Shown: one piece after another, positions 1 through 64,000 of the stretch | Numbering within the stretch: position 1 is the first letter of the stretch | Layout of the letters: every line of letters starts with the position of its first letter | Origin: Pirellula sp. SH-Sr6A | GTDB taxonomy: Bacteria > Planctomycetota > Planctomycetia > Pirellulales > Pirellulaceae | Length of the DNA: 64,000 bases | NCBI RefSeq assembly: GCF_001610875.1 | Contig: NZ_CP011272.1 | Coordinates: forward strand, 3,205,988 to 3,269,987 | Direction of reading: 5' to 3' | Made by a program: the position numbers and the translations under genes | Notes under the pieces: generated by a model | What the model saw: only the letters and a program-made list of their open reading frames with translations | Database searches by the model: none | What the model was told of the DNA's origin: nothing

Positions 1-1
1 A

Positions 2-325
2 GCAGTACCGCGATCCATTCGACGGGTTCGAAATTGGATTCGCAGTATCGACTTGGGAAGCAACACCTACCCTGCCTCGTCTCTCGCCATGGCCTTATCG
101 CTGCAGCCTGACGCGATCTTTCTCTTATCCGACGGCGAAATCATGGACAACACCGTACTGGAGCTTCGCACCTACAATCGGGTGCGGTCCGAAAGCGGAT
201 ACGCGGTAGCTGTCCCCATCCACACGGTATTGTTGCATAGCGTCGTCGGCTTCCAAACATTGGAAAGGATCGCCGACGAAAACGATGGCACGTTTACGCC
301 CGTCCCCTTTGGAAATCGAGATTGA
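2..325 (+). CDS. C-terminal part of a von Willebrand factor A-like domain protein (5' truncated by window)
   Basis: The reading frame is open from the window edge and ends with TGA at 323-325, so only about 107 C-terminal residues are visible. The string AIFLLSDGEI looks like the strand-and-loop of a vWA domain. It is followed by IHTVLL, and then by a helix carrying L-x-x-IA-x-x-N-x-GTF, the usual end of such domains in BatA/YegL-like proteins. No start, signal peptide or metal-site DxSxS motif can be judged because the N-terminus lies outside. The next gene begins 18 bp downstream on the same strand, so the two may be cotranscribed. Role unknown; vWA domains usually mediate protein contacts. 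Confidence 0.7.
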   Translation, partial: AVPRSIRRVRNWIRSIDLGSNTYPASSLAMALSLQPDAIFLLSDGEIMDNTVLELRTYNRVRSESGYAVAVPIHTVLLHSVVGFQTLERIADENDGTFTPVPFGNRD

Positions 326-343
326 TCGGAACGCGACTGCTTC

Positions 344-1501
344 ATGACCTCTAGCACCATTCGAACCAGGGCCGTTCGTCGAAATCGAGTTCGATTCCCC
401 GCAATCCTTTTTGCATGCACCGCTGCCTGGATCGCGAACTGCGACCTCTCCAATGGGACATCTGCTCAGGAGCCGGCATCGCCGGTCGTCGCGACCTCGG
501 ACCGATTGCGTCCCACGGAAACCGATGAGGCCGTCCAACGGGGCATCGCGTTCTTGATCAGCCAACAAAAGAGCAGCGGCGCGATTGTTGACCGAGGCCA
601 CGACAATGCGATGACCGCCATGGCGATCATGGCCATGGCCGCAGTGGGACATCAACCCGTTGACGACACTCCGGAAGGGCTCTCGATGCGCAAAGCGCTG
701 CAGTACCTTTTGGGAGAAAACCGGCAAGATCGATCGGGATACTTCGGCGCAAGCGATGGTTCACGCATGTATGGACATGGCATCGTCACTTTGATGCTCA
801 CCGAAATGCTGGGAATGGGAATCGACCCGAGCATGAACGAGCAGATCCATGAACGCTGCCAAAAAGCGATCGACGTGATCGTCCGGAGTCAAAAGATTCG
901 AAAGCCCGGTTATGCCAAAGGTGGGTGGCGGTATACGCCTGATGCCGCCGATAGCGACCTTTCTGTCACGGTGTGGCAAGTCATGGCGCTGCGAAGTGCA
1001 AAGAACGATGGGCTCGAAGTCCCCTCCGAAACGATCGACGAAGCCATCGGATACTTGATCCGGTCCTATACATCCCCAGTGGATGCGAGCGGCGTTCCGA
1101 AGATTCGCAAGAATGGTTTTTCTTACGAAGCGCACAATGACAACCCCACGTTCTCCATGACTTCAGCGGGATTGCTCGCGATGCAGGTTTGCGGGGAATA
1201 TGAATCGGAATTGGTGCAGGGGGCGACCGAGTGGTTGCAGGAGCATCCCCCCACTTGGGCAGACCGATTCGTCTTGTATGGCGTTTATTATTACGCGCAA
1301 GGGATGCACCAGCGGGGCGGCAAGGTCGCAGAAGAGGCCGAAGAGGTCGTCCGAACGCTGCTGCTCGACAAACAGCAACCCGACGGAGCTTGGAATTCCT
1401 CCAGCGGGGAGGAGCAAAACGCGGGGAAGGTTTACTGCACGGCTTTAGCGATCCTAAGTCTGTCGGTAAAGTATCACTTCCTCCCGATCTACCAGAGGTA
1501 G
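344..1501 (+). CDS. Exported prenyltransferase/squalene-oxidase-repeat (terpene cyclase fold) protein
   Basis: This 385-residue protein has a basic N-terminus followed by a hydrophobic stretch (about residues 17-32) and a possible signal-peptidase site near TSA-QE, so export is likely. The rest is an alpha-alpha barrel repeat: [40 protein letters not shown] and a final QPDGAW block resemble the QW-type repeats of the squalene cyclase superfamily. The catalytic DxDD motif of squalene-hopene cyclase is not present (DAADSDLS is the nearest), so hopanoid synthesis is not supported. It ends in FLPIYQR, almost the same as the LPIFQR end of the gene at 60318-61400, which makes the two paralogues. 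Such planctomycete proteins have no assigned function that I know of. Confidence 0.8.
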
Positions 1502-1560
1502 AGACGGATTGATTCGATCGAATGGTTTGGCATTCATCCCCGTGAGAGTTTGGTGGTTCC

Positions 1561-3012
1561 ATGCAATGTGTCCGCTCCCTTCCCAATTGGCTTGGCTCGC
1601 CCTGCGATGCGATCGTCCTCGCTATCCCCGAAAACTGGCGAGCTGCCCCGCATCTCACGGAGGCCGATCAAGCGACCAACGGCCTCTTGTCGCGATTGCT
1701 GGAGTCGGGTGAGGTTTCGACCAAGCCTTGGAAGACGACCGTGGTGCAGGCCCCAGCCGGAATTGCCACCAAACAATTGGTTTTGGTCGGAACGGGTGCT
1801 GCCTCGGATTGGAATCCCCTCACGGCAGGCCGCGCCGCTGGCGCCGGTATGAAGCTCTTGGCGAGCAAGTCGCGCGAGGTCGTTCGGTTCGTCGGATTCA
1901 CTGGAAGCGGCGAAGTGGAACGCGCGGCGGTCACTGGTGCGATGATCGGGTGTGTTGGACAAGACCTCTTCCGCAAAGAAAAGTCCCTCTACGAACCAGA
2001 GAGCCTGGAATGGCATGACCTTCAAGAAGAGAACCTGCGCAAAGGATTTGCCATTGGGGAATCGATCAACCTGACTCGAAAGCTGGTTAATCTCCCTCCG
2101 AACTACATGTATCCCGAATCGTTTGCGGAGGCAGCCCAAGGAGTCGCGCAGCAGTATCAATTGTCGATTGAGATCTGGGACAAAGCCAAACTGGAGAACG
2201 AACGATGCGGGTCTCTGTTAGGGGTAGCGCGAGGTTCGGTCAAGGAACCCCGTTTGGTTGTTCTCCAATACCGAGGCGCAGAACCAACCGTTGCACCTAT
2301 CGCCTTGGTCGGTAAAGGGGTCACGTTTGATAGCGGTGGATATTCCATCAAGCCTACTGATGGGATGCTGACCATGAAATGCGACATGGCCGGTGCGGCG
2401 ACCGTCCTGGGAATCATGCAGGCCGCGGCACGGCTCCAAGCCCGATGCAATTTAGTCGCCGTCGTAGGCTTGGTCGAGAACTTGATCTCCGGGGATGCGT
2501 TCAAGCTCGGGGATGTGCTCACCGCACGAAGTGGCAAAACCATTGAGATCCACAACACCGATGCCGAAGGACGTCTCGTGCTCGCCGACTGTTTGGACGT
2601 GGCTGCAGGATACTCCCCTTCCAAGATCGTAGACTTCGCTACTCTGACGGGGGCTTGCTGCGTCGCGCTCGGGAACGACATCTCCGGGCTGATGACCAAT
2701 GCCCCGCAATGGCAATCGGAGATCAAATCGGCGGCAGAGCGTTGCGGCGAGTATGTATGGCCGCTCCCGATGCATAGTTTCTTTTCCGAGCAAATCGCCG
2801 GCAAAGTCGCCGATATTAAAAATGTCGGCGAGGGCCGTTGGGGGGGAGCGATCACCGCCGCGAAGTTCTTGGAGGAGTTCGTACAGCAGATCCCTTGGAC
2901 CCATATCGACATCGCTGGCCCCTCCTTCTTGGACAGCCCCAAAGCTTGGTGCGACGCTGGAGGAAGCGGAACATTGGTTCGTACCTTCGCAGAATTGCTG
3001 AGCAGCTCGTGA
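1561..3012 (+). CDS. pepA: Leucyl aminopeptidase, M17 family (PepA)
   Basis: Cytosolic dizinc aminopeptidase that removes N-terminal residues from peptides; 483 residues is normal for the family. The metal ligands and catalytic residues are all present with the same spacing as E. coli PepA: K252, D257, K264, D275, D334, E336 and R338, within VGKGVTFDSGGYSIK and NTDAEGR. The N-terminal macrodomain-like region is less conserved, as usual. The start at 1561 is the first ATG giving a full-length N-domain. The stop codon overlaps the GTG start of tsaB by 4 bp (GTGA), indicating translational coupling and one operon with tsaB. Identification is secure; the substrate range cannot be read from sequence. 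Confidence 0.95.
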   Translation: MQCVRSLPNWLGSPCDAIVLAIPENWRAAPHLTEADQATNGLLSRLLESGEVSTKPWKTTVVQAPAGIATKQLVLVGTGAASDWNPLTAGRAAGAGMKLLASKSREVVRFVGFTGSGEVERAAVTGAMIGCVGQDLFRKEKSLYEPESLEWHDLQEENLRKGFAIGESINLTRKLVNLPPNYMYPESFAEAAQGVAQQYQLSIEIWDKAKLENERCGSLLGVARGSVKEPRLVVLQYRGAEPTVAPIALVGKGVTFDSGGYSIKPTDGMLTMKCDMAGAATVLGIMQAAARLQARCNLVAVVGLVENLISGDAFKLGDVLTARSGKTIEIHNTDAEGRLVLADCLDVAAGYSPSKIVDFATLTGACCVALGNDISGLMTNAPQWQSEIKSAAERCGEYVWPLPMHSFFSEQIAGKVADIKNVGEGRWGGAITAAKFLEEFVQQIPWTHIDIAGPSFLDSPKAWCDAGGSGTLVRTFAELLSSS

Positions 3013-3755
3013 GCGTCCTCTTAGCGCTGGAGACGAGCGGTAAATCGGGCTCCGTCGCCATCATCGATCGCTCGGGCGACCCAGCATCGGTGCAATCTGC
3101 TGTTCTGCCGGATGATATTGGATCGGGGCAGTCGCTGGCACCTGCCATCCGCCGATTGCTCGATCAAAACGGGCTAGCCACGTCACAGATCGGCTGCATG
3201 GCCTTGCTGACAGGGCCGGGTTCCTTCACCGGTCTGCGAGTGGGAGTCGCGACGGCCAAGGCGATGGCGTACGGACTGGGATGTCCGATTGTCGAGCTGG
3301 ACACGCTCGATGCGATTCATAGGCAATGCGACGAGTTGGATCCAGATCCAAGTCGCTGGACCCATGTGTTGCTAGATGCGTTTCGGGGCCAGTTGTTTTG
3401 GAAAGGGTGGGGACCAGACGGTTCAACTCCCCCCTCCGGGACGCAGGCCATCGATATCGAGGAATTCTTGATGGCGTTGCAGCGAGTGGGAGTTAGCGAG
3501 CAGCATCGCCTCGCTGGTCCAGGTTGCGAACGGCTACGCAGGTTCTTGGCCAATGAAGAGGACATGGACAAGTGGGGAGAGTGGCTCACGGGAGTGCATT
3601 GGCTTGAAGATATCCGATTTTCCCCTCAAGCAGCGACGGTAGCCAAGATGGGTTGGGAGAAATGGGTGCGAGGTGAGTTCACCGAGTTGTTCGCATTGCT
3701 GCCGCACTATTACCGGGGAAGCGCGGCGGAAGAGAAAAAGAAGAAGCTGTCGTGA
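3009..3755 (+). CDS. tsaB: tRNA threonylcarbamoyladenosine biosynthesis protein TsaB
   Basis: TsaB is the non-catalytic ASKHA-fold partner that, with TsaD and TsaE, places threonylcarbamoyl on A37 of ANN-decoding tRNAs. The protein starts LLALETSGKSGSVAI, the usual first strand, and carries LLTGPGSFTGLRVGVATAKAMAYG, the family signature, near residues 60-85. I chose GTG at 3009 because it places the first strand right at the N-terminus and overlaps the pepA stop by 4 bp; longer starts would run into pepA. The length of 248 residues is typical. tsaD and tsaE are not in the window. Confidence 0.93.
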   Translation: MSVLLALETSGKSGSVAIIDRSGDPASVQSAVLPDDIGSGQSLAPAIRRLLDQNGLATSQIGCMALLTGPGSFTGLRVGVATAKAMAYGLGCPIVELDTLDAIHRQCDELDPDPSRWTHVLLDAFRGQLFWKGWGPDGSTPPSGTQAIDIEEFLMALQRVGVSEQHRLAGPGCERLRRFLANEEDMDKWGEWLTGVHWLEDIRFSPQAATVAKMGWEKWVRGEFTELFALLPHYYRGSAAEEKKKKLS

Positions 3756-3810
3756 AATTGCCGCGAGGGTATAGTATGGACTCCGGCACCGAAAACACTT
3801 GAGAAAGCTC

Positions 3811-4959
3811 ATGGAAATCCAACGCAATCCCACACGTTCCGTAAAAATTGGCTCGATCTACGTCGGTGCGGAGCATCCCATTGCGGTGCAGAGTATGACC
3901 GCGACCCACACCACCGATATCGACGCCACGGTAGCCTTGGTAAACGACCTTTACCGCGCCGGCGCCCACGTGGTCCGCATCGCGGTCGACTCGGACAAGG
4001 ACGCTGCGGCATTGGCCGAAATTCGCAAACAGACGGAAGCCAACTTGTCCGTCGACTTGCAAGAGAATTATCGGTTGGTCGAGAAGGTAGCACCGCACGT
4101 CGACAAGGTTCGGTACAACCCAGGGCACTTGTACCATCACGAACGGACTCGGCCGTGGCAGGACAAAGTGAAGTATCTTGCCGAGGTCGCAGCAGCGAAC
4201 GACTGCGCCCTGCGAGTTGGAGTGAATTGCGGGAGCGTCGACCCAGCTCAAAAGAAGAAGTTCGACGAATCGGATTCCATCGGTCCGATGCTCGCGTCGG
4301 CGTTTGAGCATTGTGAGCTCCTTGATTCCATTGGGTTCACGCGATATGTCGTATCGTTGAAGGATAGCGATCCGACGAAAGTGGTGGAGGTGAATCGTCG
4401 ATTCGCGGAAGCGCGTCCTGACATTCCGTTGCACCTGGGGGTTACGGAAGCGGGCCTTCCACCGGATGGGATTATCAAGACCCGGATTGCGTTTGAGCAG
4501 CTTTTAGGTCGGGGCATAGGAGACACGTTGCGAGTCAGTCTGACGGTCCCCAATTCCAAGAAGTCGATGGAGATTGAAGCGGGGATGCAGATCATCGACG
4601 ACATCCGCAACGGTCGGCTTCGCTCGGTCGTCGCGTTGGATCCGTCGAAGCTCAATATCATCTCATGTCCCAGTTGTTCGCGTGTCGAGAATGAAGCGTT
4701 TGTAGAGTTAGCGCAAGACGTGAAGGCGATGACCGAGTACGCCAAGGACTATGCGATCACGATCGCCGTCATGGGGTGTCGCGTGAATGGCCCAGGAGAG
4801 ACCGACGACGCCGATCTTGGGTTGTGGTGTGGTCCCAACAGGGTAAACCTCAAGAAAGGAGGCGAGGCCTTAGGATCGTTTCCTTACGACGAGATCTTGA
4901 GCAAGTTAAAAGAAGAGCTCGACAAGTTAATCGTGGAAAAAACGTCCTCGCCAATCTGA
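3811..4959 (+). CDS. ispG: 4-hydroxy-3-methylbut-2-en-1-yl diphosphate synthase (IspG/GcpE)
   Basis: IspG reduces methylerythritol cyclodiphosphate to HMBPP in the MEP isoprenoid pathway using a [4Fe-4S] cluster. The TIM-barrel N-half begins [20 protein letters not shown]. The C-terminal cluster-binding domain has Cys286 and Cys289 in ISCPSC, Cys323 in [10 protein letters not shown] and the cluster-ligating Glu330. I chose the ATG at 3811 rather than an upstream TTG at 3799. The length of 382 residues is that of the common bacterial short form, without the extra middle domain of plant enzymes. A gap of 55 bp separates it from tsaB on the same strand. The 3' end runs into an inverted repeat at 4967-5050 that could serve as its terminator. 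Confidence 0.96.
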
Positions 4960-4966
4960 ATGAAGG

Positions 4967-5050
4967 AACCACGGAACACACGGAAGACACGGAAAAAGGC
5001 GCAGTCAGAGTGAAGCCTCCCCTTCTGTGTTTTCGGTGTATTCCGTGGTG
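4967..5050. repeat. Imperfect inverted repeat of the CCACGGAA(C/T)ACAC type
   Basis: The left arm (4967-4994) is built from CCACGGAA, CACACGGAA and GACACGGAA steps. The right arm (5023-5050) is its reverse complement with about five mismatches in 28 bases, and the spacer is 28 bp. Transcribed, it would form a long stem just 7 bp after the ispG stop. The same string read as protein gives TTEHTEDTE, a spurious peptide I have seen in many environmental genomes, so this is probably a dispersed intergenic element rather than a gene. A terminator role is possible, but there is no clean T-run. Confidence 0.75.
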
Positions 5051-5090
5051 AAATAAATCAACCTAGATGCGTGATCGATCCTAAAAGGAT

Positions 5091-6073
5091 CCAAGGAAAC
5101 GAACGTTCAACATGTCGATCTATTGTCCTAAACAGATCTGGAGCCATTAACGCATCGCGCAAGGTAAAAATGTTTCGGCAAGGGTGCGTTGCAAAAGCTT
5201 GGGGGAGGGGGTGATTCCGGCGTATGGAGTGGCGGAGGCGCGATTCCCGTAAAAGCTTTGGCAAGACGAGCGAGCACTCGCGTTGACGAGCGATCCTGAA
5301 AGGATCCAAGCTTGTAGCCGGGGGTTGAGCGCGAGCGACCACCCCGGTCACGACCACAACCTCTTCTATCCCGATGGGATTACAGAGTCATCTTGCATCC
5401 CGTCGGGATGCATACACCTTGGGACACACACCGGGGGTGTCGCTTGCGCTCAACCCCCGGCTAATGGCTCAAGTCCTTTCATGACAAACGAAACGAACGT
5501 TCGACATGTCGATCTGTTGTCCTCAACAAATCTGCAGCGATTGACGCATCGCGCAAGGTAAGAATGTTTCGGCAAGGGTGCGTTGCAAAAGCTTGGGGGA
5601 GGGGGTGATTCCGGCGTATGGAGTGGCGGAGGCGCGATTCCCGTAAAAGCTTTGGCAAGGCGAGCGATCCTGAAAGGATCCAAGCTTGTAGCCGGGGGTT
5701 GAGCGCGAGCGACACCCCCGGTCACGACCCACACCCTCTTCTATCCCGAAGGGATTACAGAGCCATCTTGCATCCCGTCGGGATGCATACACCTTGGGAA
5801 ACACACCGGGGGTGTCGCTTGCGCTCAACCCCCGGCTAATGGCTCAAGTCCTTTCAGGACAAACGAAACGAACGTTCGACATGTCGATCTGTTGTCCTCA
5901 ACAGATCTGCAGCGATTGACGCATCGCGCAAGGTAAGAACGTTTCGGCAACCGTGCGTTGCGGAAGCATTCCGAGGGAGAGGGGGATTGGTTGATAGAGA
6001 GGTGGTCTAGCGCGCAGAACGGTCGAGTACGAACGTTCGGCGTGTCGATCTGTTGTACTCAACAGATGAAGTC
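5091..6073. repeat. Tandem block of a composite palindromic repeat (two full and two partial copies), gene-free
   Basis: The anchor GAACGTTC occurs at 5101, 5495, 5870 and 6031. The first two units (394 and 375 bp) are near-identical apart from an indel of about 19 bp near 5270-5290; the third and fourth are partial. Each full unit is dense in palindromes. In unit 2, TCGACATGTCGA lies at 5501-5512 and ATCCCGAAGGGAT at 5743-5755. TGCATCCCGTCGGGATGCA lies at 5769-5787. Arms of 33 bp (5690-5722 and 5805-5837, one mismatch) enclose the last two. Short open frames inside have no start signals or domain-like sequence. It resembles a REP/MITE-type element; no transposase is nearby. Confidence 0.85.
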
Positions 6074-7690
6074 TTAAGGCCATTCGGGTTGGCGGAAGGC
6101 TTTTACCAAACGGCCGCCGTTTTGGCTGATCGCGTATCGCAATTCGTCGATCTCCTTGCGATGCTCTTCCATGTCCTGCAAGTCGATCGTCGGCGCCCTC
6201 AACTCTTCACCTGGATTGCTCTTCGTCACTTCAACAAGATGCTCGGTGGCATGCTCGAGCAGTTCCAGCTTCTTCCGAAGTAAAAACGTCTGCATCCGCT
6301 GATAAGGACGCAACTCGTAATGCCGCATCGCATATCCTACCTCGAGCTTGCGCGACCACTCTTCCAAAATCGGGATCCAATGCAACACCCGCTCGTAATC
6401 CTTGCTCGCAACTCCACTCAATAGCTCCACCCGCGCCAATCGCATCTCCTCGAGTACCTCCTCTGGCGCTGGATAGTATGCATAACACCCCACAATACTA
6501 AACGCAAAGAGACCGGCCACGCCCGTCATCCCCACCACCACAGGAGGAACGTCACGATCCAATCCTCCGCGAGCATGACTCTGTACCCGGCTAGGCAACG
6601 ACTCCAAAAATCGGTCCATAGATGGCTTACAAGGTCCTCCTACCACCCAGCCTCCAACGGCCATCGCCGCCAAGATTCCAAGTCCCAGGGCATCAAATAA
6701 CCCAATCGTCTTGCGAAACTCCTCTCGCAATCTCGCTATCCCGATCGGTTCGCCCGAATGGAGCGGGTTGGTGTAGATATCGAACGCATGCGTATGCCCC
6801 GCCGGCTCGACCCCCGGTGGAATCAATGGCCTCTCGATCGCATACGCACATCCCACAACGACTATCATCAGGACACCGAACCAAATGGCGGTCGAACGCC
6901 AGCTATAGTTTTTCCCAATCCAAACCAGCGTCGCGAGATTCATGCCAGTCCCCAGCAGTAGTAAACAGAATGCTGCACCTGGAGAATTACCGTGATCGAA
7001 CATCATCCCCAGCTGACTCATCGTCAACATGGGAGGCGCATAGACTGGAATCGAAACGATCGCCATCATCAAGGGAGCCATGGGATCCAATTGCTCTACC
7101 GAGCTTTGCAGTGCTCCATGCGGCAAAACCGCACCCAACAAAAACAATCCGGAAATGGCAATCAACGCGTAAAGCCCCGACGGACCGAATAGCTCTCTCA
7201 CCATGTGGATCGCACACGCCCCCAGTCGCCCTAACCCCACCGGGAGATCGGACTCATGGAGCTGAGGACTTTTCCAAGTCGTAAAGCGATCCCAAACCGT
7301 TCCCAAAATCGTAACCACCGCGAGCGATCCAAACGCGAATCCGAGAATGACAGATGGCCTCGACAGCGTTAACCCGTAAAGCAATGAAAGAGGGTTGAAA
7401 AGCGGAGCGGACAATGCAAATGCGGTTATCGCTCCCGGACGCAACCCCATCCGCTTCATCTCTCGCAAGATCGGAATCACTCCGATCGAACAAACCGGCA
7501 GGAGCATGCCGATCAACCAAGATTGAGCCAGCGAACGCAATCCGTCCCCGCCAAATAAACGCCTTGTACCCTCCGGCCCGACATAATACCGAAGCAACGC
7601 CGCAACAAAGAGTCCGACAACCAATGTGGTCGATGCCGCCGCGACTCCTTGGATCGCCCGAACGAGCCCACCTAGTATCACGATATCCAT
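6074..7690 (-). CDS. YraQ/ArsP-type permease with a C-terminal soluble domain
   Basis: This 538-residue integral membrane protein starts in a membrane helix (LGGLVRAIQGVAAASTTLVV) and shows about ten hydrophobic segments. The conserved cytosolic loop carries LLPVCSIGVIPI near residues 63-74, the hallmark cysteine-containing motif of the predicted permease family PF03773 (YraQ, ArsP). A second copy-like half follows a central linker. Family members include methylarsenite efflux pumps and putative Cu/Zn exporters, so metal or metalloid export is an inference. The last 120 or so residues are hydrophilic and helical (about 415-538), an extension not needed for the permease fold. It is the distal gene of the minus-strand run from 13.7 kb, 85 bp after the lipoprotein gene. 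Confidence 0.78.
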   Translation of the reverse strand: MDIVILGGLVRAIQGVAAASTTLVVGLFVAALLRYYVGPEGTRRLFGGDGLRSLAQSWLIGMLLPVCSIGVIPILREMKRMGLRPGAITAFALSAPLFNPLSLLYGLTLSRPSVILGFAFGSLAVVTILGTVWDRFTTWKSPQLHESDLPVGLGRLGACAIHMVRELFGPSGLYALIAISGLFLLGAVLPHGALQSSVEQLDPMAPLMMAIVSIPVYAPPMLTMSQLGMMFDHGNSPGAAFCLLLLGTGMNLATLVWIGKNYSWRSTAIWFGVLMIVVVGCAYAIERPLIPPGVEPAGHTHAFDIYTNPLHSGEPIGIARLREEFRKTIGLFDALGLGILAAMAVGGWVVGGPCKPSMDRFLESLPSRVQSHARGGLDRDVPPVVVGMTGVAGLFAFSIVGCYAYYPAPEEVLEEMRLARVELLSGVASKDYERVLHWIPILEEWSRKLEVGYAMRHYELRPYQRMQTFLLRKKLELLEHATEHLVEVTKSNPGEELRAPTIDLQDMEEHRKEIDELRYAISQNGGRLVKAFRQPEWP

Positions 7691-7775
7691 CCCTCAACCC
7701 TCGCCCTATGCTAGTCTCGAAATTTTCCTATCCATTCCATCTGCAATGCACTCCCAGCGCAGCACGCACGAATCG

Positions 7776-8246
7776 CTAATCACTGGCTGGAGACGGCTCA
7801 GGTGCATCCAATTGCTTTTTGATCTTGCGCAACTCTACATCGGACTCTCGAAGGAGCGTCGCCAAGCGGTCAAAGTCGTCTTGGTAGGCAACGATCTCCA
7901 CATCGCTCTTCTCCAAATGTCGTCGAAGCGTTTCGCATGTCCGATAGATCGGTACCCACAACTCCTCCGGCAAATCGGTGTCGCCGGCTATTTCCGGAAC
8001 CCACCCGACAATCTCGACCAATTCACTGCGGGTCTCGGTACCGCGATGCGTCGACTTTAACGCCTCAGTCCGCTGCTCGATCTTCGAAATGGCGTCTTGA
8101 AAGTCCGCGGGCCAATGGGCTGGAATCTCATGTTCCAACTCGTGAAGCGATTCCTTCTCTCCACCACATCCAATCCAGAGCACGAAGAGGCAGGGAAGCC
8201 AGCGCGCTTTCCGCGTGACGAACGTCTCAAAAAGATGGGTGTTCAT
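7776..8246 (-). CDS. Small lipoprotein, function unknown
   Basis: A 156-residue protein with a typical lipobox: hydrophobic LPCLFVLWIGC puts the acylated cysteine at residue 27, followed by GGEKES. The mature part is acidic and probably alpha-helical, with heptad-like Leu/Ile spacing toward the C-terminus (RESDVELRKIKKQLD), compatible with a short coiled coil. Its ATG overlaps the MoxR stop by 4 bp (ATGA), so it is translationally coupled to that gene. I recognise no domain. Context suggests an envelope accessory of the MoxR-transglutaminase cluster, which is inference only. Confidence 0.7.
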   Translation of the reverse strand: MNTHLFETFVTRKARWLPCLFVLWIGCGGEKESLHELEHEIPAHWPADFQDAISKIEQRTEALKSTHRGTETRSELVEIVGWVPEIAGDTDLPEELWVPIYRTCETLRRHLEKSDVEIVAYQDDFDRLATLLRESDVELRKIKKQLDAPEPSPASD

Positions 8247-9184
8247 CGGTAATCGGGAACCTTGGTCTTTGAAAGAATAGAATCGATAATCGAGTCGACC
8301 GGTTGACCGCGTGTAATCAAACGAACGCCCAAAACTGGATGCGCGACCGATTGAATATCATCGGGAACTACGAAATCTCGCCCTTGCAGGACAGCCCATG
8401 CCTTGGCAATTTGCTGCCAGATCAACATGCCACGTGGACTGACTCCGAGCCGAATGGCATCATGCTGCCGGGTCGCTTCAGACAACGTAACGAGATACTC
8501 CTGCAACTCGGTTGTGATGCGGCACTGGTCGACAACCCTTTGCAGATCGCGGAGGGATTGAATTGACAAGGGGCTATCAGGCAATGTGTGGTCGCGGTTC
8601 TTCGATTGATTGAGAATTGCAAGCTGAGCCGCACGATCGGGGTAGCCTATCTCTAGCTTCATCGCGAAACGATCGAGCTGGGCTTCAGGCAACGGATACG
8701 CCCCATGGCTATCGATCGGATTCTGCGTCGCAATCACAAAGAATGATTCGGCGAGAGATCTCGAAACGCCATCGATCGTGACTTGTCTTTCCGCCATCGC
8801 TTCGAATAACGAACTCTGGGTGCGCGGTGTGGTGCGATTGATTTCGTCAGCTAGCAGAATATCGGAGAAGACGGGACCGCTGTGAAACTCAAACTCGCGA
8901 GTCTTCTGATTGAAAAGATTGAATCCCGTCACGTCGCTCGGGAGCAAATCCGGTGTGCACTGGATACGAGCAAACCTCGCTCCGAAACATTCAGCGATCG
9001 CTTTCGCCAGCGTCGTCTTTCCTAAGCCAGGCAAATCATCCAGCAGCAAATGGCCGCCAGCTATCAAACACGCAATCACGAGCTCGATTTTTTCTTCTTT
9101 ACCTAACAAGACATGATTCAATCGTGTCCGCAATCGGGACAATGCGATGCTCATATCCACAACCGTACCTTCAGTGATCGTCAT
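8243..9184 (-). CDS. MoxR-family AAA+ ATPase
   Basis: MoxR AAA+ ATPases act as chaperone-like remodelers, commonly encoded beside DUF58 and transglutaminase or vWA proteins. Walker A is LPGLGKTT (residues 51-58), Walker B is DILLADEINR (108-117) and sensor 1 lies in ATQNP (152-156). The segment PLPEAQLDRF with its arginine follows, as in all MoxR proteins. The length of 313 residues is typical. It starts 7 bp after the transglutaminase stop and its own stop overlaps the lipoprotein start. The order DUF58, transglutaminase, MoxR is the classic cluster, here with MoxR third rather than first. Confidence 0.94.
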   Translation of the reverse strand: MTITEGTVVDMSIALSRLRTRLNHVLLGKEEKIELVIACLIAGGHLLLDDLPGLGKTTLAKAIAECFGARFARIQCTPDLLPSDVTGFNLFNQKTREFEFHSGPVFSDILLADEINRTTPRTQSSLFEAMAERQVTIDGVSRSLAESFFVIATQNPIDSHGAYPLPEAQLDRFAMKLEIGYPDRAAQLAILNQSKNRDHTLPDSPLSIQSLRDLQRVVDQCRITTELQEYLVTLSEATRQHDAIRLGVSPRGMLIWQQIAKAWAVLQGRDFVVPDDIQSVAHPVLGVRLITRGQPVDSIIDSILSKTKVPDYR

Positions 9185-9191
9185 CCCCTCA

Positions 9192-11693
9192 TCATCCTAT
9201 CGTTTTGCGAAATGCAGTTTGAATGCGTCGTGTCGTAAGCCGAGTCCAAAGGGTTTGCAGTGCCTGTCGCTCGTAGCGATCCATAGTCGACGCCCCGCCG
9301 AAGCAAATACGATCCGATGCTCGAAAGAACTGAGTGAGCGCACTGCCCAGGCCCTCTCTCATCGAACTCAATTCCCGAAAGTGGGCCTTCGGCACCGTCC
9401 CATGGCGACGAGGATGTCCTGCCAGCCAAGCTCGCGTATCCAAAAGCCAAGCCGTCCATTCGATGCGAGCACGATCTCGTAACAACGGAAGGAACGGTGA
9501 TAAAACCAGAATTGCAGCCTCGAACACCATGCTTCGAGATACATAGATCAAAGAACCCAACAAACCCGTTGCCAACAGGCCGTACAGGATCCACCATCGG
9601 GCTTGATAGAGGCGGTACCGAAGGCTCGCTGTATACGAAGGCTCGTGGTAACCGGGGGTCGGTTCCAACGGAATCCAATAGCCATGCCCAGCGTGTATCT
9701 CGAGCCAAACATGGACATCGTTCGGCAGAATTGCAATGTCCTTCTCCGCTCCAAAAACGTTTTTGGAGCGAGCGTAGAAGCCCGTAACCAATCGCGTCTC
9801 ATACCCCAAATGCTCGAGCATCAGAGCGGTCGCTGTCGGAAAAAGATAGCTTGGTCCATGACCATTTTTCAAGAACCGATCCAAGGCCGAGGAAGAGATG
9901 TCCGAGACGGATCCTTTTTCCGTCTCTGTCCCCAAACGGAAATTCTCTCGCACCCCCTGAACAACACCTTGCACCTGATTCCAGCCGCGAGGATTTCGGC
10001 CTGCGTAGCGATGCGCCAAGCGGTGGATCGTCGACTTGCATTCCACGGGGAGATAGGTATGGGAGCGTCCTGGTGCACAGTTCTCGAGAAGGTCTTCTAC
10101 GCGTTCCAAGTCGATCCAGCTATGGATCAATCGGACAATCGTATAGTCCGGGACATGCTCTCGCCCGGGCATCGATAAGCAATCGTCCATGCCGTAATGA
10201 AAGAAGTCGGCTCGCGTGATATCGTCGATGCACCAAAGTTGTGTCCCTGATCGCGTAGGGATCACAGGAGAGCCGTAGCGTGTGAATCGGATCGCTTCGG
10301 GGACCGCGCCTACAAATGGACTGATGGAACTCTCCATCCTCTTGGTACCGGGTGCAAACCAAAGCTGACCATCGATCTCGACCTCCTTGGGCTCGACGCG
10401 GACTCCGTTGCGTTCGGTTGAAAGACTCGATTGCCAAACTTCCCCATCGAAGCGATCCAATCGTTCGACAGCTAGGTGGCTGTTCGCAGCCCCTTGCCAA
10501 AACATCACAGCATTGGATGCGATGTCTTCGGTTTTCGATCGTTGGTCGGGTACCTTTCGCTCGATGCTAAACTCACCACCCTTCGGGGATTGATTCGCTT
10601 CCGAAACATTCCCCTCTTGGTCTTGAATTTCGTTCGGGTTGAGTGCTTGTGTCTGTTCGACGCGATCCTTCTTTTTGACATCGCCGAATTCGTCGCTGAA
10701 CAAATCAAAGAGACTGGGTTTGTCCGAATCCAAAAACAGATCGGTGTCGACTGCGCCGAAGGACGATGGGCGACTGCGGGCGGCGACCAGTTGATCTCCA
10801 TTCCCTATTCCGCGCTGGGCTGAGGAGTCCTTTCCGCTCGTACCGCCACTAGTGGGCATGACCTCCGCTCGCAGCTTGCGAAGGACCGGAATACGATCAG
10901 CGATCAAGATCGCGCCCGTTCCGAAGGCGATGCAACCCAAGGATAGAAATGCCAGTCGCTGCCCCCAGCCGAATTGGATGTCGTAGGCTGCACTCTGTTC
11001 CACTTTCTCCCAATGGTTCGAGACCAACCACCACAAACAAACCGCTCCCCATGCGTAAGCAAACCAAGTTGTTGTAAGGTCGTCGCTGATAAACGTGGTG
11101 AACAGCGTTAGAAATCCGCTGCAAACGACCGAGAGCCCAAGCATTCGGGTTGTCGTGGCCATCAAACTACAAGCCACCGCACCCCATAACAAACTGCTCA
11201 ACATCACAATCTCAATGCCATTCCCATAACCGAGTCCCCGCGCGACTGGGTCGACTACCCACGGCATCACGACAGCGAACGTGACAAGGGCAGTCACTCC
11301 CTTTCTGTACCATTGCCAATGCGAGTCGGTCGACTGCTTCGTATCCAGCGAAGCACTGCGACACCATTCCCCTTGCGAATAACGACTCGCCAGTTTCTTG
11401 CGAATCCATACCGCCACCGCCAGCAAGCTTCCTCCAAGCACGGACTCGAGCACCATAATCCATGGGCTCTCGTACTCCCAGCGGCGCAAGGCGAGTATCC
11501 ATATCGCGATCAACGCCATCAGCACGACGCTGGCCCGACGCCCCTTTATTTGGTTTGATTGCAAGTCGCCGCGATCCTTGGATCGGCGTCGTACAAACTC
11601 CGTTTTGTTTGGCTTCGAGGAACCTTCTGCTCGCGACCCAAGCTCGCGATCTCCACTTGGGTGCAAAGTCTGGTCATGCTGAGCAAGATTCAC
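9192..11693 (-). CDS. Transglutaminase-like membrane protein with altered catalytic triad
   Basis: This 833-residue protein has several N-terminal membrane helices (about residues 55-270). A disordered segment (280-390), a long extracytoplasmic region and a transglutaminase core near 550-685 follow, then a further hydrophobic helix around 700-718. The core pattern G-x-C-x-x-F-A followed by A-L-L-L-R-x-x-G-I-x-x-R-V-V-x-G is matched by GPSYLF at 613-618 and ALMLEHLGYETRLVTGFY. The catalytic Cys is therefore Ser615. His661 (HVWLEI) is kept, and the third residue is Glu677 (LEPTPG) instead of Asp. The overall layout matches TgpA-like proteins that accompany DUF58 and MoxR. Its first 20 bp overlap the end of the DUF58 gene. 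Catalysis is doubtful; a binding or scaffolding role is possible. Confidence 0.82.
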   Translation of the reverse strand: MNLAQHDQTLHPSGDRELGSRAEGSSKPNKTEFVRRRSKDRGDLQSNQIKGRRASVVLMALIAIWILALRRWEYESPWIMVLESVLGGSLLAVAVWIRKKLASRYSQGEWCRSASLDTKQSTDSHWQWYRKGVTALVTFAVVMPWVVDPVARGLGYGNGIEIVMLSSLLWGAVACSLMATTTRMLGLSVVCSGFLTLFTTFISDDLTTTWFAYAWGAVCLWWLVSNHWEKVEQSAAYDIQFGWGQRLAFLSLGCIAFGTGAILIADRIPVLRKLRAEVMPTSGGTSGKDSSAQRGIGNGDQLVAARSRPSSFGAVDTDLFLDSDKPSLFDLFSDEFGDVKKKDRVEQTQALNPNEIQDQEGNVSEANQSPKGGEFSIERKVPDQRSKTEDIASNAVMFWQGAANSHLAVERLDRFDGEVWQSSLSTERNGVRVEPKEVEIDGQLWFAPGTKRMESSISPFVGAVPEAIRFTRYGSPVIPTRSGTQLWCIDDITRADFFHYGMDDCLSMPGREHVPDYTIVRLIHSWIDLERVEDLLENCAPGRSHTYLPVECKSTIHRLAHRYAGRNPRGWNQVQGVVQGVRENFRLGTETEKGSVSDISSSALDRFLKNGHGPSYLFPTATALMLEHLGYETRLVTGFYARSKNVFGAEKDIAILPNDVHVWLEIHAGHGYWIPLEPTPGYHEPSYTASLRYRLYQARWWILYGLLATGLLGSLIYVSRSMVFEAAILVLSPFLPLLRDRARIEWTAWLLDTRAWLAGHPRRHGTVPKAHFRELSSMREGLGSALTQFFRASDRICFGGASTMDRYERQALQTLWTRLTTRRIQTAFRKTIG

Positions 11694-13011
11694 GACTCAC
11701 CTCCATCAGAATGTGGTTAAACTGGCTCGCAATATCTTCGTCCAGATGGATGGTGCGCGTCTGGAATGCATCGACCGAGCGAAGCCCGGCGCAGCCTTGT
11801 TCTATTCGCACGTGGACCTGATGCGCACTGAGCGGCAATCCGTCCTCTCCCACAGCCGTGATGTTCCATCGATTGGCAATGCCAGGCTGTGGCGGCTTGG
11901 GCGAACGCGAGCCTTCTTTCCCATCACTGTCATCCACCGGAATTTCCGCGAGGAGGTCGAGACACCTTTCTCGAGCGTGAGAGCCCGTCGCAATCGATCG
12001 TTGCATACCATCGATGAACAACCGAAAAGGAACGTGATGGGCGACCAAGACATCGACCAAGCTAGCTGCAATGCGAACTCGCCATGCTAAATTCTCACGC
12101 CGATCCTCCTTGCCCCCGAGCGATGGCCCTGTCTCGATTCGCAGCTCCAACGTTTCGCGTTGCGGTCCTCCCCGTTCGCACACGATCCATTGATCCATCC
12201 GAGCGGATTGAACCCAGTGAATGCTCTTGAGGGAATCGCCGTGTCGAAAATCCCGAACGCCCAAAAAGTCGCCCGACGTACTAACGCGCTGCCCGAATCC
12301 GGAATCTGCCCGCTTGTCGCCGGTGACCTCCACGTCCCCTTGGACCGGAATCGCCATCGGCCAAACCGTGACTGGCTGCACGTTTTGGATTTCTCTTCGA
12401 GCGGTCCAAATACCGAATGGGAAGGAGCATGCTACGCGAGGCGTTCCCTTCGGATACCTTCCTCGGTATTCCGGAACATAAGGCACGCGGTACGATGCCT
12501 TGCTCCAAGCGGGAACACGAGCCAGGCCGACACGGTTGGGAGACGTTGCCCCCTCCTCGATCGCGCCATCGCCCTCGTCCCATCCTTCGATCATCAACCC
12601 CATCACTGGCAAAGGGAGTCGATTGGTGATCTTCAAGATCAAACTGCTCGCATCCGCCTCGCGAACCTCGGTGCATTGAGGTGCTAATTCACAGCGAATC
12701 GATCGAGTCGCGATCCAGGGAAACCCGAGACCCAATATCAGAACGGCAACGAGCCCCATCGCAACCGTCCACCCGAGCGGGCTCAGAAAAGCACCGACGA
12801 GAACACTGCAAACGGTTGCGAGAACAAACCAGCCCACAGGCTCTTTGAGCCAGTACACGTATCGATTCAAGCCAGGGCAGAAATCGTAGTTCGCCCATTG
12901 AGACCAATCCCATCCTCGAAGCTTGCTCGCTCGCATCGCGATATACCCAGCCCCGCTTGGCCTCTTCTTACCCAGTCGAGGGGGAAGAACCATAGCGTTA
13001 GAAAAAACCAT
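11674..13011 (-). CDS. DUF58 domain-containing membrane protein
   Basis: A 445-residue protein with a short cytosolic N-terminus and two adjacent membrane helices (about residues 58-100). The DUF58 signature GDFLGVRDFRHGDSLKSIHW lies near residues 245-265 and is the region that defines the family. The C-terminal part has the alpha/beta pattern of a degenerate vWA fold. Neighbours on the same strand are the transglutaminase-like gene, overlapping by 20 bp, and MoxR. Together they form the widespread DUF58-transglutaminase-MoxR cluster, usually linked to envelope stress or assembly. An alternative start at the internal Met26 is possible; I kept the ATG at 13011. Confidence 0.88.
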   Translation of the reverse strand: MVFSNAMVLPPRLGKKRPSGAGYIAMRASKLRGWDWSQWANYDFCPGLNRYVYWLKEPVGWFVLATVCSVLVGAFLSPLGWTVAMGLVAVLILGLGFPWIATRSIRCELAPQCTEVREADASSLILKITNRLPLPVMGLMIEGWDEGDGAIEEGATSPNRVGLARVPAWSKASYRVPYVPEYRGRYPKGTPRVACSFPFGIWTARREIQNVQPVTVWPMAIPVQGDVEVTGDKRADSGFGQRVSTSGDFLGVRDFRHGDSLKSIHWVQSARMDQWIVCERGGPQRETLELRIETGPSLGGKEDRRENLAWRVRIAASLVDVLVAHHVPFRLFIDGMQRSIATGSHARERCLDLLAEIPVDDSDGKEGSRSPKPPQPGIANRWNITAVGEDGLPLSAHQVHVRIEQGCAGLRSVDAFQTRTIHLDEDIASQFNHILMEVSRESCSA

Positions 13012-13156
13012 CGATCTGAAAAGTCCAGAGTACGATGCCCTAGCAGCCGAAGCGAGCGTCTCCTAGGCGTGCCAACAGTATGGTATGCACACTGGCAGGG
13101 CACCATCCACCGATGGACTCATGCTGGAAACAATCTTGAGAAGCGACTCGCGCGAC

Positions 13157-13678
13157 CTAAGAGCAGGTGGCGATGGCGGGAGGGGCGCGCGTGCGGAGCA
13201 GAGAAAAGGAGAGACAATCGGCCGAGTCCGCACGGAAGTCGATCGTGAAGAGATAATTCGCAAAGCCATCCAATGCGATGGACGCCGCTACGACTTGGCT
13301 CTGGGCTTGATGCAAACAGATGGCACAAAGCCCGCAATCCTCCGATACCCCTGACCATCCATCGCCAAGTCTGTTGGCATCGGAGTCCGACCGCGACGGA
13401 TGAAGGTTCTCGAACCGATGCTCGTGTGTCTCGGCACCTTTTCGATAGGGGGATTCGCGATGGCAGCAGCAGTGGTTCGCTGTCGTCTTACCCGAGCTAG
13501 CGCTAGCTTCGTGACAATCTCCATGGGAATCCGACGGAGCGCACGTGTTCCCTGCGCCTGGCGCATCGACGTGCGAGCAAGAACGATCGTGATGGTGCCA
13601 ATGCGGCCCAATCGCAGAGGGTACTCCATAAATAAGGAGGACCAAGATCGTTAGAAAGCGGTTTGAAAACACAAACAA
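13157..13678 (-). CDS. Exported Cys/His-rich small protein, possible metal binder
   Basis: The 173-residue protein begins with a clear signal sequence or membrane anchor (RFLTILVLLIYGVPSAIG). The mature part is unusually rich in His and Cys: HWHHHDRSCSH, a HCCCHRES block, HEHRFENLH and a CGLCAICLHQAQ motif near residue 115. The last resembles short CxxCxxC motifs seen in uncharacterised planctomycete proteins. Such composition suggests binding of zinc or copper, but no known fold is recognised. It lies 145 bp upstream of the DUF58 gene on the same strand and may head that gene run, which ends with a permease of a metal-export-like family. Confidence 0.65.
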   Translation of the reverse strand: MFVFSNRFLTILVLLIYGVPSAIGPHWHHHDRSCSHVDAPGAGNTCAPSDSHGDCHEASASSGKTTANHCCCHRESPYRKGAETHEHRFENLHPSRSDSDANRLGDGWSGVSEDCGLCAICLHQAQSQVVAASIALDGFANYLFTIDFRADSADCLSFSLLRTRAPPAIATCS

Positions 13679-13766
13679 GGCCCTAGAAGATTCCGAATCG
13701 TCTCCGTTCCACTCTATTCGTCTTGGGAAGGGCCGTCAACGATGCAGTGGAAATCTTGTTGGTGAA

Positions 13767-15182
13767 CTACGAGGGATCCTCGATCGAGTTCATCACCGCC
13801 CAGGTGGGCAAGTGATTATTCCAGCGATTGCTCACTCCCTTTACCCAGCCCATGGGGCAATTCCGCCAGCGGGCCACCCGCCATCCGTCTCCTTCGGCCT
13901 CCACCCGCCTCGCGACAGAGCCAGCGCCAGCATCCAGGTCGGGCGAGTCACCTCGAAGCGGAACCACTTCCCCTCGCAGATAGACGCTTGCCCGGTCCGA
14001 ATCTAGCTCGACCCATTGTTTTGGCTGGAACCAGGTGGGACGCAACATGGCCAAGGCATGCGAGGGTAACCAACGCGTCCCTTTTCGAAACGCGGCGGTC
14101 ATCGGTGTTCCCAACCAATGAAAACGGTCCAGCAGTCGCCAAACATCAGGAGAAGCCAACGACAGCTCGCCATTCCAAAGCCGAAACTCCAAGTCTCCCG
14201 ATAGGTCTCCCACAGGGGCGATGGACTGAAGCAGGTCGCGCTCTTCCTTGGGATGACCTCGAAGCCCCTTACCTTTGGCAAATCGCTTTCCTCCGCCGCT
14301 GCTCCCCTCCTCCTCCCATTCCGGTGCGGAGTCTTTCAATACTAGCCCACCTGCAAAGCCTCCTGCGCATCGGTCGCGGTGGGGCCAGAGGCGATAGCAC
14401 CCCTTCGCGAGAGGAGATTGCCACGCACCAAGCCCTTGCGATTCGATCGGTTCGAATCTGTCTGGCCAGTTCGTTGCCAGTCTTGAAATCTGCTCTTCGT
14501 CTTCCTCTAGGGCAAAGGTGCAAGTCGAGTAGATCAACCTCCCCCCGGGTTTCAACATACGGACCGCAGCATCGAGGATTCGGTTTTGACGCTTGGCACT
14601 ATGTAGGATTTGTTTTTGCGACCAAGCGCTTTCGTCTCGTTTGTCGCGCGCGACCAGCATCTGTCCGCTGCAAGGGGCGTCGACAAGGACAGCATCGAAG
14701 CGCCCCGACAAGGCCTGGGACAGATCCTCGGGATCTTGATTGGCGACGATGTAGTTGGCGTGTCCCGTTCGAGCCAGCATGTAGTGGAGTGAATCCAGCC
14801 TGCTGCGTATTGTCTCATTGGCGACGAGCACGCCGATCCCCTGCATCGCTTCGAGAATCGCGGATGCCTTCCCACCCGGTGCGGCACAAAGATCCAAAAT
14901 CCATTCGCCGGGTTTGGGATCGAGCAGGGCGACGGGCAAAAGGGAGCCAGCGTCTTGGATGTAATAGTCCGCGATGCCGTAATTCAAAAAGGTCGCGGGT
15001 CGCATTTGGGAGTCGCGGAGCCATCGGCCACGTGCGTACCAAGGGACTGGTTCGGTCTCGAACGGTAGTCCTTCCCCGATTCGGTCATCGCGTACTCGAA
15101 TCGCGCGCGACGGACAGAGTTGCCGAGCGCTATGAAACAATTCGTGCTCGCCCTGGGGGAGCACTGGGGCCAATTCGATCAA
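13767..15182 (-). CDS. RNA (cytosine-C5-)-methyltransferase, NOL1/NOP2/Sun family (RsmB/RsmF-like)
   Basis: SAM-dependent m5C methyltransferase acting on rRNA or tRNA. The SAM-binding motif I is ILDLCAAPGGKAS (95-107). Motif IV is DAPCSG with Cys171 and motif VI is YSTCTF with Cys221, the releasing and nucleophilic cysteines of the family. The C-terminal 200 residues form an extra domain like that of E. coli RsmF/YebU, so RsmF-type 16S rRNA methylation is the best guess. The length of 471 residues also matches RsmF. Its ATG overlaps the stop of the upstream TPR gene by 4 bp (15179-15182). The exact target base is not determinable here. Confidence 0.88.
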   Translation of the reverse strand: MIELAPVLPQGEHELFHSARQLCPSRAIRVRDDRIGEGLPFETEPVPWYARGRWLRDSQMRPATFLNYGIADYYIQDAGSLLPVALLDPKPGEWILDLCAAPGGKASAILEAMQGIGVLVANETIRSRLDSLHYMLARTGHANYIVANQDPEDLSQALSGRFDAVLVDAPCSGQMLVARDKRDESAWSQKQILHSAKRQNRILDAAVRMLKPGGRLIYSTCTFALEEDEEQISRLATNWPDRFEPIESQGLGAWQSPLAKGCYRLWPHRDRCAGGFAGGLVLKDSAPEWEEEGSSGGGKRFAKGKGLRGHPKEERDLLQSIAPVGDLSGDLEFRLWNGELSLASPDVWRLLDRFHWLGTPMTAAFRKGTRWLPSHALAMLRPTWFQPKQWVELDSDRASVYLRGEVVPLRGDSPDLDAGAGSVARRVEAEGDGWRVARWRNCPMGWVKGVSNRWNNHLPTWAVMNSIEDPS

Positions 15183-17077
15183 GTTCCCGTTCCCGAGGGG
15201 AGTGGAATAGCTGCTTTCGGCTTCGCTTCGGACTTCACTTCCGGCTTAGCTTCTTGCTTTTCTCGCCAAGGTTTCTTGTCGCGGTAACTCTTCAGCTCTT
15301 CCTCCAGTTGCTCAAGCTGTTCGTTCCCATCTTTGCGCCCGAGTTCGACTGCTTTCTCGGAGAACTCGATCGCCTTTTCGAAGTTGCCTTGTTCGGCGTA
15401 GGCTGCAGCTAGGGTGCTGAGGATGTGAGCTTGGCTGTACTTGGTGAGCTCGCAGGCTTGGAGGCCGAGTTCGAGCGATCGGTTGCCATCGCGTACGTCG
15501 TCGAGAGGGCTGGTTGCGAGAAGCCAGGACAGATTGTTGAGCAATGAAGAACGAATTTCGCTGCTCACCGCCTCGGGCATCAGATTGAGGGCCTTTTCGT
15601 AGGCGATCACGGCGTCCGCATGCTCACCTTGGCTCAATAGAATCTCCCCTTGCAACCGATGAGCTTGCCAGTTGGCATCGTTAGCCTGAATGACTTGATC
15701 CAGGATGCGGAGGGCTTGGCTGTGTCGGTTGCTTTGCCAAAAGACCAAACCAAGTTTCATGAGCAACTCTTCGCGTTGCGGCGTCCCGGCAGGAACGCGC
15801 GCGATCAAGGATCGGTAGTCGCTTATCGCAGCGTCAAACTCTTCCGTCGCAGCAGCGATGTCGGCGCGAAGCAGAATCGCATCCGCATTTTGCTCGTCGA
15901 GGTCCAAGATCGCTTGGATGTCTTTTTTCGCCCCCTCCATGTTGTCCATTTCCACCGACAATCGAGCCCGCAGGAGCATCGACGGAATATTGTCTTTGGC
16001 AAGTTCCAGAGATGCGTCGAGATCCGCTTTGGCAAGCTCTTTATTTCCCGCGACTTGATGGAGCAGCGATCGCTGTCGGAGCAATCCCGCTTTCACTTCA
16101 TCGCTGGTGCTCTGGTCGATGGATTGCGTGCTGAATGCCATCGCCTCCTCGGACTTGCCAAGTCTCAGAAGGACGCTGATCTTGCTTAGCAAAAACTCCA
16201 AAGCATCGGGGTTGTACTCCAAAGCCATATCGAGAACAGCGAGGAGTCTGTCGAACTTTTGTTGGCTTTCCAACAGTGCAAGGAGTTGTTTGACGATGTT
16301 GGGGTCGGCAGGATTGGTTTCGACTGCCTTTTCCATATCGGCAACTTGCGACGCGGGCTCATCCTGAAGGGTTGCGCGAGTGATATAGAGTTTGGCTAGA
16401 TTCTCGCGAAACGCGGCGCTCTTGGCGTTCCGTTCCAATCGGGGCTCCATTTCGGCGATCCCGGCATTGATCACATCCAGTGCCTCACCAAATTCTTGGC
16501 GATCGCGAAGGATCGCTACCTTGATCAAGTACGATTCTACTAACCCGGGATCCAGTTCGATGGAGCGAGTAAGATCGTCGAGAAGCTCTCCAAGCAATTT
16601 GCTCACGGTCGCGCGATTGCGTGGGCCCTGCATCAATTGACGCATCGAAATTTCAACGCGTTGCTTGTAGGCGGATGCGAGGAATACCTTGGCAGATTCT
16701 TCGCTGCCAGCGCTCAATCCCTTTTTGATCGCCGAGTCGATCAGTTCGATGACTTCGTTCAATTGTTCCAATGTTTGAACGTTGAGACGAAGTTGGATGG
16801 CTTTATCAAAATCCGCCTCCCCTGGCTTTTGCTCGGGAATGACGACTTGCGGTGGCTTTTTCGTTTCCGTTTCCTGGCCGATCACCGTGGCGTGCGACGA
16901 GAGCAGCATGGCTGGCGGGAACCACAGGCCGATTGCTAGAAGGGCCGCGAATCGCGTGCGCGCAATCGGACGAGACGTGATTGCATCGGGAATGGTTCGG
17001 AGGGATCGTTGCATGGTGGGTCTATCTCTAGCGATTCGATTGTTCGATCGAGCGGAGGGGGACGATGCCGTGGTCAT
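15179..17077 (-). CDS. Exported tetratricopeptide-repeat protein
   Basis: A 632-residue protein made largely of TPR helices from about residue 90 to 600, for example ALDVINAGIAEMEPRL, AISDYRSLIARVPAGTP and ADAVIAYEKALNLMPEA. A hydrophobic segment near residues 44-62 (FAALLAIGLWFPPAMLL) precedes VIGQE and looks like a signal peptide. The ATG at 17014 (Met22) would give a more usual signal length than the ATG at 17077, and I cannot decide between them. The C-terminus is Lys/Glu/Pro-rich and low complexity. The stop overlaps the methyltransferase start by 4 bp. TPR proteins mediate protein interactions; no partner is evident. Confidence 0.85.
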   Translation of the reverse strand: MTTASSPSARSNNRIARDRPTMQRSLRTIPDAITSRPIARTRFAALLAIGLWFPPAMLLSSHATVIGQETETKKPPQVVIPEQKPGEADFDKAIQLRLNVQTLEQLNEVIELIDSAIKKGLSAGSEESAKVFLASAYKQRVEISMRQLMQGPRNRATVSKLLGELLDDLTRSIELDPGLVESYLIKVAILRDRQEFGEALDVINAGIAEMEPRLERNAKSAAFRENLAKLYITRATLQDEPASQVADMEKAVETNPADPNIVKQLLALLESQQKFDRLLAVLDMALEYNPDALEFLLSKISVLLRLGKSEEAMAFSTQSIDQSTSDEVKAGLLRQRSLLHQVAGNKELAKADLDASLELAKDNIPSMLLRARLSVEMDNMEGAKKDIQAILDLDEQNADAILLRADIAAATEEFDAAISDYRSLIARVPAGTPQREELLMKLGLVFWQSNRHSQALRILDQVIQANDANWQAHRLQGEILLSQGEHADAVIAYEKALNLMPEAVSSEIRSSLLNNLSWLLATSPLDDVRDGNRSLELGLQACELTKYSQAHILSTLAAAYAEQGNFEKAIEFSEKAVELGRKDGNEQLEQLEEELKSYRDKKPWREKQEAKPEVKSEAKPKAAIPLPSGTGT

Positions 17078-17133
17078 CTTTCACTGGTTTGTATTGTACT
17101 GGTTCGGCACCTGGCAGTCCTAGCTCGATTCCA

Positions 17134-17649
17134 TCACTCTTCGGCAAAACTACGAGGGACCTTGGACATCGGATCGGGCCATTGGCAAACCCAGTGCCCA
17201 CCTGCTTCCATCCAAACCTCGATTCGTCTAGCTGATGCGAGTCGGCGCGGTTCGTTGTAGAAATAAGTCCAGGTCATCACCGTTTGGGAAGGAGGTTCGC
17301 AACCCGCACCGGAAGAGGCAGGGTCTGCGAGGGTCTCTACCTGGATCACTCGCCGAACGTACTCCCCCATGTTCTTGACCGGATCGAACCCCTCGATCCG
17401 ATCGAGTACAACCAAAGTCTCCTGCAGATCCTCGGGATGGAATCGCCAGACTTCCCCCAGCACCAAATTGTCGCCCTCCACCAAGCCCGGATAGGACCCC
17501 AGATCGTAGAGTGTCCCAACGGCGATAGCGGGGGTGATGGAAATCGCAGGTCGAGGCCAAAGACTTCCCCGCAATTGCTCCCGTTTCAAGGTGCCATAGA
17601 CGAAGATCGCAAGGGGTTCCGCTTCCTCATAGGGTCTTGGGTCCATCAT
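17134..17649 (-). CDS. Gamma-glutamylcyclotransferase-like (AIG2/GGCT fold) protein
   Basis: The 171-residue product begins MMDPRPYEEAEPLAIFVYGTLKREQL. YGTL is the substrate-loop signature of the GGCT-like family, followed by a G-x-L-Y-D-L-G-x-Y-P-G-L block and LGEVWRF with a conserved Glu, then LDRIEGFDP. Family members release 5-oxoproline from gamma-glutamyl amino acids or act on similar amides. I set the start at 17649 because this ATG overlaps the stop of the upstream lipoprotein gene by 4 bp; earlier in-frame codons lie inside that gene. The last third (about 115-171) is less conserved. Substrate is unknown. Confidence 0.82.
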   Translation of the reverse strand: MMDPRPYEEAEPLAIFVYGTLKREQLRGSLWPRPAISITPAIAVGTLYDLGSYPGLVEGDNLVLGEVWRFHPEDLQETLVVLDRIEGFDPVKNMGEYVRRVIQVETLADPASSGAGCEPPSQTVMTWTYFYNEPRRLASARRIEVWMEAGGHWVCQWPDPMSKVPRSFAEE

Positions 17650-20345
17650 GGTTTTGCGTCGATCTCCTCCAGCGTCCAACAACTGACCTCGTCTTCTAAA
17701 ACAACAACCATTCGCAGCTTCTCGCCATCCGCTAAAAGAGTCGCGCCATAGACTCTTTTCCCGAACGACATCTGGTCGGGGATAGCATCGACCGACTGCA
17801 AGTGCAGGACGCGATTGGGGGCGGTCGCGAGCCAGTAGAATTTGCTTTGACTCGTCTGCGTCGCGGCCAGGAGTTTGCATTGTTCAGGGCGCACCGAGAG
17901 AACTTGCCGAAACAACGGCTGATATTGTCGGTTCATCAATACGGCTCCGGTCTCGCCACTCGGCATTTTCTCCAACCCTACTAAATAGGATTCGGAGGCC
18001 CCCTGGCCCCACACCCAGTTCCCCACTTCTGGCATGAAAGCCAACTCATCGGTCTCAACTCCTGCGATAGCGCCCACGCTGGACTCGGATGTTTGGGCAA
18101 GGGTTGGAATGTCTTGAACCGTTCGATCCGACCATGTCGTTTTCCACGATGCAAAAACCCCTTTGGCATCAATCTTGGGAACTACTCCGACGATCGATGA
18201 AGTAGGAGAATTGGAAGTCGATCGCGAGATATCGAGCTTCGTCGTCGCCGGATTGAGCTGCAAGAAGCGTTGGCGGTCTGTGATGATGCACAAGATCGGC
18301 ACCCCTTCTTTGCATGCCCAAGCGGCTCCGATAGCCGACTCGCCGGCTTCCAAGGGGATCTGTGCCGCATCGGTCGGAGTCCAACTCGGAGTCGAACTCA
18401 CGGGCGAAACACAATACCAGAACCTGGGCAGTCCTTCGGGGATGATCGCGACGTAATGATGGGTCCATGGGTCCGGCAGGACATGAATTCTCTTGGCATC
18501 GGTCGCTTGCGCAATCGCAACGCTGGAGATCATCGTTTTCTTTCCAGCTTGATCCACGCTCCAAATCTTTCCTTGGTCATCCAGCAAGGTAGCCAGTCGA
18601 AAAGCGTTGTCCTTTTTTTCGAACAAGGACTCCGCGCGCAGGTACGAGGAGATCGATTGATTGGGAAACCATTCGCCCGCCGCCGAAACGGTCGAATGCT
18701 CCAACTCGGTGCGCCAATCCAGCGCGATTCTATGGAAGCTCAAGGGGAAGGGAGCGATCTCCTGATGCTCGGGCTTCATCTTGGCAATTTGCTCTTTGTC
18801 CAAAACATTGCGATGCAGACGAGAGGCATACCTAGCTTCATCATCCACTGCGACTTTCAAGAATCGCTTGGCTATATCCTCACCTTCTTGGACCGCTTGA
18901 ACCTTGCTGAGCAACATTGCGAAATCGGTGACAGGATCGATCGATTGGATCGACCCGTCCGGTCCGAGGATCACGCTGGTCAGGTAGTTCGTAACTCCGC
19001 ATTGCCCACCCAATTCCCCGTTGGACTCAATCGCGACGGGCAAATCGCAATTCCACGATTTCATGGTAACCGCCATCCGATCCGCTGATTTATCGGAAAC
19101 CAAGCAAACCTCGCAGAACGCCGAGAGCCCTCGTTCTTGAAGACTCTTTTGAAACCGATAGACGTCATCGACAAACGCGCGGCTCGTCTCGCTGTCATCG
19201 ATCCAGTGCAGTACCGTTACCCTCTTTCCTCTCGCGGTCGTGTCCAACACATCTTGGTTGGCCGGTCCTCGAAGCAACACTGGTTTCGGCTTTGTCCCGA
19301 GTTCTTTGGGAATATTGCGCAGGGGAGGATCGACAAAGCGGCGCACCAGCAAATCGGAATCGCTTTCGGGCAACGTCCATCCACTCCAATCGATGGCATG
19401 GTTGATCCTCGCATTCACCAAATCGATCGAAAACTGGCACTTGGATCTGTCCACACTCTCCGGAAGGGGCTGTGGGAGTGGAAAGACCGATTCGATCGGC
19501 ATCTCCACACGCAGGATCAAGTTCCGTTTCGCGTCGATCCACAGCACAAAGGGGCTCTTCTCCAAAAGAACTTCGACTCGTGTGCATAGAACGCTATCGA
19601 ACGTGTCATCCTCCAGCTTTCGAAACTCCCCTTGATCAAGCCAGTCCTGCAAAGGAGTTCCAGCGAGAAGCAGCTCGATTGTGATAGGGATTCCCCAAAC
19701 CCTGCGATGGAGGAGGACCCCTAGATGATCGTCGAGCAACCAACTCCAGGTGATGCGATCTGGCAAAGGGCGAACAACTCGCTGATTCTCAAAGGGTTTG
19801 AACTCGGCGTCGCCTGCGATGGACTCAAACGTTTGTGGTTTCCAACTCGATCGCAACTGGGGTGTCCAGAGCGCGAGCTTCCGCGGTCGCTCGAAAGCAA
19901 CGGCGAGAGGCCTGGTCTGAACCAGCGGCTTGTCGGGATAAGGAATGGAAAGCTGAAGCACTCCTTCGTCCTCATACGACTTCAACGTTTGGTAGGTCGC
20001 GATGCACTGTTCGAGCAATCCCTTCAATGCAACGGAGTCGGCAGATGTAGTCGCGGAAGGGGGAGTCGATGGCGAAGCGGAGGAACCGGCAGGGATTGGG
20101 GACGCCGACGTACCGCCGTCGCTAGGCACCGATGCGTCCCCGTCGCCCGTCTTGGAATCCAAACCACTCGCTGCACCGGAGTTCTCGTCGATCTTCTCGG
20201 CATTCGCATCGCTGGGATTCTTCGACGCGGAATTGGGAGAACACCCGACCCAACCGATCACAAGAATCAGCACGAGAAGTCGATAGATCGCTGGCTTTCG
20301 TTCGTAGCATCGACTCAGGTTTAACAACATGGAGGTATCATCCAA
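17646..20345 (-). CDS. Large lipoprotein with LolA-like and thioredoxin-like regions
   Basis: An 899-residue protein. The N-terminus has a hydrophobic stretch ending in LVIGWVGC (Cys about residue 35), a good lipobox, then a long Ser/Asp/Ala-rich linker. Residues about 105-330 resemble periplasmic LolA/DUF2092-type domains (LKSYEDEGVLQLSIPYP). Residues about 370-470 look thioredoxin-like (VTVLHWIDDSETSRAFVDDV, then an LTSVILGPDGSI strand), though no CxxC pair is visible. The C-terminal 400 residues have repeated strand patterns with W-x-x-D and D-x-G-K-I-W-S elements, possibly a beta-propeller. The stop overlaps the GGCT-like gene. No family name is claimed; it is probably an envelope protein. 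Confidence 0.7.
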   Translation of the reverse strand: MDDTSMLLNLSRCYERKPAIYRLLVLILVIGWVGCSPNSASKNPSDANAEKIDENSGAASGLDSKTGDGDASVPSDGGTSASPIPAGSSASPSTPPSATTSADSVALKGLLEQCIATYQTLKSYEDEGVLQLSIPYPDKPLVQTRPLAVAFERPRKLALWTPQLRSSWKPQTFESIAGDAEFKPFENQRVVRPLPDRITWSWLLDDHLGVLLHRRVWGIPITIELLLAGTPLQDWLDQGEFRKLEDDTFDSVLCTRVEVLLEKSPFVLWIDAKRNLILRVEMPIESVFPLPQPLPESVDRSKCQFSIDLVNARINHAIDWSGWTLPESDSDLLVRRFVDPPLRNIPKELGTKPKPVLLRGPANQDVLDTTARGKRVTVLHWIDDSETSRAFVDDVYRFQKSLQERGLSAFCEVCLVSDKSADRMAVTMKSWNCDLPVAIESNGELGGQCGVTNYLTSVILGPDGSIQSIDPVTDFAMLLSKVQAVQEGEDIAKRFLKVAVDDEARYASRLHRNVLDKEQIAKMKPEHQEIAPFPLSFHRIALDWRTELEHSTVSAAGEWFPNQSISSYLRAESLFEKKDNAFRLATLLDDQGKIWSVDQAGKKTMISSVAIAQATDAKRIHVLPDPWTHHYVAIIPEGLPRFWYCVSPVSSTPSWTPTDAAQIPLEAGESAIGAAWACKEGVPILCIITDRQRFLQLNPATTKLDISRSTSNSPTSSIVGVVPKIDAKGVFASWKTTWSDRTVQDIPTLAQTSESSVGAIAGVETDELAFMPEVGNWVWGQGASESYLVGLEKMPSGETGAVLMNRQYQPLFRQVLSVRPEQCKLLAATQTSQSKFYWLATAPNRVLHLQSVDAIPDQMSFGKRVYGATLLADGEKLRMVVVLEDEVSCWTLEEIDAKP

Positions 20346-20502
20346 CGAGGAGGAATAGAAATCTGTTTCAATGTCTACCGGAAGGCGGCGTCCCCGGATC
20401 CAATTCGCTCGAGGGGAATCGTTCTTCGTCGTTCATGGCTTCTGTAGTACTATACTTCGGCACATGATTAGCGTCGTCTCATACGATCGGCATGGCGGGA
20501 AG

Positions 20503-22107
20503 CTACTCTTTCAGCTTCTCAAGCCTTCCTTGTGCACGTTCGACGAGGGAAAGCATTTCTTTGTTCCCGTTGTACAAACTCACGATTCCTTCCCAAATCT
20601 GCTTGGCGCTGAGCAGATCCCCGCTGCCATATTTCTTGTCCGCTTCGTTTAGCTTTTCTTGTAGGAAGCGACGAAGTTCGTCGGCATCGGGCGGGCTGCT
20701 TTCGATCTTCTCGATCTGTCGTCTTGCCAGATTCACAAAAGGACGCTCTTTCTCCTCATTCTTGAGAAGACTGACGATCGCTTTGTATTTGTCGAGCGCG
20801 GTGACGCGATCCCCGAATTGCTCGAAGCGATTTGCTTCGACAAATTTTCGTTCCCCTTCGCTCGAGGGCTCCCGCCCGAACCTTCGATTGCTTTGCATCT
20901 TTTGCTCGGCGTTGACCATTTCGATTTCGATCAACCTCTCTTCGGCCCATGTCGCCGACTCGCTCTCTGGAAACCGTTCTATCAACGGGATTAAGTAGCG
21001 ATCGCGCGCTTCGTTGAGAGACCCCACGTCTTCTTGAGCCAGGAAGAGTTCCGCCCGATAGCGAAGCGTCTTTTCGCTGAGGGGCATGAGGAAGTAGCCG
21101 ATGGTTGCGACGATGAATAACAAGATCCCAACCAGGACGAGAGGTCTTTCCAGCATCGCCGGAGAGTCGTCGTATTCCTCGTCGCGTTTCGAACGCTTTT
21201 TTTTCTTCTTGCGTCCCAAGATCTTTTCCGCTTCGTCCTTGTCGACGTTCATTTGCAGCGGACTGAAGCCTGAAACAGCATGTTGCACCACAGCGACCCC
21301 GGACGTGGCACGCTTTTGCGCCTCGCGGAGGGCGAGGGACGTGGCCGTGGCGGAATAGGGACGTTTGAGTGGATCTTTGTGCATCAGTTGCTCGACGATG
21401 GCGCTAAGCCAGACCGGACAATCGAAGACTTGAGCTGCCACCGGCTCGACGTCTTGCACCAAGATCGCTTGTCGAACCATCCCGGCATTCGCCCCTGCGA
21501 AGGGAGGTCTGCCTGTGAGCGCATGGTAGAGGGTTGCACCGAGGGAATACAAATCGCAAGCGACCTCGAGCTTCCCTTTTCCTTCGACTTGTTCGGGGGA
21601 TTGGTAGGCCAAGTCCTCAGGGCGAGGAGGGTGGGTCGCTGCAGGTCCTTGCCAAATCTCGTTCAGTTTGGCGACTTCTCCGCCCAGCGTCAGGAGCACT
21701 TTATCGGGACGGATACGTCCATGGATCCAACCTGCTTCGTGGGCGCGCTGAAGAGCTTCGCAAAGTTGCAGTCCGTAATCGAGAACCGTTTCCCAAGGCA
21801 ATCGTTCGCGTCGTTCGAGGGCGTGATCGAGCGATTCACCTTCGACCAACTCGTAAACCAGATACGCATCCTTGGCGTCGAAGCCCCCTCCGTAGCAACG
21901 GACGACACCCGGATGTTTGAGTGTTTTGATCTTTTCGAGGTTGGCGGCGAACTCCTGTTTGCTCTCCGGCGTCATGCCCATCGGCATAGGGAAGACGCGA
22001 ACGGCCACTTGCGAACGCTGCTGCACGTGGATCGCGCGATAGATATGGCTGTTCGGGCCCCCCAGCGGTGCCTCCAATGCCAAAGGACCGATGCGCGATC
22101 GCGTCAC
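20503..22107 (-). CDS. Membrane-anchored Ser/Thr pseudokinase with TPR-like external domain
   Basis: The 534-residue protein has a PknB-type kinase fold at about residues 5-265, an acidic/basic linker with a KKKKRSKR stretch, one membrane helix (322-341) and a helical TPR-like exterior (345-534). Fold landmarks are present: VYELVEGESL, SPEQ at 170-173 and DLYSLGATLYHALTGRPPF. The catalytic elements are lost. The VAxK lysine is Arg37 (VAVRVF), HRD is HGR at 129-131, the catalytic-loop Asn is Lys136, DFG is LNE at 148-150, and the glycine loop is broken. It should not phosphorylate and probably acts as a signalling scaffold. The gene starts 1 bp after the nucleoside hydrolase stop. Confidence 0.88.
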   Translation of the reverse strand: MTRSRIGPLALEAPLGGPNSHIYRAIHVQQRSQVAVRVFPMPMGMTPESKQEFAANLEKIKTLKHPGVVRCYGGGFDAKDAYLVYELVEGESLDHALERRERLPWETVLDYGLQLCEALQRAHEAGWIHGRIRPDKVLLTLGGEVAKLNEIWQGPAATHPPRPEDLAYQSPEQVEGKGKLEVACDLYSLGATLYHALTGRPPFAGANAGMVRQAILVQDVEPVAAQVFDCPVWLSAIVEQLMHKDPLKRPYSATATSLALREAQKRATSGVAVVQHAVSGFSPLQMNVDKDEAEKILGRKKKKKRSKRDEEYDDSPAMLERPLVLVGILLFIVATIGYFLMPLSEKTLRYRAELFLAQEDVGSLNEARDRYLIPLIERFPESESATWAEERLIEIEMVNAEQKMQSNRRFGREPSSEGERKFVEANRFEQFGDRVTALDKYKAIVSLLKNEEKERPFVNLARRQIEKIESSPPDADELRRFLQEKLNEADKKYGSGDLLSAKQIWEGIVSLYNGNKEMLSLVERAQGRLEKLKE

Positions 22108-22108
22108 G

Positions 22109-23059
22109 TCAGTCGCCTCCCGTGCATTGACCAGCGAATTTCAATCCGTTGATCACGCAATCCTTTACCGCCTCGACATCCACCTTCGTGATGACCTCCA
22201 TCCCGCGATGCTTCACCGCGTAGGGACGCCGGTCGATGATCGTTGCCCCGCGTGTCAGTTCCCCCAACTCTTCGACCTCGACCGAGTACTCTTCCGAACC
22301 GAATAGCATGGGCTCGACCAAGTAAGCGACTCCGAGCACGGCGTTGAGCGCGATCGTCTCTTGGGCTCGATGTTGACGATAGCTTCGGAACAAGTGCGGA
22401 ATCATGGCATGAAGCAGTCCCCCTGCCCGCGTGTACTTGGGGGGTAGGCAATCCAGAAAATTGAAATCGAAAGTGACTTGATGAGCGATTTCGAGCGGAA
22501 TCAAAGTCTTCGTGGTCGGAGAGCGGAAGATGGTAGATGCGCTCGTCGGATCGAAGTGCATATTGAACTCTGCAGCGGCCGTGACATCGCCGATGCCGTT
22601 GGTCGCTCCCCCCACCATAATCACTTTATCGACCTGCTCGACGATCGACGGATCTCGCGCGAAGGCGCGGGCCAGTCCTGTGAGGGGCCCCAAGCAAAGG
22701 ACGCTTACGTTCTCGGGATCGGCTTTGATTCGGTCTGCGAGCAGCTTCTCGCTGTTCATCAAGTGCTGGCGTTGGACAGGAGAGAATCCGATGTTCCCCA
22801 CTCCGTCTTCACCGTGAAGAAATCGATTGTCCGACACGGGTGCATCCTCGGGATCGGTCCCTCCACCTACCCGGGGTAGCCGCGGAGGATCCAGCCGCTC
22901 TAGGAGCCCCAACACATTCTGCGTGCAACGATCCGATTCGACGGTTCCGCCGCATGTCGTGATCGCGACAACGTCCAGACGCGGGTCGAACAGGGCCATG
23001 ATGAGCGCAATGGCGTCGTCGATCCCTGGGTCACAATCGATGATTACTTTTCTTGCCAT
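22109..23059 (-). CDS. Nucleoside hydrolase (inosine-uridine preferring family)
   Basis: Hydrolyses ribonucleosides to free base and ribose, a salvage step in the cytosol. The N-terminus MARKVIIDCDPGIDDAIAL contains the calcium-binding DxDxxxDD cluster that defines the family. LCLGPLTGLA and the NxxxDPTSA segment (EFNMHFDPTSA) supply further sugar and metal contacts. The length of 316 residues is typical. I set the start at the ATG at 23059; a TTG at 23068 is also in frame. A nucleobase preference cannot be told from sequence. It is transcribed divergently from trpD across about 110 bp, and the pseudokinase follows almost without a gap. Confidence 0.92.
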   Translation of the reverse strand: MARKVIIDCDPGIDDAIALIMALFDPRLDVVAITTCGGTVESDRCTQNVLGLLERLDPPRLPRVGGGTDPEDAPVSDNRFLHGEDGVGNIGFSPVQRQHLMNSEKLLADRIKADPENVSVLCLGPLTGLARAFARDPSIVEQVDKVIMVGGATNGIGDVTAAAEFNMHFDPTSASTIFRSPTTKTLIPLEIAHQVTFDFNFLDCLPPKYTRAGGLLHAMIPHLFRSYRQHRAQETIALNAVLGVAYLVEPMLFGSEEYSVEVEELGELTRGATIIDRRPYAVKHRGMEVITKVDVEAVKDCVINGLKFAGQCTGGD

Positions 23060-23168
23060 GCTGGACAAAAGCCGTTCGAGGAATTCAACTCGTACCGTTA
23101 CGCAAACCTAATGTTTTACGTGACTTAGCCGTCAGTTACTAGCCGATTCCCTTACCTGCATCCCATCA

Positions 23169-24188
23169 ATGCTCGAAGATTACTTGGAAATCGTTCGCAG
23201 AAAGTCGGATTTGACCGCGGATCAGATGCAACTCGTGATCACGTGGATGCTGGCCGGCCGCGTCGAGGACGATCTGATTCGACAATTGCTCCTGGCGTTG
23301 CGGGAGAAAGGGGAAGCGGTGAGCGAGTTGGTCGGAGCCGCCCGAGCCATGCGAATGATGATGACGCCGATCCGCACCCAACGAACGGATCTAGTCGACA
23401 CGTGCGGCACCGGCGGTGATGGGGCTCGGACCTTCAATATCTCGACCGCTACGGCGATCGTCGCGGCTGCGGCAGGGGCCTCGATCGCCAAACACGGCAA
23501 CAGAAAGATCACCAGCGCAACCGGTTCCGCCGACGTGCTCAGCGAACTCGGAGTCCATATCGACGCGCCGCGAGAAACCGTCGAACGATGCTTGGAATCG
23601 CTCGGCCTCTGCTTCTGCTTCGCTCCCAAATTGCATCCGGCGATGAAACACGTATCGGAAGTTCGCAAGTCGCTCGGTGTCCCCACCTTGTTCAATTACT
23701 TGGGCCCCCTCTGCAATCCCGCCAGCGCCCCGTTCCAGATCATCGGAGTCGGCAAAGAAGACCTTCAGACCAAAATCGCCGCCGCTCTCCTACAACTCCC
23801 CGTTCGAGCCGCCATCGTGGTTCGGGGGGAGGATGGGATGGATGAAGTCACCCTGAGCGCGCCGACTCAGGTGCAACATATTGCTTACGGAATGCTCACC
23901 CAAACAACTTGGACACCTCAATCCTTCGGGCTGAACCCAATCCGTGTCGACGACTTGATAGTCGATGGCCCGAAGGAAAGCGCCGATGCGATTCGAGGAA
24001 TATTGCGAGGTGAGAAAGGGCCTAAGCGGGATATTGTTGTCGCCAATACAGCAGCGACCCTCTGGGTGAGCGAACATACGCACTCCCTCGTCGATGGGGT
24101 CGCCAAAGCGCAGCACGCGATCGATTCAGGCAAAGCGGCCAGCGTACTGCGCGAGCTTTCTCAACTCTCCCACCAAGAGCCTGCTTAA
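23169..24188 (+). CDS. trpD: Anthranilate phosphoribosyltransferase (TrpD)
   Basis: Second step of tryptophan synthesis, joining anthranilate and PRPP. The PRPP-binding GTGGD lies at residues 80-84 in VDTCGTGGDGARTFNIST. IAKHGNRKITSATGSADVLSELG and the anthranilate-site HPAMKHVSEVRKSLGVPTLFNYLGPLCNPA follow, all canonical. The length of 339 residues is normal. No other trp genes are near, so the pathway is dispersed. The stop overlaps the stop region of the convergent DUF1080 gene by 4 bp (24185-24188). Upstream lies a divergent promoter region of about 110 bp shared with the nucleoside hydrolase gene. Confidence 0.97.
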   Translation: MLEDYLEIVRRKSDLTADQMQLVITWMLAGRVEDDLIRQLLLALREKGEAVSELVGAARAMRMMMTPIRTQRTDLVDTCGTGGDGARTFNISTATAIVAAAAGASIAKHGNRKITSATGSADVLSELGVHIDAPRETVERCLESLGLCFCFAPKLHPAMKHVSEVRKSLGVPTLFNYLGPLCNPASAPFQIIGVGKEDLQTKIAAALLQLPVRAAIVVRGEDGMDEVTLSAPTQVQHIAYGMLTQTTWTPQSFGLNPIRVDDLIVDGPKESADAIRGILRGEKGPKRDIVVANTAATLWVSEHTHSLVDGVAKAQHAIDSGKAASVLRELSQLSHQEPA

Positions 24189-24910
24189 TCCAGGACTCGG
24201 TATTCCCACTCTTTCACTTCGACTACCGATTGAAAGGCGCAATAACCGAGGGGACGCGAAGGCATCACTTCGGCGCGAACGGAGAAACTCTTTCCTTCGC
24301 GATCCACGCTAACAACCTCTTCGTCATCGATCCACGCCTTCAAGACCTTGTTGTCCACTCGAATACGAAACGAATACCACTTTCCATTTTTAAAATCTCG
24401 GAAGCTGGAAGTTTCGTTTTCCGAAGCGTCGTTTCCATTGATACTGCTGATCCCGACCAGACCACCTCCCCATCCCCCGCAAATGAACGAGCAATGGTCC
24501 TTGCCAATGGGGAACGTGACGCCCGCAAAGAAGTCGGTTCCATCGGCACGCTTCGCCTTCCATCGCATCTCGTAGCGATCGGTTGGCAAATCCTTCTTCT
24601 TGGTGTGGACGCCGGTAAGGGGATCTCCTCGGCCCAATGTCAAAACACCCTCCTTGATCTCGACCGATCCTTCACCGCCGAAGTTCGTGGACTCCCAGCC
24701 TTCGAGGGAATTCTTTTCGAAGAGCGGGAGCCATTTCGCTTCCTTCTTGGCAGCGGGAGCGTCTTCAAGCTCGATTTGCGCGGTCACCGCTGCTTTCTGG
24801 GGTTTGGTAGGTGGAGCTGATTTGTCCTGTCCCACCCCATCTGTCGCCATGGCACAGAGGTTCGCGAGGGAAAGGGATGCGATGATGCTGGCTGCTCGTA
24901 TACTTTTCAT
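24185..24910 (-). CDS. Exported DUF1080 (3-keto-disaccharide hydrolase type) protein
   Basis: A 241-residue protein with a signal peptide starting MKSIRAASIIASLSLANLCAMA, which is why I place the start at 24910 rather than further upstream. The mature domain opens with WLPLFEKNSLEGWESTNFGGEGS. This phe-x-gly-x-x-leu-x-gly-trp pattern is typical of DUF1080, a concanavalin-like jelly-roll common in planctomycete secreted proteins. It continues with YEMRWKAKRADGTDFFAGVTFPIG and ends in VEVKEWEYRVLD. Some family members hydrolyse 3-keto-glucosides; here activity is unknown. It is convergent with trpD and separated from the NfeD gene by 183 bp. Confidence 0.88.
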   Translation of the reverse strand: MKSIRAASIIASLSLANLCAMATDGVGQDKSAPPTKPQKAAVTAQIELEDAPAAKKEAKWLPLFEKNSLEGWESTNFGGEGSVEIKEGVLTLGRGDPLTGVHTKKKDLPTDRYEMRWKAKRADGTDFFAGVTFPIGKDHCSFICGGWGGGLVGISSINGNDASENETSSFRDFKNGKWYSFRIRVDNKVLKAWIDDEEVVSVDREGKSFSVRAEVMPSRPLGYCAFQSVVEVKEWEYRVLD

Positions 24911-25093
24911 GAGGAAATGGTCCTTGTTCAAGTGAGGAATCCCCAACAGGATACACAAACAGGATACACAGAGGAGCGCCCCGATGGACAGCATTCCCAT
25001 TGTGAAAAGTTGACATAAAGGTTCGGTCGCGCGCGCACCCAACCGCTAGGCACAAACACTCTCTGCTTTGGGCACTACCGGTTTCTCAGTGCT

Positions 25094-27370
25094 TTAACCG
25101 TTCTTGCGAACCACGAGTTGCTGATCCTTGGTAGCCACCACGACCACTGCCGTATCTTCGTCGATCCATCCTTCTTCGCATACAACGTTCCACATCCGAT
25201 CACCGACCATCGCTCTTCCATAAGGGTTGCATCGCGTGGTTGTCGTTCCCTGCCATCCGACGAAAGCTCGGACTTCCTCTTCGACCTCTTGCTTCTTCTC
25301 GCGATCGACATGCTTGGTGGGAGGGGGCAATACCATCCAACGAACAAAAGGGGAATTCGCAATCTGCTTTCGAAAGAGAATGGCTAGTGCCAACAGAGAG
25401 AAGGTAACGAGCCCGATCTGACCAAAGCCTTGCACCAAACGACCTCGCTGATAGTCATTGGTCGGCCACACAAACGTTTGTCCCGCCAAGACCAAACCGA
25501 TGGCCAACATGCCGAGCCCGGTCACTCCAAAGACACCGAATCCCGGCAACAAAAAGATCTCGACCAGCAAGCAGACGACTCCGCCGAGGATCAACATCAC
25601 CTCCAGCCACTCGACAGTCCCATCTAAAAACCGGAGCCAGAAGAAGAGCCCAAAACAGATCGCGGCGAGAATACCCGGGAATCCCACTCCGGGTGATCCC
25701 AACTCCGCGCTCAGCGCCGTGATGCCGATCGCGAAAAGCAAAAAGGAAATCCATAACTGGCTCGCTAGCCAATCGATGAACTGTTCTGTCGCATTGGTCT
25801 TCAGCGGCACCGGCAATGTCTCCACACCGTACCGGTTCCCCAGTTGTTCGATCGACAGAGAACTATCGACGACCAATCGCAGCTCCCTGGCTTCCTCGAA
25901 CGTCAATCCACCTTCGAACGACACCGGATCGCCTTGGGTCCACTGCGCCACCTGGGGGTCGTCCACCAACCATTCCGGGCTGTTCCATTGCGAACGGCCA
26001 TCGAACGCGGTGTACTCAAATATAGGAATCTCGCTGGAAAGGCACCCGAGCAATTCACCAACACTGCGACCGCTCGATCGCGCCAACGATTCGATTGAAG
26101 CCCTTTGCTCCCAGCATTGTTCGGGAGAAATCGAAGCTTCACCGGGTCCACCCAATACCGCGTTGGGATGCATGAACAACGCATTGCACGCGAGGGCTAC
26201 CAGCGCCGCATCGCCACGCGCCGCATTCCGGATGTAGCAGATTACCTCCGCCTGCGTTGGAGGTATCTCAGCCAAGTAATGCGCCAGACGCAGGCTCTCA
26301 CCTAAATTGCCTCCCGGCGTATCGAGTTCGATCAGCACCAGATTCGCCTTGCCATCGGCGAGCCCCTGCTCGAGAGCTCGCAACATGCGATCCACGTGGC
26401 GCGGACTGAGAATGCCCGATAATTGCGTTCGAACGACTACTCTTGGGCCGTCAAACGTCGGTTGCTCGATCGGTGGCTTCGTCAATCGTAGGGCGATCGC
26501 CAATTGCTCGCGGTCGCTGGCCGCGTAAGCGATCCACCGCCAACTGCGTAGCTCTTGCCCACGGAACCATCCGAGTTGATTGTTCGGAACCAACTGCTCC
26601 TCTTTCCATTCGCCGGCCTTTCTCTCGCGGTCCGCTAGTTGCGAGGCAGTGACGTACTCGATCTTTCCATCGGTATGGTCGATGCGAGTGAGGGGCTCCG
26701 TCGGATCGAGCATGGAGAGGACCGCCGCGGCGGGAATGACGTTACCTCGACGGCTTGCGATATCGAGATAGGCTTGGCGAACCGTCGTATCGAGCGTCAC
26801 CTCTTCGATTCCCGCTTGCCCGAACTCGGCGTCCAAGGGCATGGCGATCTCCTCGCACCCCAGAGCGATCAATACCGCGTGTCCAGCGATCGACTCGGGA
26901 AGAAATGCAACGGTTTGGAGACGAGCCCCGCGCGGCCCTGCCAACCACCGAGCGACCGACAACGCACGCTCGAACGGCGTTCCACGCCCCAAGACTGACT
27001 CGTCTCCTCCTGCCGTTGATGCCGAGGCGGCGCGCTTGAACTCGAGTACGACGATCTGCCGATCGGCTCCAGTCGGTCGGTTCGCCAAGCTTTCCAAGGA
27101 GGAAAGGAGTCGCTGTTCCGCTCCCGCGTCGAGCGGGAGTTCCACCGATACCAACGCTGCCGTCCGACCGTCGACCGCCTCGCCGGCTCCTTGCCAACCC
27201 AACGCCTTAGCGTTGGAGAACCATCCAGAAAGCCAGGTCAGCAGGATCACCAGGCAGGCGGCGGAGACATTCCAGAGCCGGTATCCCGCCGTCGATCGAG
27301 CGCGCGAAGGAAAAGGGAGGATGGAAAAGATGGGTTCGACAGTTCGTCTGCTGGGGGCTTCGTTTTCCAT
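25094..27370 (-). CDS. NfeD/ClpP-class membrane protein with two ClpP-like domains, catalytic serine not seen
   Basis: The protein (758 residues from the ATG at 27370) has an N-terminal membrane helix and two successive ClpP/crotonase-fold segments. The first has ESIAGHAVLIALGCEEIAM and the second LVLIELDTPGGNLGESLRLA with DAALVALACNALFM. An NfeD membrane block (ELGSPGVGFPGI, EIFLLPGFGVFGVTG) and a C-terminal OB-like NfeD domain follow. The family works as a membrane serine protease with partner stomatins. Aligned on the conserved A-L-A-x-x-x-I-x-M tail, the serine of the S-A-G motif falls on Gly in both copies. Proteolysis is therefore doubtful, and it may be a structural member. A longer start at 27445 is less likely. 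Confidence 0.85.
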   Translation of the reverse strand: MENEAPSRRTVEPIFSILPFPSRARSTAGYRLWNVSAACLVILLTWLSGWFSNAKALGWQGAGEAVDGRTAALVSVELPLDAGAEQRLLSSLESLANRPTGADRQIVVLEFKRAASASTAGGDESVLGRGTPFERALSVARWLAGPRGARLQTVAFLPESIAGHAVLIALGCEEIAMPLDAEFGQAGIEEVTLDTTVRQAYLDIASRRGNVIPAAAVLSMLDPTEPLTRIDHTDGKIEYVTASQLADRERKAGEWKEEQLVPNNQLGWFRGQELRSWRWIAYAASDREQLAIALRLTKPPIEQPTFDGPRVVVRTQLSGILSPRHVDRMLRALEQGLADGKANLVLIELDTPGGNLGESLRLAHYLAEIPPTQAEVICYIRNAARGDAALVALACNALFMHPNAVLGGPGEASISPEQCWEQRASIESLARSSGRSVGELLGCLSSEIPIFEYTAFDGRSQWNSPEWLVDDPQVAQWTQGDPVSFEGGLTFEEARELRLVVDSSLSIEQLGNRYGVETLPVPLKTNATEQFIDWLASQLWISFLLFAIGITALSAELGSPGVGFPGILAAICFGLFFWLRFLDGTVEWLEVMLILGGVVCLLVEIFLLPGFGVFGVTGLGMLAIGLVLAGQTFVWPTNDYQRGRLVQGFGQIGLVTFSLLALAILFRKQIANSPFVRWMVLPPPTKHVDREKKQEVEEEVRAFVGWQGTTTTRCNPYGRAMVGDRMWNVVCEEGWIDEDTAVVVVATKDQQLVVRKNG

Positions 27371-27434
27371 GATTTCCAAAAAATAAAAGTTTTCCTCCGA
27401 ACCAAACCTACGATACCATAGTCTGATCCCGCAC

Positions 27435-27496
27435 ACGGCCGTCAAGCCGTGGCGACAGGTGACCTGTAAACAAGTGATTTTTGGTCACCTTTTTTG
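27435..27496 (+). terminator. Two hairpins, the second with a T-run (terminator- or attenuator-like)
   Basis: CACGGC pairs with GCCGTG around a CGTCAA loop (27435-27452). Immediately after, AGGTGACC (27458-27465) pairs with GGTCACCT (27483-27490) and is followed by a run of six T, the layout of a rho-independent terminator reading rightward. No plus-strand gene ends just before it. It is therefore either the end of a short leader RNA or an attenuator 50 bp upstream of the small ORF at 27544. Confidence 0.5.
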
Positions 27497-27543
27497 TTTC
27501 GAGGAATCTCTCAAAGTGCGTCAAACGACGACGGGAGGATGTC

Positions 27544-27804
27544 ATGCGTCAAGTGAATATTGCTCAACGATGTGTCAATGCAGTCGCCGTAGTGCGAGAT
27601 TGCGCGTTGGTAGCAGTGGTCAACGCATCGCTCCTCTTGCGTCATCTCCATACACGCACGCTTGGTACGACGAGTAAATCGATAGGGCTAGAACGCCCCG
27701 AGTTTTACTCTTGGGGCTCCGGGTGGCGGATGCGCTCTGGCATGCAATTGCAGCCGGTCCATCAGCCAGTTCCCAATCCGACCCCTAGAAACCGCTCTCG
27801 GTAG
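27544..27804 (+). CDS. Possible small protein with strong ribosome-binding site
   Basis: The ATG at 27544 is preceded by GGGAGGA at about 6 bp spacing, one of the best Shine-Dalgarno matches in the window, where most genes lack one. The 86-residue product starts MRQVNIAQRCVNAVAVVRD, has a short hydrophobic middle (CALVAVVNASLLL), and is then basic and Pro-rich. I do not recognise a family. The stop codon TAG at 27802-27804 falls inside a perfect 10-bp stem. The sigma-factor gene follows 350 bp downstream on the same strand. Whether it is translated is uncertain; the frame is also open upstream to a TTG at 27481. Confidence 0.35.
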   Translation: MRQVNIAQRCVNAVAVVRDCALVAVVNASLLLRHLHTRTLGTTSKSIGLERPEFYSWGSGWRMRSGMQLQPVHQPVPNPTPRNRSR

Positions 27805-27812
27805 AGCGGTTT
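27789..27812 (+). terminator. Perfect 10-bp hairpin at the end of the small ORF
   Basis: AAACCGCTCT (27789-27798) and AGAGCGGTTT (27803-27812) pair perfectly around CGGT. The stem contains the stop codon of the small ORF. The T-tract after it is short (TTTA), so an intrinsic terminator is plausible but weak; a second stem GCCCCGAG/CTCTTGGGGC sits about 80 bp earlier. Confidence 0.5.
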
Positions 27813-28155
27813 ACAGAATGCCAGCAATCGATCGCCAGAGCTGAGCATTCTTCACCGTACCCAACGGCGACACCGCGAGAAGCCAACGGCTCGTAGCACC
27901 TTTTTCGGCAGCCCCGTTGTTTTGGCCAGCGTCCAAAGCAGCGGCAACCTAACCGATTCCCGCTTCGATCCCGTTCCGCTTGGATAGAGCCATCCCCAGG
28001 ACGTCGACGGATTCGTTTCCGCATCGTTTTAGGAATGGATTCCCTGAGCGCTAGGTCTCTCTCGCGGCCACCCCATAAGCACTCCTTTTCGCTTCGATCG
28101 CTGAAGATCCCTTCGCATCGCGAGCTCGAAAAGGCCATTAGAGAGATTCCAATCG

Positions 28156-28734
28156 ATGTCTATCGCTGAATGTGATTTCGAACCAACCACTTGCACTATC
28201 CGAGACTTGGTACAGGCTGCCCAATGCGGCGACCGCGATGCCATGGACCAACTCTACAGCCGATTCCAACAGCACATCCTGTCGATCGCTTACAAGCGAC
28301 TTGGAAACTGGGATGAAGCTCAAGAATTGTGCCAAGACGTTTTCATCCAAGCCTTCCGTCGGATCGACCAACTGCAAACCCCAGAGGCCTTCGCCGGATG
28401 GCTTCGACAAATCGTGCACCGAATGGCTATCAACCGATTGACCCGGCGCCCCAAACCGACGGCGATCGACCATGAAGTCCTGGAGGCAACGTTGTCCGAT
28501 GATCGAGAACCTATCGACGCCGTGCTATCCAACGAACGAACCACCCAGGTTCACGTCGGATTGGACCGATTGGGAGAACTGGATCGAGCGACCTTGATCG
28601 CGTTCTACCTGGACGGCCAAAGCCTCGTGCAAATGGCCGATTCGTTCGATGCCCCCGTGGGCACGATCAAGCGTCGATTGCACGTCGCTCGAAAGCGATT
28701 GGCGAAAGAGTGCGGTTTGCTGATGGGTGCATAA
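28156..28734 (+). CDS. ECF-type RNA polymerase sigma factor
   Basis: A 192-residue sigma factor. Region 2 is visible at about residues 18-80 (AMDQLYSRFQQHILSIAYKR and AQELCQDVFIQAFRRI, the -10 recognition helix and core-binding surface). A charged linker and region 4 helix-turn-helix at about 135-185 follow (GQSLVQMADSFDAPVGTIKRRLHVARKRLAKE). Size and domain order match extracytoplasmic-function sigma factors. No anti-sigma gene or membrane sensor sits next to it, so its activation route is not visible; the nearest gene downstream is dcd, 152 bp away. An unusually long leader with hairpins precedes it. Confidence 0.92.
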   Translation: MSIAECDFEPTTCTIRDLVQAAQCGDRDAMDQLYSRFQQHILSIAYKRLGNWDEAQELCQDVFIQAFRRIDQLQTPEAFAGWLRQIVHRMAINRLTRRPKPTAIDHEVLEATLSDDREPIDAVLSNERTTQVHVGLDRLGELDRATLIAFYLDGQSLVQMADSFDAPVGTIKRRLHVARKRLAKECGLLMGA

Positions 28735-28783
28735 CCCAACGCTGGACTCGATAACCAATCGGGACAAAGCTTGCAAATTTCCG

Positions 28784-28814
28784 GCTTGGGTGGTGGATCG
28801 AAGACCACCCAAGC
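28784..28814. other. Perfect 11-bp hairpin between sigma gene and dcd
   Basis: GCTTGGGTGGT (28784-28794) pairs with ACCACCCAAGC (28804-28814) around a 9-nt loop. There is no T-run on either side, so this is either a rho-type or mRNA-stabilising stem rather than an obvious intrinsic terminator. It lies 50 bp past the sigma stop and 73 bp before dcd. Confidence 0.55.
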
Positions 28815-28886
28815 GGTTATCCTGAAGAAGGTGAACACCTGGGTCAGCGATACGCTGGTCCCAACACTTTCTCAAAGGCGATTGCG

Positions 28887-29522
28887 ATGATTCTTTCGGG
28901 CCAAGAAATTCGTAACCGGCTAGGCAGCGATATTCGGATTACTCCATTCGAGGAGGACTGTCTCAATCCGAACAGCTACAACCTTTCGCTGCACCATGAA
29001 CTGCTGGTCTACGAAGAGGTGGTCCTCGATGCCAAACAACCCAACCGCTTCCGTCGGATCGCTATCCCCGACGAAGGGATCATTCTCAGTCCTGGACAGA
29101 TCTATTTAGGTCGGACCATTGAGCACACCGAAACCCACAACTTGGTGCCGATGATCGAAGGTCGCAGCTCGATCGCGAGACTAGGACTCTTCGTCCATTG
29201 CTCGTCCGGGTTCGGCGATGCCGGCTTCTGCGGCCACTGGACCATTGAGATGTTCGCAGTCCAACCCGTTCGTATCTACGCGGGACTTCGCATCTGCCAA
29301 ATCTTCTTCCATGAAGTCACCGGACAGATTCGCGAATACTGCAGCGAAAAGTACCAGCATAATCACGACGTTCAGCCAAGCCTGCTGTACAAGGAGTTCA
29401 AACACTCCCGCCCCAGCGAACAACTGGAATTCAGCTTCGAGTCGCTCGCATCCAAATGCTGCTCATCCGCCTCGGAACATCAGCGTGAAGAAACCGTGCA
29501 ACTCGCGCAGGCCACGGTCTAG
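28887..29522 (+). CDS. dcd: dCTP deaminase
   Basis: Converts dCTP to dUTP for thymidylate supply; trimeric dUTPase-fold enzyme in the cytosol. The N-terminus ILSGQEIRNRL and NPNSYNLSLH are typical. The nucleotide-binding EGRSSIARLGLFVH lies near residues 91-104 and the catalytic Glu in GHWTIEMF near residue 120. The GFGDAGFCGHWT segment resembles the G-x-D-x-G-F stretch of bifunctional deaminase-dUTPases, and KYQHNHDVQPS matches the C-terminal closing region. I cannot decide between mono- and bifunctional forms. The last 35 residues extend beyond the usual fold. Confidence 0.92.
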   Translation: MILSGQEIRNRLGSDIRITPFEEDCLNPNSYNLSLHHELLVYEEVVLDAKQPNRFRRIAIPDEGIILSPGQIYLGRTIEHTETHNLVPMIEGRSSIARLGLFVHCSSGFGDAGFCGHWTIEMFAVQPVRIYAGLRICQIFFHEVTGQIREYCSEKYQHNHDVQPSLLYKEFKHSRPSEQLEFSFESLASKCCSSASEHQREETVQLAQATV

Positions 29523-29590
29523 AGACTCAAAGGCATTGCATCTCCTCTGTGGAGCATTCGAATCGCTTAGGCCTTTGACCGTGCCGCAAT

Positions 29591-30553
29591 TTATTTTGCG
29601 GACGTCAGATGGACCTTTTCCTCCGAGGCAGGCTGCGCCTCCACGATCCGGATGCTGTGGGAACGCCGGTCGGTGCGGTAGTACTCGAATCGGTTGGAAT
29701 AGGGCTGATCCTCCGGGCGATGCAAAACCCGTTTGTCGATCCCCCACTTGCTCTCGGCGATGACGGTACCGTCTACCAATACCGCTTGCACCAGCGCCGT
29801 GTGCAAGATCTTTCCGGTCACATCCCGGTAAATAACTACGTCGTTCGATTGGGGTGCGGTCACCACGCGATATTGGTTCGAACGCAAAATCGTTTCCACG
29901 CCGGTCCCTCGAAGCAGAAACTTTCCGTTCGTGAAAACCCAACCATGGCAATTGGCCTGCTTGTCCGCGTCTGCGGTTTGAATCAATGCATTTTCAAACC
30001 GGGCATAACGGATCGAGAACTGGGAAGCGAACTCCGAAAAGACCCGATCGTCGGTATTGAATTGGAAAAGGTCGACCTCCTCCCCGTTGTCTGCATAGCC
30101 CTTGAACGCGTTGGATGGCATCACCTGACCGATGCAGGCATCGATGTTGAACACAACAAAGTGATTGAACAGCCGGGAATAACGTTCGTAGGACCAGATC
30201 GACACTCCGCACCCGATGAGAATCATCGCAGCTGCGCTCCCACCCCAAATCCAGTTGTGGGTCGGCTTACCAAGAAGCGCTTTGGCCGCGGCCAAAACCG
30301 CACCCATCCACGCGACAAAGCCAAGGCTCCCGACGATGGCCCGCGATAGGCCGCTTCGCATCAAGTAGCTTTCGCCCAGCCATTCAAATGCCATGAACCC
30401 AAGGGCGAGGACGAACAATCCCAAAGTCAGTTTATCTAACCATCCCCCAGCGACCGCATTTTTAGAAACAACACGCCATGTTCCGCGGGCGGAGACGAAC
30501 AGGCCGGTTGCAAAAACAACAAGAAGCAGATAAACGCTGGTTTGGTCGAACAT
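29591..30553 (-). CDS. Membrane protein with cysteine-hydrolase-like C-terminal domain
   Basis: From the ATG at 30553 the protein has 320 residues: four or so membrane helices within about residues 1-125, then a soluble domain of some 165 residues. That domain has NCHGWVF with Cys near residue 202, a strand series, then LHTALVQAV with His near 251 and ESKWG shortly after. A Cys near the start of a helix and a His on a later strand is the NlpC/P60-CHAP type arrangement, but I do not assign the family firmly. A GTG at 30619 would add 22 residues. It is convergent with dcd. Confidence 0.65.
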   Translation of the reverse strand: MFDQTSVYLLLVVFATGLFVSARGTWRVVSKNAVAGGWLDKLTLGLFVLALGFMAFEWLGESYLMRSGLSRAIVGSLGFVAWMGAVLAAAKALLGKPTHNWIWGGSAAAMILIGCGVSIWSYERYSRLFNHFVVFNIDACIGQVMPSNAFKGYADNGEEVDLFQFNTDDRVFSEFASQFSIRYARFENALIQTADADKQANCHGWVFTNGKFLLRGTGVETILRSNQYRVVTAPQSNDVVIYRDVTGKILHTALVQAVLVDGTVIAESKWGIDKRVLHRPEDQPYSNRFEYYRTDRRSHSIRIVEAQPASEEKVHLTSAK

Positions 30554-30788
30554 GGATGCAAAGACTTGGTTTCGTTGAGACGAGGTACCGATCGGGTCGG
30601 TCAGGCCACTCAAGAACACGTGTTCGACAAGATGGTATCGCTCTAGGGAGATTCAATTTTTCAAACAACGAGACCTACCGCCTCGAAACACCAATTGAAT
30701 AGATCAACCTAAACAAGTCGATTCACCGACTCATTCCCTCTCCAAACGGGCCCAGCGAGCCAATTACCAACACCCTTGTTGAATCTGT

Positions 30789-32048
30789 CTACCTCGAGAA
30801 GCGGGCGGGGCGTTTTTCAAGAAAAGCGCGAATCCCTTCTCGCGCGTCGTCGGTACCCAGACATTCCACGTAGGCTTGGGTGTCCGCAACATAGGTCGAC
30901 TTGACCTGCGTACCTTCGTCTTGGTGGATCAACCGCTTGGTCTCCCGCAATGCCATAGGGGGCATGGCCAGCAGCTTTTGAGTCAGCTCCGCGGTGGCAG
31001 TCGAGAGTTGCTGTCTGGCAACCAGTCGATGCACCAACCCGCAATCCATCGCTTGCTGAGCGGTGATGGGCCCTCCCAGCGTACAAAGCTCTATCGCCTT
31101 GGCCTTGCCCACCAACGCCGTCAATTGCGACAACCCATAGCCGGGGGACCAACCGAGCAAGATCTCAGGCATTCCAAAAGTCGCCTGATAGGTCGCGATG
31201 CGAAAGTCGCACGAGCAAGCCATCACGCAGCCAGCCCCGAGCGCGTTCCCATCCACGGCCGCAATAAAAATCTGTGGGAGATTCTCCCAATTGAGGTACA
31301 TCCTGGCCTGCCGATAACTCAACTCCCGCGCCACTTCGAGGGAAAGATCCCCTACCTCTCGAACATCGTCCCCCGAGCAAAACGTGTCGGCTGCTCCCTG
31401 AATGATCACGATGCGAATGTCAGGATGACCTGCCAACCAAGCATTCAACTCTTCCCAATCCCGGGTCATTTGCTGGTCGACTGCGTTGCGACGCTCCGGG
31501 CGATTGAGGAGCACCTTGGCCACTCGATCGTCCACCGCGACTTGAAGCGTAGAAAGACTCGGTAGATCGCCTGGATTGGGAGTCGCCAGCATGGGAATCA
31601 AAGTTCCATTTCGATGGGTTGGAGTCTTTTGCTCAAGCCGATCGGCAATGCGATCGAGCGAGACGACCATTCTCCGGTGCGTCCCTTTGCCAATCATTTC
31701 TCGTTCGTCAAAGGCGGTGACATCGAAATCGACAGCCCGGCCTTGAATGGCCGTGACTTGAGCGAATGCGGTGACTTGTGCTCCGATGGGAGTCGCTGCC
31801 AGATGATCGATATGGACCTGCGCGCCGACCGATTCTTCGCCGACTTCCAAGTAGGGCTCGATCGCTTTCCTCGCCGCGCGCTCCATCAAGAGAATCATGT
31901 TAGGAGTCGAAAAGACCACGGCACTTCGGCGCATCGCCTTGCCATCGTCGCCAAACCCTTTTCGGTTTACACCGAGATGGATGGTGTGCTCGCTGCCGAC
32001 CGTCCAAGTCAACTCAGCTCGATCGCCAACCTTGAGTCCCTCGATCAT
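30789..32048 (-). CDS. FlK-like hotdog thioesterase fused to enoyl-CoA hydratase/isomerase (crotonase) domain
   Basis: The 419-residue protein joins two acyl-CoA folds. Residues 1-135 resemble fluoroacetyl-CoA thioesterase FlK: Thr48 in STPN, Glu56 in LLME and His82 in IDHL keep the exact spacing of the FlK triad (Thr42, Glu50, His76). Residues about 165-419 are a crotonase: VLLNRPERRNAV, FCSGDDVREV and oxyanion-hole GNALGAGC. Of the two hydratase glutamates, the first is Val (GCVMA), and the second is kept in MPEILLGW. It may act as a coupled hydrolase or isomerase on an unidentified CoA ester. The Mrp-type gene ends 6 bp upstream, so they are likely cotranscribed. Confidence 0.85.
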   Translation of the reverse strand: MIEGLKVGDRAELTWTVGSEHTIHLGVNRKGFGDDGKAMRRSAVVFSTPNMILLMERAARKAIEPYLEVGEESVGAQVHIDHLAATPIGAQVTAFAQVTAIQGRAVDFDVTAFDEREMIGKGTHRRMVVSLDRIADRLEQKTPTHRNGTLIPMLATPNPGDLPSLSTLQVAVDDRVAKVLLNRPERRNAVDQQMTRDWEELNAWLAGHPDIRIVIIQGAADTFCSGDDVREVGDLSLEVARELSYRQARMYLNWENLPQIFIAAVDGNALGAGCVMACSCDFRIATYQATFGMPEILLGWSPGYGLSQLTALVGKAKAIELCTLGGPITAQQAMDCGLVHRLVARQQLSTATAELTQKLLAMPPMALRETKRLIHQDEGTQVKSTYVADTQAYVECLGTDDAREGIRAFLEKRPARFSR

Positions 32049-32054
32049 GAGAAC

Positions 32055-33134
32055 CTACTGGAGCAAAGGTAAAGGAGCGGACTGGGCCTGTTTTGCGAAC
32101 CGTGTTGAAATCGATCGGACCAATCCTCGGCAAACGTTTTCGAATGGCTTCGATAGTTGAGGATCTTTCAACGCTTCCGCGAGCCGACCTTCGTCCGATT
32201 CCCTTCGCAGCGCGATTTGAATCGGGACTTCTCCTAGAAAAGGAACACCCAGTTCCTCTGCCTTGGCCCGTGCGCCTCCCTTGCCAAAGATCTCGTAGGT
32301 CTTTCCCGTTTCAGGATCGGTGAACCCGCTCATGTTCTCTACGACCCCCAGAACAGGGACGCTGGTCTTTTCAAACATTGCAATCGCCTTGCCTGCATCG
32401 AGGAGCGCGACCTCTTGAGGGGTGCAAACGATTACCGTACCTGTCAGGGGCAAAATTTGTGACAGGGTGAGCGCAACGTCCCCGGTACCAGGAGGCATGT
32501 CGATGATCAAGTAGTCCAGTTCTCCCCAAGCCGTATCGCGCAGGAACTGGGTGATTGATCCGTGCAACATGGGGCCACGCCATACGACGGCTTGGTCCTT
32601 TCCGACGAGAAAGCCCATCGACATCACAGGCATGGTCCCGGAGCAAATAGGCTGAATCTTTCCATCGACAATTTCAGGTCGTCCATCCAAGCCCAACAAG
32701 TGCGGAATACTGGGGCCGTAGACGTCCGCGTCCATCAAGCCCACTTTGGAACCGAGCTTCTCCAAGGTCAGCGCAATCGATGCCGCCAAAGAACTCTTCC
32801 CGACGCCCCCTTTGCCAGCAGCGATGGCAATCACACACTTCGCACGCAATCCGATTTGACCGATCGGCGGAGCCGGTTTGTACAACGACTCAACCTTGAC
32901 CTGCACGTCCTGCACGCCGGGGACATGGGCCAAGATGTGCCCCTTCAATCGATCGACCAGCTCATCGGCGATCGGCTTCATCATGGAGGAAATGCTATAG
33001 CGACAGGAAACCACTCCACCGCTCACAGAGCAATCTCCGACTTGACCGCTGGGTCCCACCGCTTTTCCGGTCTCGGGATCGATAAAGGTTTCGAGTGCGG
33101 ACTTTAACTGCTGATGGATATCGAGATCGGTCAT
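32055..33134 (-). CDS. mrp: Mrp/ApbC-type P-loop ATPase, Fe-S carrier family, lacking CxxC
   Basis: Members of this family (Mrp, ApbC, NBP35) bind and hand on Fe-S clusters in the cytosol. From the ATG at 33134 the protein has 359 residues. An N-terminal MIP18/DUF59-like domain (about 1-85) has DCSVSGGVVS. The deviant Walker A is AAGKGGVGKSSLA at about 97-109, the DADVYGPSIPHLLG switch follows, then DYLIIDMPPGTGD. In most relatives the sequence ENMS-x-F is followed by C-P-x-C-G; here it reads ENMSGFTDPETGKTYEIFG, so both cysteines are replaced. Cluster binding by the usual site is therefore doubtful. Confidence 0.88.
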   Translation of the reverse strand: MTDLDIHQQLKSALETFIDPETGKAVGPSGQVGDCSVSGGVVSCRYSISSMMKPIADELVDRLKGHILAHVPGVQDVQVKVESLYKPAPPIGQIGLRAKCVIAIAAGKGGVGKSSLAASIALTLEKLGSKVGLMDADVYGPSIPHLLGLDGRPEIVDGKIQPICSGTMPVMSMGFLVGKDQAVVWRGPMLHGSITQFLRDTAWGELDYLIIDMPPGTGDVALTLSQILPLTGTVIVCTPQEVALLDAGKAIAMFEKTSVPVLGVVENMSGFTDPETGKTYEIFGKGGARAKAEELGVPFLGEVPIQIALRRESDEGRLAEALKDPQLSKPFENVCRGLVRSISTRFAKQAQSAPLPLLQ

Positions 33135-33218
33135 GGTTCTACTGTTGGCAAGTGGCGAAATCAGAACCAATCAGTTTACCGAACCGGCAAATTTAAGGGA
33201 GTCGCAATCCCTTGTCCT

Positions 33219-34472
33219 CTACCCCACGATTCGCCGATAAACCTGGGCGGTCATTTGAGCCATATGCGTATCGGAGAAATGATCCCTCTGTCTCGCGACC
33301 GCTCGCTGGCTCATTTCAGTCCAGCGGCTGCGGCTCGCCATGAATTCCGTAATGGCTTGCGCTAAGGATTCGGGATCCTGCGGTTCCGCGAGAAAACCTT
33401 CCTCGCCGTAGCGGATAACCTCGGGAGTTCCCTCGACACGTGTGGCAATCACAGGCACCCCTACGGCCAACGCCTCGAGCACCACCATCGGCATCCCTTC
33501 GCCGAACAAGCTCGGAAGAACCATCGCATCGAACCCCCTCATCACCTCGGGAATATCGCGACGAAAGCCATGGAATCGAACGATGCGTTCCAATCCCAGC
33601 TCCTGAACCTGTGCCATGATTTGGGCTTCATATTCCGCCGTTTCAAACGGTCCGATGACATCGAGCGTGACGCGTGGCTCTCCTTGTACGGAATCCATTT
33701 GCCCGAGCTTCGCCATCGCCTGCAACAGAACTTCGATCCCCTTCCTAGGCCGAACGAGCGCCACCATTCCGAGCTTCCATGTCTCGCGATTGATGCGAGC
33801 AAAGGGATCGATCGGCTCTTGAACGGTCACGCCGTTAGGAACACAGGTGACTTGAAAACGGGAAACGCCGCGCGAGAGGATCTCGCGCCTCAGCGATTTG
33901 GAGACGGTGATAATGTGATCGCAATTCCATAAGGAGAAGCGTTCGATCCAATCGTTCACGCGATTGATTCCCCATCGGGTCGAATCGCGCGCCGTAGGAG
34001 AATGGACATGAAACACCCACGGCAGTCCGGTTCGCCGAGAAACCCAGCTCGCGATCATCGCCGTTCGCGGGGTGTGAGCGTGCAATAGATCCGCCTTCAC
34101 GCGGGCCGCGATCGCTGCGACTTGCCCAAAAACCGAAACGTCGCATCGCGAATGCATCGGGGCGGACCAAACATGCGAACTAGGCAGCCCGGACATCTCC
34201 GGAAATTTGTCTGGCTTCAAACAAACGAAATGGGCGTCGACGGCCTCCTCCGGAAGCTTCTTGCCCAAATGCTGCTGGACTCGCTCCGCCCCCGAAAAAT
34301 GCTCGCCATTGATCAGGTGCAACGCCCCTATCGACTTCGTACGCCGATCCGCAAAAAGCTTAGGCAACCCTGCGATCGAATAAGAATCCAGCCCCGACTC
34401 CATCCCCGCTGCCCCGAGGGAAGAGGAAGCCGTCGCCGACATGGGAATATAGGTAGGGGCAAAGAAAACCAT
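33219..34472 (-). CDS. Glycosyltransferase family 4 (GT-B fold)
   Basis: A 417-residue retaining glycosyltransferase. The N-terminal acceptor half contains INGEHFSGAERVQQHLGK and DLLHAHTPRTAMIASWVSRRTGLPWVFHVH, and the hinge is VPNGV. The donor half shows GMVALVRPRKGIEVLLQAMAKL, VIGPF and LPSLFGEGMPMVVLEALAVGVPVIAT. The last carries the E-x7-E motif that binds the nucleotide sugar (E at about 352 and 360). Likely adds a sugar to an envelope glycan. The gene lies 84 bp downstream of the Mrp-type start region and is not obviously coupled to it. Sugar and acceptor unknown. Confidence 0.9.
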   Translation of the reverse strand: MVFFAPTYIPMSATASSSLGAAGMESGLDSYSIAGLPKLFADRRTKSIGALHLINGEHFSGAERVQQHLGKKLPEEAVDAHFVCLKPDKFPEMSGLPSSHVWSAPMHSRCDVSVFGQVAAIAARVKADLLHAHTPRTAMIASWVSRRTGLPWVFHVHSPTARDSTRWGINRVNDWIERFSLWNCDHIITVSKSLRREILSRGVSRFQVTCVPNGVTVQEPIDPFARINRETWKLGMVALVRPRKGIEVLLQAMAKLGQMDSVQGEPRVTLDVIGPFETAEYEAQIMAQVQELGLERIVRFHGFRRDIPEVMRGFDAMVLPSLFGEGMPMVVLEALAVGVPVIATRVEGTPEVIRYGEEGFLAEPQDPESLAQAITEFMASRSRWTEMSQRAVARQRDHFSDTHMAQMTAQVYRRIVG

Positions 34473-34647
34473 CGCGATGCTCAGTCCGTGCGAAAAGAAA
34501 AGGAACCGCGAAAAGCTAGCACTTGAAATCCACGTCAGCCTTTGCCCAATCCCAAAAATCGCGCCGCCCCAAATCCCGGAATCCCTACAATCGCCAAAAC
34601 CGATCTAGGTCGCACCCGAGCAAGTTGCTATCTTCGTCCGCAATCGC

Positions 34648-34664
34648 CCGAGCATGATGCTCGG
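34648..34664. promoter_or_regulatory. 17-bp near-perfect palindrome upstream of the secreted-protein gene
   Basis: CCGAGCAT and ATGCTCGG flank a single G, about 33 bp before the ATG at 34697. It could be an operator or a small hairpin in the leader. It occurs once in the region I examined, and no regulator is adjacent. Confidence 0.35.
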
Positions 34665-34696
34665 AGTTGGCCAAGCCCGTCATGGAATCGACACAA

Positions 34697-35995
34697 ATGA
34701 AAACTTGGAATCGCTGGATCGGAACGTGCACACTCGCTTGCCTTATTGCCAGCAGCGGAACATCGCTGTTCGGCCAGCAAGGCTACAACACCTCGGGTGC
34801 ACGCCCTGGTAATGCCAATCCCCAGGCTTCTCAGCAGCCAGGTGCTGCCGGGACGATTCCCGTTTCTACCAACAACGCGGCCAACCCAAACACGCCGAAC
34901 CCTCTCTACAATCCGGGCTTGCAACGCCCCAACGCCACCCCCCCCGCGTCAGGGCTCGATCCTGTCGTGACCAAGGACCCGTACGCGGACAAACCCTTGA
35001 CAGCACAAGAGATCGCATACCTCGATGACTTATTGAAGTATTGGGAGCAGAGCACCAAAAACTTGGATCGGCTCTCGTGCGAGTTTCGTCGCTACGAATA
35101 CAACTCCAATGCGAACTTTGTGCAGCAGCTCGCTCAACAAACCGGCTTGCGAGTCACCGATATCAAGACGACCGTCAGCGCCGGTGTCGTTCGCTACATG
35201 AAACCGGACAAGGGGATGTACCGGATCGACGCAATGGTCGCTCTGACCGGGAAGCTCGATGCGAAGAATCAACCGGAAATGCTCGCCTCCGACTCGCTCT
35301 TTGGCGACTACTGGATCTGCGACGGCGCGACGGTTCACAATTACGATCGGAAGGAAAAGAAGGTCACGCACTTCACCATTCCCAAAGAGATGCAGGGGAT
35401 CGGGATCCTCGAGTCCCCGATGCCGTTCCTCTTCGGTGTCGAGGCCAAGAAGCTGAAGGAACGTTATTGGCTGCGAGCCTTGCCTCCTCCCACCAAGCCT
35501 GATGGAACCCCGAACAACGATCTTTTTGTCATCGAGGCATACCCTAAGACCCAGCAAGACGCGGTGAATTACGATCACGTTTTGGTCTATCTCGATCGAG
35601 AGCATTTCCTCCCCGTCCACTTGATCAAATTCAATCCCGATCACGTTGATGAACCGGGTAAAGCGATGGTCGATAGCCGCGAACACTACGAGTTCACCAC
35701 GCGTGAGAAGAACGCATCGGCATGGCAAAAGCTTGGCGAAGCGATCTTTCTAAAAGAATTCATCCCGTTGAAACTACCCTCCGGGTGGACTGAAGAGACT
35801 CGCGAGTATGTACCACCCGGAATGGAGAACAATCTGCAAGCCAACAACGGCGCGCAGCCCGCAGGAATCCCCGGAGGAACTCCAGCTGGCGGCTTGACCC
35901 CGGCCGGGCAACCTGTCGGTGCCCCTGGCTTCGCGCCGGGGACCGTTCCCAACGCAGCTTCCCGGCCCGCAGACAACGCGCTGCGATCGCGATGA
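34697..35995 (+). CDS. Exported planctomycete-type protein (TIGR03009-like)
   Basis: About 432 residues from the ATG at 34697, chosen because MKTWNRWIGTCTLACLIASSG forms a good signal peptide; an ATG at 34682 is also in frame. A Pro/Asn/Gln-rich linker (about 30-95) leads to a domain of about 210 residues with LDDLLKYWEQSTKNLDRLSCEFRRYEY, YWICDGATVHNYDRKEKKVTHF and VYLDREHFLPVHLIKFNP. These resemble the uncharacterised planctomycete family TIGR03009 and, more loosely, LolA-like domains. The C-terminus is again Pro/Gly/Ala-rich. The stop overlaps the next gene by 4 bp. Function unknown. Confidence 0.8.
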   Translation: MKTWNRWIGTCTLACLIASSGTSLFGQQGYNTSGARPGNANPQASQQPGAAGTIPVSTNNAANPNTPNPLYNPGLQRPNATPPASGLDPVVTKDPYADKPLTAQEIAYLDDLLKYWEQSTKNLDRLSCEFRRYEYNSNANFVQQLAQQTGLRVTDIKTTVSAGVVRYMKPDKGMYRIDAMVALTGKLDAKNQPEMLASDSLFGDYWICDGATVHNYDRKEKKVTHFTIPKEMQGIGILESPMPFLFGVEAKKLKERYWLRALPPPTKPDGTPNNDLFVIEAYPKTQQDAVNYDHVLVYLDREHFLPVHLIKFNPDHVDEPGKAMVDSREHYEFTTREKNASAWQKLGEAIFLKEFIPLKLPSGWTEETREYVPPGMENNLQANNGAQPAGIPGGTPAGGLTPAGQPVGAPGFAPGTVPNAASRPADNALRSR

Positions 35996-36876
35996 TTGCT
36001 AGAGCTTGGCTAATAACTTTCGGTGCAACGCTTTGCTTCGCATCAGGCTGTGCCACGTGGCTTCCGTCCGGGGAGCAGCCTCGACCAATCGAAGCCGGGA
36101 TCAAGACGCCACCGCTCTCCGATGAAGCGGTCGCGATCGAAACGTATTTGATCCGTCTCAAACCTGAACAAGTCGAACAGTCGGCTGAACTGTGGAGCCT
36201 GGCAGACCAACAGATCTTGCCCCCCGAATTGCGACTCAACCTCGACAGAAACGGCATCCGTGTTGCCAAGATTTCGGGAAGCCTGCCTCGTATTTTGGAA
36301 ACGTGGTTGAGCGAGACGGAGAAGCGGATGGAGGGTGATACGCTCGAACAGACCGGGCTCGCCGCCGATGTGGTCTCCGTGGCGCGGCATTGGCGTTGCC
36401 GAGCAGGAGTGCGAAAGGAAATCCCCATTCGCGATCTCAACCAAGATCGCGTGACACTCTTTTACCATGACCAGACATTCAAGGGCCGGTCGCTCGACAG
36501 TCCCCGCTTTTTCTTTTCCCTCACGGCCACCCCCGGAAACGATTACACGGCGGATGTCCGACTCACCCCGGAGATCGAACATGGGGACTATCGCAATCGG
36601 GTGGTCGTACGGGATGCGGCGCTAAGGCCGGTATCGGAGCGGGACACAATTCCCTTCACTCCGCTGGCGATCCATCTCCGACTGCAACGTGGCGACTGCC
36701 TGGTAATCGGTCCGACTGCCGAACGCTGCGGTCTCGGAGCGGAGTTTCTGCATAGCTACACGCAAGAAAACCGGTACGAACCCGTGCTTATGCTCCTGCG
36801 TCTGTCGCAGAGCGGTGTCGACAGCATCTTCTCTCCCGAGTCCGCAGCCAAAGCGATGCAAGCCAAAGACCTGTAA
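35992..36876 (+). CDS. Lipoprotein, function unknown
   Basis: A 294-residue protein with signal and lipobox LCFASGC (Cys about residue 20) followed by ATWLPSGEQ. The mature region contains a segment TYLIRLKPEQVEQSAELWSLADQQILPPE, a stretch of about 100 residues with predicted strands, and a helical C-terminus. I recognise no domain. The ATG overlaps the stop of the upstream exported protein (ATGA), so the two are translationally coupled and probably work together at the envelope. The 5' end is certain from this overlap. Confidence 0.78.
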   Translation: MIARAWLITFGATLCFASGCATWLPSGEQPRPIEAGIKTPPLSDEAVAIETYLIRLKPEQVEQSAELWSLADQQILPPELRLNLDRNGIRVAKISGSLPRILETWLSETEKRMEGDTLEQTGLAADVVSVARHWRCRAGVRKEIPIRDLNQDRVTLFYHDQTFKGRSLDSPRFFFSLTATPGNDYTADVRLTPEIEHGDYRNRVVVRDAALRPVSERDTIPFTPLAIHLRLQRGDCLVIGPTAERCGLGAEFLHSYTQENRYEPVLMLLRLSQSGVDSIFSPESAAKAMQAKDL

Positions 36877-36938
36877 GCACTCAGCGACTCGGAGCACTCA
36901 TCGATTTGGGAATGCGAAATAGACCGTAGACTCGCCGA

Positions 36939-38144
36939 TTAGGTCGTGTACTCCGAATTGAATCGAACGTATTCGGTATTCAAATCGGTCGTCCAATGCA
37001 TGGCTTCGCCTGGCCCCATGCCGACCTGAAGATCGATGCGAGTGAGCTTGCTAGCACGAATCGAGCTGCTGACGTTGGCTGCGTCGAAAGCGATAGGTTC
37101 CCCTCGTTCGAACAGAGGCAAACCATTGATTTGGAGCGCGGTCCACTCCGGACGCATCGGGACGCCTGCGTAGCCCGCCGCCGATACGATGCGCCCCCAG
37201 TTGGGATCCCCGCCGGTGATCGCGGTCTTGACCAAGTTGCTCAGAGCGATACTTCGGGCCATAGCATCGGCATCCGCATCGTTGTTCGCGCCATGCACCC
37301 GGATCTCGATCAAGTGCGTGGCACCTTCTCCGTCGTCGGGAATCTTCTTTGCCAATTCGATCGCGAGGCTAGTCAATTGTTCTGCAAACGCAGCTTCGTC
37401 GGCTCCTTGCAAGGCAGGACTCTGTGCTGTGGGCTGCGCCGCCAACAACACCAACGAGTCGTTCGTGCTCATGTGCCCTTCGACGCTGATGCAGTTGAAG
37501 GACTTGTTCGCGGCAGCCTGCAGCAGTCGTTGGGCTTGTCCGGGTTCGAGCGGTGCGTCGGTGATCAAGATGGCCAGCATGGTCGCCATCTTGGGTCCGA
37601 TCATCCCAGCTCCCTTGCACATCCCCACGATGTGGGTCTCACGTCCGGCCAAGTGGAAGTGTCGGTCGCTGATCTTGCGGCCGATATCGGTAGTAAGAAT
37701 TCCATCGCAAGCATTGAGATAGCCTTGTTCGGTCGCAGCCAATTCCTTGGCAGCCGCTTGGATACCTTTCTCGACTTTCTCCATCGGCAAGAAGCGACCG
37801 ATGACACCGGTGCTCATGACGACGAATTGCTCCCCTTTCAATCCTCCCGTCGAATCGACTGCCTGCGCCGCCAGTTCGGTCATGCGCATCGCATCGCGAT
37901 CCCCTTGCGCTCCGGTGCACGCGTTGGCATTCCCGCTATTGACGACGATTCCCCGGATTGCGTTCGAGGGGGTTCGCGATCGGGAGATGACCACCGGCGC
38001 CGCGACGACTCGATTGGTCGTATAGACGCCTGCTGCGATGCAGGGAGCATCGGAAACAATGAGGGTCACATCGCGCGCTCCAGCTCGCGTCTTGATCCCT
38101 GCCGAAACGCCTGCAAAACGAAACCCTACCGGCAAATGAACCAT
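36939..38144 (-). CDS. argJ: Bifunctional ornithine acetyltransferase / N-acetylglutamate synthase (ArgJ)
   Basis: ArgJ recycles acetyl from acetylornithine to glutamate in arginine synthesis and self-cleaves before its catalytic Thr. From the ATG at 38144 the protein has 401 residues. VVNSGNANACTG at about 68-79 is canonical. MSTGVIG gives the oxyanion-hole Thr112-Gly113, and KGAGMIGPKMATMLA carries the autoprocessing Thr188, normal for the family except for Gly and Lys in place of the usual Ala and Asn. The C-terminal NWGRIVSAAGYAG block is intact. A longer start at 38201 would add a non-homologous leader. No other arg genes are present. Confidence 0.95.
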   Translation of the reverse strand: MVHLPVGFRFAGVSAGIKTRAGARDVTLIVSDAPCIAAGVYTTNRVVAAPVVISRSRTPSNAIRGIVVNSGNANACTGAQGDRDAMRMTELAAQAVDSTGGLKGEQFVVMSTGVIGRFLPMEKVEKGIQAAAKELAATEQGYLNACDGILTTDIGRKISDRHFHLAGRETHIVGMCKGAGMIGPKMATMLAILITDAPLEPGQAQRLLQAAANKSFNCISVEGHMSTNDSLVLLAAQPTAQSPALQGADEAAFAEQLTSLAIELAKKIPDDGEGATHLIEIRVHGANNDADADAMARSIALSNLVKTAITGGDPNWGRIVSAAGYAGVPMRPEWTALQINGLPLFERGEPIAFDAANVSSSIRASKLTRIDLQVGMGPGEAMHWTTDLNTEYVRFNSEYTT

Positions 38145-38303
38145 TGACTGACAACCCGCACCAAGAAAGAAACGATCAAAACCTTGCAGCGAACCGAACA
38201 AATCGATGCACCATCAACGACCTACCATCACCGAATTGCCGTCGCCCACGCAACATACCAGACATCGAGTGGTCGGTGCCCTGTTATGCCTTTTTCTAAT
38301 CGG

Positions 38304-39494
38304 CTATCCATTTTTCAAATCGGCGATGTAGAAACTGCCGTACGTGTGGACGCGATCGAGCTGATGCAATCGGTTCGCGAGTTCCGTGTCGTAGGTAAGC
38401 AGTTCGCTGATCTTCACCGACTCACCGTTCTTTCGAACGACCACCTCGTCGATGAAATCGGTGCGCAATCCCCCGGATCGCCATAGTATTCGAGTTTGCG
38501 GTGCAGCCCGCATCAAGATCGCTTGCCACTCCGACTCGAGCCAAGGAAAGAAGTGATCGCTGAGCCAATCCATGTGGTCGAGCAGGATGAATCGTGTGAT
38601 CTCTCCCTCGTGTCGCTCCAAAAATCCTTGGACGGAGTTGGTATGCACATTCAGTCGATCGAGCAAACCGCTTCGAAGCTTTTCGTAGTTGGCTTGTTTG
38701 ACGTATTCGGGTGCGCAGGTCGGGGTGTAGGAGCCGGTGATGTACACGCGCCAGAAGTAGTTGTCCTGGATCGGAATTTTGGCAAAGACGGCTTCGAGCG
38801 AATCCTCGACGAACCGGACAATACCGCCGGGGTACTGTTGATCGATTTGACGTCGCTGCGCCTTGGGAACGCCGAGCATGCTGAGGGTGGTATCCCGGTT
38901 CATGGCAAACTTCAGCGACTTGGACCAAATCTTGTGACGGACTCGGTCATAGATCTCCTGCTGATCTTGCAGGGTGGGCGCGTCGAGAATCTCAATGACT
39001 TCTTTGCGGCAGCGAGCCACTTTGTCGATATACGATCCTACCATCCTCGCAAACGCACCGGAGGTTCCGCGGAAGTAGAACGTTTTCTTGGGATGGTCGA
39101 AGAAGCGGATCCATCGATCCCAGTATTTTTGCGAGACGGGACTCAGCGACTTCCGCAAGCGGGACGCGTAGACCGACTCCACATTGGGAAGCCTTCCTTC
39201 GCCGAACATTTTGTAGAACCGCTCGTAATCGAGGTTCCGAATGGCGGAGGCCTTCAGTTCGAGCAGCGCGTTTTGCCGCGGATTCATATCCACGGCATGG
39301 ACCTCTCCTGCACCGGCGAGCAAGTAATCGAGGGCATTGCAGCCTGCGGAGGTGATCACCAGCACTTTGTCTTGCTGGGTCAAGTTCAATGCTTGGCGGT
39401 CGAGCCGGGGGTCTTCCCAGCAAGTGTTGTAAACAAGATTGTTACCGTGGACGAATCGAAAGACTCGTCCGCTAACCCATTCGCTGATGGCCAT
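38304..39494 (-). CDS. BtaA-like S-adenosylmethionine:diacylglycerol 3-amino-3-carboxypropyltransferase (DUF3419)
   Basis: The 396-residue protein begins MAISEWVSGRVFRFVHGNNLVYNTCWEDPRLDRQAL. It continues with a Rossmann SAM site LVITSAGCNALDYLLAGAGEVHAVDMN (about 43-70). The middle carries the DUF3419 pattern RIRFFDHPKKTFYFRGTSGAFARM, and the end has LDHMDWLSD and a WRSGG loop. BtaA moves the aminocarboxypropyl group of SAM to diacylglycerol, the first step of betaine lipid (DGTS) synthesis. The N-methyltransferase BtaB, usually adjacent, is not seen here. I chose the ATG at 39494; the frame is open far upstream but overlaps the next gene. The lipid product is an inference. Confidence 0.85.
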   Translation of the reverse strand: MAISEWVSGRVFRFVHGNNLVYNTCWEDPRLDRQALNLTQQDKVLVITSAGCNALDYLLAGAGEVHAVDMNPRQNALLELKASAIRNLDYERFYKMFGEGRLPNVESVYASRLRKSLSPVSQKYWDRWIRFFDHPKKTFYFRGTSGAFARMVGSYIDKVARCRKEVIEILDAPTLQDQQEIYDRVRHKIWSKSLKFAMNRDTTLSMLGVPKAQRRQIDQQYPGGIVRFVEDSLEAVFAKIPIQDNYFWRVYITGSYTPTCAPEYVKQANYEKLRSGLLDRLNVHTNSVQGFLERHEGEITRFILLDHMDWLSDHFFPWLESEWQAILMRAAPQTRILWRSGGLRTDFIDEVVVRKNGESVKISELLTYDTELANRLHQLDRVHTYGSFYIADLKNG

Positions 39495-39528
39495 ACTCGG
39501 GAGGTTTGCTTCTAACGCGTGCGCGTGA

Positions 39529-40359
39529 CTAAGGTTTTCGTGGATTGACAGGAGCGTTGGGATTGTTGCCCGCGGGCTGCCCAAACGGATCCGCCGGGGG
39601 ATTTGCCCCTGGGTTACCCGCTGGATTAGCGCCCGGATTGGCACCTGCGGGCATGGGGCCACCTGCCGGAAATGCAGGGCCGACTCCGCCCGGCTTCTTG
39701 GGATCGTTCTTGTTTGCATTCGGAGGATTGACCGGTTTCTTGACCCCGCTTTGCGGTTCGCGAATTTGACCTCCACCGATCGGGAGGATGGCGCCACCCT
39801 GCATTGCACTCGAGCTTTCCAAGGTTCGGTTCCACGGGATCGTGTAGGCGGCGAAGAATCCGCTCTTGGTATCGACGACGTAAACCAAGCACGCAGCAGG
39901 TCGGATATTGCTCCCTACCGACGCGGGATCGGCAGCCCCGGTGATCAAGAGATACTCGGGATTCTTGCTCATTCCCAATTGGGCTTGGACGTTGGTATAG
40001 AACATCCCCCCGAACGCGCCTTGCCGTGGGTAGTACACCCAGCACTTGAGATCCCCGGTGAGAAAATCGAGGGCAAAGAAGCCTTCGGAGCTCTCGTCGA
40101 TCTGACCGGTTGCAACCGCCAGATTGGCGCCACCGTGGGTGGCGGATGCCTGCAACAGCTCGGGCGGAACGCGATCGCGAGGAATTCCATTCCATTGGCT
40201 CGCCTCCTGGCTCCCCTGACTCCATCGTCCCACGCCATAGCCAACACCAGCGATCGCTGCGATCGACAGACCGAGGAGAACTCCCAATGCGAGTGGATTC
40301 CATCGGCAGCATGCCTTCGCGGTTGGCTCACCGTCCAAGACTGGTAATTGATTCAACAT
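39529..40359 (-). CDS. Single-pass membrane protein, Pro/Gly-rich C-terminus
   Basis: A 276-residue protein with a membrane anchor near residues 23-45 (LALGVLLGLSIAAIAGVGYGVG). An outside domain of about 130 residues follows (LAVATGQIDESSEGFFALDFLTGDLKCWVYYPRQGAF to FFAAYTIPWNR). The end is low-complexity, rich in Pro, Gly, Asn and Ala (about 200-276). The middle has the strand pattern of a small periplasmic beta domain with ALDFLTGDL and VVDTKSGFF repeats. I do not recognise the family. It is separated by 34 bp from the BtaA-like gene and shares its strand. Confidence 0.65.
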   Translation of the reverse strand: MLNQLPVLDGEPTAKACCRWNPLALGVLLGLSIAAIAGVGYGVGRWSQGSQEASQWNGIPRDRVPPELLQASATHGGANLAVATGQIDESSEGFFALDFLTGDLKCWVYYPRQGAFGGMFYTNVQAQLGMSKNPEYLLITGAADPASVGSNIRPAACLVYVVDTKSGFFAAYTIPWNRTLESSSAMQGGAILPIGGGQIREPQSGVKKPVNPPNANKNDPKKPGGVGPAFPAGGPMPAGANPGANPAGNPGANPPADPFGQPAGNNPNAPVNPRKP

Positions 40360-40581
40360 TTCCGCCTACCCTCGCGTTAGATTCCCATGGGTCTACGAAC
40401 TCAGCCCCCTACACACCTAGCCAATCGTCCAAGAATGCTTCCGTGCCGGGGGCGATCAATGGAGACACGCCATCCTCCCCAGTTTAGCGAATACCAAGTC
40501 CTCCGTAGACCCCAACCACTAATTTTTGACAAGGGGGAAGTCCGCTTCGAAGCCGTTTCTCCATCCATGCTCGATCCCTGC

Positions 40582-43323
40582 TTAACCGTTGCACAGCATC
40601 AACGATTCCAACCAATCTCCCCACTGCCGAATCGAGACCACATCCATCAACGGTTCATTCAGCGGGGAGACCGGCACTTGGCTATTCCCCCCCGGCCAAT
40701 GGATCAGTCCTTGCCAAAAGCCACTTTCATCCACCTCCAACCTCAACTGCAGTGGATCGGATGACCGCCGGCCAGCAAAGCATGTCTGCAAGTCGACCCG
40801 CCCCAATTTATTCCAAGTCGAATTCCCCAATCTGGACCCCTCCACAAACTGCAAGACCGGTTGCCGTTCCCCTTCTTTGGAGAATCGCAAAGTCCGCGTT
40901 GCCTGGCACGACAGCGGCTTGTCTCGAGGAATCAAAATTCTGGGGGCCGTGACGCCACTAGCATCCTGCATCACGACACCGAGATCGTAGGCAGTGCTGG
41001 ATACCGCATGGGGAGAATCGATATCCATGGGTGGCATCAAGTACTCTGCTTGAATGGCCGCTCCGCGGGCGATGTGGCTGGATTTAAGTGGGATCAATGG
41101 AACCTTCGGCCCCGCGACTTGGGCAACCGCATTCTGAATGGAGGGATACCACCGGGCGTCTCCAAGCAACAAGACCGCGTCGAATCCGCCCGGCGCGATC
41201 CCGACGCGATCGGCAACCTCTTTGGCATACAAACCGCAGTCGCTTACCAACTCATCCACCCACTCCTCGGGCCGATTCCTGTCGAGCCGCCCCTCGAACT
41301 TCCCGCCAGGGACCTCCACGATAAAGGGAACAACCGAGGCGGCACGCATCCGTTCAAAAGTTCTCTCCACCGTTCGCTGAATGCGCGACGCAATGCTCCG
41401 GTCCTCGCGCGCGCTCACACCGAATCGCTTTTCCAATTCGCTGGCAATCTTCTTCGCCATGCGATCATGCCATCGGACCATCCCGCGACGCCAGTCACCT
41501 GCGGTCGCGATCAACCGAACCTTCAATCCCTCCACTTGGACAACGGAAACTTCGCATGAAGAACCCGTCAACATCGCGACCAGAAACGTCCGGCGATACC
41601 CGTCCTCCGAAGCCGTCTTGGCCAAACGGGAATCGATCTCCACATGGGCCAACGTCGCCGCCAAAGGCTTTTCCAACAGCTGAAGCAATTCGATCCCTGC
41701 GATCGAACAAGCGGTTTTAGTGCTCCATCGGTGCAACTGATCGTAACACGCGGGAACGGTTACGACGGCATGCGAGGCGCTGGGCAGAACATGCCGCGTC
41801 GCGTTGACCATCTGCCTTACCACGGCTGCTACCAAGACCTCCGGTGGCACCTGCCTGCCTCCGAAAGGTCGCTCGAGCAACGGCAGTCCATACCATCGCT
41901 GCATCCCATAGAAGATACGATCGGGTTGACTCGCCCGAAGTTCCGCAGCCTGTCCCCCGACCGCAACCCGCTCTCCATCGCTGTACAGCATGTTGCGAAG
42001 CGTGGTTGATTCCCCATCGACCGGGACCTCTTCTACCTTGTGCTCTCGATCGATATAGCTCACCCGGGAATGGATCATCCCCAATTCGATCCCAATGGCT
42101 GCTAACTGCCTCTGCGAAGTCGAGGGAGCAAGACCAAAATCGGTTGGGCGAACCGGGGAAATCTTTGGTAGTACCGACTCACCTTGCCGCGACGAAGACT
42201 CCAGCCCTTCCATCAAATTCAATCGCTGCAGTTTGTCGATCAACTCCGCTGCCGACTGAAGCCGTTCGTCTGGGTTCTTTGCCACCAACGATTGGAAAAC
42301 CGAATCCAATCGAATGTCGACATCCGCGCGGACTTCGTACAACGCAGGCGGTCTGCGGTGGACCTGCGCTAATGCAGTCTGCACCAACTCTCCCGAAAAC
42401 ATGGGCCTGCCGGTCAGCAAATAAAAAACCGTGGCTCCGAGCGAATACAGATCGCACCGATGGTCGACTTGATCAGGTGCATTGATTTGTTCCGGAGCCA
42501 TGAACTCGACCGTTCCGATAATCTGCGAACGTGTCCGATCCTTGGTGCTCTCCATTCGGTCGCGCAGCACGGCGAGTCCAAAATCTAGAATCTTCAGCGT
42601 CCCACTGGGCGTCAGCATCATGTTGCTCGGTTTGATATCCCGATGAACGATCCCGAGTGAATGCGCATACTCGAGAGCCGATGCGGCTTGGATCAATATC
42701 TCCACGACCTCTCGGGTCGACATTGGACCTGAAGCTGCGATCCGCTGTGATAACAACTCGCCTCGAATCAACTCCATAACCAGAAAATGCACCTGAGCAT
42801 CCCCGGACCGGTGGCAACCTGCGTCAAAGGCGGTGACAATGTTGGGATGCATAAGTTTCGCGGTCGCGCGCACTTCGGCGTAAAACCGTTCGCGGGCGAG
42901 CGCGTCATGAGACATCGACTGGGGCAATATCTTCAACGCCACCTCCCGATCCATAGTCCGGTGCTTGGCCCGGAAGACTTGCCCCATCCCCCCAGCGCCG
43001 ATTCGTTCCAGGATGACGTATTCCCCTAACACGGGGAGCGAAGGGGTTTTCGGATCGGACCCGCGATCCAATGGTACAACCCCGGGTTGCAATTCAAACT
43101 CGCCGGAATCGCTGTTCGGGTCGAAGTCCCCGATACCGGCGATTTGCCCTTTCTCATCGCCCTCTCCATTGGTGTCGACGTTACCACGCCCCGCCAAACC
43201 GCTCCGGGCATCTGCTCCTATACCTCCCCCGTGCAAATCGATCGCCCGGGTAACGGCTGGCCGCGCGACGGGAGGCCGGGGAACCGGCGGGGGGACAGGC
43301 AAGTCGGATGGGCTGTCGGACAT
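40582..43323 (-). CDS. Ser/Thr protein kinase fused to an Hsp70 (DnaK-like) module
   Basis: The 913-residue protein has a Pro-rich leader, then an active-looking PknB-type kinase at about 103-370. G-loop GAGGMG is 109-114, Lys131 lies in VALK, HRD is 227-229, Asn234 and DFG 247-249. It is followed by an Hsp70 fold. The nucleotide-binding part (about 408-765) has AIGIELGMIHSRVSYID, VVTVPACYDQLHRWSTKTA, LLEKPLAATLAH and ARGAAIQAEYL. A beta-type substrate-binding segment is at about 776-880 (AYDLGVVMQD, ILIPRDKPLS). No helical lid is evident. The phosphate-1 loop is degenerate (ELGMIHS instead of DLGTTNS), so Hsp70 ATPase activity may be weak. There is no membrane helix. Role unknown. Confidence 0.9.
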   Translation of the reverse strand: MSDSPSDLPVPPPVPRPPVARPAVTRAIDLHGGGIGADARSGLAGRGNVDTNGEGDEKGQIAGIGDFDPNSDSGEFELQPGVVPLDRGSDPKTPSLPVLGEYVILERIGAGGMGQVFRAKHRTMDREVALKILPQSMSHDALARERFYAEVRATAKLMHPNIVTAFDAGCHRSGDAQVHFLVMELIRGELLSQRIAASGPMSTREVVEILIQAASALEYAHSLGIVHRDIKPSNMMLTPSGTLKILDFGLAVLRDRMESTKDRTRSQIIGTVEFMAPEQINAPDQVDHRCDLYSLGATVFYLLTGRPMFSGELVQTALAQVHRRPPALYEVRADVDIRLDSVFQSLVAKNPDERLQSAAELIDKLQRLNLMEGLESSSRQGESVLPKISPVRPTDFGLAPSTSQRQLAAIGIELGMIHSRVSYIDREHKVEEVPVDGESTTLRNMLYSDGERVAVGGQAAELRASQPDRIFYGMQRWYGLPLLERPFGGRQVPPEVLVAAVVRQMVNATRHVLPSASHAVVTVPACYDQLHRWSTKTACSIAGIELLQLLEKPLAATLAHVEIDSRLAKTASEDGYRRTFLVAMLTGSSCEVSVVQVEGLKVRLIATAGDWRRGMVRWHDRMAKKIASELEKRFGVSAREDRSIASRIQRTVERTFERMRAASVVPFIVEVPGGKFEGRLDRNRPEEWVDELVSDCGLYAKEVADRVGIAPGGFDAVLLLGDARWYPSIQNAVAQVAGPKVPLIPLKSSHIARGAAIQAEYLMPPMDIDSPHAVSSTAYDLGVVMQDASGVTAPRILIPRDKPLSCQATRTLRFSKEGERQPVLQFVEGSRLGNSTWNKLGRVDLQTCFAGRRSSDPLQLRLEVDESGFWQGLIHWPGGNSQVPVSPLNEPLMDVVSIRQWGDWLESLMLCNG

Positions 43324-43628
43324 GTCGAGTTGGATTCACAAAATGGAAGGAGGAAGGTCCCGGAAGCGGCGCATCACCAGCCCGCCTCCAGGTCGCTACC
43401 TTCAATATTCACCTGGAATCGAGGGGAAAAAAGATTCAATTCCGGCAATTCCCCGACAAAACCGACCATCCCCGGGCGAACGTGAGGCGTGCGACAGGTC
43501 GTTTGCCCTCCCCACGTTTCCCATTCCCAGCTTGCCCCCACCCAGTCACTCCGGCTATCTTCCTCCCTCCCCAGGTCGCCCATTCCCCGGCCCCCGCGAC
43601 CGGTCGCACAGCACGTCAGGATGACGCG
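43324..43628. other. Intergenic region between divergent kinase-Hsp70 and 224-residue protein genes
   Basis: About 305 bp. Open frames here are continuations of shadow frames and show no domain-like sequence. GC-rich with C-runs on the plus strand (CCCTCCCC and similar), no hairpin or repeat of note. It likely carries both promoters. Confidence 0.5.
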
Positions 43629-44303
43629 ATGGAAACCTCCCTGCACCGAGAACTCAAAAAACTCTACGCCGCCTCCCCCGACGCCATCGAGGTGGCTGAG
43701 TCGAATTACCGGATCGACGCCATCGACACCGCCGGCGCGTTGGTCGAAATCCAACATGCGGGCCTCGGGATTCTTCGCCGCAAAATCCTCTCACTCTTGG
43801 AAGACGGGCATCGCGTTCGCATCGTGAAGCCTTGGATCGAGCGAAAGATCATCGAGACCTACGACAAGAAAACAGGCGAACTCCTCCGAAAACGGAAGAG
43901 CCCCAAATCCCAGCGCCCTATCCAGTTCTTCGGTGAACTCATTCATTTCACGCAAGTCTTCCCGCACCCGCGCCTCTCGATCGAGATTCTCTCGGTCCAA
44001 TGCATCGAACGCCGGATCGATACCCCCAAACGGGGCCGGCGCAAGCAATACAAATCGCTGGATATGATGTTGGCCCTCACCCCCGACCCGAATTCTGCGA
44101 CCCCGCTGCGCACAACCAAAGACCTCTGGAAACTGATGGGGCGCCCTAAACTCCCCAAAACCTTTGACACGATGGAGTTGGCCCAAGCTATCGGCGAACC
44201 GCGATGGCTCGCCCAGCAAATCGCCTACGTTCTCCGCCGGTGCGGCGCCACGGAGCAACACTCCAAACGAGGCAACGCCATCGTTTACCACCGCGCTGCT
44301 TAG
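43629..44303 (+). CDS. Conserved-looking 224-residue protein, possible nuclease-like fold
   Basis: I start at the ATG at 43629 because the upstream frame overlaps the kinase gene start and reads as non-protein sequence. The N-half has RIDAIDTAGALVEIQH (Asp30, Glu40, Gln42) followed by a helix with Arg51 and Lys52. This D-x-n-E-x-Q order resembles PD-(D/E)xK-type sites, which is weak evidence. Further on, RKSPKSQRPIQFFGELIHF and a C-terminal LAQAIGEPRWLAQQIAYVLRRCG look like a winged-helix DNA or RNA reader, ending KRGNAIVYH. I do not recognise a family by name. DinG-type helicase follows 134 bp downstream on the same strand, so a DNA-related role is possible. Confidence 0.65.
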   Translation: METSLHRELKKLYAASPDAIEVAESNYRIDAIDTAGALVEIQHAGLGILRRKILSLLEDGHRVRIVKPWIERKIIETYDKKTGELLRKRKSPKSQRPIQFFGELIHFTQVFPHPRLSIEILSVQCIERRIDTPKRGRRKQYKSLDMMLALTPDPNSATPLRTTKDLWKLMGRPKLPKTFDTMELAQAIGEPRWLAQQIAYVLRRCGATEQHSKRGNAIVYHRAA

Positions 44304-44437
44304 CCCGGTCCCCTCTCTATTACGTCGCTTGCTCTGAAGCCCCCAGCTCCTCTTCTAAGCATTCTGCTTCTACTCATTCTCCTGCCCGCGTGTTAGTCTT
44401 ATGGCCACGACCCGTTTCCCCTCGGTAGCCCCTGCAC

Positions 44438-46516
44438 ATGACTTCCCTCGACATTCATTCCATTCTCGGACCGGAAGGGAATATCGCGCGCAGGATCCGA
44501 AACTACGAGCACCGACGCGAACAGCTTCAAATGGCGGAAGCAGTCGAGAAGGCCCTTCACGACGGCCATCATCTCGTCGTCGAAGCAGGGACTGGGGTCG
44601 GTAAAAGTTTCGGCTACCTCGTTCCCGCGATCCTCTTCGCAACCCAAGCAGAAGGTCGGATGGATTCCCCCCCGTCGCCGCGGCTCTCTCGCAAAGACCA
44701 AGAAGAACTGGGAGGTTCCGACAAAGAGGAGGAGAAAATACGACGGGTCATCGTCAGCACCCACACGATCAGTCTTCAAGAACAACTGGTCGCCAAAGAC
44801 CTACCTCTCCTTAAAGCCGTCATTCCTCGCGAGTTCACCAGCGTTCTCGTCAAAGGCCGAGGCAACTATCTTTCCAAGCGCCGCCTCGGCCTCGCCATGA
44901 GCCGGGCCGCGAGCCTTCTCCAAAGCGATCGGGATTACGATCAACTGGAACAGATCGCTCTTTGGAACAAGGAAACCCACGAGGGCTCCCTCAGCTCCCT
45001 TCCTTTCAAACCGAGTATGTCGGTCTGGGATGAGGTTGCCAGCGACTCCGGCAATTGCATGGGTCGCAAATGCGATCACTTCAACGAATGCTTTTACTAC
45101 GCAGCCCGACGCCGTGTCCATAACTCGCAAATTCTCGTGGTGAACCACGCATTGTTCTTCAGCGATCTCGCTCTCCGCGCTCAGGGTGCCGGCATGCTCC
45201 CCGAATACGACGCCGTCATCTTCGACGAGTCCCATACAATTGAGTCGGTGGCGGGAGAGCACTTAGGTCTCCAGATCAGCAACTCGCAAATCGATTACAC
45301 CCTTCGCAAACTGTTCAACCCTCGCAACGACAAGGGAATCCTCTCCGCACTGGGTTTGAAACAGCTCACCCGAGAGACCTACCGATGCATGGAATCGCTC
45401 GACGCCCTCTCCGAAGATCTCCTCTCCTGGCTCGCTAATTCCGCGTCTGGCAATGGTCGCGTTTACGATCTTCTGGAGGTTCAAACGGACCTCCCAGTGT
45501 TGTTGCAATCTCTCTCCGAGCAATTGGAACGATTTGGCCAGGACTTGAAGAATGCGAACGATCGACTGGAGTTGATGTCGGCCAGCAAACGCCTCACGGC
45601 CCTTGCCAACACCCTGGATCAGTGGCTCAAACAGAAAGAGACCGATGCGGTCTATTGGCTTGAAAAGTCGGAGTCCCGCAGTCAATTCGGCCGCGGCTCG
45701 GTCCGCATAACACTTCGAAGCAGCCCCATCGATATCTCGAAACATCTCAAGACCGCGTTGTTCGACAAGGTGCGGACAGTTGTCTTGACCAGCGCGACCT
45801 TGTCGACCGGCAAATCGCAGGGGTTTCAGTTCTTTCAAAAGCGGATCGGAGCACTCAAAGCCGCTGCGCTCCAGGTCGGCAGTCCCTTTGATTACAAACG
45901 ATTGGCGCGGCTAGAACTGGTGACCGATCTCCCGGATCCCTCGCAAGACAAAGCCAATTACGAAAAGAAAGTCTTGCCGACCATTCGGCATTATGTAGCG
46001 GCGCACGAAGGGCGCGCGTTTATTCTGTTCACCAGCTATGACATGCTGCGAAAGACTTGCGACGCCCTCAGGCCTTGGATGCTCGAGCGAGGTTTGGCTG
46101 TCTACTCGCAAGCCGATGGGACACCTCGCACACAACTTCTCCAAGACTTCAAAGCCAACCCAAGGGGTGTTCTTTTCGGCGCCGAAAGCTTCTGGCAGGG
46201 AGTCGACGTTCCAGGGGATGCGTTGCAGTTGGTGATCATCAGCAAACTGCCGTTTAGCGTCCCCGATCATCCGCTTCTCGAAGCGAAACTCGAAGACATT
46301 CGACGCAAAGGAGGCAACCCGTTCCGCGATTACCAATTGCCGGAAGCGGTGATCAAGTTCAAGCAAGGGTTCGGACGTTTGATTCGCACCGCCACCGACT
46401 CGGGTGTTGTGTTGGTTACCGATCCACGGATTGTGACCAAACCGTATGGCAGGCTCTTCGTGGAGTCACTTCCCGATTGCCAAGTCATCCATGTTCAGGC
46501 GAAAGCGGAGCCTTGA
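44438..46516 (+). CDS. DinG/YoaA-type superfamily 2 DNA helicase
   Basis: ATP-dependent 5'-3' helicase of the XPD-like group, 692 residues. Walker A is AGTGVGKS at 50-57 and the DEAH-type box is DESH at 263-266, with conserved motifs IV-VI in the C-half (FILFTSYDMLRK, FGAESFWQGVDVPGDALQ, KQGFGRLIRTATDSG). The Fe-S region shows Cys207, Cys212 and Cys218. The first cysteine of the family motif GRxNYLC is Ser146 (GRGNYLS), so only three of four ligands are visible. The CCA transferase gene starts 12 bp after the stop. YoaA versus DinG cannot be told apart here. Confidence 0.9.
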   Translation: MTSLDIHSILGPEGNIARRIRNYEHRREQLQMAEAVEKALHDGHHLVVEAGTGVGKSFGYLVPAILFATQAEGRMDSPPSPRLSRKDQEELGGSDKEEEKIRRVIVSTHTISLQEQLVAKDLPLLKAVIPREFTSVLVKGRGNYLSKRRLGLAMSRAASLLQSDRDYDQLEQIALWNKETHEGSLSSLPFKPSMSVWDEVASDSGNCMGRKCDHFNECFYYAARRRVHNSQILVVNHALFFSDLALRAQGAGMLPEYDAVIFDESHTIESVAGEHLGLQISNSQIDYTLRKLFNPRNDKGILSALGLKQLTRETYRCMESLDALSEDLLSWLANSASGNGRVYDLLEVQTDLPVLLQSLSEQLERFGQDLKNANDRLELMSASKRLTALANTLDQWLKQKETDAVYWLEKSESRSQFGRGSVRITLRSSPIDISKHLKTALFDKVRTVVLTSATLSTGKSQGFQFFQKRIGALKAAALQVGSPFDYKRLARLELVTDLPDPSQDKANYEKKVLPTIRHYVAAHEGRAFILFTSYDMLRKTCDALRPWMLERGLAVYSQADGTPRTQLLQDFKANPRGVLFGAESFWQGVDVPGDALQLVIISKLPFSVPDHPLLEAKLEDIRRKGGNPFRDYQLPEAVIKFKQGFGRLIRTATDSGVVLVTDPRIVTKPYGRLFVESLPDCQVIHVQAKAEP

Positions 46517-46527
46517 GATTGCGCGAC

Positions 46528-47835
46528 ATGGCCGTTTGGAATGACTCCTCCGAACTCTACCAGTTCGCCAAGGAGATCGTGTCTCGCCTGCAGCGCAGCG
46601 GTCACATCGCGTACTTCGCCGGCGGATGCGTCCGAGATGCCTGCATGGGCAATGCACCCCATGATTACGACGTCGCGACCAGCGCTCGATTGGAACAAGT
46701 CATCGCGCTGTTCGGTCCCAAAAACACCCTCGCAATCGGGGCCGCGTTCGGAGTCGCATGCGTTCACCGTCGCATCGGTGGGACGCGCTACCAAGTCGAG
46801 ATTGCCACCTTTCGCTCCGACGGGACCTACAGCGACGGTAGACACCCCGATTGGGTCCAATTCTCACGTCCAGAGGAAGACGCACAACGCCGTGACTTTA
46901 CGATCAACGGTATGTTCTACGACCCCATCGCGGAAGAACTCAAAGATTTTGTAGGGGGTGCAATCGATCTCGCGGCCAAACGGATTCGCGCCATCGGACA
47001 AGCAGACCATCGAATCGACGAAGACAAACTCCGTATGCTCCGAGCCGTCCGCTTTGGCGCACGGTTTGGTTTCGAAATCGATCGCGAAACTGCCGATGCG
47101 ATCAAGCGGCATGCGAATGAGATTTTAGTTGTGAGCGGAGAACGCATCGCCGCCGAGATGCTCAAACTCTTTGAATCGCCGAAGCGAGGGTGGGGAATCT
47201 CGGAATTGTATGGGCTCGGACTACTGGCTCCCTTGTGGCCCGAACTGGATGGACGCTGGCGAGAGGATGACGCGCGACGCGAAAGGGGAATGCGCTGCCT
47301 CAGCCGATTTCAACCCGAGCACGACGGCGATTCTTCGATGTCTGCATCCGTAGCGCTGCTCTGGTTGTGCTCCCAATCCGAACCGACTCGAGGCGTGCCG
47401 CAGAGCGAAGCAGCCGAGATATTGGGAGCTATTCAAGCGAGATGGAAGCTCTCGAATCGGGTCACAGAGCAAGCGATTTTCGCGATGAGCCATGTGGATG
47501 CGATTCGATCTGGCGACCAGCTTCCTTGGTCCCAAATCCAGCCGATCTTGATCGCCGAGCACGCCCCCTTGGCGGTGGAAGTGGCCGGGACCCTCGTTGC
47601 CGAAGAAGCTCTCGATGGCCGAGGGATCTCGTTTTGTCGCGATGCCTTGCGATGGCCCGCCGAGGAACTGAACCCGGCACCGCACCTTACCGGGCGCGAT
47701 CTGCACGCACTGGGGCTCCGACCGGGCCCTCGGTTTGCGGAACTCTTGCGCAAAGCTCGATCGATGCAATTGGACGGCTATCATGGCAATCGCGACGAAG
47801 CCCTAGAGTGGCTCCGTCACCAACCTGAATCCTAG
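46528..47835 (+). CDS. CCA tRNA nucleotidyltransferase / poly(A) polymerase family
   Basis: Adds or repairs the 3' CCA of tRNAs in the cytosol; class II nucleotidyltransferase. From the ATG at 46528 the protein has 435 residues. It shows AYFAGGCVRDACMG, then HDYDVAT with the two metal-binding aspartates, and the RRDFTINGMFYDP and LRMLRAVRFGARFGFEID blocks. A C-terminal helical region contains DGRGISFCRDALRW. The gene lies 12 bp after the helicase, implying one transcript. Whether it is a full CCA-adding enzyme or a CC-, A- or poly(A)-adding variant cannot be settled from sequence. Confidence 0.93.
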   Translation: MAVWNDSSELYQFAKEIVSRLQRSGHIAYFAGGCVRDACMGNAPHDYDVATSARLEQVIALFGPKNTLAIGAAFGVACVHRRIGGTRYQVEIATFRSDGTYSDGRHPDWVQFSRPEEDAQRRDFTINGMFYDPIAEELKDFVGGAIDLAAKRIRAIGQADHRIDEDKLRMLRAVRFGARFGFEIDRETADAIKRHANEILVVSGERIAAEMLKLFESPKRGWGISELYGLGLLAPLWPELDGRWREDDARRERGMRCLSRFQPEHDGDSSMSASVALLWLCSQSEPTRGVPQSEAAEILGAIQARWKLSNRVTEQAIFAMSHVDAIRSGDQLPWSQIQPILIAEHAPLAVEVAGTLVAEEALDGRGISFCRDALRWPAEELNPAPHLTGRDLHALGLRPGPRFAELLRKARSMQLDGYHGNRDEALEWLRHQPES

Positions 47836-47871
47836 TCACCAACCTGAAACCCCGTCACTCGCCTGAGAGCG
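47815..47871. repeat. Three tandem 19-bp repeats spanning the CCA-transferase stop codon
   Basis: Units CGTCACCAACCTGAATCCT, AGTCACCAACCTGAAACCC and CGTCACTCGCCTGAGAGCG lie head to tail, with the third diverged. The TAG stop sits at the junction of the first two. It looks like local duplication by slippage. Confidence 0.75.
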
Positions 47872-47891
47872 AACGTCGCTTGCTAGGCGAC

Positions 47892-49898
47892 TCACCCCGG
47901 CGGTAATTCACTTCGTTCGAGGACTTTGTCTCGGTTCTTGTCGAGGCGATCGAACAAAGGCAACATCCGCTCTGGGACTTGGTCTCTCAACAGCTTGTCA
48001 TCCCCGTCGGTATCCAGGAAGTTGAAGATTTGCGAAGGGGTGGGGGAGGTACCGCGCCCCACTTTCTCAAGCGGCTTGGAAACTCCCGTTTTGGGATCGA
48101 TGGGCACGGCGATGTGGAAGTAGCCGATCATCATCTCTTCGTACGTTTGATCCCCCCAAGCCACCCAGTTGGTGGGGTCGGGGTTATTAAGGTTTTTGGT
48201 GGAGTTGTCGAACACCGCTTCGCAAAGGATACGGGTTCCTGCCGGGAGCGGTTTCTTGGTCGCGAGCCGATACTCGGTTTGCCAATTGAAATCGTATGCG
48301 GGGATATCGAGGAGAACTTCTCGGTTTTTGTCTGGATAGACGGCCGTGTACCGGAACGCTTTCCCTCGCAGGTGCATGTGCGGGCTCATCGAAAGGAGAT
48401 CGCATGCAGGGAGTTCCTCGGGGAGCATCGCTGCGGTTTTGTAGTTCGCTTCGTTCGGAGGAATGCGAAGATTGGTTTGAACCGAGCTAGTCGTTTGGAC
48501 CTCATGGGTAATCGAGGCTTTGTCTGCAAACCAGAAGCCGACTTTGCTCAAGTCTTCTTGCGCGGTTCCGATGGGCGTGTAGTGGACTTGGAAGACCAAC
48601 TCGCTGTTGGCGGGAATTCGCTTTGCCATTCCCTCGGGCATCCTTTCGACGCGTGTCCCCGGAACGTAGCCGACTAAAAAGCCGCGCTCGCCACCGAAGG
48701 CCCGATTCTTCTTGTCGTTCTTGTCGCGAACGAAGACCAGAACATGGTGCACCACCGCTCGATTCCCCGGGACGATCTCCATTCCTCGAACCCAAATATC
48801 CTCCGAGTTGTTCAAGTCGGAAACAAAGTATTGGTATTTCACTTCCCCCTTCGCGGGAACACGAAAGGGTTCCTTCGCCATGGGCACGACGAGGTCGGGC
48901 GTGGAAGCCAATTGCCATCCTTCGACAAACGACAGAGGTTCCGGTTCTCGCTCTGGATTTCCGCGAGGGGTACCGAGAGAGGCCCACGTTTCGAGGGTAT
49001 CGATTTCTTCCTGGGTCATGCGTCGGTCGTTTGCGAACTGACCGTGGTCGGGGCTGGCATGCCAAGGAGGCATGCGTCCCTCGCGGACCACTTCGAGGAC
49101 CATGTCGGCCCAGGAGGAGGCGTCTTCATAATTCGAAAGATCCATCGGCCCAATTTCATCCGGGCGATGGCAACTGACACATCGTTTCTGCAGAATGCGG
49201 CTGACTTGCTCCGCATAAGTCACGGAACTAGCCGCTGCACCGTCCGCCGAATCGGCCTGCGATCGTTTGCGACCGATCAAGCAGCCAGGGGCTTTGGTGA
49301 TGGGGGTTTCGACGACGCGACCTGCGAGCACGGATTCGATTGCATCGACGAGCGGCTGTTCATTGGCCTGCTCGCGTAGAAAGCCGATACCGTACTGGTC
49401 GTCGATCATTCCTCGGTAGACCAAGCGTCCTTTTTCGTCGACGACGCAGACTTCGGGGGTTCGTGTGACACCCAACACATCCGCCCAACGTTGATCGGGG
49501 TCTTTCACAAACGGGAATTCGATTTGGTATTTGCGAGCATGGGCCGCCATTTCGGCCAAGCTATCTTGGACGTTGGAATCGACGGCCACAAATGAGACCT
49601 CCTTCCCGTTTAACTGCTTTTGCAGCTCGACCAGTTTGGCCGAGTACATTTTGGCCAACGGGCACTGGGTCCCGAGGAACGCGTAGACGACCGCTTTTTT
49701 CCCTCGAAACTCTTCCGTCTTCCACTCTTTACCTTGATAGTCCGTCCATCGCCCGTCAGGAATCCTTTGTCCGATGTCCACCGCTTTGACTGCGATCGGC
49801 TGGGCGGAATCGTTCCCATGCGAGGAGACGGGAACACCGAGCAACAGGATTGCACCGAGCGAGAGGGATGAACCTATAGAGAAGAAAGACTGTCGCAT
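47892..49898 (-). CDS. Exported redoxin / cytochrome c / copper-monooxygenase-like multidomain protein with EF-hand-like tail
   Basis: From the ATG at 49898 the protein has 668 residues and a signal peptide (LSLGAILLLGVPVSSHG). Order of parts: an AhpC/TSA-type redoxin with YAFLGTQCPLAK (about 30-185), a haem-binding CVSCHRP near residue 235, and a PHM-type copper monooxygenase region. The last carries VVHHVLVFV, FQVHYTP and SPHMHLRG, histidines that could ligate copper. At the end, DTDGDDKLLRDQ and DKNRDKVLERSE resemble two calcium-binding EF loops. I kept the ATG at 49898; a longer start at 50000 would precede the signal. Planctomycetes have many such proteins; substrate unknown. Confidence 0.85.
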   Translation of the reverse strand: MRQSFFSIGSSLSLGAILLLGVPVSSHGNDSAQPIAVKAVDIGQRIPDGRWTDYQGKEWKTEEFRGKKAVVYAFLGTQCPLAKMYSAKLVELQKQLNGKEVSFVAVDSNVQDSLAEMAAHARKYQIEFPFVKDPDQRWADVLGVTRTPEVCVVDEKGRLVYRGMIDDQYGIGFLREQANEQPLVDAIESVLAGRVVETPITKAPGCLIGRKRSQADSADGAAASSVTYAEQVSRILQKRCVSCHRPDEIGPMDLSNYEDASSWADMVLEVVREGRMPPWHASPDHGQFANDRRMTQEEIDTLETWASLGTPRGNPEREPEPLSFVEGWQLASTPDLVVPMAKEPFRVPAKGEVKYQYFVSDLNNSEDIWVRGMEIVPGNRAVVHHVLVFVRDKNDKKNRAFGGERGFLVGYVPGTRVERMPEGMAKRIPANSELVFQVHYTPIGTAQEDLSKVGFWFADKASITHEVQTTSSVQTNLRIPPNEANYKTAAMLPEELPACDLLSMSPHMHLRGKAFRYTAVYPDKNREVLLDIPAYDFNWQTEYRLATKKPLPAGTRILCEAVFDNSTKNLNNPDPTNWVAWGDQTYEEMMIGYFHIAVPIDPKTGVSKPLEKVGRGTSPTPSQIFNFLDTDGDDKLLRDQVPERMLPLFDRLDKNRDKVLERSELPPG

Positions 49899-50252
49899 GC
49901 ACGATCGCCCGGGGCCGGACGCTCCTTTTCCAAAAACACACAGCTTCAAGAACACACGGTTCATAACACACAGCGAAAAGATCCCAATCGGGCTGACCAC
50001 TCTTTAGCGCTGCTCGCCTAAAGCCCAGCTCGCCTATCATCGCTACTCGCCCTTCCGTGAGGCTCGCCGGTCCTTGGCACTAGGCTGATCACACGCTGAG
50101 CCAGTCACGAATTGAGCCAGTCACAAACTTGAATACAACCGACTAGAATATCCTTTTGCTACCCCGATCACAACATCGAAGGCATCGCATTGTCTCGCGG
50201 TTTTCGTCTATTGAATTCCTCCACCCCTCCTCCTTTTGGGAATGATCTCACC
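49899..50252. repeat. Intergenic region with short degenerate tandem repeats
   Basis: Between divergent genes. (G/A)CTCGCC recurs at 50012, 50028, 50045 and 50062, with spacing of 16-17 bp. TGAGCCAGTCAC occurs twice, 16 bp apart, near 50097 and 50113. AACACAC(A/G)G occurs three times near 49935-49975. No gene, tRNA or clear promoter motif was recognised in this stretch. Confidence 0.5.
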
Positions 50253-51581
50253 ATGATTCGAACGCGGGCTCGCCAAACCTTCTGCGCCGGCAGATGGTTC
50301 CATTTAGTTGCCAGCTTCGGCATTGCTCTGCTTGCTTTGGGAACGATTGCCCAGTCCGCTCCGCCGAATGTGGTCATGATCATTTCCGACGACCACGCTT
50401 GGACCGATTACGGATTTATGGGGCATCCGCACATCCAGACGCCGAACATCGATCGGCTGGCTGCCGAGAGCCTTACCTTTCGCCGCGGGTATGTTCCCTC
50501 CAGCCTTTGCTGCCCAAGTTTGGCGACGATTCTTACCGGTCGTTACCCCCACCAGCACAAAATCACCTCGAACGATCCGCCATTGGTTGCGGGGATGAAG
50601 CCGGGGCAGTTCCAAGCGTCGGAAGCGTTTCGAGTTGGACGCGAGACGATGAATGCCCATATGCGAGCGGTCCCCACTCTGGCTCGTTCCTTAAGCGAAA
50701 ACGGTTACCTCACACTTCAGACCGGCAAATGGTGGCAAGGGGAGTATCAGCAAGGGGGATTCACCCACGGCATGACCCGCGGTGGTCGGCACGGAGATGA
50801 TGGGCTCGCGATCGGAAGAAAGACGATGGAGCCGATCGATTCATTCCTCGACGAATGCACCGAAAAGAACAAGCCTTTCCTGGTTTGGTATGCGCCCATG
50901 CTTCCCCACGATCCGCACACCCCTCCTGAACGCCTTCTGGAAAAATACAAAAAGTTGCACCCGAGCATCCATGTGGCCAAGTATTGGGCGATGGTCGAAT
51001 GGTTTGATGAAACGGTCGGGCAGCTGCTCAAGAGTTTGGACGATCGCAAACTCGCAGACAACACCATCGTGGTGTACGTGGCCGACAACGGCTGGATCCA
51101 GAATACGGATGGCCCTCGCTATGCGCCGAAGTCGAAGCAGTCCCCATATGATGGTGGGTTGCGAACCCCGATCATGGTTCGCTGGCCGGGTAAAATCGCG
51201 CCCCAGCAGAGCGAGGAACTAGCGCAAAGCATCGACCTGGCTCCCACGCTTTGGAAGGCGCTCGGGATGCCCGTTCCCGAGGGATTGCCGGGCATCGATC
51301 TGCTCGACGCCAAAGCGCTCGCGAGCCGAAAAACGCTGCAGGGGGCATGCTTCACTCATAACGCTATCGACTTGAACCGTCCTGAGAAGAACGTTCGTTG
51401 GCGTTGGTGTATCGATCAAAACTGGAAGCTCATCCTCCCTGATCCCACCAACGAACCTGACGGAAAGCCCGAGCTTTACGATATCTTGGCCGATCCGACG
51501 GAAACCAAGAATCTTGCGGACCAAGAGCCGCAGCAGCTAGCTCGACTGACGGAACAACTGAATCGATGGTGGACGCCCTAG
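50253..51581 (+). CDS. Exported sulfatase (formylglycine type)
   Basis: From the ATG at 50253 the protein has 442 residues, with a signal segment LVASFGIALLALGTIAQSA. The type I sulfatase fold starts PPNVVMIISDDHAWTDYG with metal-binding Asp46 and Asp47. The modification site reads SLCCPSLATILTGRYPHQ: the Cys at about residue 86 would become formylglycine. The consensus C-x-P-S-R has Leu in place of Arg. The C-terminal LYDILADPTETKNLA is typical. It most likely hydrolyses sulfate esters on environmental polysaccharides. The converging sialidase-like gene ends 18 bp away. Confidence 0.9.
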   Translation: MIRTRARQTFCAGRWFHLVASFGIALLALGTIAQSAPPNVVMIISDDHAWTDYGFMGHPHIQTPNIDRLAAESLTFRRGYVPSSLCCPSLATILTGRYPHQHKITSNDPPLVAGMKPGQFQASEAFRVGRETMNAHMRAVPTLARSLSENGYLTLQTGKWWQGEYQQGGFTHGMTRGGRHGDDGLAIGRKTMEPIDSFLDECTEKNKPFLVWYAPMLPHDPHTPPERLLEKYKKLHPSIHVAKYWAMVEWFDETVGQLLKSLDDRKLADNTIVVYVADNGWIQNTDGPRYAPKSKQSPYDGGLRTPIMVRWPGKIAPQQSEELAQSIDLAPTLWKALGMPVPEGLPGIDLLDAKALASRKTLQGACFTHNAIDLNRPEKNVRWRWCIDQNWKLILPDPTNEPDGKPELYDILADPTETKNLADQEPQQLARLTEQLNRWWTP

Positions 51582-51599
51582 ATAGAGTACCCCGGCAGA

Positions 51600-52718
51600 T
51601 CAGGGCTTTAGTTCCAACACAACATGCTTGATCTTTTCACGCAACCAAGTGTAGGTGATGTGGATTTTGCCATCGCGTGTTTGGATCACCGCCGGATAGC
51701 TGAACTCTTTCTTCGGTTCGTTTTCCAGTTCCAAGACTGGTTTCCAGGATCGCCCATCGGCAGATAGGGCGACGTTGAGTGGAGATCGCCGTCCCCCCCA
51801 TTCCTGCGACTCCTTGGTGACATGGTTATAGACCAAGAGGTGGATGCCGCTGCGAAGCGTGATCGCGTCGGTCCCAGAATTGGGATTGGGGAGATCGATC
51901 AAACTCATTTCGCCCCAGGTCTTGCCCAAATCGCTCGATTCCATTTGAAAGACTTTCCCCTGACGACTTCTGCCCAGCGCCAAAAGTCGATCGCCACCCA
52001 ACTTGAGAATGCTAGGTTGGATGGCGCCGAATCGCGTGGGATCGTTCAGAGGTGGCGTCCTAGTCCAGGACTTGCCCAGATCCTTGGTCCACTCGAAGTG
52101 CACGGTCCATTGGCTCTTAGCGTCCGGTGTTTCATTGCTGGTTGGACATAGGATCGTTCCATCGGCCAGTTCGATCGGCTTGTTTTTGATCGGACCCAAA
52201 ATTCCGTCTGGGAGCCGGACACTGGGACTCCAAGTCTTCCCGTGGTCGCTGGATTGCGAGAGCATCCCCCACCAAGCGTCCGGGTTAGGGCCCGCTTTAT
52301 AAAAGAGAAGAAGCGGGCCATTGGAAGGCTGAAAGAGAACGGGATTCCAAGTCGGAACGCGTTTTACATCGACTGTCTTTGCCTTTTCACCCATCCCGAC
52401 CCGCTGCGGCGTGGCCCATTGGAACTGAATACCATTGGCTACTTCCACCGGTGCAGTCCATTGCTCCTTCTCATAGCGAGACACCCAAATGCCAACATCA
52501 TCGGACTTTTCGTGGAGACCGCCGAACCACGCTGTGACCAAGGTACCGTCCGCGGCCTCTTCGATGGTAGAAGCATGGCAACTCGGAAAAGGAGCTTTCT
52601 CGTAGATGAACTCTTCGGCGACTTTAACTAGCTCTTGCGCCCAAGCAGTGGGCGACATGGGGGCGATGGGAAAAGCGCATAAAGCAGTCAGTGCGACTGC
52701 GAACAATGTCTTCGGCAT
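51600..52718 (-). CDS. Exported sialidase/BNR-repeat beta-propeller protein
   Basis: From the ATG at 52718 (MPKTLFAVALTALCAFPIA) a signal peptide precedes a 350-residue beta-propeller. Asp-box-like segments S-x-D-x-G-x-x-W appear as SSDHGKTWSP, TKDLGKSWTR, SSDLGKTWGE and SADGRSWKP. The start AEEFIYEKAPFPSCHASTIEEAADGTLVTAWFGG is characteristic of planctomycete sialidase-like proteins (family PF13088). Catalytic residues cannot be checked by eye. Sialidase or unsaturated-rhamnogalacturonan activities are both known in relatives. It is tail to tail with the sulfatase, suggesting shared glycan degradation. Confidence 0.86.
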   Translation of the reverse strand: MPKTLFAVALTALCAFPIAPMSPTAWAQELVKVAEEFIYEKAPFPSCHASTIEEAADGTLVTAWFGGLHEKSDDVGIWVSRYEKEQWTAPVEVANGIQFQWATPQRVGMGEKAKTVDVKRVPTWNPVLFQPSNGPLLLFYKAGPNPDAWWGMLSQSSDHGKTWSPSVRLPDGILGPIKNKPIELADGTILCPTSNETPDAKSQWTVHFEWTKDLGKSWTRTPPLNDPTRFGAIQPSILKLGGDRLLALGRSRQGKVFQMESSDLGKTWGEMSLIDLPNPNSGTDAITLRSGIHLLVYNHVTKESQEWGGRRSPLNVALSADGRSWKPVLELENEPKKEFSYPAVIQTRDGKIHITYTWLREKIKHVVLELKP

Positions 52719-52866
52719 GATGATCGTTCCTGGGGGGTTGGTATCGGGGTGAGTGTTCGAGCGACAAAATTGTAGCGAATGAGATGTGCTGCGAGGGGAA
52801 GCCATCGAGCCAAGCTCCGCGATGTTGCGAAGTTGCCATGAGAACGAGATTTCCCGGCAGCAACCG

Positions 52867-54465
52867 CTACAGTTCTTCAATGCTTTCGACAATGCGGTCG
52901 ACCATCGCTTCGGTCGTTTTGGGATTAAAGAAGACAGCTTTCCATGCGGGGATATCGATGCCGTGCGGGCAATAACCGAAACTGGTGGTAAATCCGAGCC
53001 GAGCATCGATCGCTGAATCCATCATCTTCGCTCTCTTGTCATAGAGACGGCGAATCTCGGGTAGGTATCGATGTCGTTGCTCAAGGGTTAGTTCGTTGCG
53101 TACCAGTTGTTGGTAGATCTCCTCTGCGTTGCGACCTTTTGGGAATACCCACCAATTGACGCTGGCTCCCGGGGTGCCCGCATTGAGAACTTTGCAATAC
53201 TCCAATTGGGCCAGTTTCGTCTTCAATCGGTGCGCCAATTCCAACGAACGAGCCAAGAGCATTTGCCAACCGGTCAAACCGATACCGTTGAGGGACGCGA
53301 TCACACTGTAGGGACCCAGCGCGGGACGCGAGCACTCCAACGTAAACAAAGCTGGATCGCGGCTCGCGTTGGCATCCGAAAAGTAAGGTGTATCAGAAAC
53401 GGTCCTCGCCAAGTATTTCAGATCTTCGCGTCGATTCACGATGAATGCGCTGGCGGGGTAATGACCTCGCCCCATCTTGTGAAAGTCGATCGTGACGGAA
53501 TCGGCGAACCGAAGCCCCTGGTTCTTGGACTGGATCGAGCTGACAAGCCCAAGGATTTCGGTATCGAACGAAAGACCATTCTCACCCACGTCGTAATCGC
53601 TCAACATCGAGAGTGCCCAGCCGACCGCGGCATCGACATGCAGTTGAGGAACCACCATGTCGTACTCCGCGGCCTTCCGATGCAGGAGATGGTGAACCGC
53701 TTCGATATCGTCAAAACCAAATCCATCGGTGGTTCCGAACGTGCAACAAATGTAGGCTACTTTAGTGCGAGTCTGATAAAGTGCATCGAGTTGTTCCGAC
53801 AATAAATCCATCCGCATGGAAAGATTTTCATCCGTTGGGATCTCGATCAGATTTTCGGTTCCGATCCCGAGCCAGCCGGCGACGGTTTGATTGGAATAGT
53901 GGCTGGCTTGGGAACTGATCCCGACAATCCGTTCGGCCCCCAACCCCGTTCGCATCGCACCGGGGAGAACCCGCTCCAGACCTATCTTCGCGCCGTATAG
54001 ATTCGAGATGGTACCCCCGATCGTAAAAACGCCCCAAGGATCGTCGGTGTGATAGAAGATCAAGTTTGCCAACGTCGTGATCGCCTTGACCTCCAACTCG
54101 TTGGAGCGTTGGCTGTAGCGATCCGTGCACAAATTTGGGTTTTTCAGCAAGCAGGCCAGCATGCCGATGAGCGAGGCATTGTTGGCGGGACCGCGCACAT
54201 TCTCCAAATGAAGCGGATTGTTCCAGCTATCGGTTCCCCAAAAGTAGGGGAATATCACATCGCGGGCGTCCTTGAGATTCCCCGGCAAGTTGTGAATTTC
54301 GGGATTCGCTCGGGCCGTTTCATAATTCTGGCTCATGATGGCCGAGGGGATCATCGCCGATTCCGCAGCCGCAGCAGCGAGCAATTCGCTGAAGATTTGG
54401 GTGATCGCCGGTTGCTGCCACTCAAAAAACGTGGAAACCAGTTCGTCATACTTGCGGCGATCCAT
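52867..54465 (-). CDS. PLP-dependent group II amino acid decarboxylase
   Basis: The 532-residue protein shows the group II fold: FTIGGTISNLYGAK (149-160), SSQASHYS with His189 stacking on PLP, HVDAAVGWA with Asp278 contacting the pyridine nitrogen, and IDFHKMGRG with the Schiff-base Lys330. C-terminal residues 440-532 complete the small domain. Group II enzymes include glutamate, tyrosine, histidine and DOPA decarboxylases; substrate cannot be inferred. Its 5' region ends 346 bp before the divergent wecA-like gene. It lies upstream of the sialidase gene with a gap of 148 bp and may or may not share its transcript. Confidence 0.88.
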   Translation of the reverse strand: MDRRKYDELVSTFFEWQQPAITQIFSELLAAAAAESAMIPSAIMSQNYETARANPEIHNLPGNLKDARDVIFPYFWGTDSWNNPLHLENVRGPANNASLIGMLACLLKNPNLCTDRYSQRSNELEVKAITTLANLIFYHTDDPWGVFTIGGTISNLYGAKIGLERVLPGAMRTGLGAERIVGISSQASHYSNQTVAGWLGIGTENLIEIPTDENLSMRMDLLSEQLDALYQTRTKVAYICCTFGTTDGFGFDDIEAVHHLLHRKAAEYDMVVPQLHVDAAVGWALSMLSDYDVGENGLSFDTEILGLVSSIQSKNQGLRFADSVTIDFHKMGRGHYPASAFIVNRREDLKYLARTVSDTPYFSDANASRDPALFTLECSRPALGPYSVIASLNGIGLTGWQMLLARSLELAHRLKTKLAQLEYCKVLNAGTPGASVNWWVFPKGRNAEEIYQQLVRNELTLEQRHRYLPEIRRLYDKRAKMMDSAIDARLGFTTSFGYCPHGIDIPAWKAVFFNPKTTEAMVDRIVESIEEL

Positions 54466-54811
54466 TCTTTTTCCTTATCCCGTCCAGTTGAGCCCCCGAT
54501 CGGTGATGGCGGACAATTCCATCTACAGCGATCCGGATCGGCACGCACGTAGGTCATAGAACCGAGGTTTCAAATCGAAGTTTGGTGCCCCAACGAAGAT
54601 CTGATCCATTCACCTGGTAATCTGTATCGGTTGCGAGGGAGATCCGAATTGTAGCATTAACTTTTACGAATACTTCTCGAACGAAGACCTAGACGGACAG
54701 GTAAGGGGTGAGGATCATGAGGGGAGTGCAGCGAGAATGGTTGGTAGCAACCGCAGGTATGCCCGGTGCCTTGATTCTGCACCCTCGACCCTCATCGTGT
54801 TGTTAGCACCA
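54466..54811. other. Intergenic divergent region, no feature recognised
   Basis: About 346 bp between divergent start codons, if the downstream start is 54812. I found no convincing open frame, repeat or RNA. It probably holds two promoters. An ATG at 54737 would shorten it by 75 bp. Confidence 0.5.
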
Positions 54812-56362
54812 ATGATTTACCCACTAGTAGCCCTCACGATTGCTTTATTCATCTCTCTGGTCGTGACTCCCATCGCGCGTCGGGTCGCGATGCGCGTTGG
54901 GTTGGTGGACCATCCTGATTCGCATCGCAAATTGCATCGAGAGCCGGTGGCCCTTTGTGGCGGGGTCGCAGTCTTGATCAGCCTGATCGCGAGCGTCGCA
55001 CTCATGCTCGGTGTTCGGGAAGACATCGCATCGGCATCGACTTCGAACATCTATCAAGCCGTCTCGTTAACCCTCGGCGCGATATCGATTGTCGCGTTAG
55101 GAGTGCTCGACGACCGCATCGGCTTGAGAGGTCGACAAAAGTTAGCAGGGCAAGTCCTCATCTGCGCTTCCTTGATCGCCTTCGGCTTTACCATTCCGCG
55201 CTTGAGTTTGTTCGGGTGGGAGTTTGAACTAGGTGTCCTTGTCGTCCCTGTTACCTTGGGATGGCTTTTGTTGGCGGTGAACTCGGTGAACTTGATCGAT
55301 GGAGCGGATGGCCTTTGCTCATCTGTCGGCTGGATCGCATGCGCCTCCCTCTCCGCAATCGGTTACTGGACAGGAAACGCTGTGGAATCGATTCTCGCGG
55401 CGAGCATGGCAGGAGCGCTTCTCGGCTTTCTGTTTTTCAATTTGCCCCCAGCCAAGGTTTTTCTTGGAGACGCGGGGAGCATGCTGGTTGGATTGGTGTT
55501 GGGCGTGCTCGCGATGCGATGTTCCGTGAGCGGCAACACGCCTCTTCCTATCATGGTTCCCGTCGCGCTCATGGCGATTCCACTCTTCGACTCCTCGATG
55601 GCCATCATTCGTAGGAAGCTCACCGGCAGAAGCGTCTTCACTGTCGACCGCGGACACTTGCATCACAACTTGATGAGGCTGGGTATTCGCAATCAATGGT
55701 TGGTCGGAGCTATCACCCTGCTGTCGGTCGTCACATCGGGCGGGGCCGTATTGAGTGTCCTGGCCGGGACGGATCTGATCGCCGTAGCAGCCATCCTCTT
55801 AGCGATGGGGCTATTGATCGCAACACGCGCCTTCGGATTTGCCGAACTGGAGTTGCTTTGCAAGCGAGTGTGGTGCTTTACCAAAAGTCTTTTGGCCCGT
55901 CGCGGCTTGGCGGAAAATACCGTCCGCATCCAGAAAGTTCGATTGCAGGGGTCGCGCGAATGGGAGATCGTCTGGAGCACCTTTGTCGAGTTCGCCGAAA
56001 AACATTCGCTCGCCAAAATCTCCCTCGATCTCAACATGCCATGGCTCCACGAAGGCTTTCATGCCAACTGGAATGTGAACAGCATGCCCGAAATCGCAGA
56101 CCGATGGCAGGTCAAGCTGCCGATCGAATCCGAAGGCCGGATCCTCGGCCGGCTGGAAATCATCGGCAAGTATCAGGGGCCTGCCACCTACGACGTACTC
56201 GCTTACTTGTCCGATATGTTGGTGGAGCTGCAGCCGTCGATCGAATCGGTCATCAACGGTTTCGAGAATGTGCAAGTCTCGAGCGAGGCGAGCCGAGTTC
56301 CGGGGTCCCCCAGAGTGGCTCAGCAGACCGTGCCGCAAGCTGTGCAGGAACTCGCTTCATAA
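54812..56362 (+). CDS. WecA/MraY-type polyprenyl-phosphate sugar-1-phosphate transferase with soluble C-terminal extension
   Basis: From the ATG at 54812 the protein has 516 residues. Ten or so membrane helices fill the first 335 residues, with the hallmark HRKLHREPVALCGGVAVL, DDRIGLRGRQKL, NLIDGADGLCS and VFLGDAGSMLVG motifs; the aspartates bind magnesium and the sugar nucleotide. DRGHLHHNLMRLG also matches the family. This activity begins O-antigen, teichoic or exopolysaccharide-like glycan synthesis at the inner membrane. The last 180 residues are soluble (KVRLQGSREWEIVWSTFVEF and AYLSDMLVELQP) and have no known fold. An ATG at 54737 is a possible alternative start. Confidence 0.87.
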   Translation: MIYPLVALTIALFISLVVTPIARRVAMRVGLVDHPDSHRKLHREPVALCGGVAVLISLIASVALMLGVREDIASASTSNIYQAVSLTLGAISIVALGVLDDRIGLRGRQKLAGQVLICASLIAFGFTIPRLSLFGWEFELGVLVVPVTLGWLLLAVNSVNLIDGADGLCSSVGWIACASLSAIGYWTGNAVESILAASMAGALLGFLFFNLPPAKVFLGDAGSMLVGLVLGVLAMRCSVSGNTPLPIMVPVALMAIPLFDSSMAIIRRKLTGRSVFTVDRGHLHHNLMRLGIRNQWLVGAITLLSVVTSGGAVLSVLAGTDLIAVAAILLAMGLLIATRAFGFAELELLCKRVWCFTKSLLARRGLAENTVRIQKVRLQGSREWEIVWSTFVEFAEKHSLAKISLDLNMPWLHEGFHANWNVNSMPEIADRWQVKLPIESEGRILGRLEIIGKYQGPATYDVLAYLSDMLVELQPSIESVINGFENVQVSSEASRVPGSPRVAQQTVPQAVQELAS

Positions 56363-56521
56363 AAGTGTCGCCAACGGCGTCTTCTTCAGGATGCATTGCT
56401 AGCTTTTGCTTCTTTCCCGCTTGGCAGGGATCCAGCGCTGCGTTGGGGATGGGATTGCAGGTATACTGACGTACTTCCCCTCTTCACAATCTTCGATGCT
56501 TCCTCGCGAAAATACGATTTG

Positions 56522-58429
56522 ATGGCAATGGATGAGCAGACCAAACCCGAGACGGTAGCCAGCGATCCTCCTCCCCCTCCCTCAAAAGGGTTGGTCTTTC
56601 GCGAAACGGTCGAGAGTCTTGCCGTCGCGTTCATCCTAGCCCTCCTCTTCAAGGCCTTCATTGCCGAGGCGTTCGTCATTCCCACCGGGTCGATGGCCCC
56701 AACGTTGATGGGAGCCCACAAGGACGTCGTGTGCGGGTCATGTGGATTTCAGTACCAATGCGGCGCCAGTTCCGAGTACTCGTCCGAAACCGGTGCTCGC
56801 ATCTCCGGGCATTCCGTCGTCGGGACGGTTTGTCCTCTTTGCCGAAAGCCGCAAGGTGCCGACCCCACAAAGAACGCCAACCAAGCGACCTTTACGGGCG
56901 ATCGAATCCTCGTCAGCAAGCTAGCCTACGTCTGGAATACTCCGCGACGTTGGGATGTGATCGTGTTCAAGTTCATCGAGAACGCGCGACAGAATTACAT
57001 CAAACGCTGCATCGGGCTCCCTAACGAAACCATTCGAATCACCGAAGGGGATATCTACGTCCGAAGGAACGATCAACCGACCAAACCGTTCGAGATCGCA
57101 CGCAAACCTCCGCATGTCCTCGGTGCGATGCTGCAACCGGTGAGCGACACCCACTTCATCCCCAAGCCGCTTGTCAAAGCGGGCATGCCGAGCCTTTGGC
57201 AACCCCTGAACAATGAGGAGAAGAAATGGGTCGTGCAATGGGACGAGAAGGCTTGGTCAGCCACCTGCAATAACGAAGCCAAAGAGCCGAGTTGGTTGCG
57301 TTACTACCATCGTGTCGTGGATCCTGTCGCATGGAACTACATCCAGGAAAAGGGAGTTTTCCCAGCTCGCCCCGACGCTCGCCAACCGCGGCTCATCACC
57401 GACTTCACCTCCTACAACACGCATTTCACCGCGCCGACCGATCCCAAATCCAACAAACGCTTCTCGGAAGCCGTCGAGCGTGCCATGGCCACCGGGGAAC
57501 CCTCTGCGGCCGGTGGAACCGATGGGATTCACTGGACCGGAGACTTGGCGAGCGAATTCGAAATCGAAACGTCCTCGGGTTCGCAGGTCCTTTCGTTGCT
57601 GCTCGTCGAATCGGGTGTGAAGCACATAGTCGAAGTGAACTTGACCGACGGCAAAGCGTTAGCCCGGATCGAGAATGAAGGACAACTCCTGAATGTATTC
57701 GAATCGGGAGACGAGTTCGTCCAACAGATTCAGTCGGAGACTCGGCTTCGTTCGGGCAAGAAACATCGTGTGAAACTTGCCAACGTGGATGATCAGATCG
57801 TATTGTGGGTCGACGGCACGGCGGTGGAGTGGAGCCCGTCCAATCGAATCAACTGGTCGGGGGTCGCTAATGGCAAACCGAAAGGCCCGACGGCATCCGC
57901 TGACGATCCCTTGGATGGTGCGCCCCTCGGAATTGGGATTTCCGGTGGAGAGCTTCGCGTTTCGCGCGCGAAGGTATTCCGCGACATCTACTACATCGCA
58001 CAGGGAAGGCTGCACAGTTTCGGGCGGCTCGATGATTACCCCAATTTGAGCGAAGCATTGCGAACTTCCATTCCGCCTGGAGCGCGCGATGCGTACGCGC
58101 AGGGGACGCACAGCGCCACGATCGATCAGTTGTTGCAAAAGATGTCCGTCGAATCCCTCGACCGCAATACGCTCGCCAATCTCCCCAAAGTTTGGGGGGA
58201 AAGCGCGCTGACCACGTCTCGACGGATCGTCGATTTTTCTATGAAAGAAGGATGGTATTTCCCACTCGGCGATAACTCGGCCGCGAGCTCCGACGCGAGA
58301 TCTTGGGCAGAGAACCATACCCCCGAAAGATTGATGATCGGCCGAGCGGTCATCGTATTTTGGCCACACGTCTGGAACGCCCCGGTACCTTTCCTTCCCA
58401 ATGTCCAACGGATGGGTTTGATCCGATAG
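56522..58429 (+). CDS. lepB: Signal peptidase I with zinc-ribbon and jelly-roll-like insertion
   Basis: Type I signal peptidase, an inner-membrane Ser/Lys protease that cleaves exported proteins. From the ATG at 56522 the protein has 635 residues, about twice the usual length. The membrane helix is followed by IPTGSMAPTLMG with Ser57. Catalytic Lys161 lies in YIKRCIGLP, and box E GDNSAASSDAR lies near residue 583. Between Ser57 and the Lys there is a CGSC/CPLC zinc-ribbon-like pair (Cys71, 74, 104, 107). Between Lys and box E are some 380 extra residues with a DUF1080-like jelly-roll pattern (GIHWTGDLASEFEIETSSG). The lptB-like gene begins 24 bp downstream. Confidence 0.9.
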   Translation: MAMDEQTKPETVASDPPPPPSKGLVFRETVESLAVAFILALLFKAFIAEAFVIPTGSMAPTLMGAHKDVVCGSCGFQYQCGASSEYSSETGARISGHSVVGTVCPLCRKPQGADPTKNANQATFTGDRILVSKLAYVWNTPRRWDVIVFKFIENARQNYIKRCIGLPNETIRITEGDIYVRRNDQPTKPFEIARKPPHVLGAMLQPVSDTHFIPKPLVKAGMPSLWQPLNNEEKKWVVQWDEKAWSATCNNEAKEPSWLRYYHRVVDPVAWNYIQEKGVFPARPDARQPRLITDFTSYNTHFTAPTDPKSNKRFSEAVERAMATGEPSAAGGTDGIHWTGDLASEFEIETSSGSQVLSLLLVESGVKHIVEVNLTDGKALARIENEGQLLNVFESGDEFVQQIQSETRLRSGKKHRVKLANVDDQIVLWVDGTAVEWSPSNRINWSGVANGKPKGPTASADDPLDGAPLGIGISGGELRVSRAKVFRDIYYIAQGRLHSFGRLDDYPNLSEALRTSIPPGARDAYAQGTHSATIDQLLQKMSVESLDRNTLANLPKVWGESALTTSRRIVDFSMKEGWYFPLGDNSAASSDARSWAENHTPERLMIGRAVIVFWPHVWNAPVPFLPNVQRMGLIR

Positions 58430-58453
58430 CCCAGGGTCGTCGCGAGAAAGTAG

Positions 58454-59191
58454 ATGAACATGGATGTTCTCAGTGTCGTTGGCTTGGAAAAGACTTATGG
58501 CCGTCGAAAGGTGGTCAACGGGGTCAGTATGCGAGTCGGTCCGGCGGAAATCGTCGGTCTCCTCGGCCCCAACGGCGCTGGAAAATCGACTAGCTTTCGG
58601 ATGACCTGCGGGCTGGTTCTACCCGATCGTGGGCAAGTCTTTTTGATGGGGGAAGAGGTCACCTTCTGGCCCATGTACCGCCGAGCGCGCGATGGCGGGA
58701 TGGGGTATTTGGCCCAGGAGTCGAGCGTCTTTCGCAAACTGACCGTCGAGCAAAATATCTTGGCCATGCTCGAGCTCCTCGGAGTGGATCGCAAGCAGCG
58801 CCGCGAGCGAACCGAAGAGCTCTTGCAGCAGTTCAAGATCACTCACATCCGCCGATCGAGAGCATCGAAGCTTTCCGGTGGCGAGCGCCGTCGACTCGAA
58901 ATTGCCAGGTGCCTCGTGTCCAATCCACGGATCATTATGCTCGATGAACCGTTCGCAGGGATCGATCCAGTCACCGTTCAGAGCATCCAGGAAACGATCT
59001 TCGAGCTGCGCGATACGGGCATATCCATCTTGATCACCGATCACGCTGCGTTGGAGATCCTCGGTGCAGTCGATCGTTGTTACGTCATCAATAAAGGGGC
59101 TGTCCTCTGCGAAGGGACGCCAGATCAAGTCAAAAACCACCCCGAAGTCCGGGCCCAGTACCTTGGAAATATCCAAGGGGACCCGGGATAG
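58454..59191 (+). CDS. lptB: ABC transporter ATP-binding protein, LptB-like
   Basis: A 245-residue ABC ATPase. Walker A is GPNGAGKST (38-46), the Q-loop region is MGYLAQESSVFRKLTVEQNIL, and the LSGGERRRLEIARCL signature and Walker B IIMLDEPFAGIDP follow. These last two, with ITDHAALEIL, are diagnostic of LptB, which powers lipopolysaccharide extraction from the inner membrane. The other Lpt parts (LptFGCAD) are not in this window. It follows signal peptidase I by 24 bp, so the two envelope genes probably share a transcript. An LPS-type outer membrane is thereby suggested, though orthologous use in planctomycetes is inference. Confidence 0.87.
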   Translation: MNMDVLSVVGLEKTYGRRKVVNGVSMRVGPAEIVGLLGPNGAGKSTSFRMTCGLVLPDRGQVFLMGEEVTFWPMYRRARDGGMGYLAQESSVFRKLTVEQNILAMLELLGVDRKQRRERTEELLQQFKITHIRRSRASKLSGGERRRLEIARCLVSNPRIIMLDEPFAGIDPVTVQSIQETIFELRDTGISILITDHAALEILGAVDRCYVINKGAVLCEGTPDQVKNHPEVRAQYLGNIQGDPG

Positions 59192-59348
59192 ATCCGGTGG
59201 GCTGCGCCTTGAAAAAACCTTACACTGGTATCGAAACGAAAATGCGTATCGGAGGCGAAAGCAACAGGAGCTTGATCGATGAGCACTGCGAGCCCCTCTG
59301 AATCCTTTTCCCTTTTTGTTCTCAGGATTTGCGGAAAGAAAGATACAA

Positions 59349-60290
59349 ATGCCTTTGGGTAAAACATTCGATAACGTAGTGGGCACGATTGGAAACACCC
59401 CGATGATTCGGATCAATCGGCTTGTGCCCGCAGAGCATGCGACGGTCTTTGCCAAGTGCGAGTTCTTCAATCCTTTGAACAGCGTCAAAGACCGAATCGG
59501 GATGGCGATGGTTGAAGATGCTGAAAAATCGGGACGACTGACCAAGGAAACGCACATCATCGAACCGACCAGCGGGAACACGGGCATTGCGCTCGCATTC
59601 GTTTGCGCGGCAAAGGGGTATCGTCTCACGTTGACCATGCCGGAATCGATGTCGATTGAACGACGCGCGTTGCTGCGTGCGCTCGGCGCGAACTTGGTCC
59701 TCACCCCTGCTGCCGATGGGATGCGAGGGGCGATCGCCAAGGCCGCGGAACTCGTGGCAAATGATCCATCCGGATGGATGCCTCAGCAATTTGAAAACCC
59801 AGCCAACCCGGCCGTGCACGAACGAACCACCGGCCCTGAAATCTGGGCGGATACCGCAGGCCAAATCGACGCGATCGTCGCAGGGGTCGGCACCGGCGGT
59901 ACCATTACTGGCGTGGCACGCTACATCAAGAAACTGAATCCCAACTTCAAAGCGATTGCTGTCGAACCAAAACAATCCCCTGTCATAAGCGGCGGCCAGC
60001 CCGGCAAGCACCGCATTCAAGGCATCGGTGCAGGCTTTGTTCCGAAGAACCTCGACCGAACGGTGATCGATGATGTCATCCAAGTCGATGACGAAGTCTC
60101 GTTCGAATGGGGACGAAAATTGGCCAAGAGCGAAGGGATCATGGCGGGGATTAGCAGCGGTGCCAACATGTGGGCTGCCGCGCAAGTCGCCGCGAGACCG
60201 GAGTTCAAAGGGAAGCGGATCGTGACCATCATGTGCTCGCTCGGCGAACGCTACCTCTCGACCCCGTTGTTTGGCGATCTCGGTACCTAA
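59349..60290 (+). CDS. cysK: Cysteine synthase A (O-acetylserine sulfhydrylase)
   Basis: PLP enzyme making cysteine from O-acetylserine and sulfide. From the ATG at 59349 the protein has 313 residues. The Schiff-base Lys47 lies in NPLNSVKDRIG. TSGNTGIALA binds the substrate carboxylate, GTGGTITGVARYIK binds the PLP phosphate, and the GISSGANMWAA loop is canonical. The ending LGERYLSTPLF is also typical. The upstream 158 bp contain no other gene. It is followed 27 bp later by the terpene-cyclase-fold protein, which has no obvious link to cysteine. Confidence 0.95.
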   Translation: MPLGKTFDNVVGTIGNTPMIRINRLVPAEHATVFAKCEFFNPLNSVKDRIGMAMVEDAEKSGRLTKETHIIEPTSGNTGIALAFVCAAKGYRLTLTMPESMSIERRALLRALGANLVLTPAADGMRGAIAKAAELVANDPSGWMPQQFENPANPAVHERTTGPEIWADTAGQIDAIVAGVGTGGTITGVARYIKKLNPNFKAIAVEPKQSPVISGGQPGKHRIQGIGAGFVPKNLDRTVIDDVIQVDDEVSFEWGRKLAKSEGIMAGISSGANMWAAAQVAARPEFKGKRIVTIMCSLGERYLSTPLFGDLGT

Positions 60291-60317
60291 CCTATCCTGA
60301 ACAGGGAGCAACGTGCC

Positions 60318-61400
60318 ATGGCACATCGTTCAATGGCGACGCGACGAAAATTCCTTACCGGTTTCAGCACCGCGCTCGTCGCATCGCGCTTGGCTCCCCA
60401 GCTTTCCGCGGCCACTCCGGAGCCTTCCGCGGCAACTCCGTACGCGGACAAGAACGGGCGATGGGAAGCCACCATCCGCCGCGGTTTGGATTACTTGGCT
60501 AAGACCCAATCGTCGCGCGGTCAATGGAACACGCCTCCCTATCCGGCAGCCATCGCCGCGCTCGCGGGGACCGCGATGATTTGCCAGGGCTCCACGATCA
60601 CGCAAGGGCCTTACGCGAAGTACATCGCCCGCACCGCAGATTACTTGATCAGCCAATCGCAAAAGAACGGCCTCATCGGAGACCCAGACAACGATCAACG
60701 CTATACCTACAGCCACGGCTTCGCCATGCTGTTCCTTTCCCAGGTGCTCGGGGAAGAGGGACTGCAGGACAGACGGGATGACTTAGTGGAGGTCCTCAAT
60801 GGAGCGGTGAGCTTCTGCGGGAAAGCACAGACCTCGGCAGGTGGCTGGGGCTATGTCAGCGCCAAAGACGGCAATGACTACGACGAAGGCTCCACGACCA
60901 TCACGCAAGTGCAAGGCTTGCGAGGATGCCGCAATGCAGGCATTCCCGTCCCAGGTGAGATCATCGAGGCGGCGAAGCGTTACATCTACAGTTGCCAGAA
61001 CGAAGACGGCGGGATCAGCTACTCGAGCCAACAAAAAGGATCGTCTCGCCCCGCTATCACCGCTGCGAGCTTGGCCGCTCTCTACAACGCCGGGGACTAC
61101 GACAGCAAAAAGGTCCCGGAGATGCTCGCGTACTGCCGCAAAGAACTCTATTCCATCTCCAAGGAAGATAGCTTGTTCGGGCATTGGCACTACACCTATC
61201 TTTACTACGCTCAAGTCGTCTATCGACAAGGGGGAGAAGAGTGGCCCGGATTTCGAGATCGACTTTACGATCGCATCGCAGACGAACAGCTGAGCGATGG
61301 CTCCTGGGATAGCCCCATGATCCACAAAGTCTATACGACCGCTTGCAATCTCATCATGCTCCAACTCGACAAGGGCTACCTGCCAATCTTCCAGCGATAG
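60318..61400 (+). CDS. Tat-exported prenyltransferase/squalene-oxidase-repeat protein
   Basis: A 360-residue paralogue of the gene at 344-1501. The N-terminus TRRKFLTGFSTALVAS is a twin-arginine signal. Repeats of the terpene-cyclase barrel follow: LAKTQSSRGQWNTP, AQTSAGGWGYVSAKDGNDYDEGSTTITQVQGLRG, NEDGGISYSSQ and DEQLSDGSWDSP. The sequence GYLPIFQR closes it, as in the first copy (FLPIYQR). As there, the DxDD cyclase motif is missing, so it is probably not a triterpene cyclase. Why one copy would use Tat and the other a Sec-like signal is unclear. Function unknown. Confidence 0.85.
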   Translation: MAHRSMATRRKFLTGFSTALVASRLAPQLSAATPEPSAATPYADKNGRWEATIRRGLDYLAKTQSSRGQWNTPPYPAAIAALAGTAMICQGSTITQGPYAKYIARTADYLISQSQKNGLIGDPDNDQRYTYSHGFAMLFLSQVLGEEGLQDRRDDLVEVLNGAVSFCGKAQTSAGGWGYVSAKDGNDYDEGSTTITQVQGLRGCRNAGIPVPGEIIEAAKRYIYSCQNEDGGISYSSQQKGSSRPAITAASLAALYNAGDYDSKKVPEMLAYCRKELYSISKEDSLFGHWHYTYLYYAQVVYRQGGEEWPGFRDRLYDRIADEQLSDGSWDSPMIHKVYTTACNLIMLQLDKGYLPIFQR

Positions 61401-61405
61401 CGGCT

Positions 61406-63214
61406 TCAGTCGAAGATCCCATGCAGATACCAAGCTTTCTGGCGATAATCCCAGTAGCACCAAATCCAAGCCCCGTTCTCGAGCTGGAGTCGGTAATAGT
61501 CCCTCTGCTGCATAGCGCCGTACCACCATCCGGTCTCAATGCGTTCCGGCCCCTGCAAGCTCCGGACCGGCGTGTTGGCCATGGGATAACGGACGATGGC
61601 CGGCAATTGCTTCTCGTCGCATTCGGTGACTTGCAAAGGGGTCGGAGAACCCAGTAACCGCGAGGGACGTCGCCAAACATGATGCGGGCTCGGTCCCGCA
61701 ATCGGCGACTCCGATTGATAATCCCGTCTCGGAGCTCTCCGCAATTTCCTCTTCGTTTCCTGCTCCTCTCCTGTGCGTCTCCATCCTGTCATCGGCACCC
61801 AAGCGTATGTCCACTCGGGTGCAGGGTTTGAAAAGACGACAGGTGCAACGACTTGTTCACGACCAAGTCGAACGCTTAGCTGATCGACGAGTTTGGCGAT
61901 GGCATCGCGATGCTTGACCGTATCGGAGTCGAACAAGCTCGGTTGCTTCCATGTCATCGGGGCAGCCATCGTGATTTGCGTCGTAACCCCCTTGGCCCAG
62001 TAGACATCGCCGATTTGAAAGGCTGGCGAATCGAGCTGCATCTGCATGAGCCAAAGCAAATGTTCGCGGTCGTAGCTTGGTTGATAAAGACTGATTTGCA
62101 GAACGCTCGCGGTCCCTGCTGGTGTTGAGGTCGAGGATTCGCAACGTTGTTTGTCACCATCGACTCCCTGAAGTTCGATGGCGTTGCGTTCCAATGCTAC
62201 GCGGCAAACGACGCGCAATGCCCCTTGATCGAGAAGCTTCAACTGGCCAGATAGGTGCAGCAAATGTTCTCCAATCGTGGCTTCCACATCCCCGCGATGG
62301 GGCGTCGAGTATTCGTAGATACGCTCCACGCAGAGATCGGGGCTCGGGTGAAGCGACCGGATCGTTTCGCTTGCTCCAGAGAGCAAACTATCGAGCCGCT
62401 GCAAAAGTCGATCGCCGAATCGAGAAGGGAGCGCGGTTCGTGGGAGCGCGGAAAGTTGCCCTACGGTGCGAATTCCGAGTCGATGCAATTTCGCGGTGGT
62501 GACCAAGTCCAATCGAAGCGATTCGATCGGGAGCCTTGCAAACATTCCTGTGTCGGTTTCTTCAGCCGGAGCGATCGCAATCCAAGGTTCGTGTGCGGCG
62601 TCGCTTTCGTCAGGGACGGTTGCGAGAGGGGAGCCTCGGTTCTCCCAATCAAGCAATCGATCTTGAACGGATTTGCGGAACATGTAGTTGGCTAACCCCC
62701 AGGCTTGCCCGACGCTGTTGGCGATCGCCAGACTTGTGAGAAACCCCCGATCGCGAAACCATTGACGGACCCAGCTCCCAAACCGCGACTCCCCCCCAAA
62801 TAGGTCGGGTATTCCGGTTATGTCGAGCATCAGGCCCTGCGGTTCGGGAAGAGAGCGCCCCGCCCACACCTCGGAGTCGATTGGTTCGAGGCCCACGATA
62901 GGGCTAAAGCATTGCGCGGCCTCGGCGAGAGTGACCAGCACTTCGAGATCTTGTTGGGGTTGGTATTCCTGGACCAGCGCCTCGGGGCACAACGGGCCGC
63001 ATTGGCTCAAAGGCATATGGGGCAACACGCCTCGGCGGCGCGCGGTTTGATTGGCGAAGGCGACGACATTCCCCCGGCGTGGATCGCGGCGGAATAGGAG
63101 GATAGGTCCGACCGGCGCGCGCGCGTTGCTGTCCGTCGGCTCGCCGCCGGAATCAGCCTGCGATTTCGCGACGGACGCGCGCTGGCCTGGCCAGTTCGGC
63201 AGCCAAATGCACAT
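61406..63214 (-). CDS. imuB: ImuB-like Y-family DNA polymerase-related protein
   Basis: ImuB proteins are catalytically silent Y-family polymerase relatives that bridge ImuA and DnaE2 in damage-induced mutagenesis. From the ATG at 63214 the protein has 602 residues. It begins MCIWLPNWPGQRA, the common ImuB start, and has DITGIPDLFGGE near residue 150 and a little-finger-like middle (LHRLGIRTVGQLSALPRTALPSRFG). The tail WYLHGIFD is like the ImuB beta-clamp or C-terminal region. Its first 62 bp overlap the end of imuA. DnaE2 is not in the window but may lie beyond the edge on the other side of the operon or elsewhere. Confidence 0.9.
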   Translation of the reverse strand: MCIWLPNWPGQRASVAKSQADSGGEPTDSNARAPVGPILLFRRDPRRGNVVAFANQTARRRGVLPHMPLSQCGPLCPEALVQEYQPQQDLEVLVTLAEAAQCFSPIVGLEPIDSEVWAGRSLPEPQGLMLDITGIPDLFGGESRFGSWVRQWFRDRGFLTSLAIANSVGQAWGLANYMFRKSVQDRLLDWENRGSPLATVPDESDAAHEPWIAIAPAEETDTGMFARLPIESLRLDLVTTAKLHRLGIRTVGQLSALPRTALPSRFGDRLLQRLDSLLSGASETIRSLHPSPDLCVERIYEYSTPHRGDVEATIGEHLLHLSGQLKLLDQGALRVVCRVALERNAIELQGVDGDKQRCESSTSTPAGTASVLQISLYQPSYDREHLLWLMQMQLDSPAFQIGDVYWAKGVTTQITMAAPMTWKQPSLFDSDTVKHRDAIAKLVDQLSVRLGREQVVAPVVFSNPAPEWTYAWVPMTGWRRTGEEQETKRKLRRAPRRDYQSESPIAGPSPHHVWRRPSRLLGSPTPLQVTECDEKQLPAIVRYPMANTPVRSLQGPERIETGWWYGAMQQRDYYRLQLENGAWIWCYWDYRQKAWYLHGIFD

Positions 63215-63968
63215 GACCCGTTTTTGCACGCTGCACCTCGTCTCGATGCGATTCCACCCAATTCCCCAAGGCATCGATACCGATCTTCAACGCGGTTCCG
63301 ACTCTTCCCCCTTGGCAGCGTCGCAGCGCCAAGTGGAACCAACGGGTCTCCACTTCCTCGACATGACCAGAGACTCGCGAGGAGACAAACCACTGCACAT
63401 CGGCCCAGCTCGGTTGCATCCGGGCGCTCTCGAGAGTCCGCAAAAGGATCCCCAGTCCGCCGCCCGCTTCGGCAGCCAACTGGATGCGGCGCGCGGTCCT
63501 ATCGTCCATGCGGTCCACCGAGGCAATCGCACATCCGACCGCCGGGTTCCGCAAGACTTGATCCAACGACCAAATCAAATCCGCGTGGTTCTTGGGACGG
63601 ATTCCGATGATCCGCTCGAGGGGGAGACCCAGCCGCTGAAGAACGGGTGGATAGTACGTCCAGTCGGGGTCGATCAAGACGGCATACTTCCCATTTCGGA
63701 TCGCTTCTCGCGCCAAACCCAATGCGACGCTCGTCGCCCCATGTGGAATACGTTGCTCGGTCAGCAACTCCACCAAACTGCCACACGCGTAGCCCGATGC
63801 GGGCAAGCAGCGATCCATCGCCGGAATCCCGCTGGAAATCGCCGGGGAATCAGGACGCCCCCGGGTCTCCATCGCACGGATCCGAGCTCCTAACATCCCC
63901 GCAATCTGCGCAGGCGTTCCAGCCCCGTTCGCCGCAGGACTTTCTGTGACTTCAAGTACGCTAGCCAT
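63153..63968 (-). CDS. imuA: ImuA-like RecA-fold protein of the mutasome
   Basis: A 271-residue protein, related to RecA but smaller, that partners ImuB. It has GIPAMDRCLPASGYACGSLVELLTE, then AVLIDPDWTYYPPVLQRLGL, IIGIRPKNHADLIWSLDQVLRNPAVGCAIASVDRMDDR and LRTLESARMQPSWADVQWFV, the ImuA pattern. Walker A is not intact, as is usual in this family. The stop lies 62 bp inside imuB, implying coupled translation. The start at 63968 leaves just 32 bp of upstream sequence in the window, so an SOS (LexA) operator cannot be checked. Confidence 0.88.
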   Translation of the reverse strand: MASVLEVTESPAANGAGTPAQIAGMLGARIRAMETRGRPDSPAISSGIPAMDRCLPASGYACGSLVELLTEQRIPHGATSVALGLAREAIRNGKYAVLIDPDWTYYPPVLQRLGLPLERIIGIRPKNHADLIWSLDQVLRNPAVGCAIASVDRMDDRTARRIQLAAEAGGGLGILLRTLESARMQPSWADVQWFVSSRVSGHVEEVETRWFHLALRRCQGGRVGTALKIGIDALGNWVESHRDEVQRAKTGHVHLAAELARPARVRREIAG

Positions 63969-64000
63969 ATAACCGTTTGGGTAAAAACCGCCTGCCGGAT

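Follow-up and report, generated by a model that had tools for sequence, protein, structure and literature searches.

The window, by which we mean the whole 64,000-nucleotide stretch of Pirellula sp. SH-Sr6A DNA analyzed here, is part of a genome assembled as a single contig of 6.5 Mb. On its reverse strand lies a complete open reading frame (ORF) that joins a Ser/Thr protein kinase to a domain of Hsp70 origin. Its product belongs to a monophyletic family of one-frame kinase-Hsp70 fusions, which we call class II and of which 65 distinct sequences were collected from many assemblies. The ORF and the parts of its product are as follows.

40582..43323, reverse strand: complete ORF, kinase-pseudo-Hsp70 fusion (class II), 913 amino acids
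43036..43323, reverse strand: residues 1 to 96, variable N-terminal tail, predicted to be disordered (pLDDT below 50, poor alignment among relatives)
42256..43020, reverse strand: residues 102 to 356, PknB-like Ser/Thr protein kinase domain (PF00069, PDB match, invariant residues)
42112..42216, reverse strand: residues 370 to 404, short flexible linker without a transmembrane segment (pLDDT below 50 at residues 373 to 404)
41014..42111, reverse strand: residues ~405 to 770 (the boundary at 770 is approximate), Hsp70 nucleotide-binding fold, nucleotide site destroyed as judged by its residues
40654..41013, reverse strand: residues ~771 to 890, beta-sandwich of the substrate domain (SBD-beta) with diverged groove positions
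40591..40641, reverse strand: residues 895 to 911, lone C-terminal helix, the remainder of the lid being absent (predicted secondary structure, lid count)

Both halves of the 913-residue product exceed the curated Pfam cut-offs. PF00069 matches residues 102 to 356 (E value of 1.3e-48; 166 bits against a gathering score of 31.7) and PF00012 matches residues 483 to 869 (E value of 1.4e-32, well over its cut-off), so the earlier note was right to propose a true kinase-Hsp70 fusion in one frame. The NCBIfam DnaK model covers residues 409 to 869, DnaK is the closest solved relative of the Hsp70 half in a PDB sequence search, and structure prediction, which the note had put forward as a check, gives an Hsp70 fold (nucleotide-binding domain and SBD-beta) with good confidence.

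The kinase half has a complete catalytic set, K131, E150, HRD at 227 to 229, N234, and DFG at 247 to 249, in which the lysine, HRD, and DFG had been named correctly before and are conserved. Of 64 class II kinases, 61 have the full set of corresponding residues (K, E, RD, N, and D-x-G), and the other three are truncated or not aligned; DLG or DMG replaces DFG in 35 of the 61. Judged by these residues, the kinase half of class II looks active. Its best PDB sequence matches are 1o6y and 1mru (Mycobacterium tuberculosis PknB; E values of 6e-49 and 6e-48), and the likeness to PknB-type Hanks kinases lies in the kinase domain with its catalytic residues. Unlike PknB, the window protein has no PASTA match and no predicted transmembrane segment anywhere along its length (highest 19-residue hydropathy, 1.39), and its C-terminal half is derived from Hsp70. 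It scores 277.5 bits against the 450 bits of the PASTA kinase equivalog NF033483, with a match only at residues 101 to 372. Two class II proteins, L015 (1,253 amino acids) and L098 (1,185 amino acids), carry two kinase domains ahead of the pseudo-Hsp70; the additional N-terminal domain has its catalytic residues in place and branches elsewhere in the kinase tree.

How widespread is this architecture? Relatives of both halves occur in one frame on 16 named contigs, with 40 to 84% identity in the best segment (L024 ends with its contig), and the closest of them come from Pirellula assemblies. Both domains were matched in all 16 sequences of alignment A1, including the window protein (E values up to 0.001), and both exceed the Pfam cut-offs in three members of the other subclade and in Rhodopirellula sp. 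SM50. A profile built from 25 Hsp70 halves and run against 149 genomes of the same family returned 47 matches of at least 536 bits, spread over 46 genomes and each within an open frame of at least 718 residues; below them came four matches at 441 to 499 bits and then none above 399. Kinase sequence lies in the same frame in 46 of 46 top matches checked (all but that of G111), a few of them cut at contig or frame ends. Six more genomes with insert-split matches (G055, G130, G115, G091, G045, and G141) are also class II; at these loci (L179 to L184) inserts split the Hsp70 match, and in L181 to L184 the kinase match is split as well. Class II is thus present in at least 52 of the 149 genomes, including all seven of the window's own genus, a lower bound because the best 10 candidates per genome were scored; a G106 fragment at a contig end was excluded from the count. 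The recurrence in planctomycetes that the earlier note had looked to as support is therefore found.

The searches also reached beyond the family. In the phylum at large (294 genomes, best five candidates each), scores above 500 bits came only from G000 and G038, which belong to the same family, and the next match had 368. Of 12 genomes reached via named loci, only Rhodopirellula sp. SM50 (L213) has a class II gene. Three other phyla were searched with the best 12 to 13 candidates per genome and without a positive control of their own: no match was found at an E value of 1e-90 in 115 genomes of the phylum of the Prosthecobacter record or at 1e-80 in 119 genomes of that of the Actinoplanes record, and the best match in 112 genomes of that of the Myxococcales record had 293 bits, none being near class II. 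A full-length profile search of the phylum (three candidates per genome) was kept out of the counts. As a separate observation, contigs with a viral classification often carry DnaK genes, relatives being encoded by 577 of 600 stretches among the matches listed (L217 to L297).

The most distinctive feature of class II is its nucleotide site. We scored seven catalytic and phosphate-loop residues of DnaK, D8, T11, T12, K70, E171, D194, and T199, with Escherichia coli DnaK from NC_000913 as the reference for numbering. The window protein keeps 0/7, with E413 (for D8), M416, I417, Q475 (for K70), K552 (for E171), M584 (for D194), and S589 (for T199), and the second glycine of the G341-G342 motif is missing as well. 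Across the 65 class II sequences, the tally is 0/7 in 19, 1/7 in 38, and 2/7 in 8. K70 is missing from every one (Q in 31, P in 26, M in 5, H in 2, A in 1), as is D194, and T199 is retained by 3/65. All seven residues are present in each of 57 canonical relatives (38 lone and 19 other kinase-fused Hsp70s) and in L300 and L302, which were added later. The canonical relatives were selected for their similarity to the query and are no census, with the lone L211 and L212 left out; hence, an intact site in lone Hsp70s is stated for those 38 only. Stand-alone Hsp70s of ~520 to 615 amino acids with intact ATP sites include L110, L113, L114, L116, L131, L132, and L143, and several such proteins end shortly past the SBD-beta and lack a complete lid.

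By its residues, the class II Hsp70 half is a pseudo-ATPase with a destroyed ATP site. In the window protein, the degeneracy that the earlier note had seen in the phosphate-1 loop extends to K70, E171, D194, and T199. The loss of these residues, of phosphate-1, and of the G341-G342 glycine, together with a basic residue at position 171, makes ATP binding in the usual mode unlikely, which speaks against the note's suggestion that the module may bind rather than hydrolyze ATP. Lost catalytic residues alone are no proof of lost nucleotide binding. Mutants of Hsc70 K71, which we take to correspond to DnaK K70, lose ATPase activity. Hsp110 keeps nucleotide binding; Hsp110 (Sse1) and other atypical Hsp70s have no kinase, unlike class II. 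Relative to DnaK and other PF00012 proteins, the window protein retains none of the seven residues, has no DnaK-type linker and a single lid helix, and is fused to a kinase.

The surroundings of the gene give no lead to function. In the window, the fusion is accompanied by genes for a helicase, a poly(A) polymerase/CCA-type protein, DUF3419, and argJ; among 19 loci, several of them too short for flanks, this order is common to L009 and partly to L010 and L011. A 276-amino-acid protein is encoded directly downstream (39529-40359, reverse strand), here and in L009 to L011; it has one likely membrane segment and a tail that by eye is rich in Pro, Asn, and Gly, and it has no Pfam match. In 23 class II loci of the subclade that contains Rhodopirellula, a divergent ORF adjoins the fusion (e.g., L121:3806-4834), which in the one representative checked with Pfam is a porphobilinogen deaminase (hemC-type). 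Eight Pirellula-type loci share a recurrent upstream gene, whose L018 copy matches a transglutaminase-like domain. The neighbors are conserved only within subclades and the named ones are mostly housekeeping genes; a functional operon around the fusion was rejected on the former ground.

What, then, may an Hsp70 without its nucleotide site do for a kinase? Going by sequence and predicted structure, we consider it probable that class II proteins are soluble Ser/Thr kinases with a nucleotide-independent regulatory or docking pseudo-domain of Hsp70 origin. We hypothesize that the Hsp70, once fused, gave up its nucleotide cycle and turned into a fixed domain for docking and regulation. It would bind a partner or the kinase's substrates, possibly parts of the chaperone machinery, and such binding would set when and on what the kinase acts. 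The fusion protein would be neither a folding chaperone nor an ATP-driven switch.

A special form of this explanation, which we regard as possible and hold only tentatively, is that the acid at position 8 pairs with the Lys or Arg at position 171 and fixes the pseudo-site as a closed, rigid scaffold. In 65/65 class II sequences, a basic residue replaces the Glu of DnaK at position 171 (38 R, 27 K), and position 8 remains acidic in all 65 (45 D, 20 E). The class II model matches docked, ATP-state Hsp70s (best rows with an rmsd of 2.4 to 2.5 over ~480 residues), with an rmsd of about 24 to two undocked, ADP-state entries. This lends the charge swap no support, since a canonical DnaK control, truncated ahead of the lid and modeled with 16 rows (mean pLDDT of 69, below 50 at the linker), was likewise predicted to be docked (rmsd of 3.1 to 4.1). 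A locked, ATP-like conformation of the class II Hsp70 was withdrawn because canonical DnaK folded alike also docks. Entries of Hsc70 K71 mutants are among the structures that match the folded control.

A somewhat less likely alternative is ordinary domain shuffling, in which a planctomycete kinase acquired an arbitrary C-terminal domain without any chaperone-related role. The genome of the window protein has more than 40 kinase-type matches, and kinase-Hsp70 joins seem to have happened repeatedly. The earlier note had stated that these folds normally occur as separate proteins; lone Hsp70s do exist, but fusions are frequent in the sampled family and belong to two or more types, of which one has kept its ATP site intact. 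This type, class I (17 sequences), shares with class II a kinase followed in one frame by a lidless or short Hsp70. It differs in having a longer linker (48 to 121 residues versus 28 to 41), a 7/7 site, other neighbors (the adjoining ORF in seven loci is thiC, ThiC in the one representative checked with Pfam), and a separate kinase clade (100/97 support for the ten sequences used). L192, L198, and L302 look like further separate joins. L302:2768-6388 (G444, Candidatus Sumerlaeota), from outside the planctomycetes, has the reverse order, Hsp70 then kinase, in 1,207 amino acids with an intact ATP site.

Five kinase fusions (L111, L175, L176, L177, and L185) appear to be intermediates: they keep D8, K70, E171, and D194, have Lys at T199, have lost T12, and carry Thr (three) or Ser (two) at T11. 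In five loci the ORF adjoining them is a MurB-type reductase, as seen with Pfam in one representative. A branch with 100/98 support in the Hsp70 tree sets class II and four of the five intermediates against 38 canonical sequences, and grouping class II with the intermediates is not rejected by the kinase sequences either (AU P value of 0.55, likelihood not lowered). Stepwise loss of the Hsp70 site after one fusion is thus a plausible reading of the sequences, with the proviso that long branches could mimic the pattern. A single origin of all kinase-Hsp70 fusions may be conceivable; the kinase tree has a loose backbone, and one clade of class II, class I, and intermediates has an AU P value of 0.23, which falls to 0.067 once L192 joins it.

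Shuffling explains the origin of the fusion but not its role. In 11 class II pairs, Nei-Gojobori dN/dS is 0.02 to 0.18 for the nucleotide-binding part and 0.01 to 0.14 for the kinase, the former being higher in 8 of the 11 pairs (dS is saturated for L001/L009). Such low values indicate that the presumably inactive Hsp70 half is held by purifying selection, slightly more loosely than the kinase. Retention in 52 of 149 genomes together with the low dN/dS of the Hsp70 half argues that the combination is functional.

We consider it unlikely that class II proteins are client-sensing kinases, in which the Hsp70 half would bind unfolded stretches or peptides without ATP and thereby alter kinase activity, as a one-piece sensor of proteotoxic stress. 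Both domains co-occur in the collected class II members, and the SBD-beta fold is retained. As the earlier note had said, there is no full lid; the alpha-helical lid (SBD-alpha) is absent from the window protein, in which 20 of 98 lid positions are occupied, the end lies near DnaK position 527, and one terminal helix remains, so fast peptide exchange is conceivable. Against a client sensor, T428, kept by 57/57 canonical relatives, Q433, kept by 56/57, and the hydrophobic residue at position 436 are changed in most class II proteins. We take these positions, and position 438, to belong to the DnaK peptide groove; the changes in them make ordinary peptide binding less likely. The hydrophobic interdomain linker of DnaK (VLLL) is also absent, P, H, A, and V being aligned with it in the window protein where the alignment is uncertain, though the linker is altered in canonical planctomycete relatives, too. 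P143 is retained in 63/65 class II sequences and R151 in 65/65. A hydrophobic residue occupies position 438 in 64 of the 65, the remaining one having a gap, and this, with the retained beta-sandwich, counts against our preferred explanation, as peptide binding may still be conceivable.

PERK and IRE1 are stress kinases regulated by BiP. In a bolder and equally improbable version, class II would be a cis-acting bacterial counterpart of such chaperone-gated kinases, whose pseudo-Hsp70, with a charge-swapped site that does without nucleotide, would switch the kinase by capturing J-proteins, DnaK, or aberrant polypeptides; if true, this would be, to our knowledge, the first demonstrated case of a kinase run by a pseudo-domain derived from Hsp70. 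DNAJ-PKAc is a tumor fusion, according to the available part of PMC6533061. Kinase output is tied to the Hsp70 machinery in PERK/IRE1 and DNAJ-PKAc, as proposed here, but Hsp70 acts there in trans, whereas in class II it is in the same chain as the kinase. The available part of PMC4319316 presents Myxococcus StkA as an Hsp70 homologue acting in signaling; this resembles the regulator proposed for class II, but nothing there describes StkA as joined to a kinase. Finally, an artifact of assembly or a frameshift joining two genes, which the earlier note had named as a refutation, is next to impossible, given 65 distinct one-frame sequences from many assemblies and a window genome in a single 6.5-Mb contig.

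Planctomycete kinases that carry other extra domains are reported in the available sections of PMC11032199, and neither "Hsp70" nor "DnaK" occurs in those sections of its main text on planctomycete kinases. The accessible portions of PMC7159879 and PMC8195603 name Hsp70 in other settings, and that of PMC8567305 has neither term. The titles and abstract openings of the literature searched mention no planctomycete kinase-Hsp70 fusion and no lost ATP site; Arcas et al. 2013, on planctomycete kinases, may already list the architecture. Kinases and Hsp70s are known, and the new result is the apparent destruction of the Hsp70 ATP site in class II.

In summary, our analysis suggests that a former chaperone now serves as the control or docking part of a kinase. 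Pseudoenzymes, e.g., pseudokinases, are known signaling parts. Finding a conserved pseudo-Hsp70 is out of the ordinary; class II couples one to a kinase that looks intact, throughout a bacterial clade, and related genomes still carry possible intermediates. Class II is a natural experiment in which the ATPase of a chaperone has apparently been dismantled and its fold kept, and it gives a tangible starting point for learning what the many orphan kinases of planctomycetes sense.
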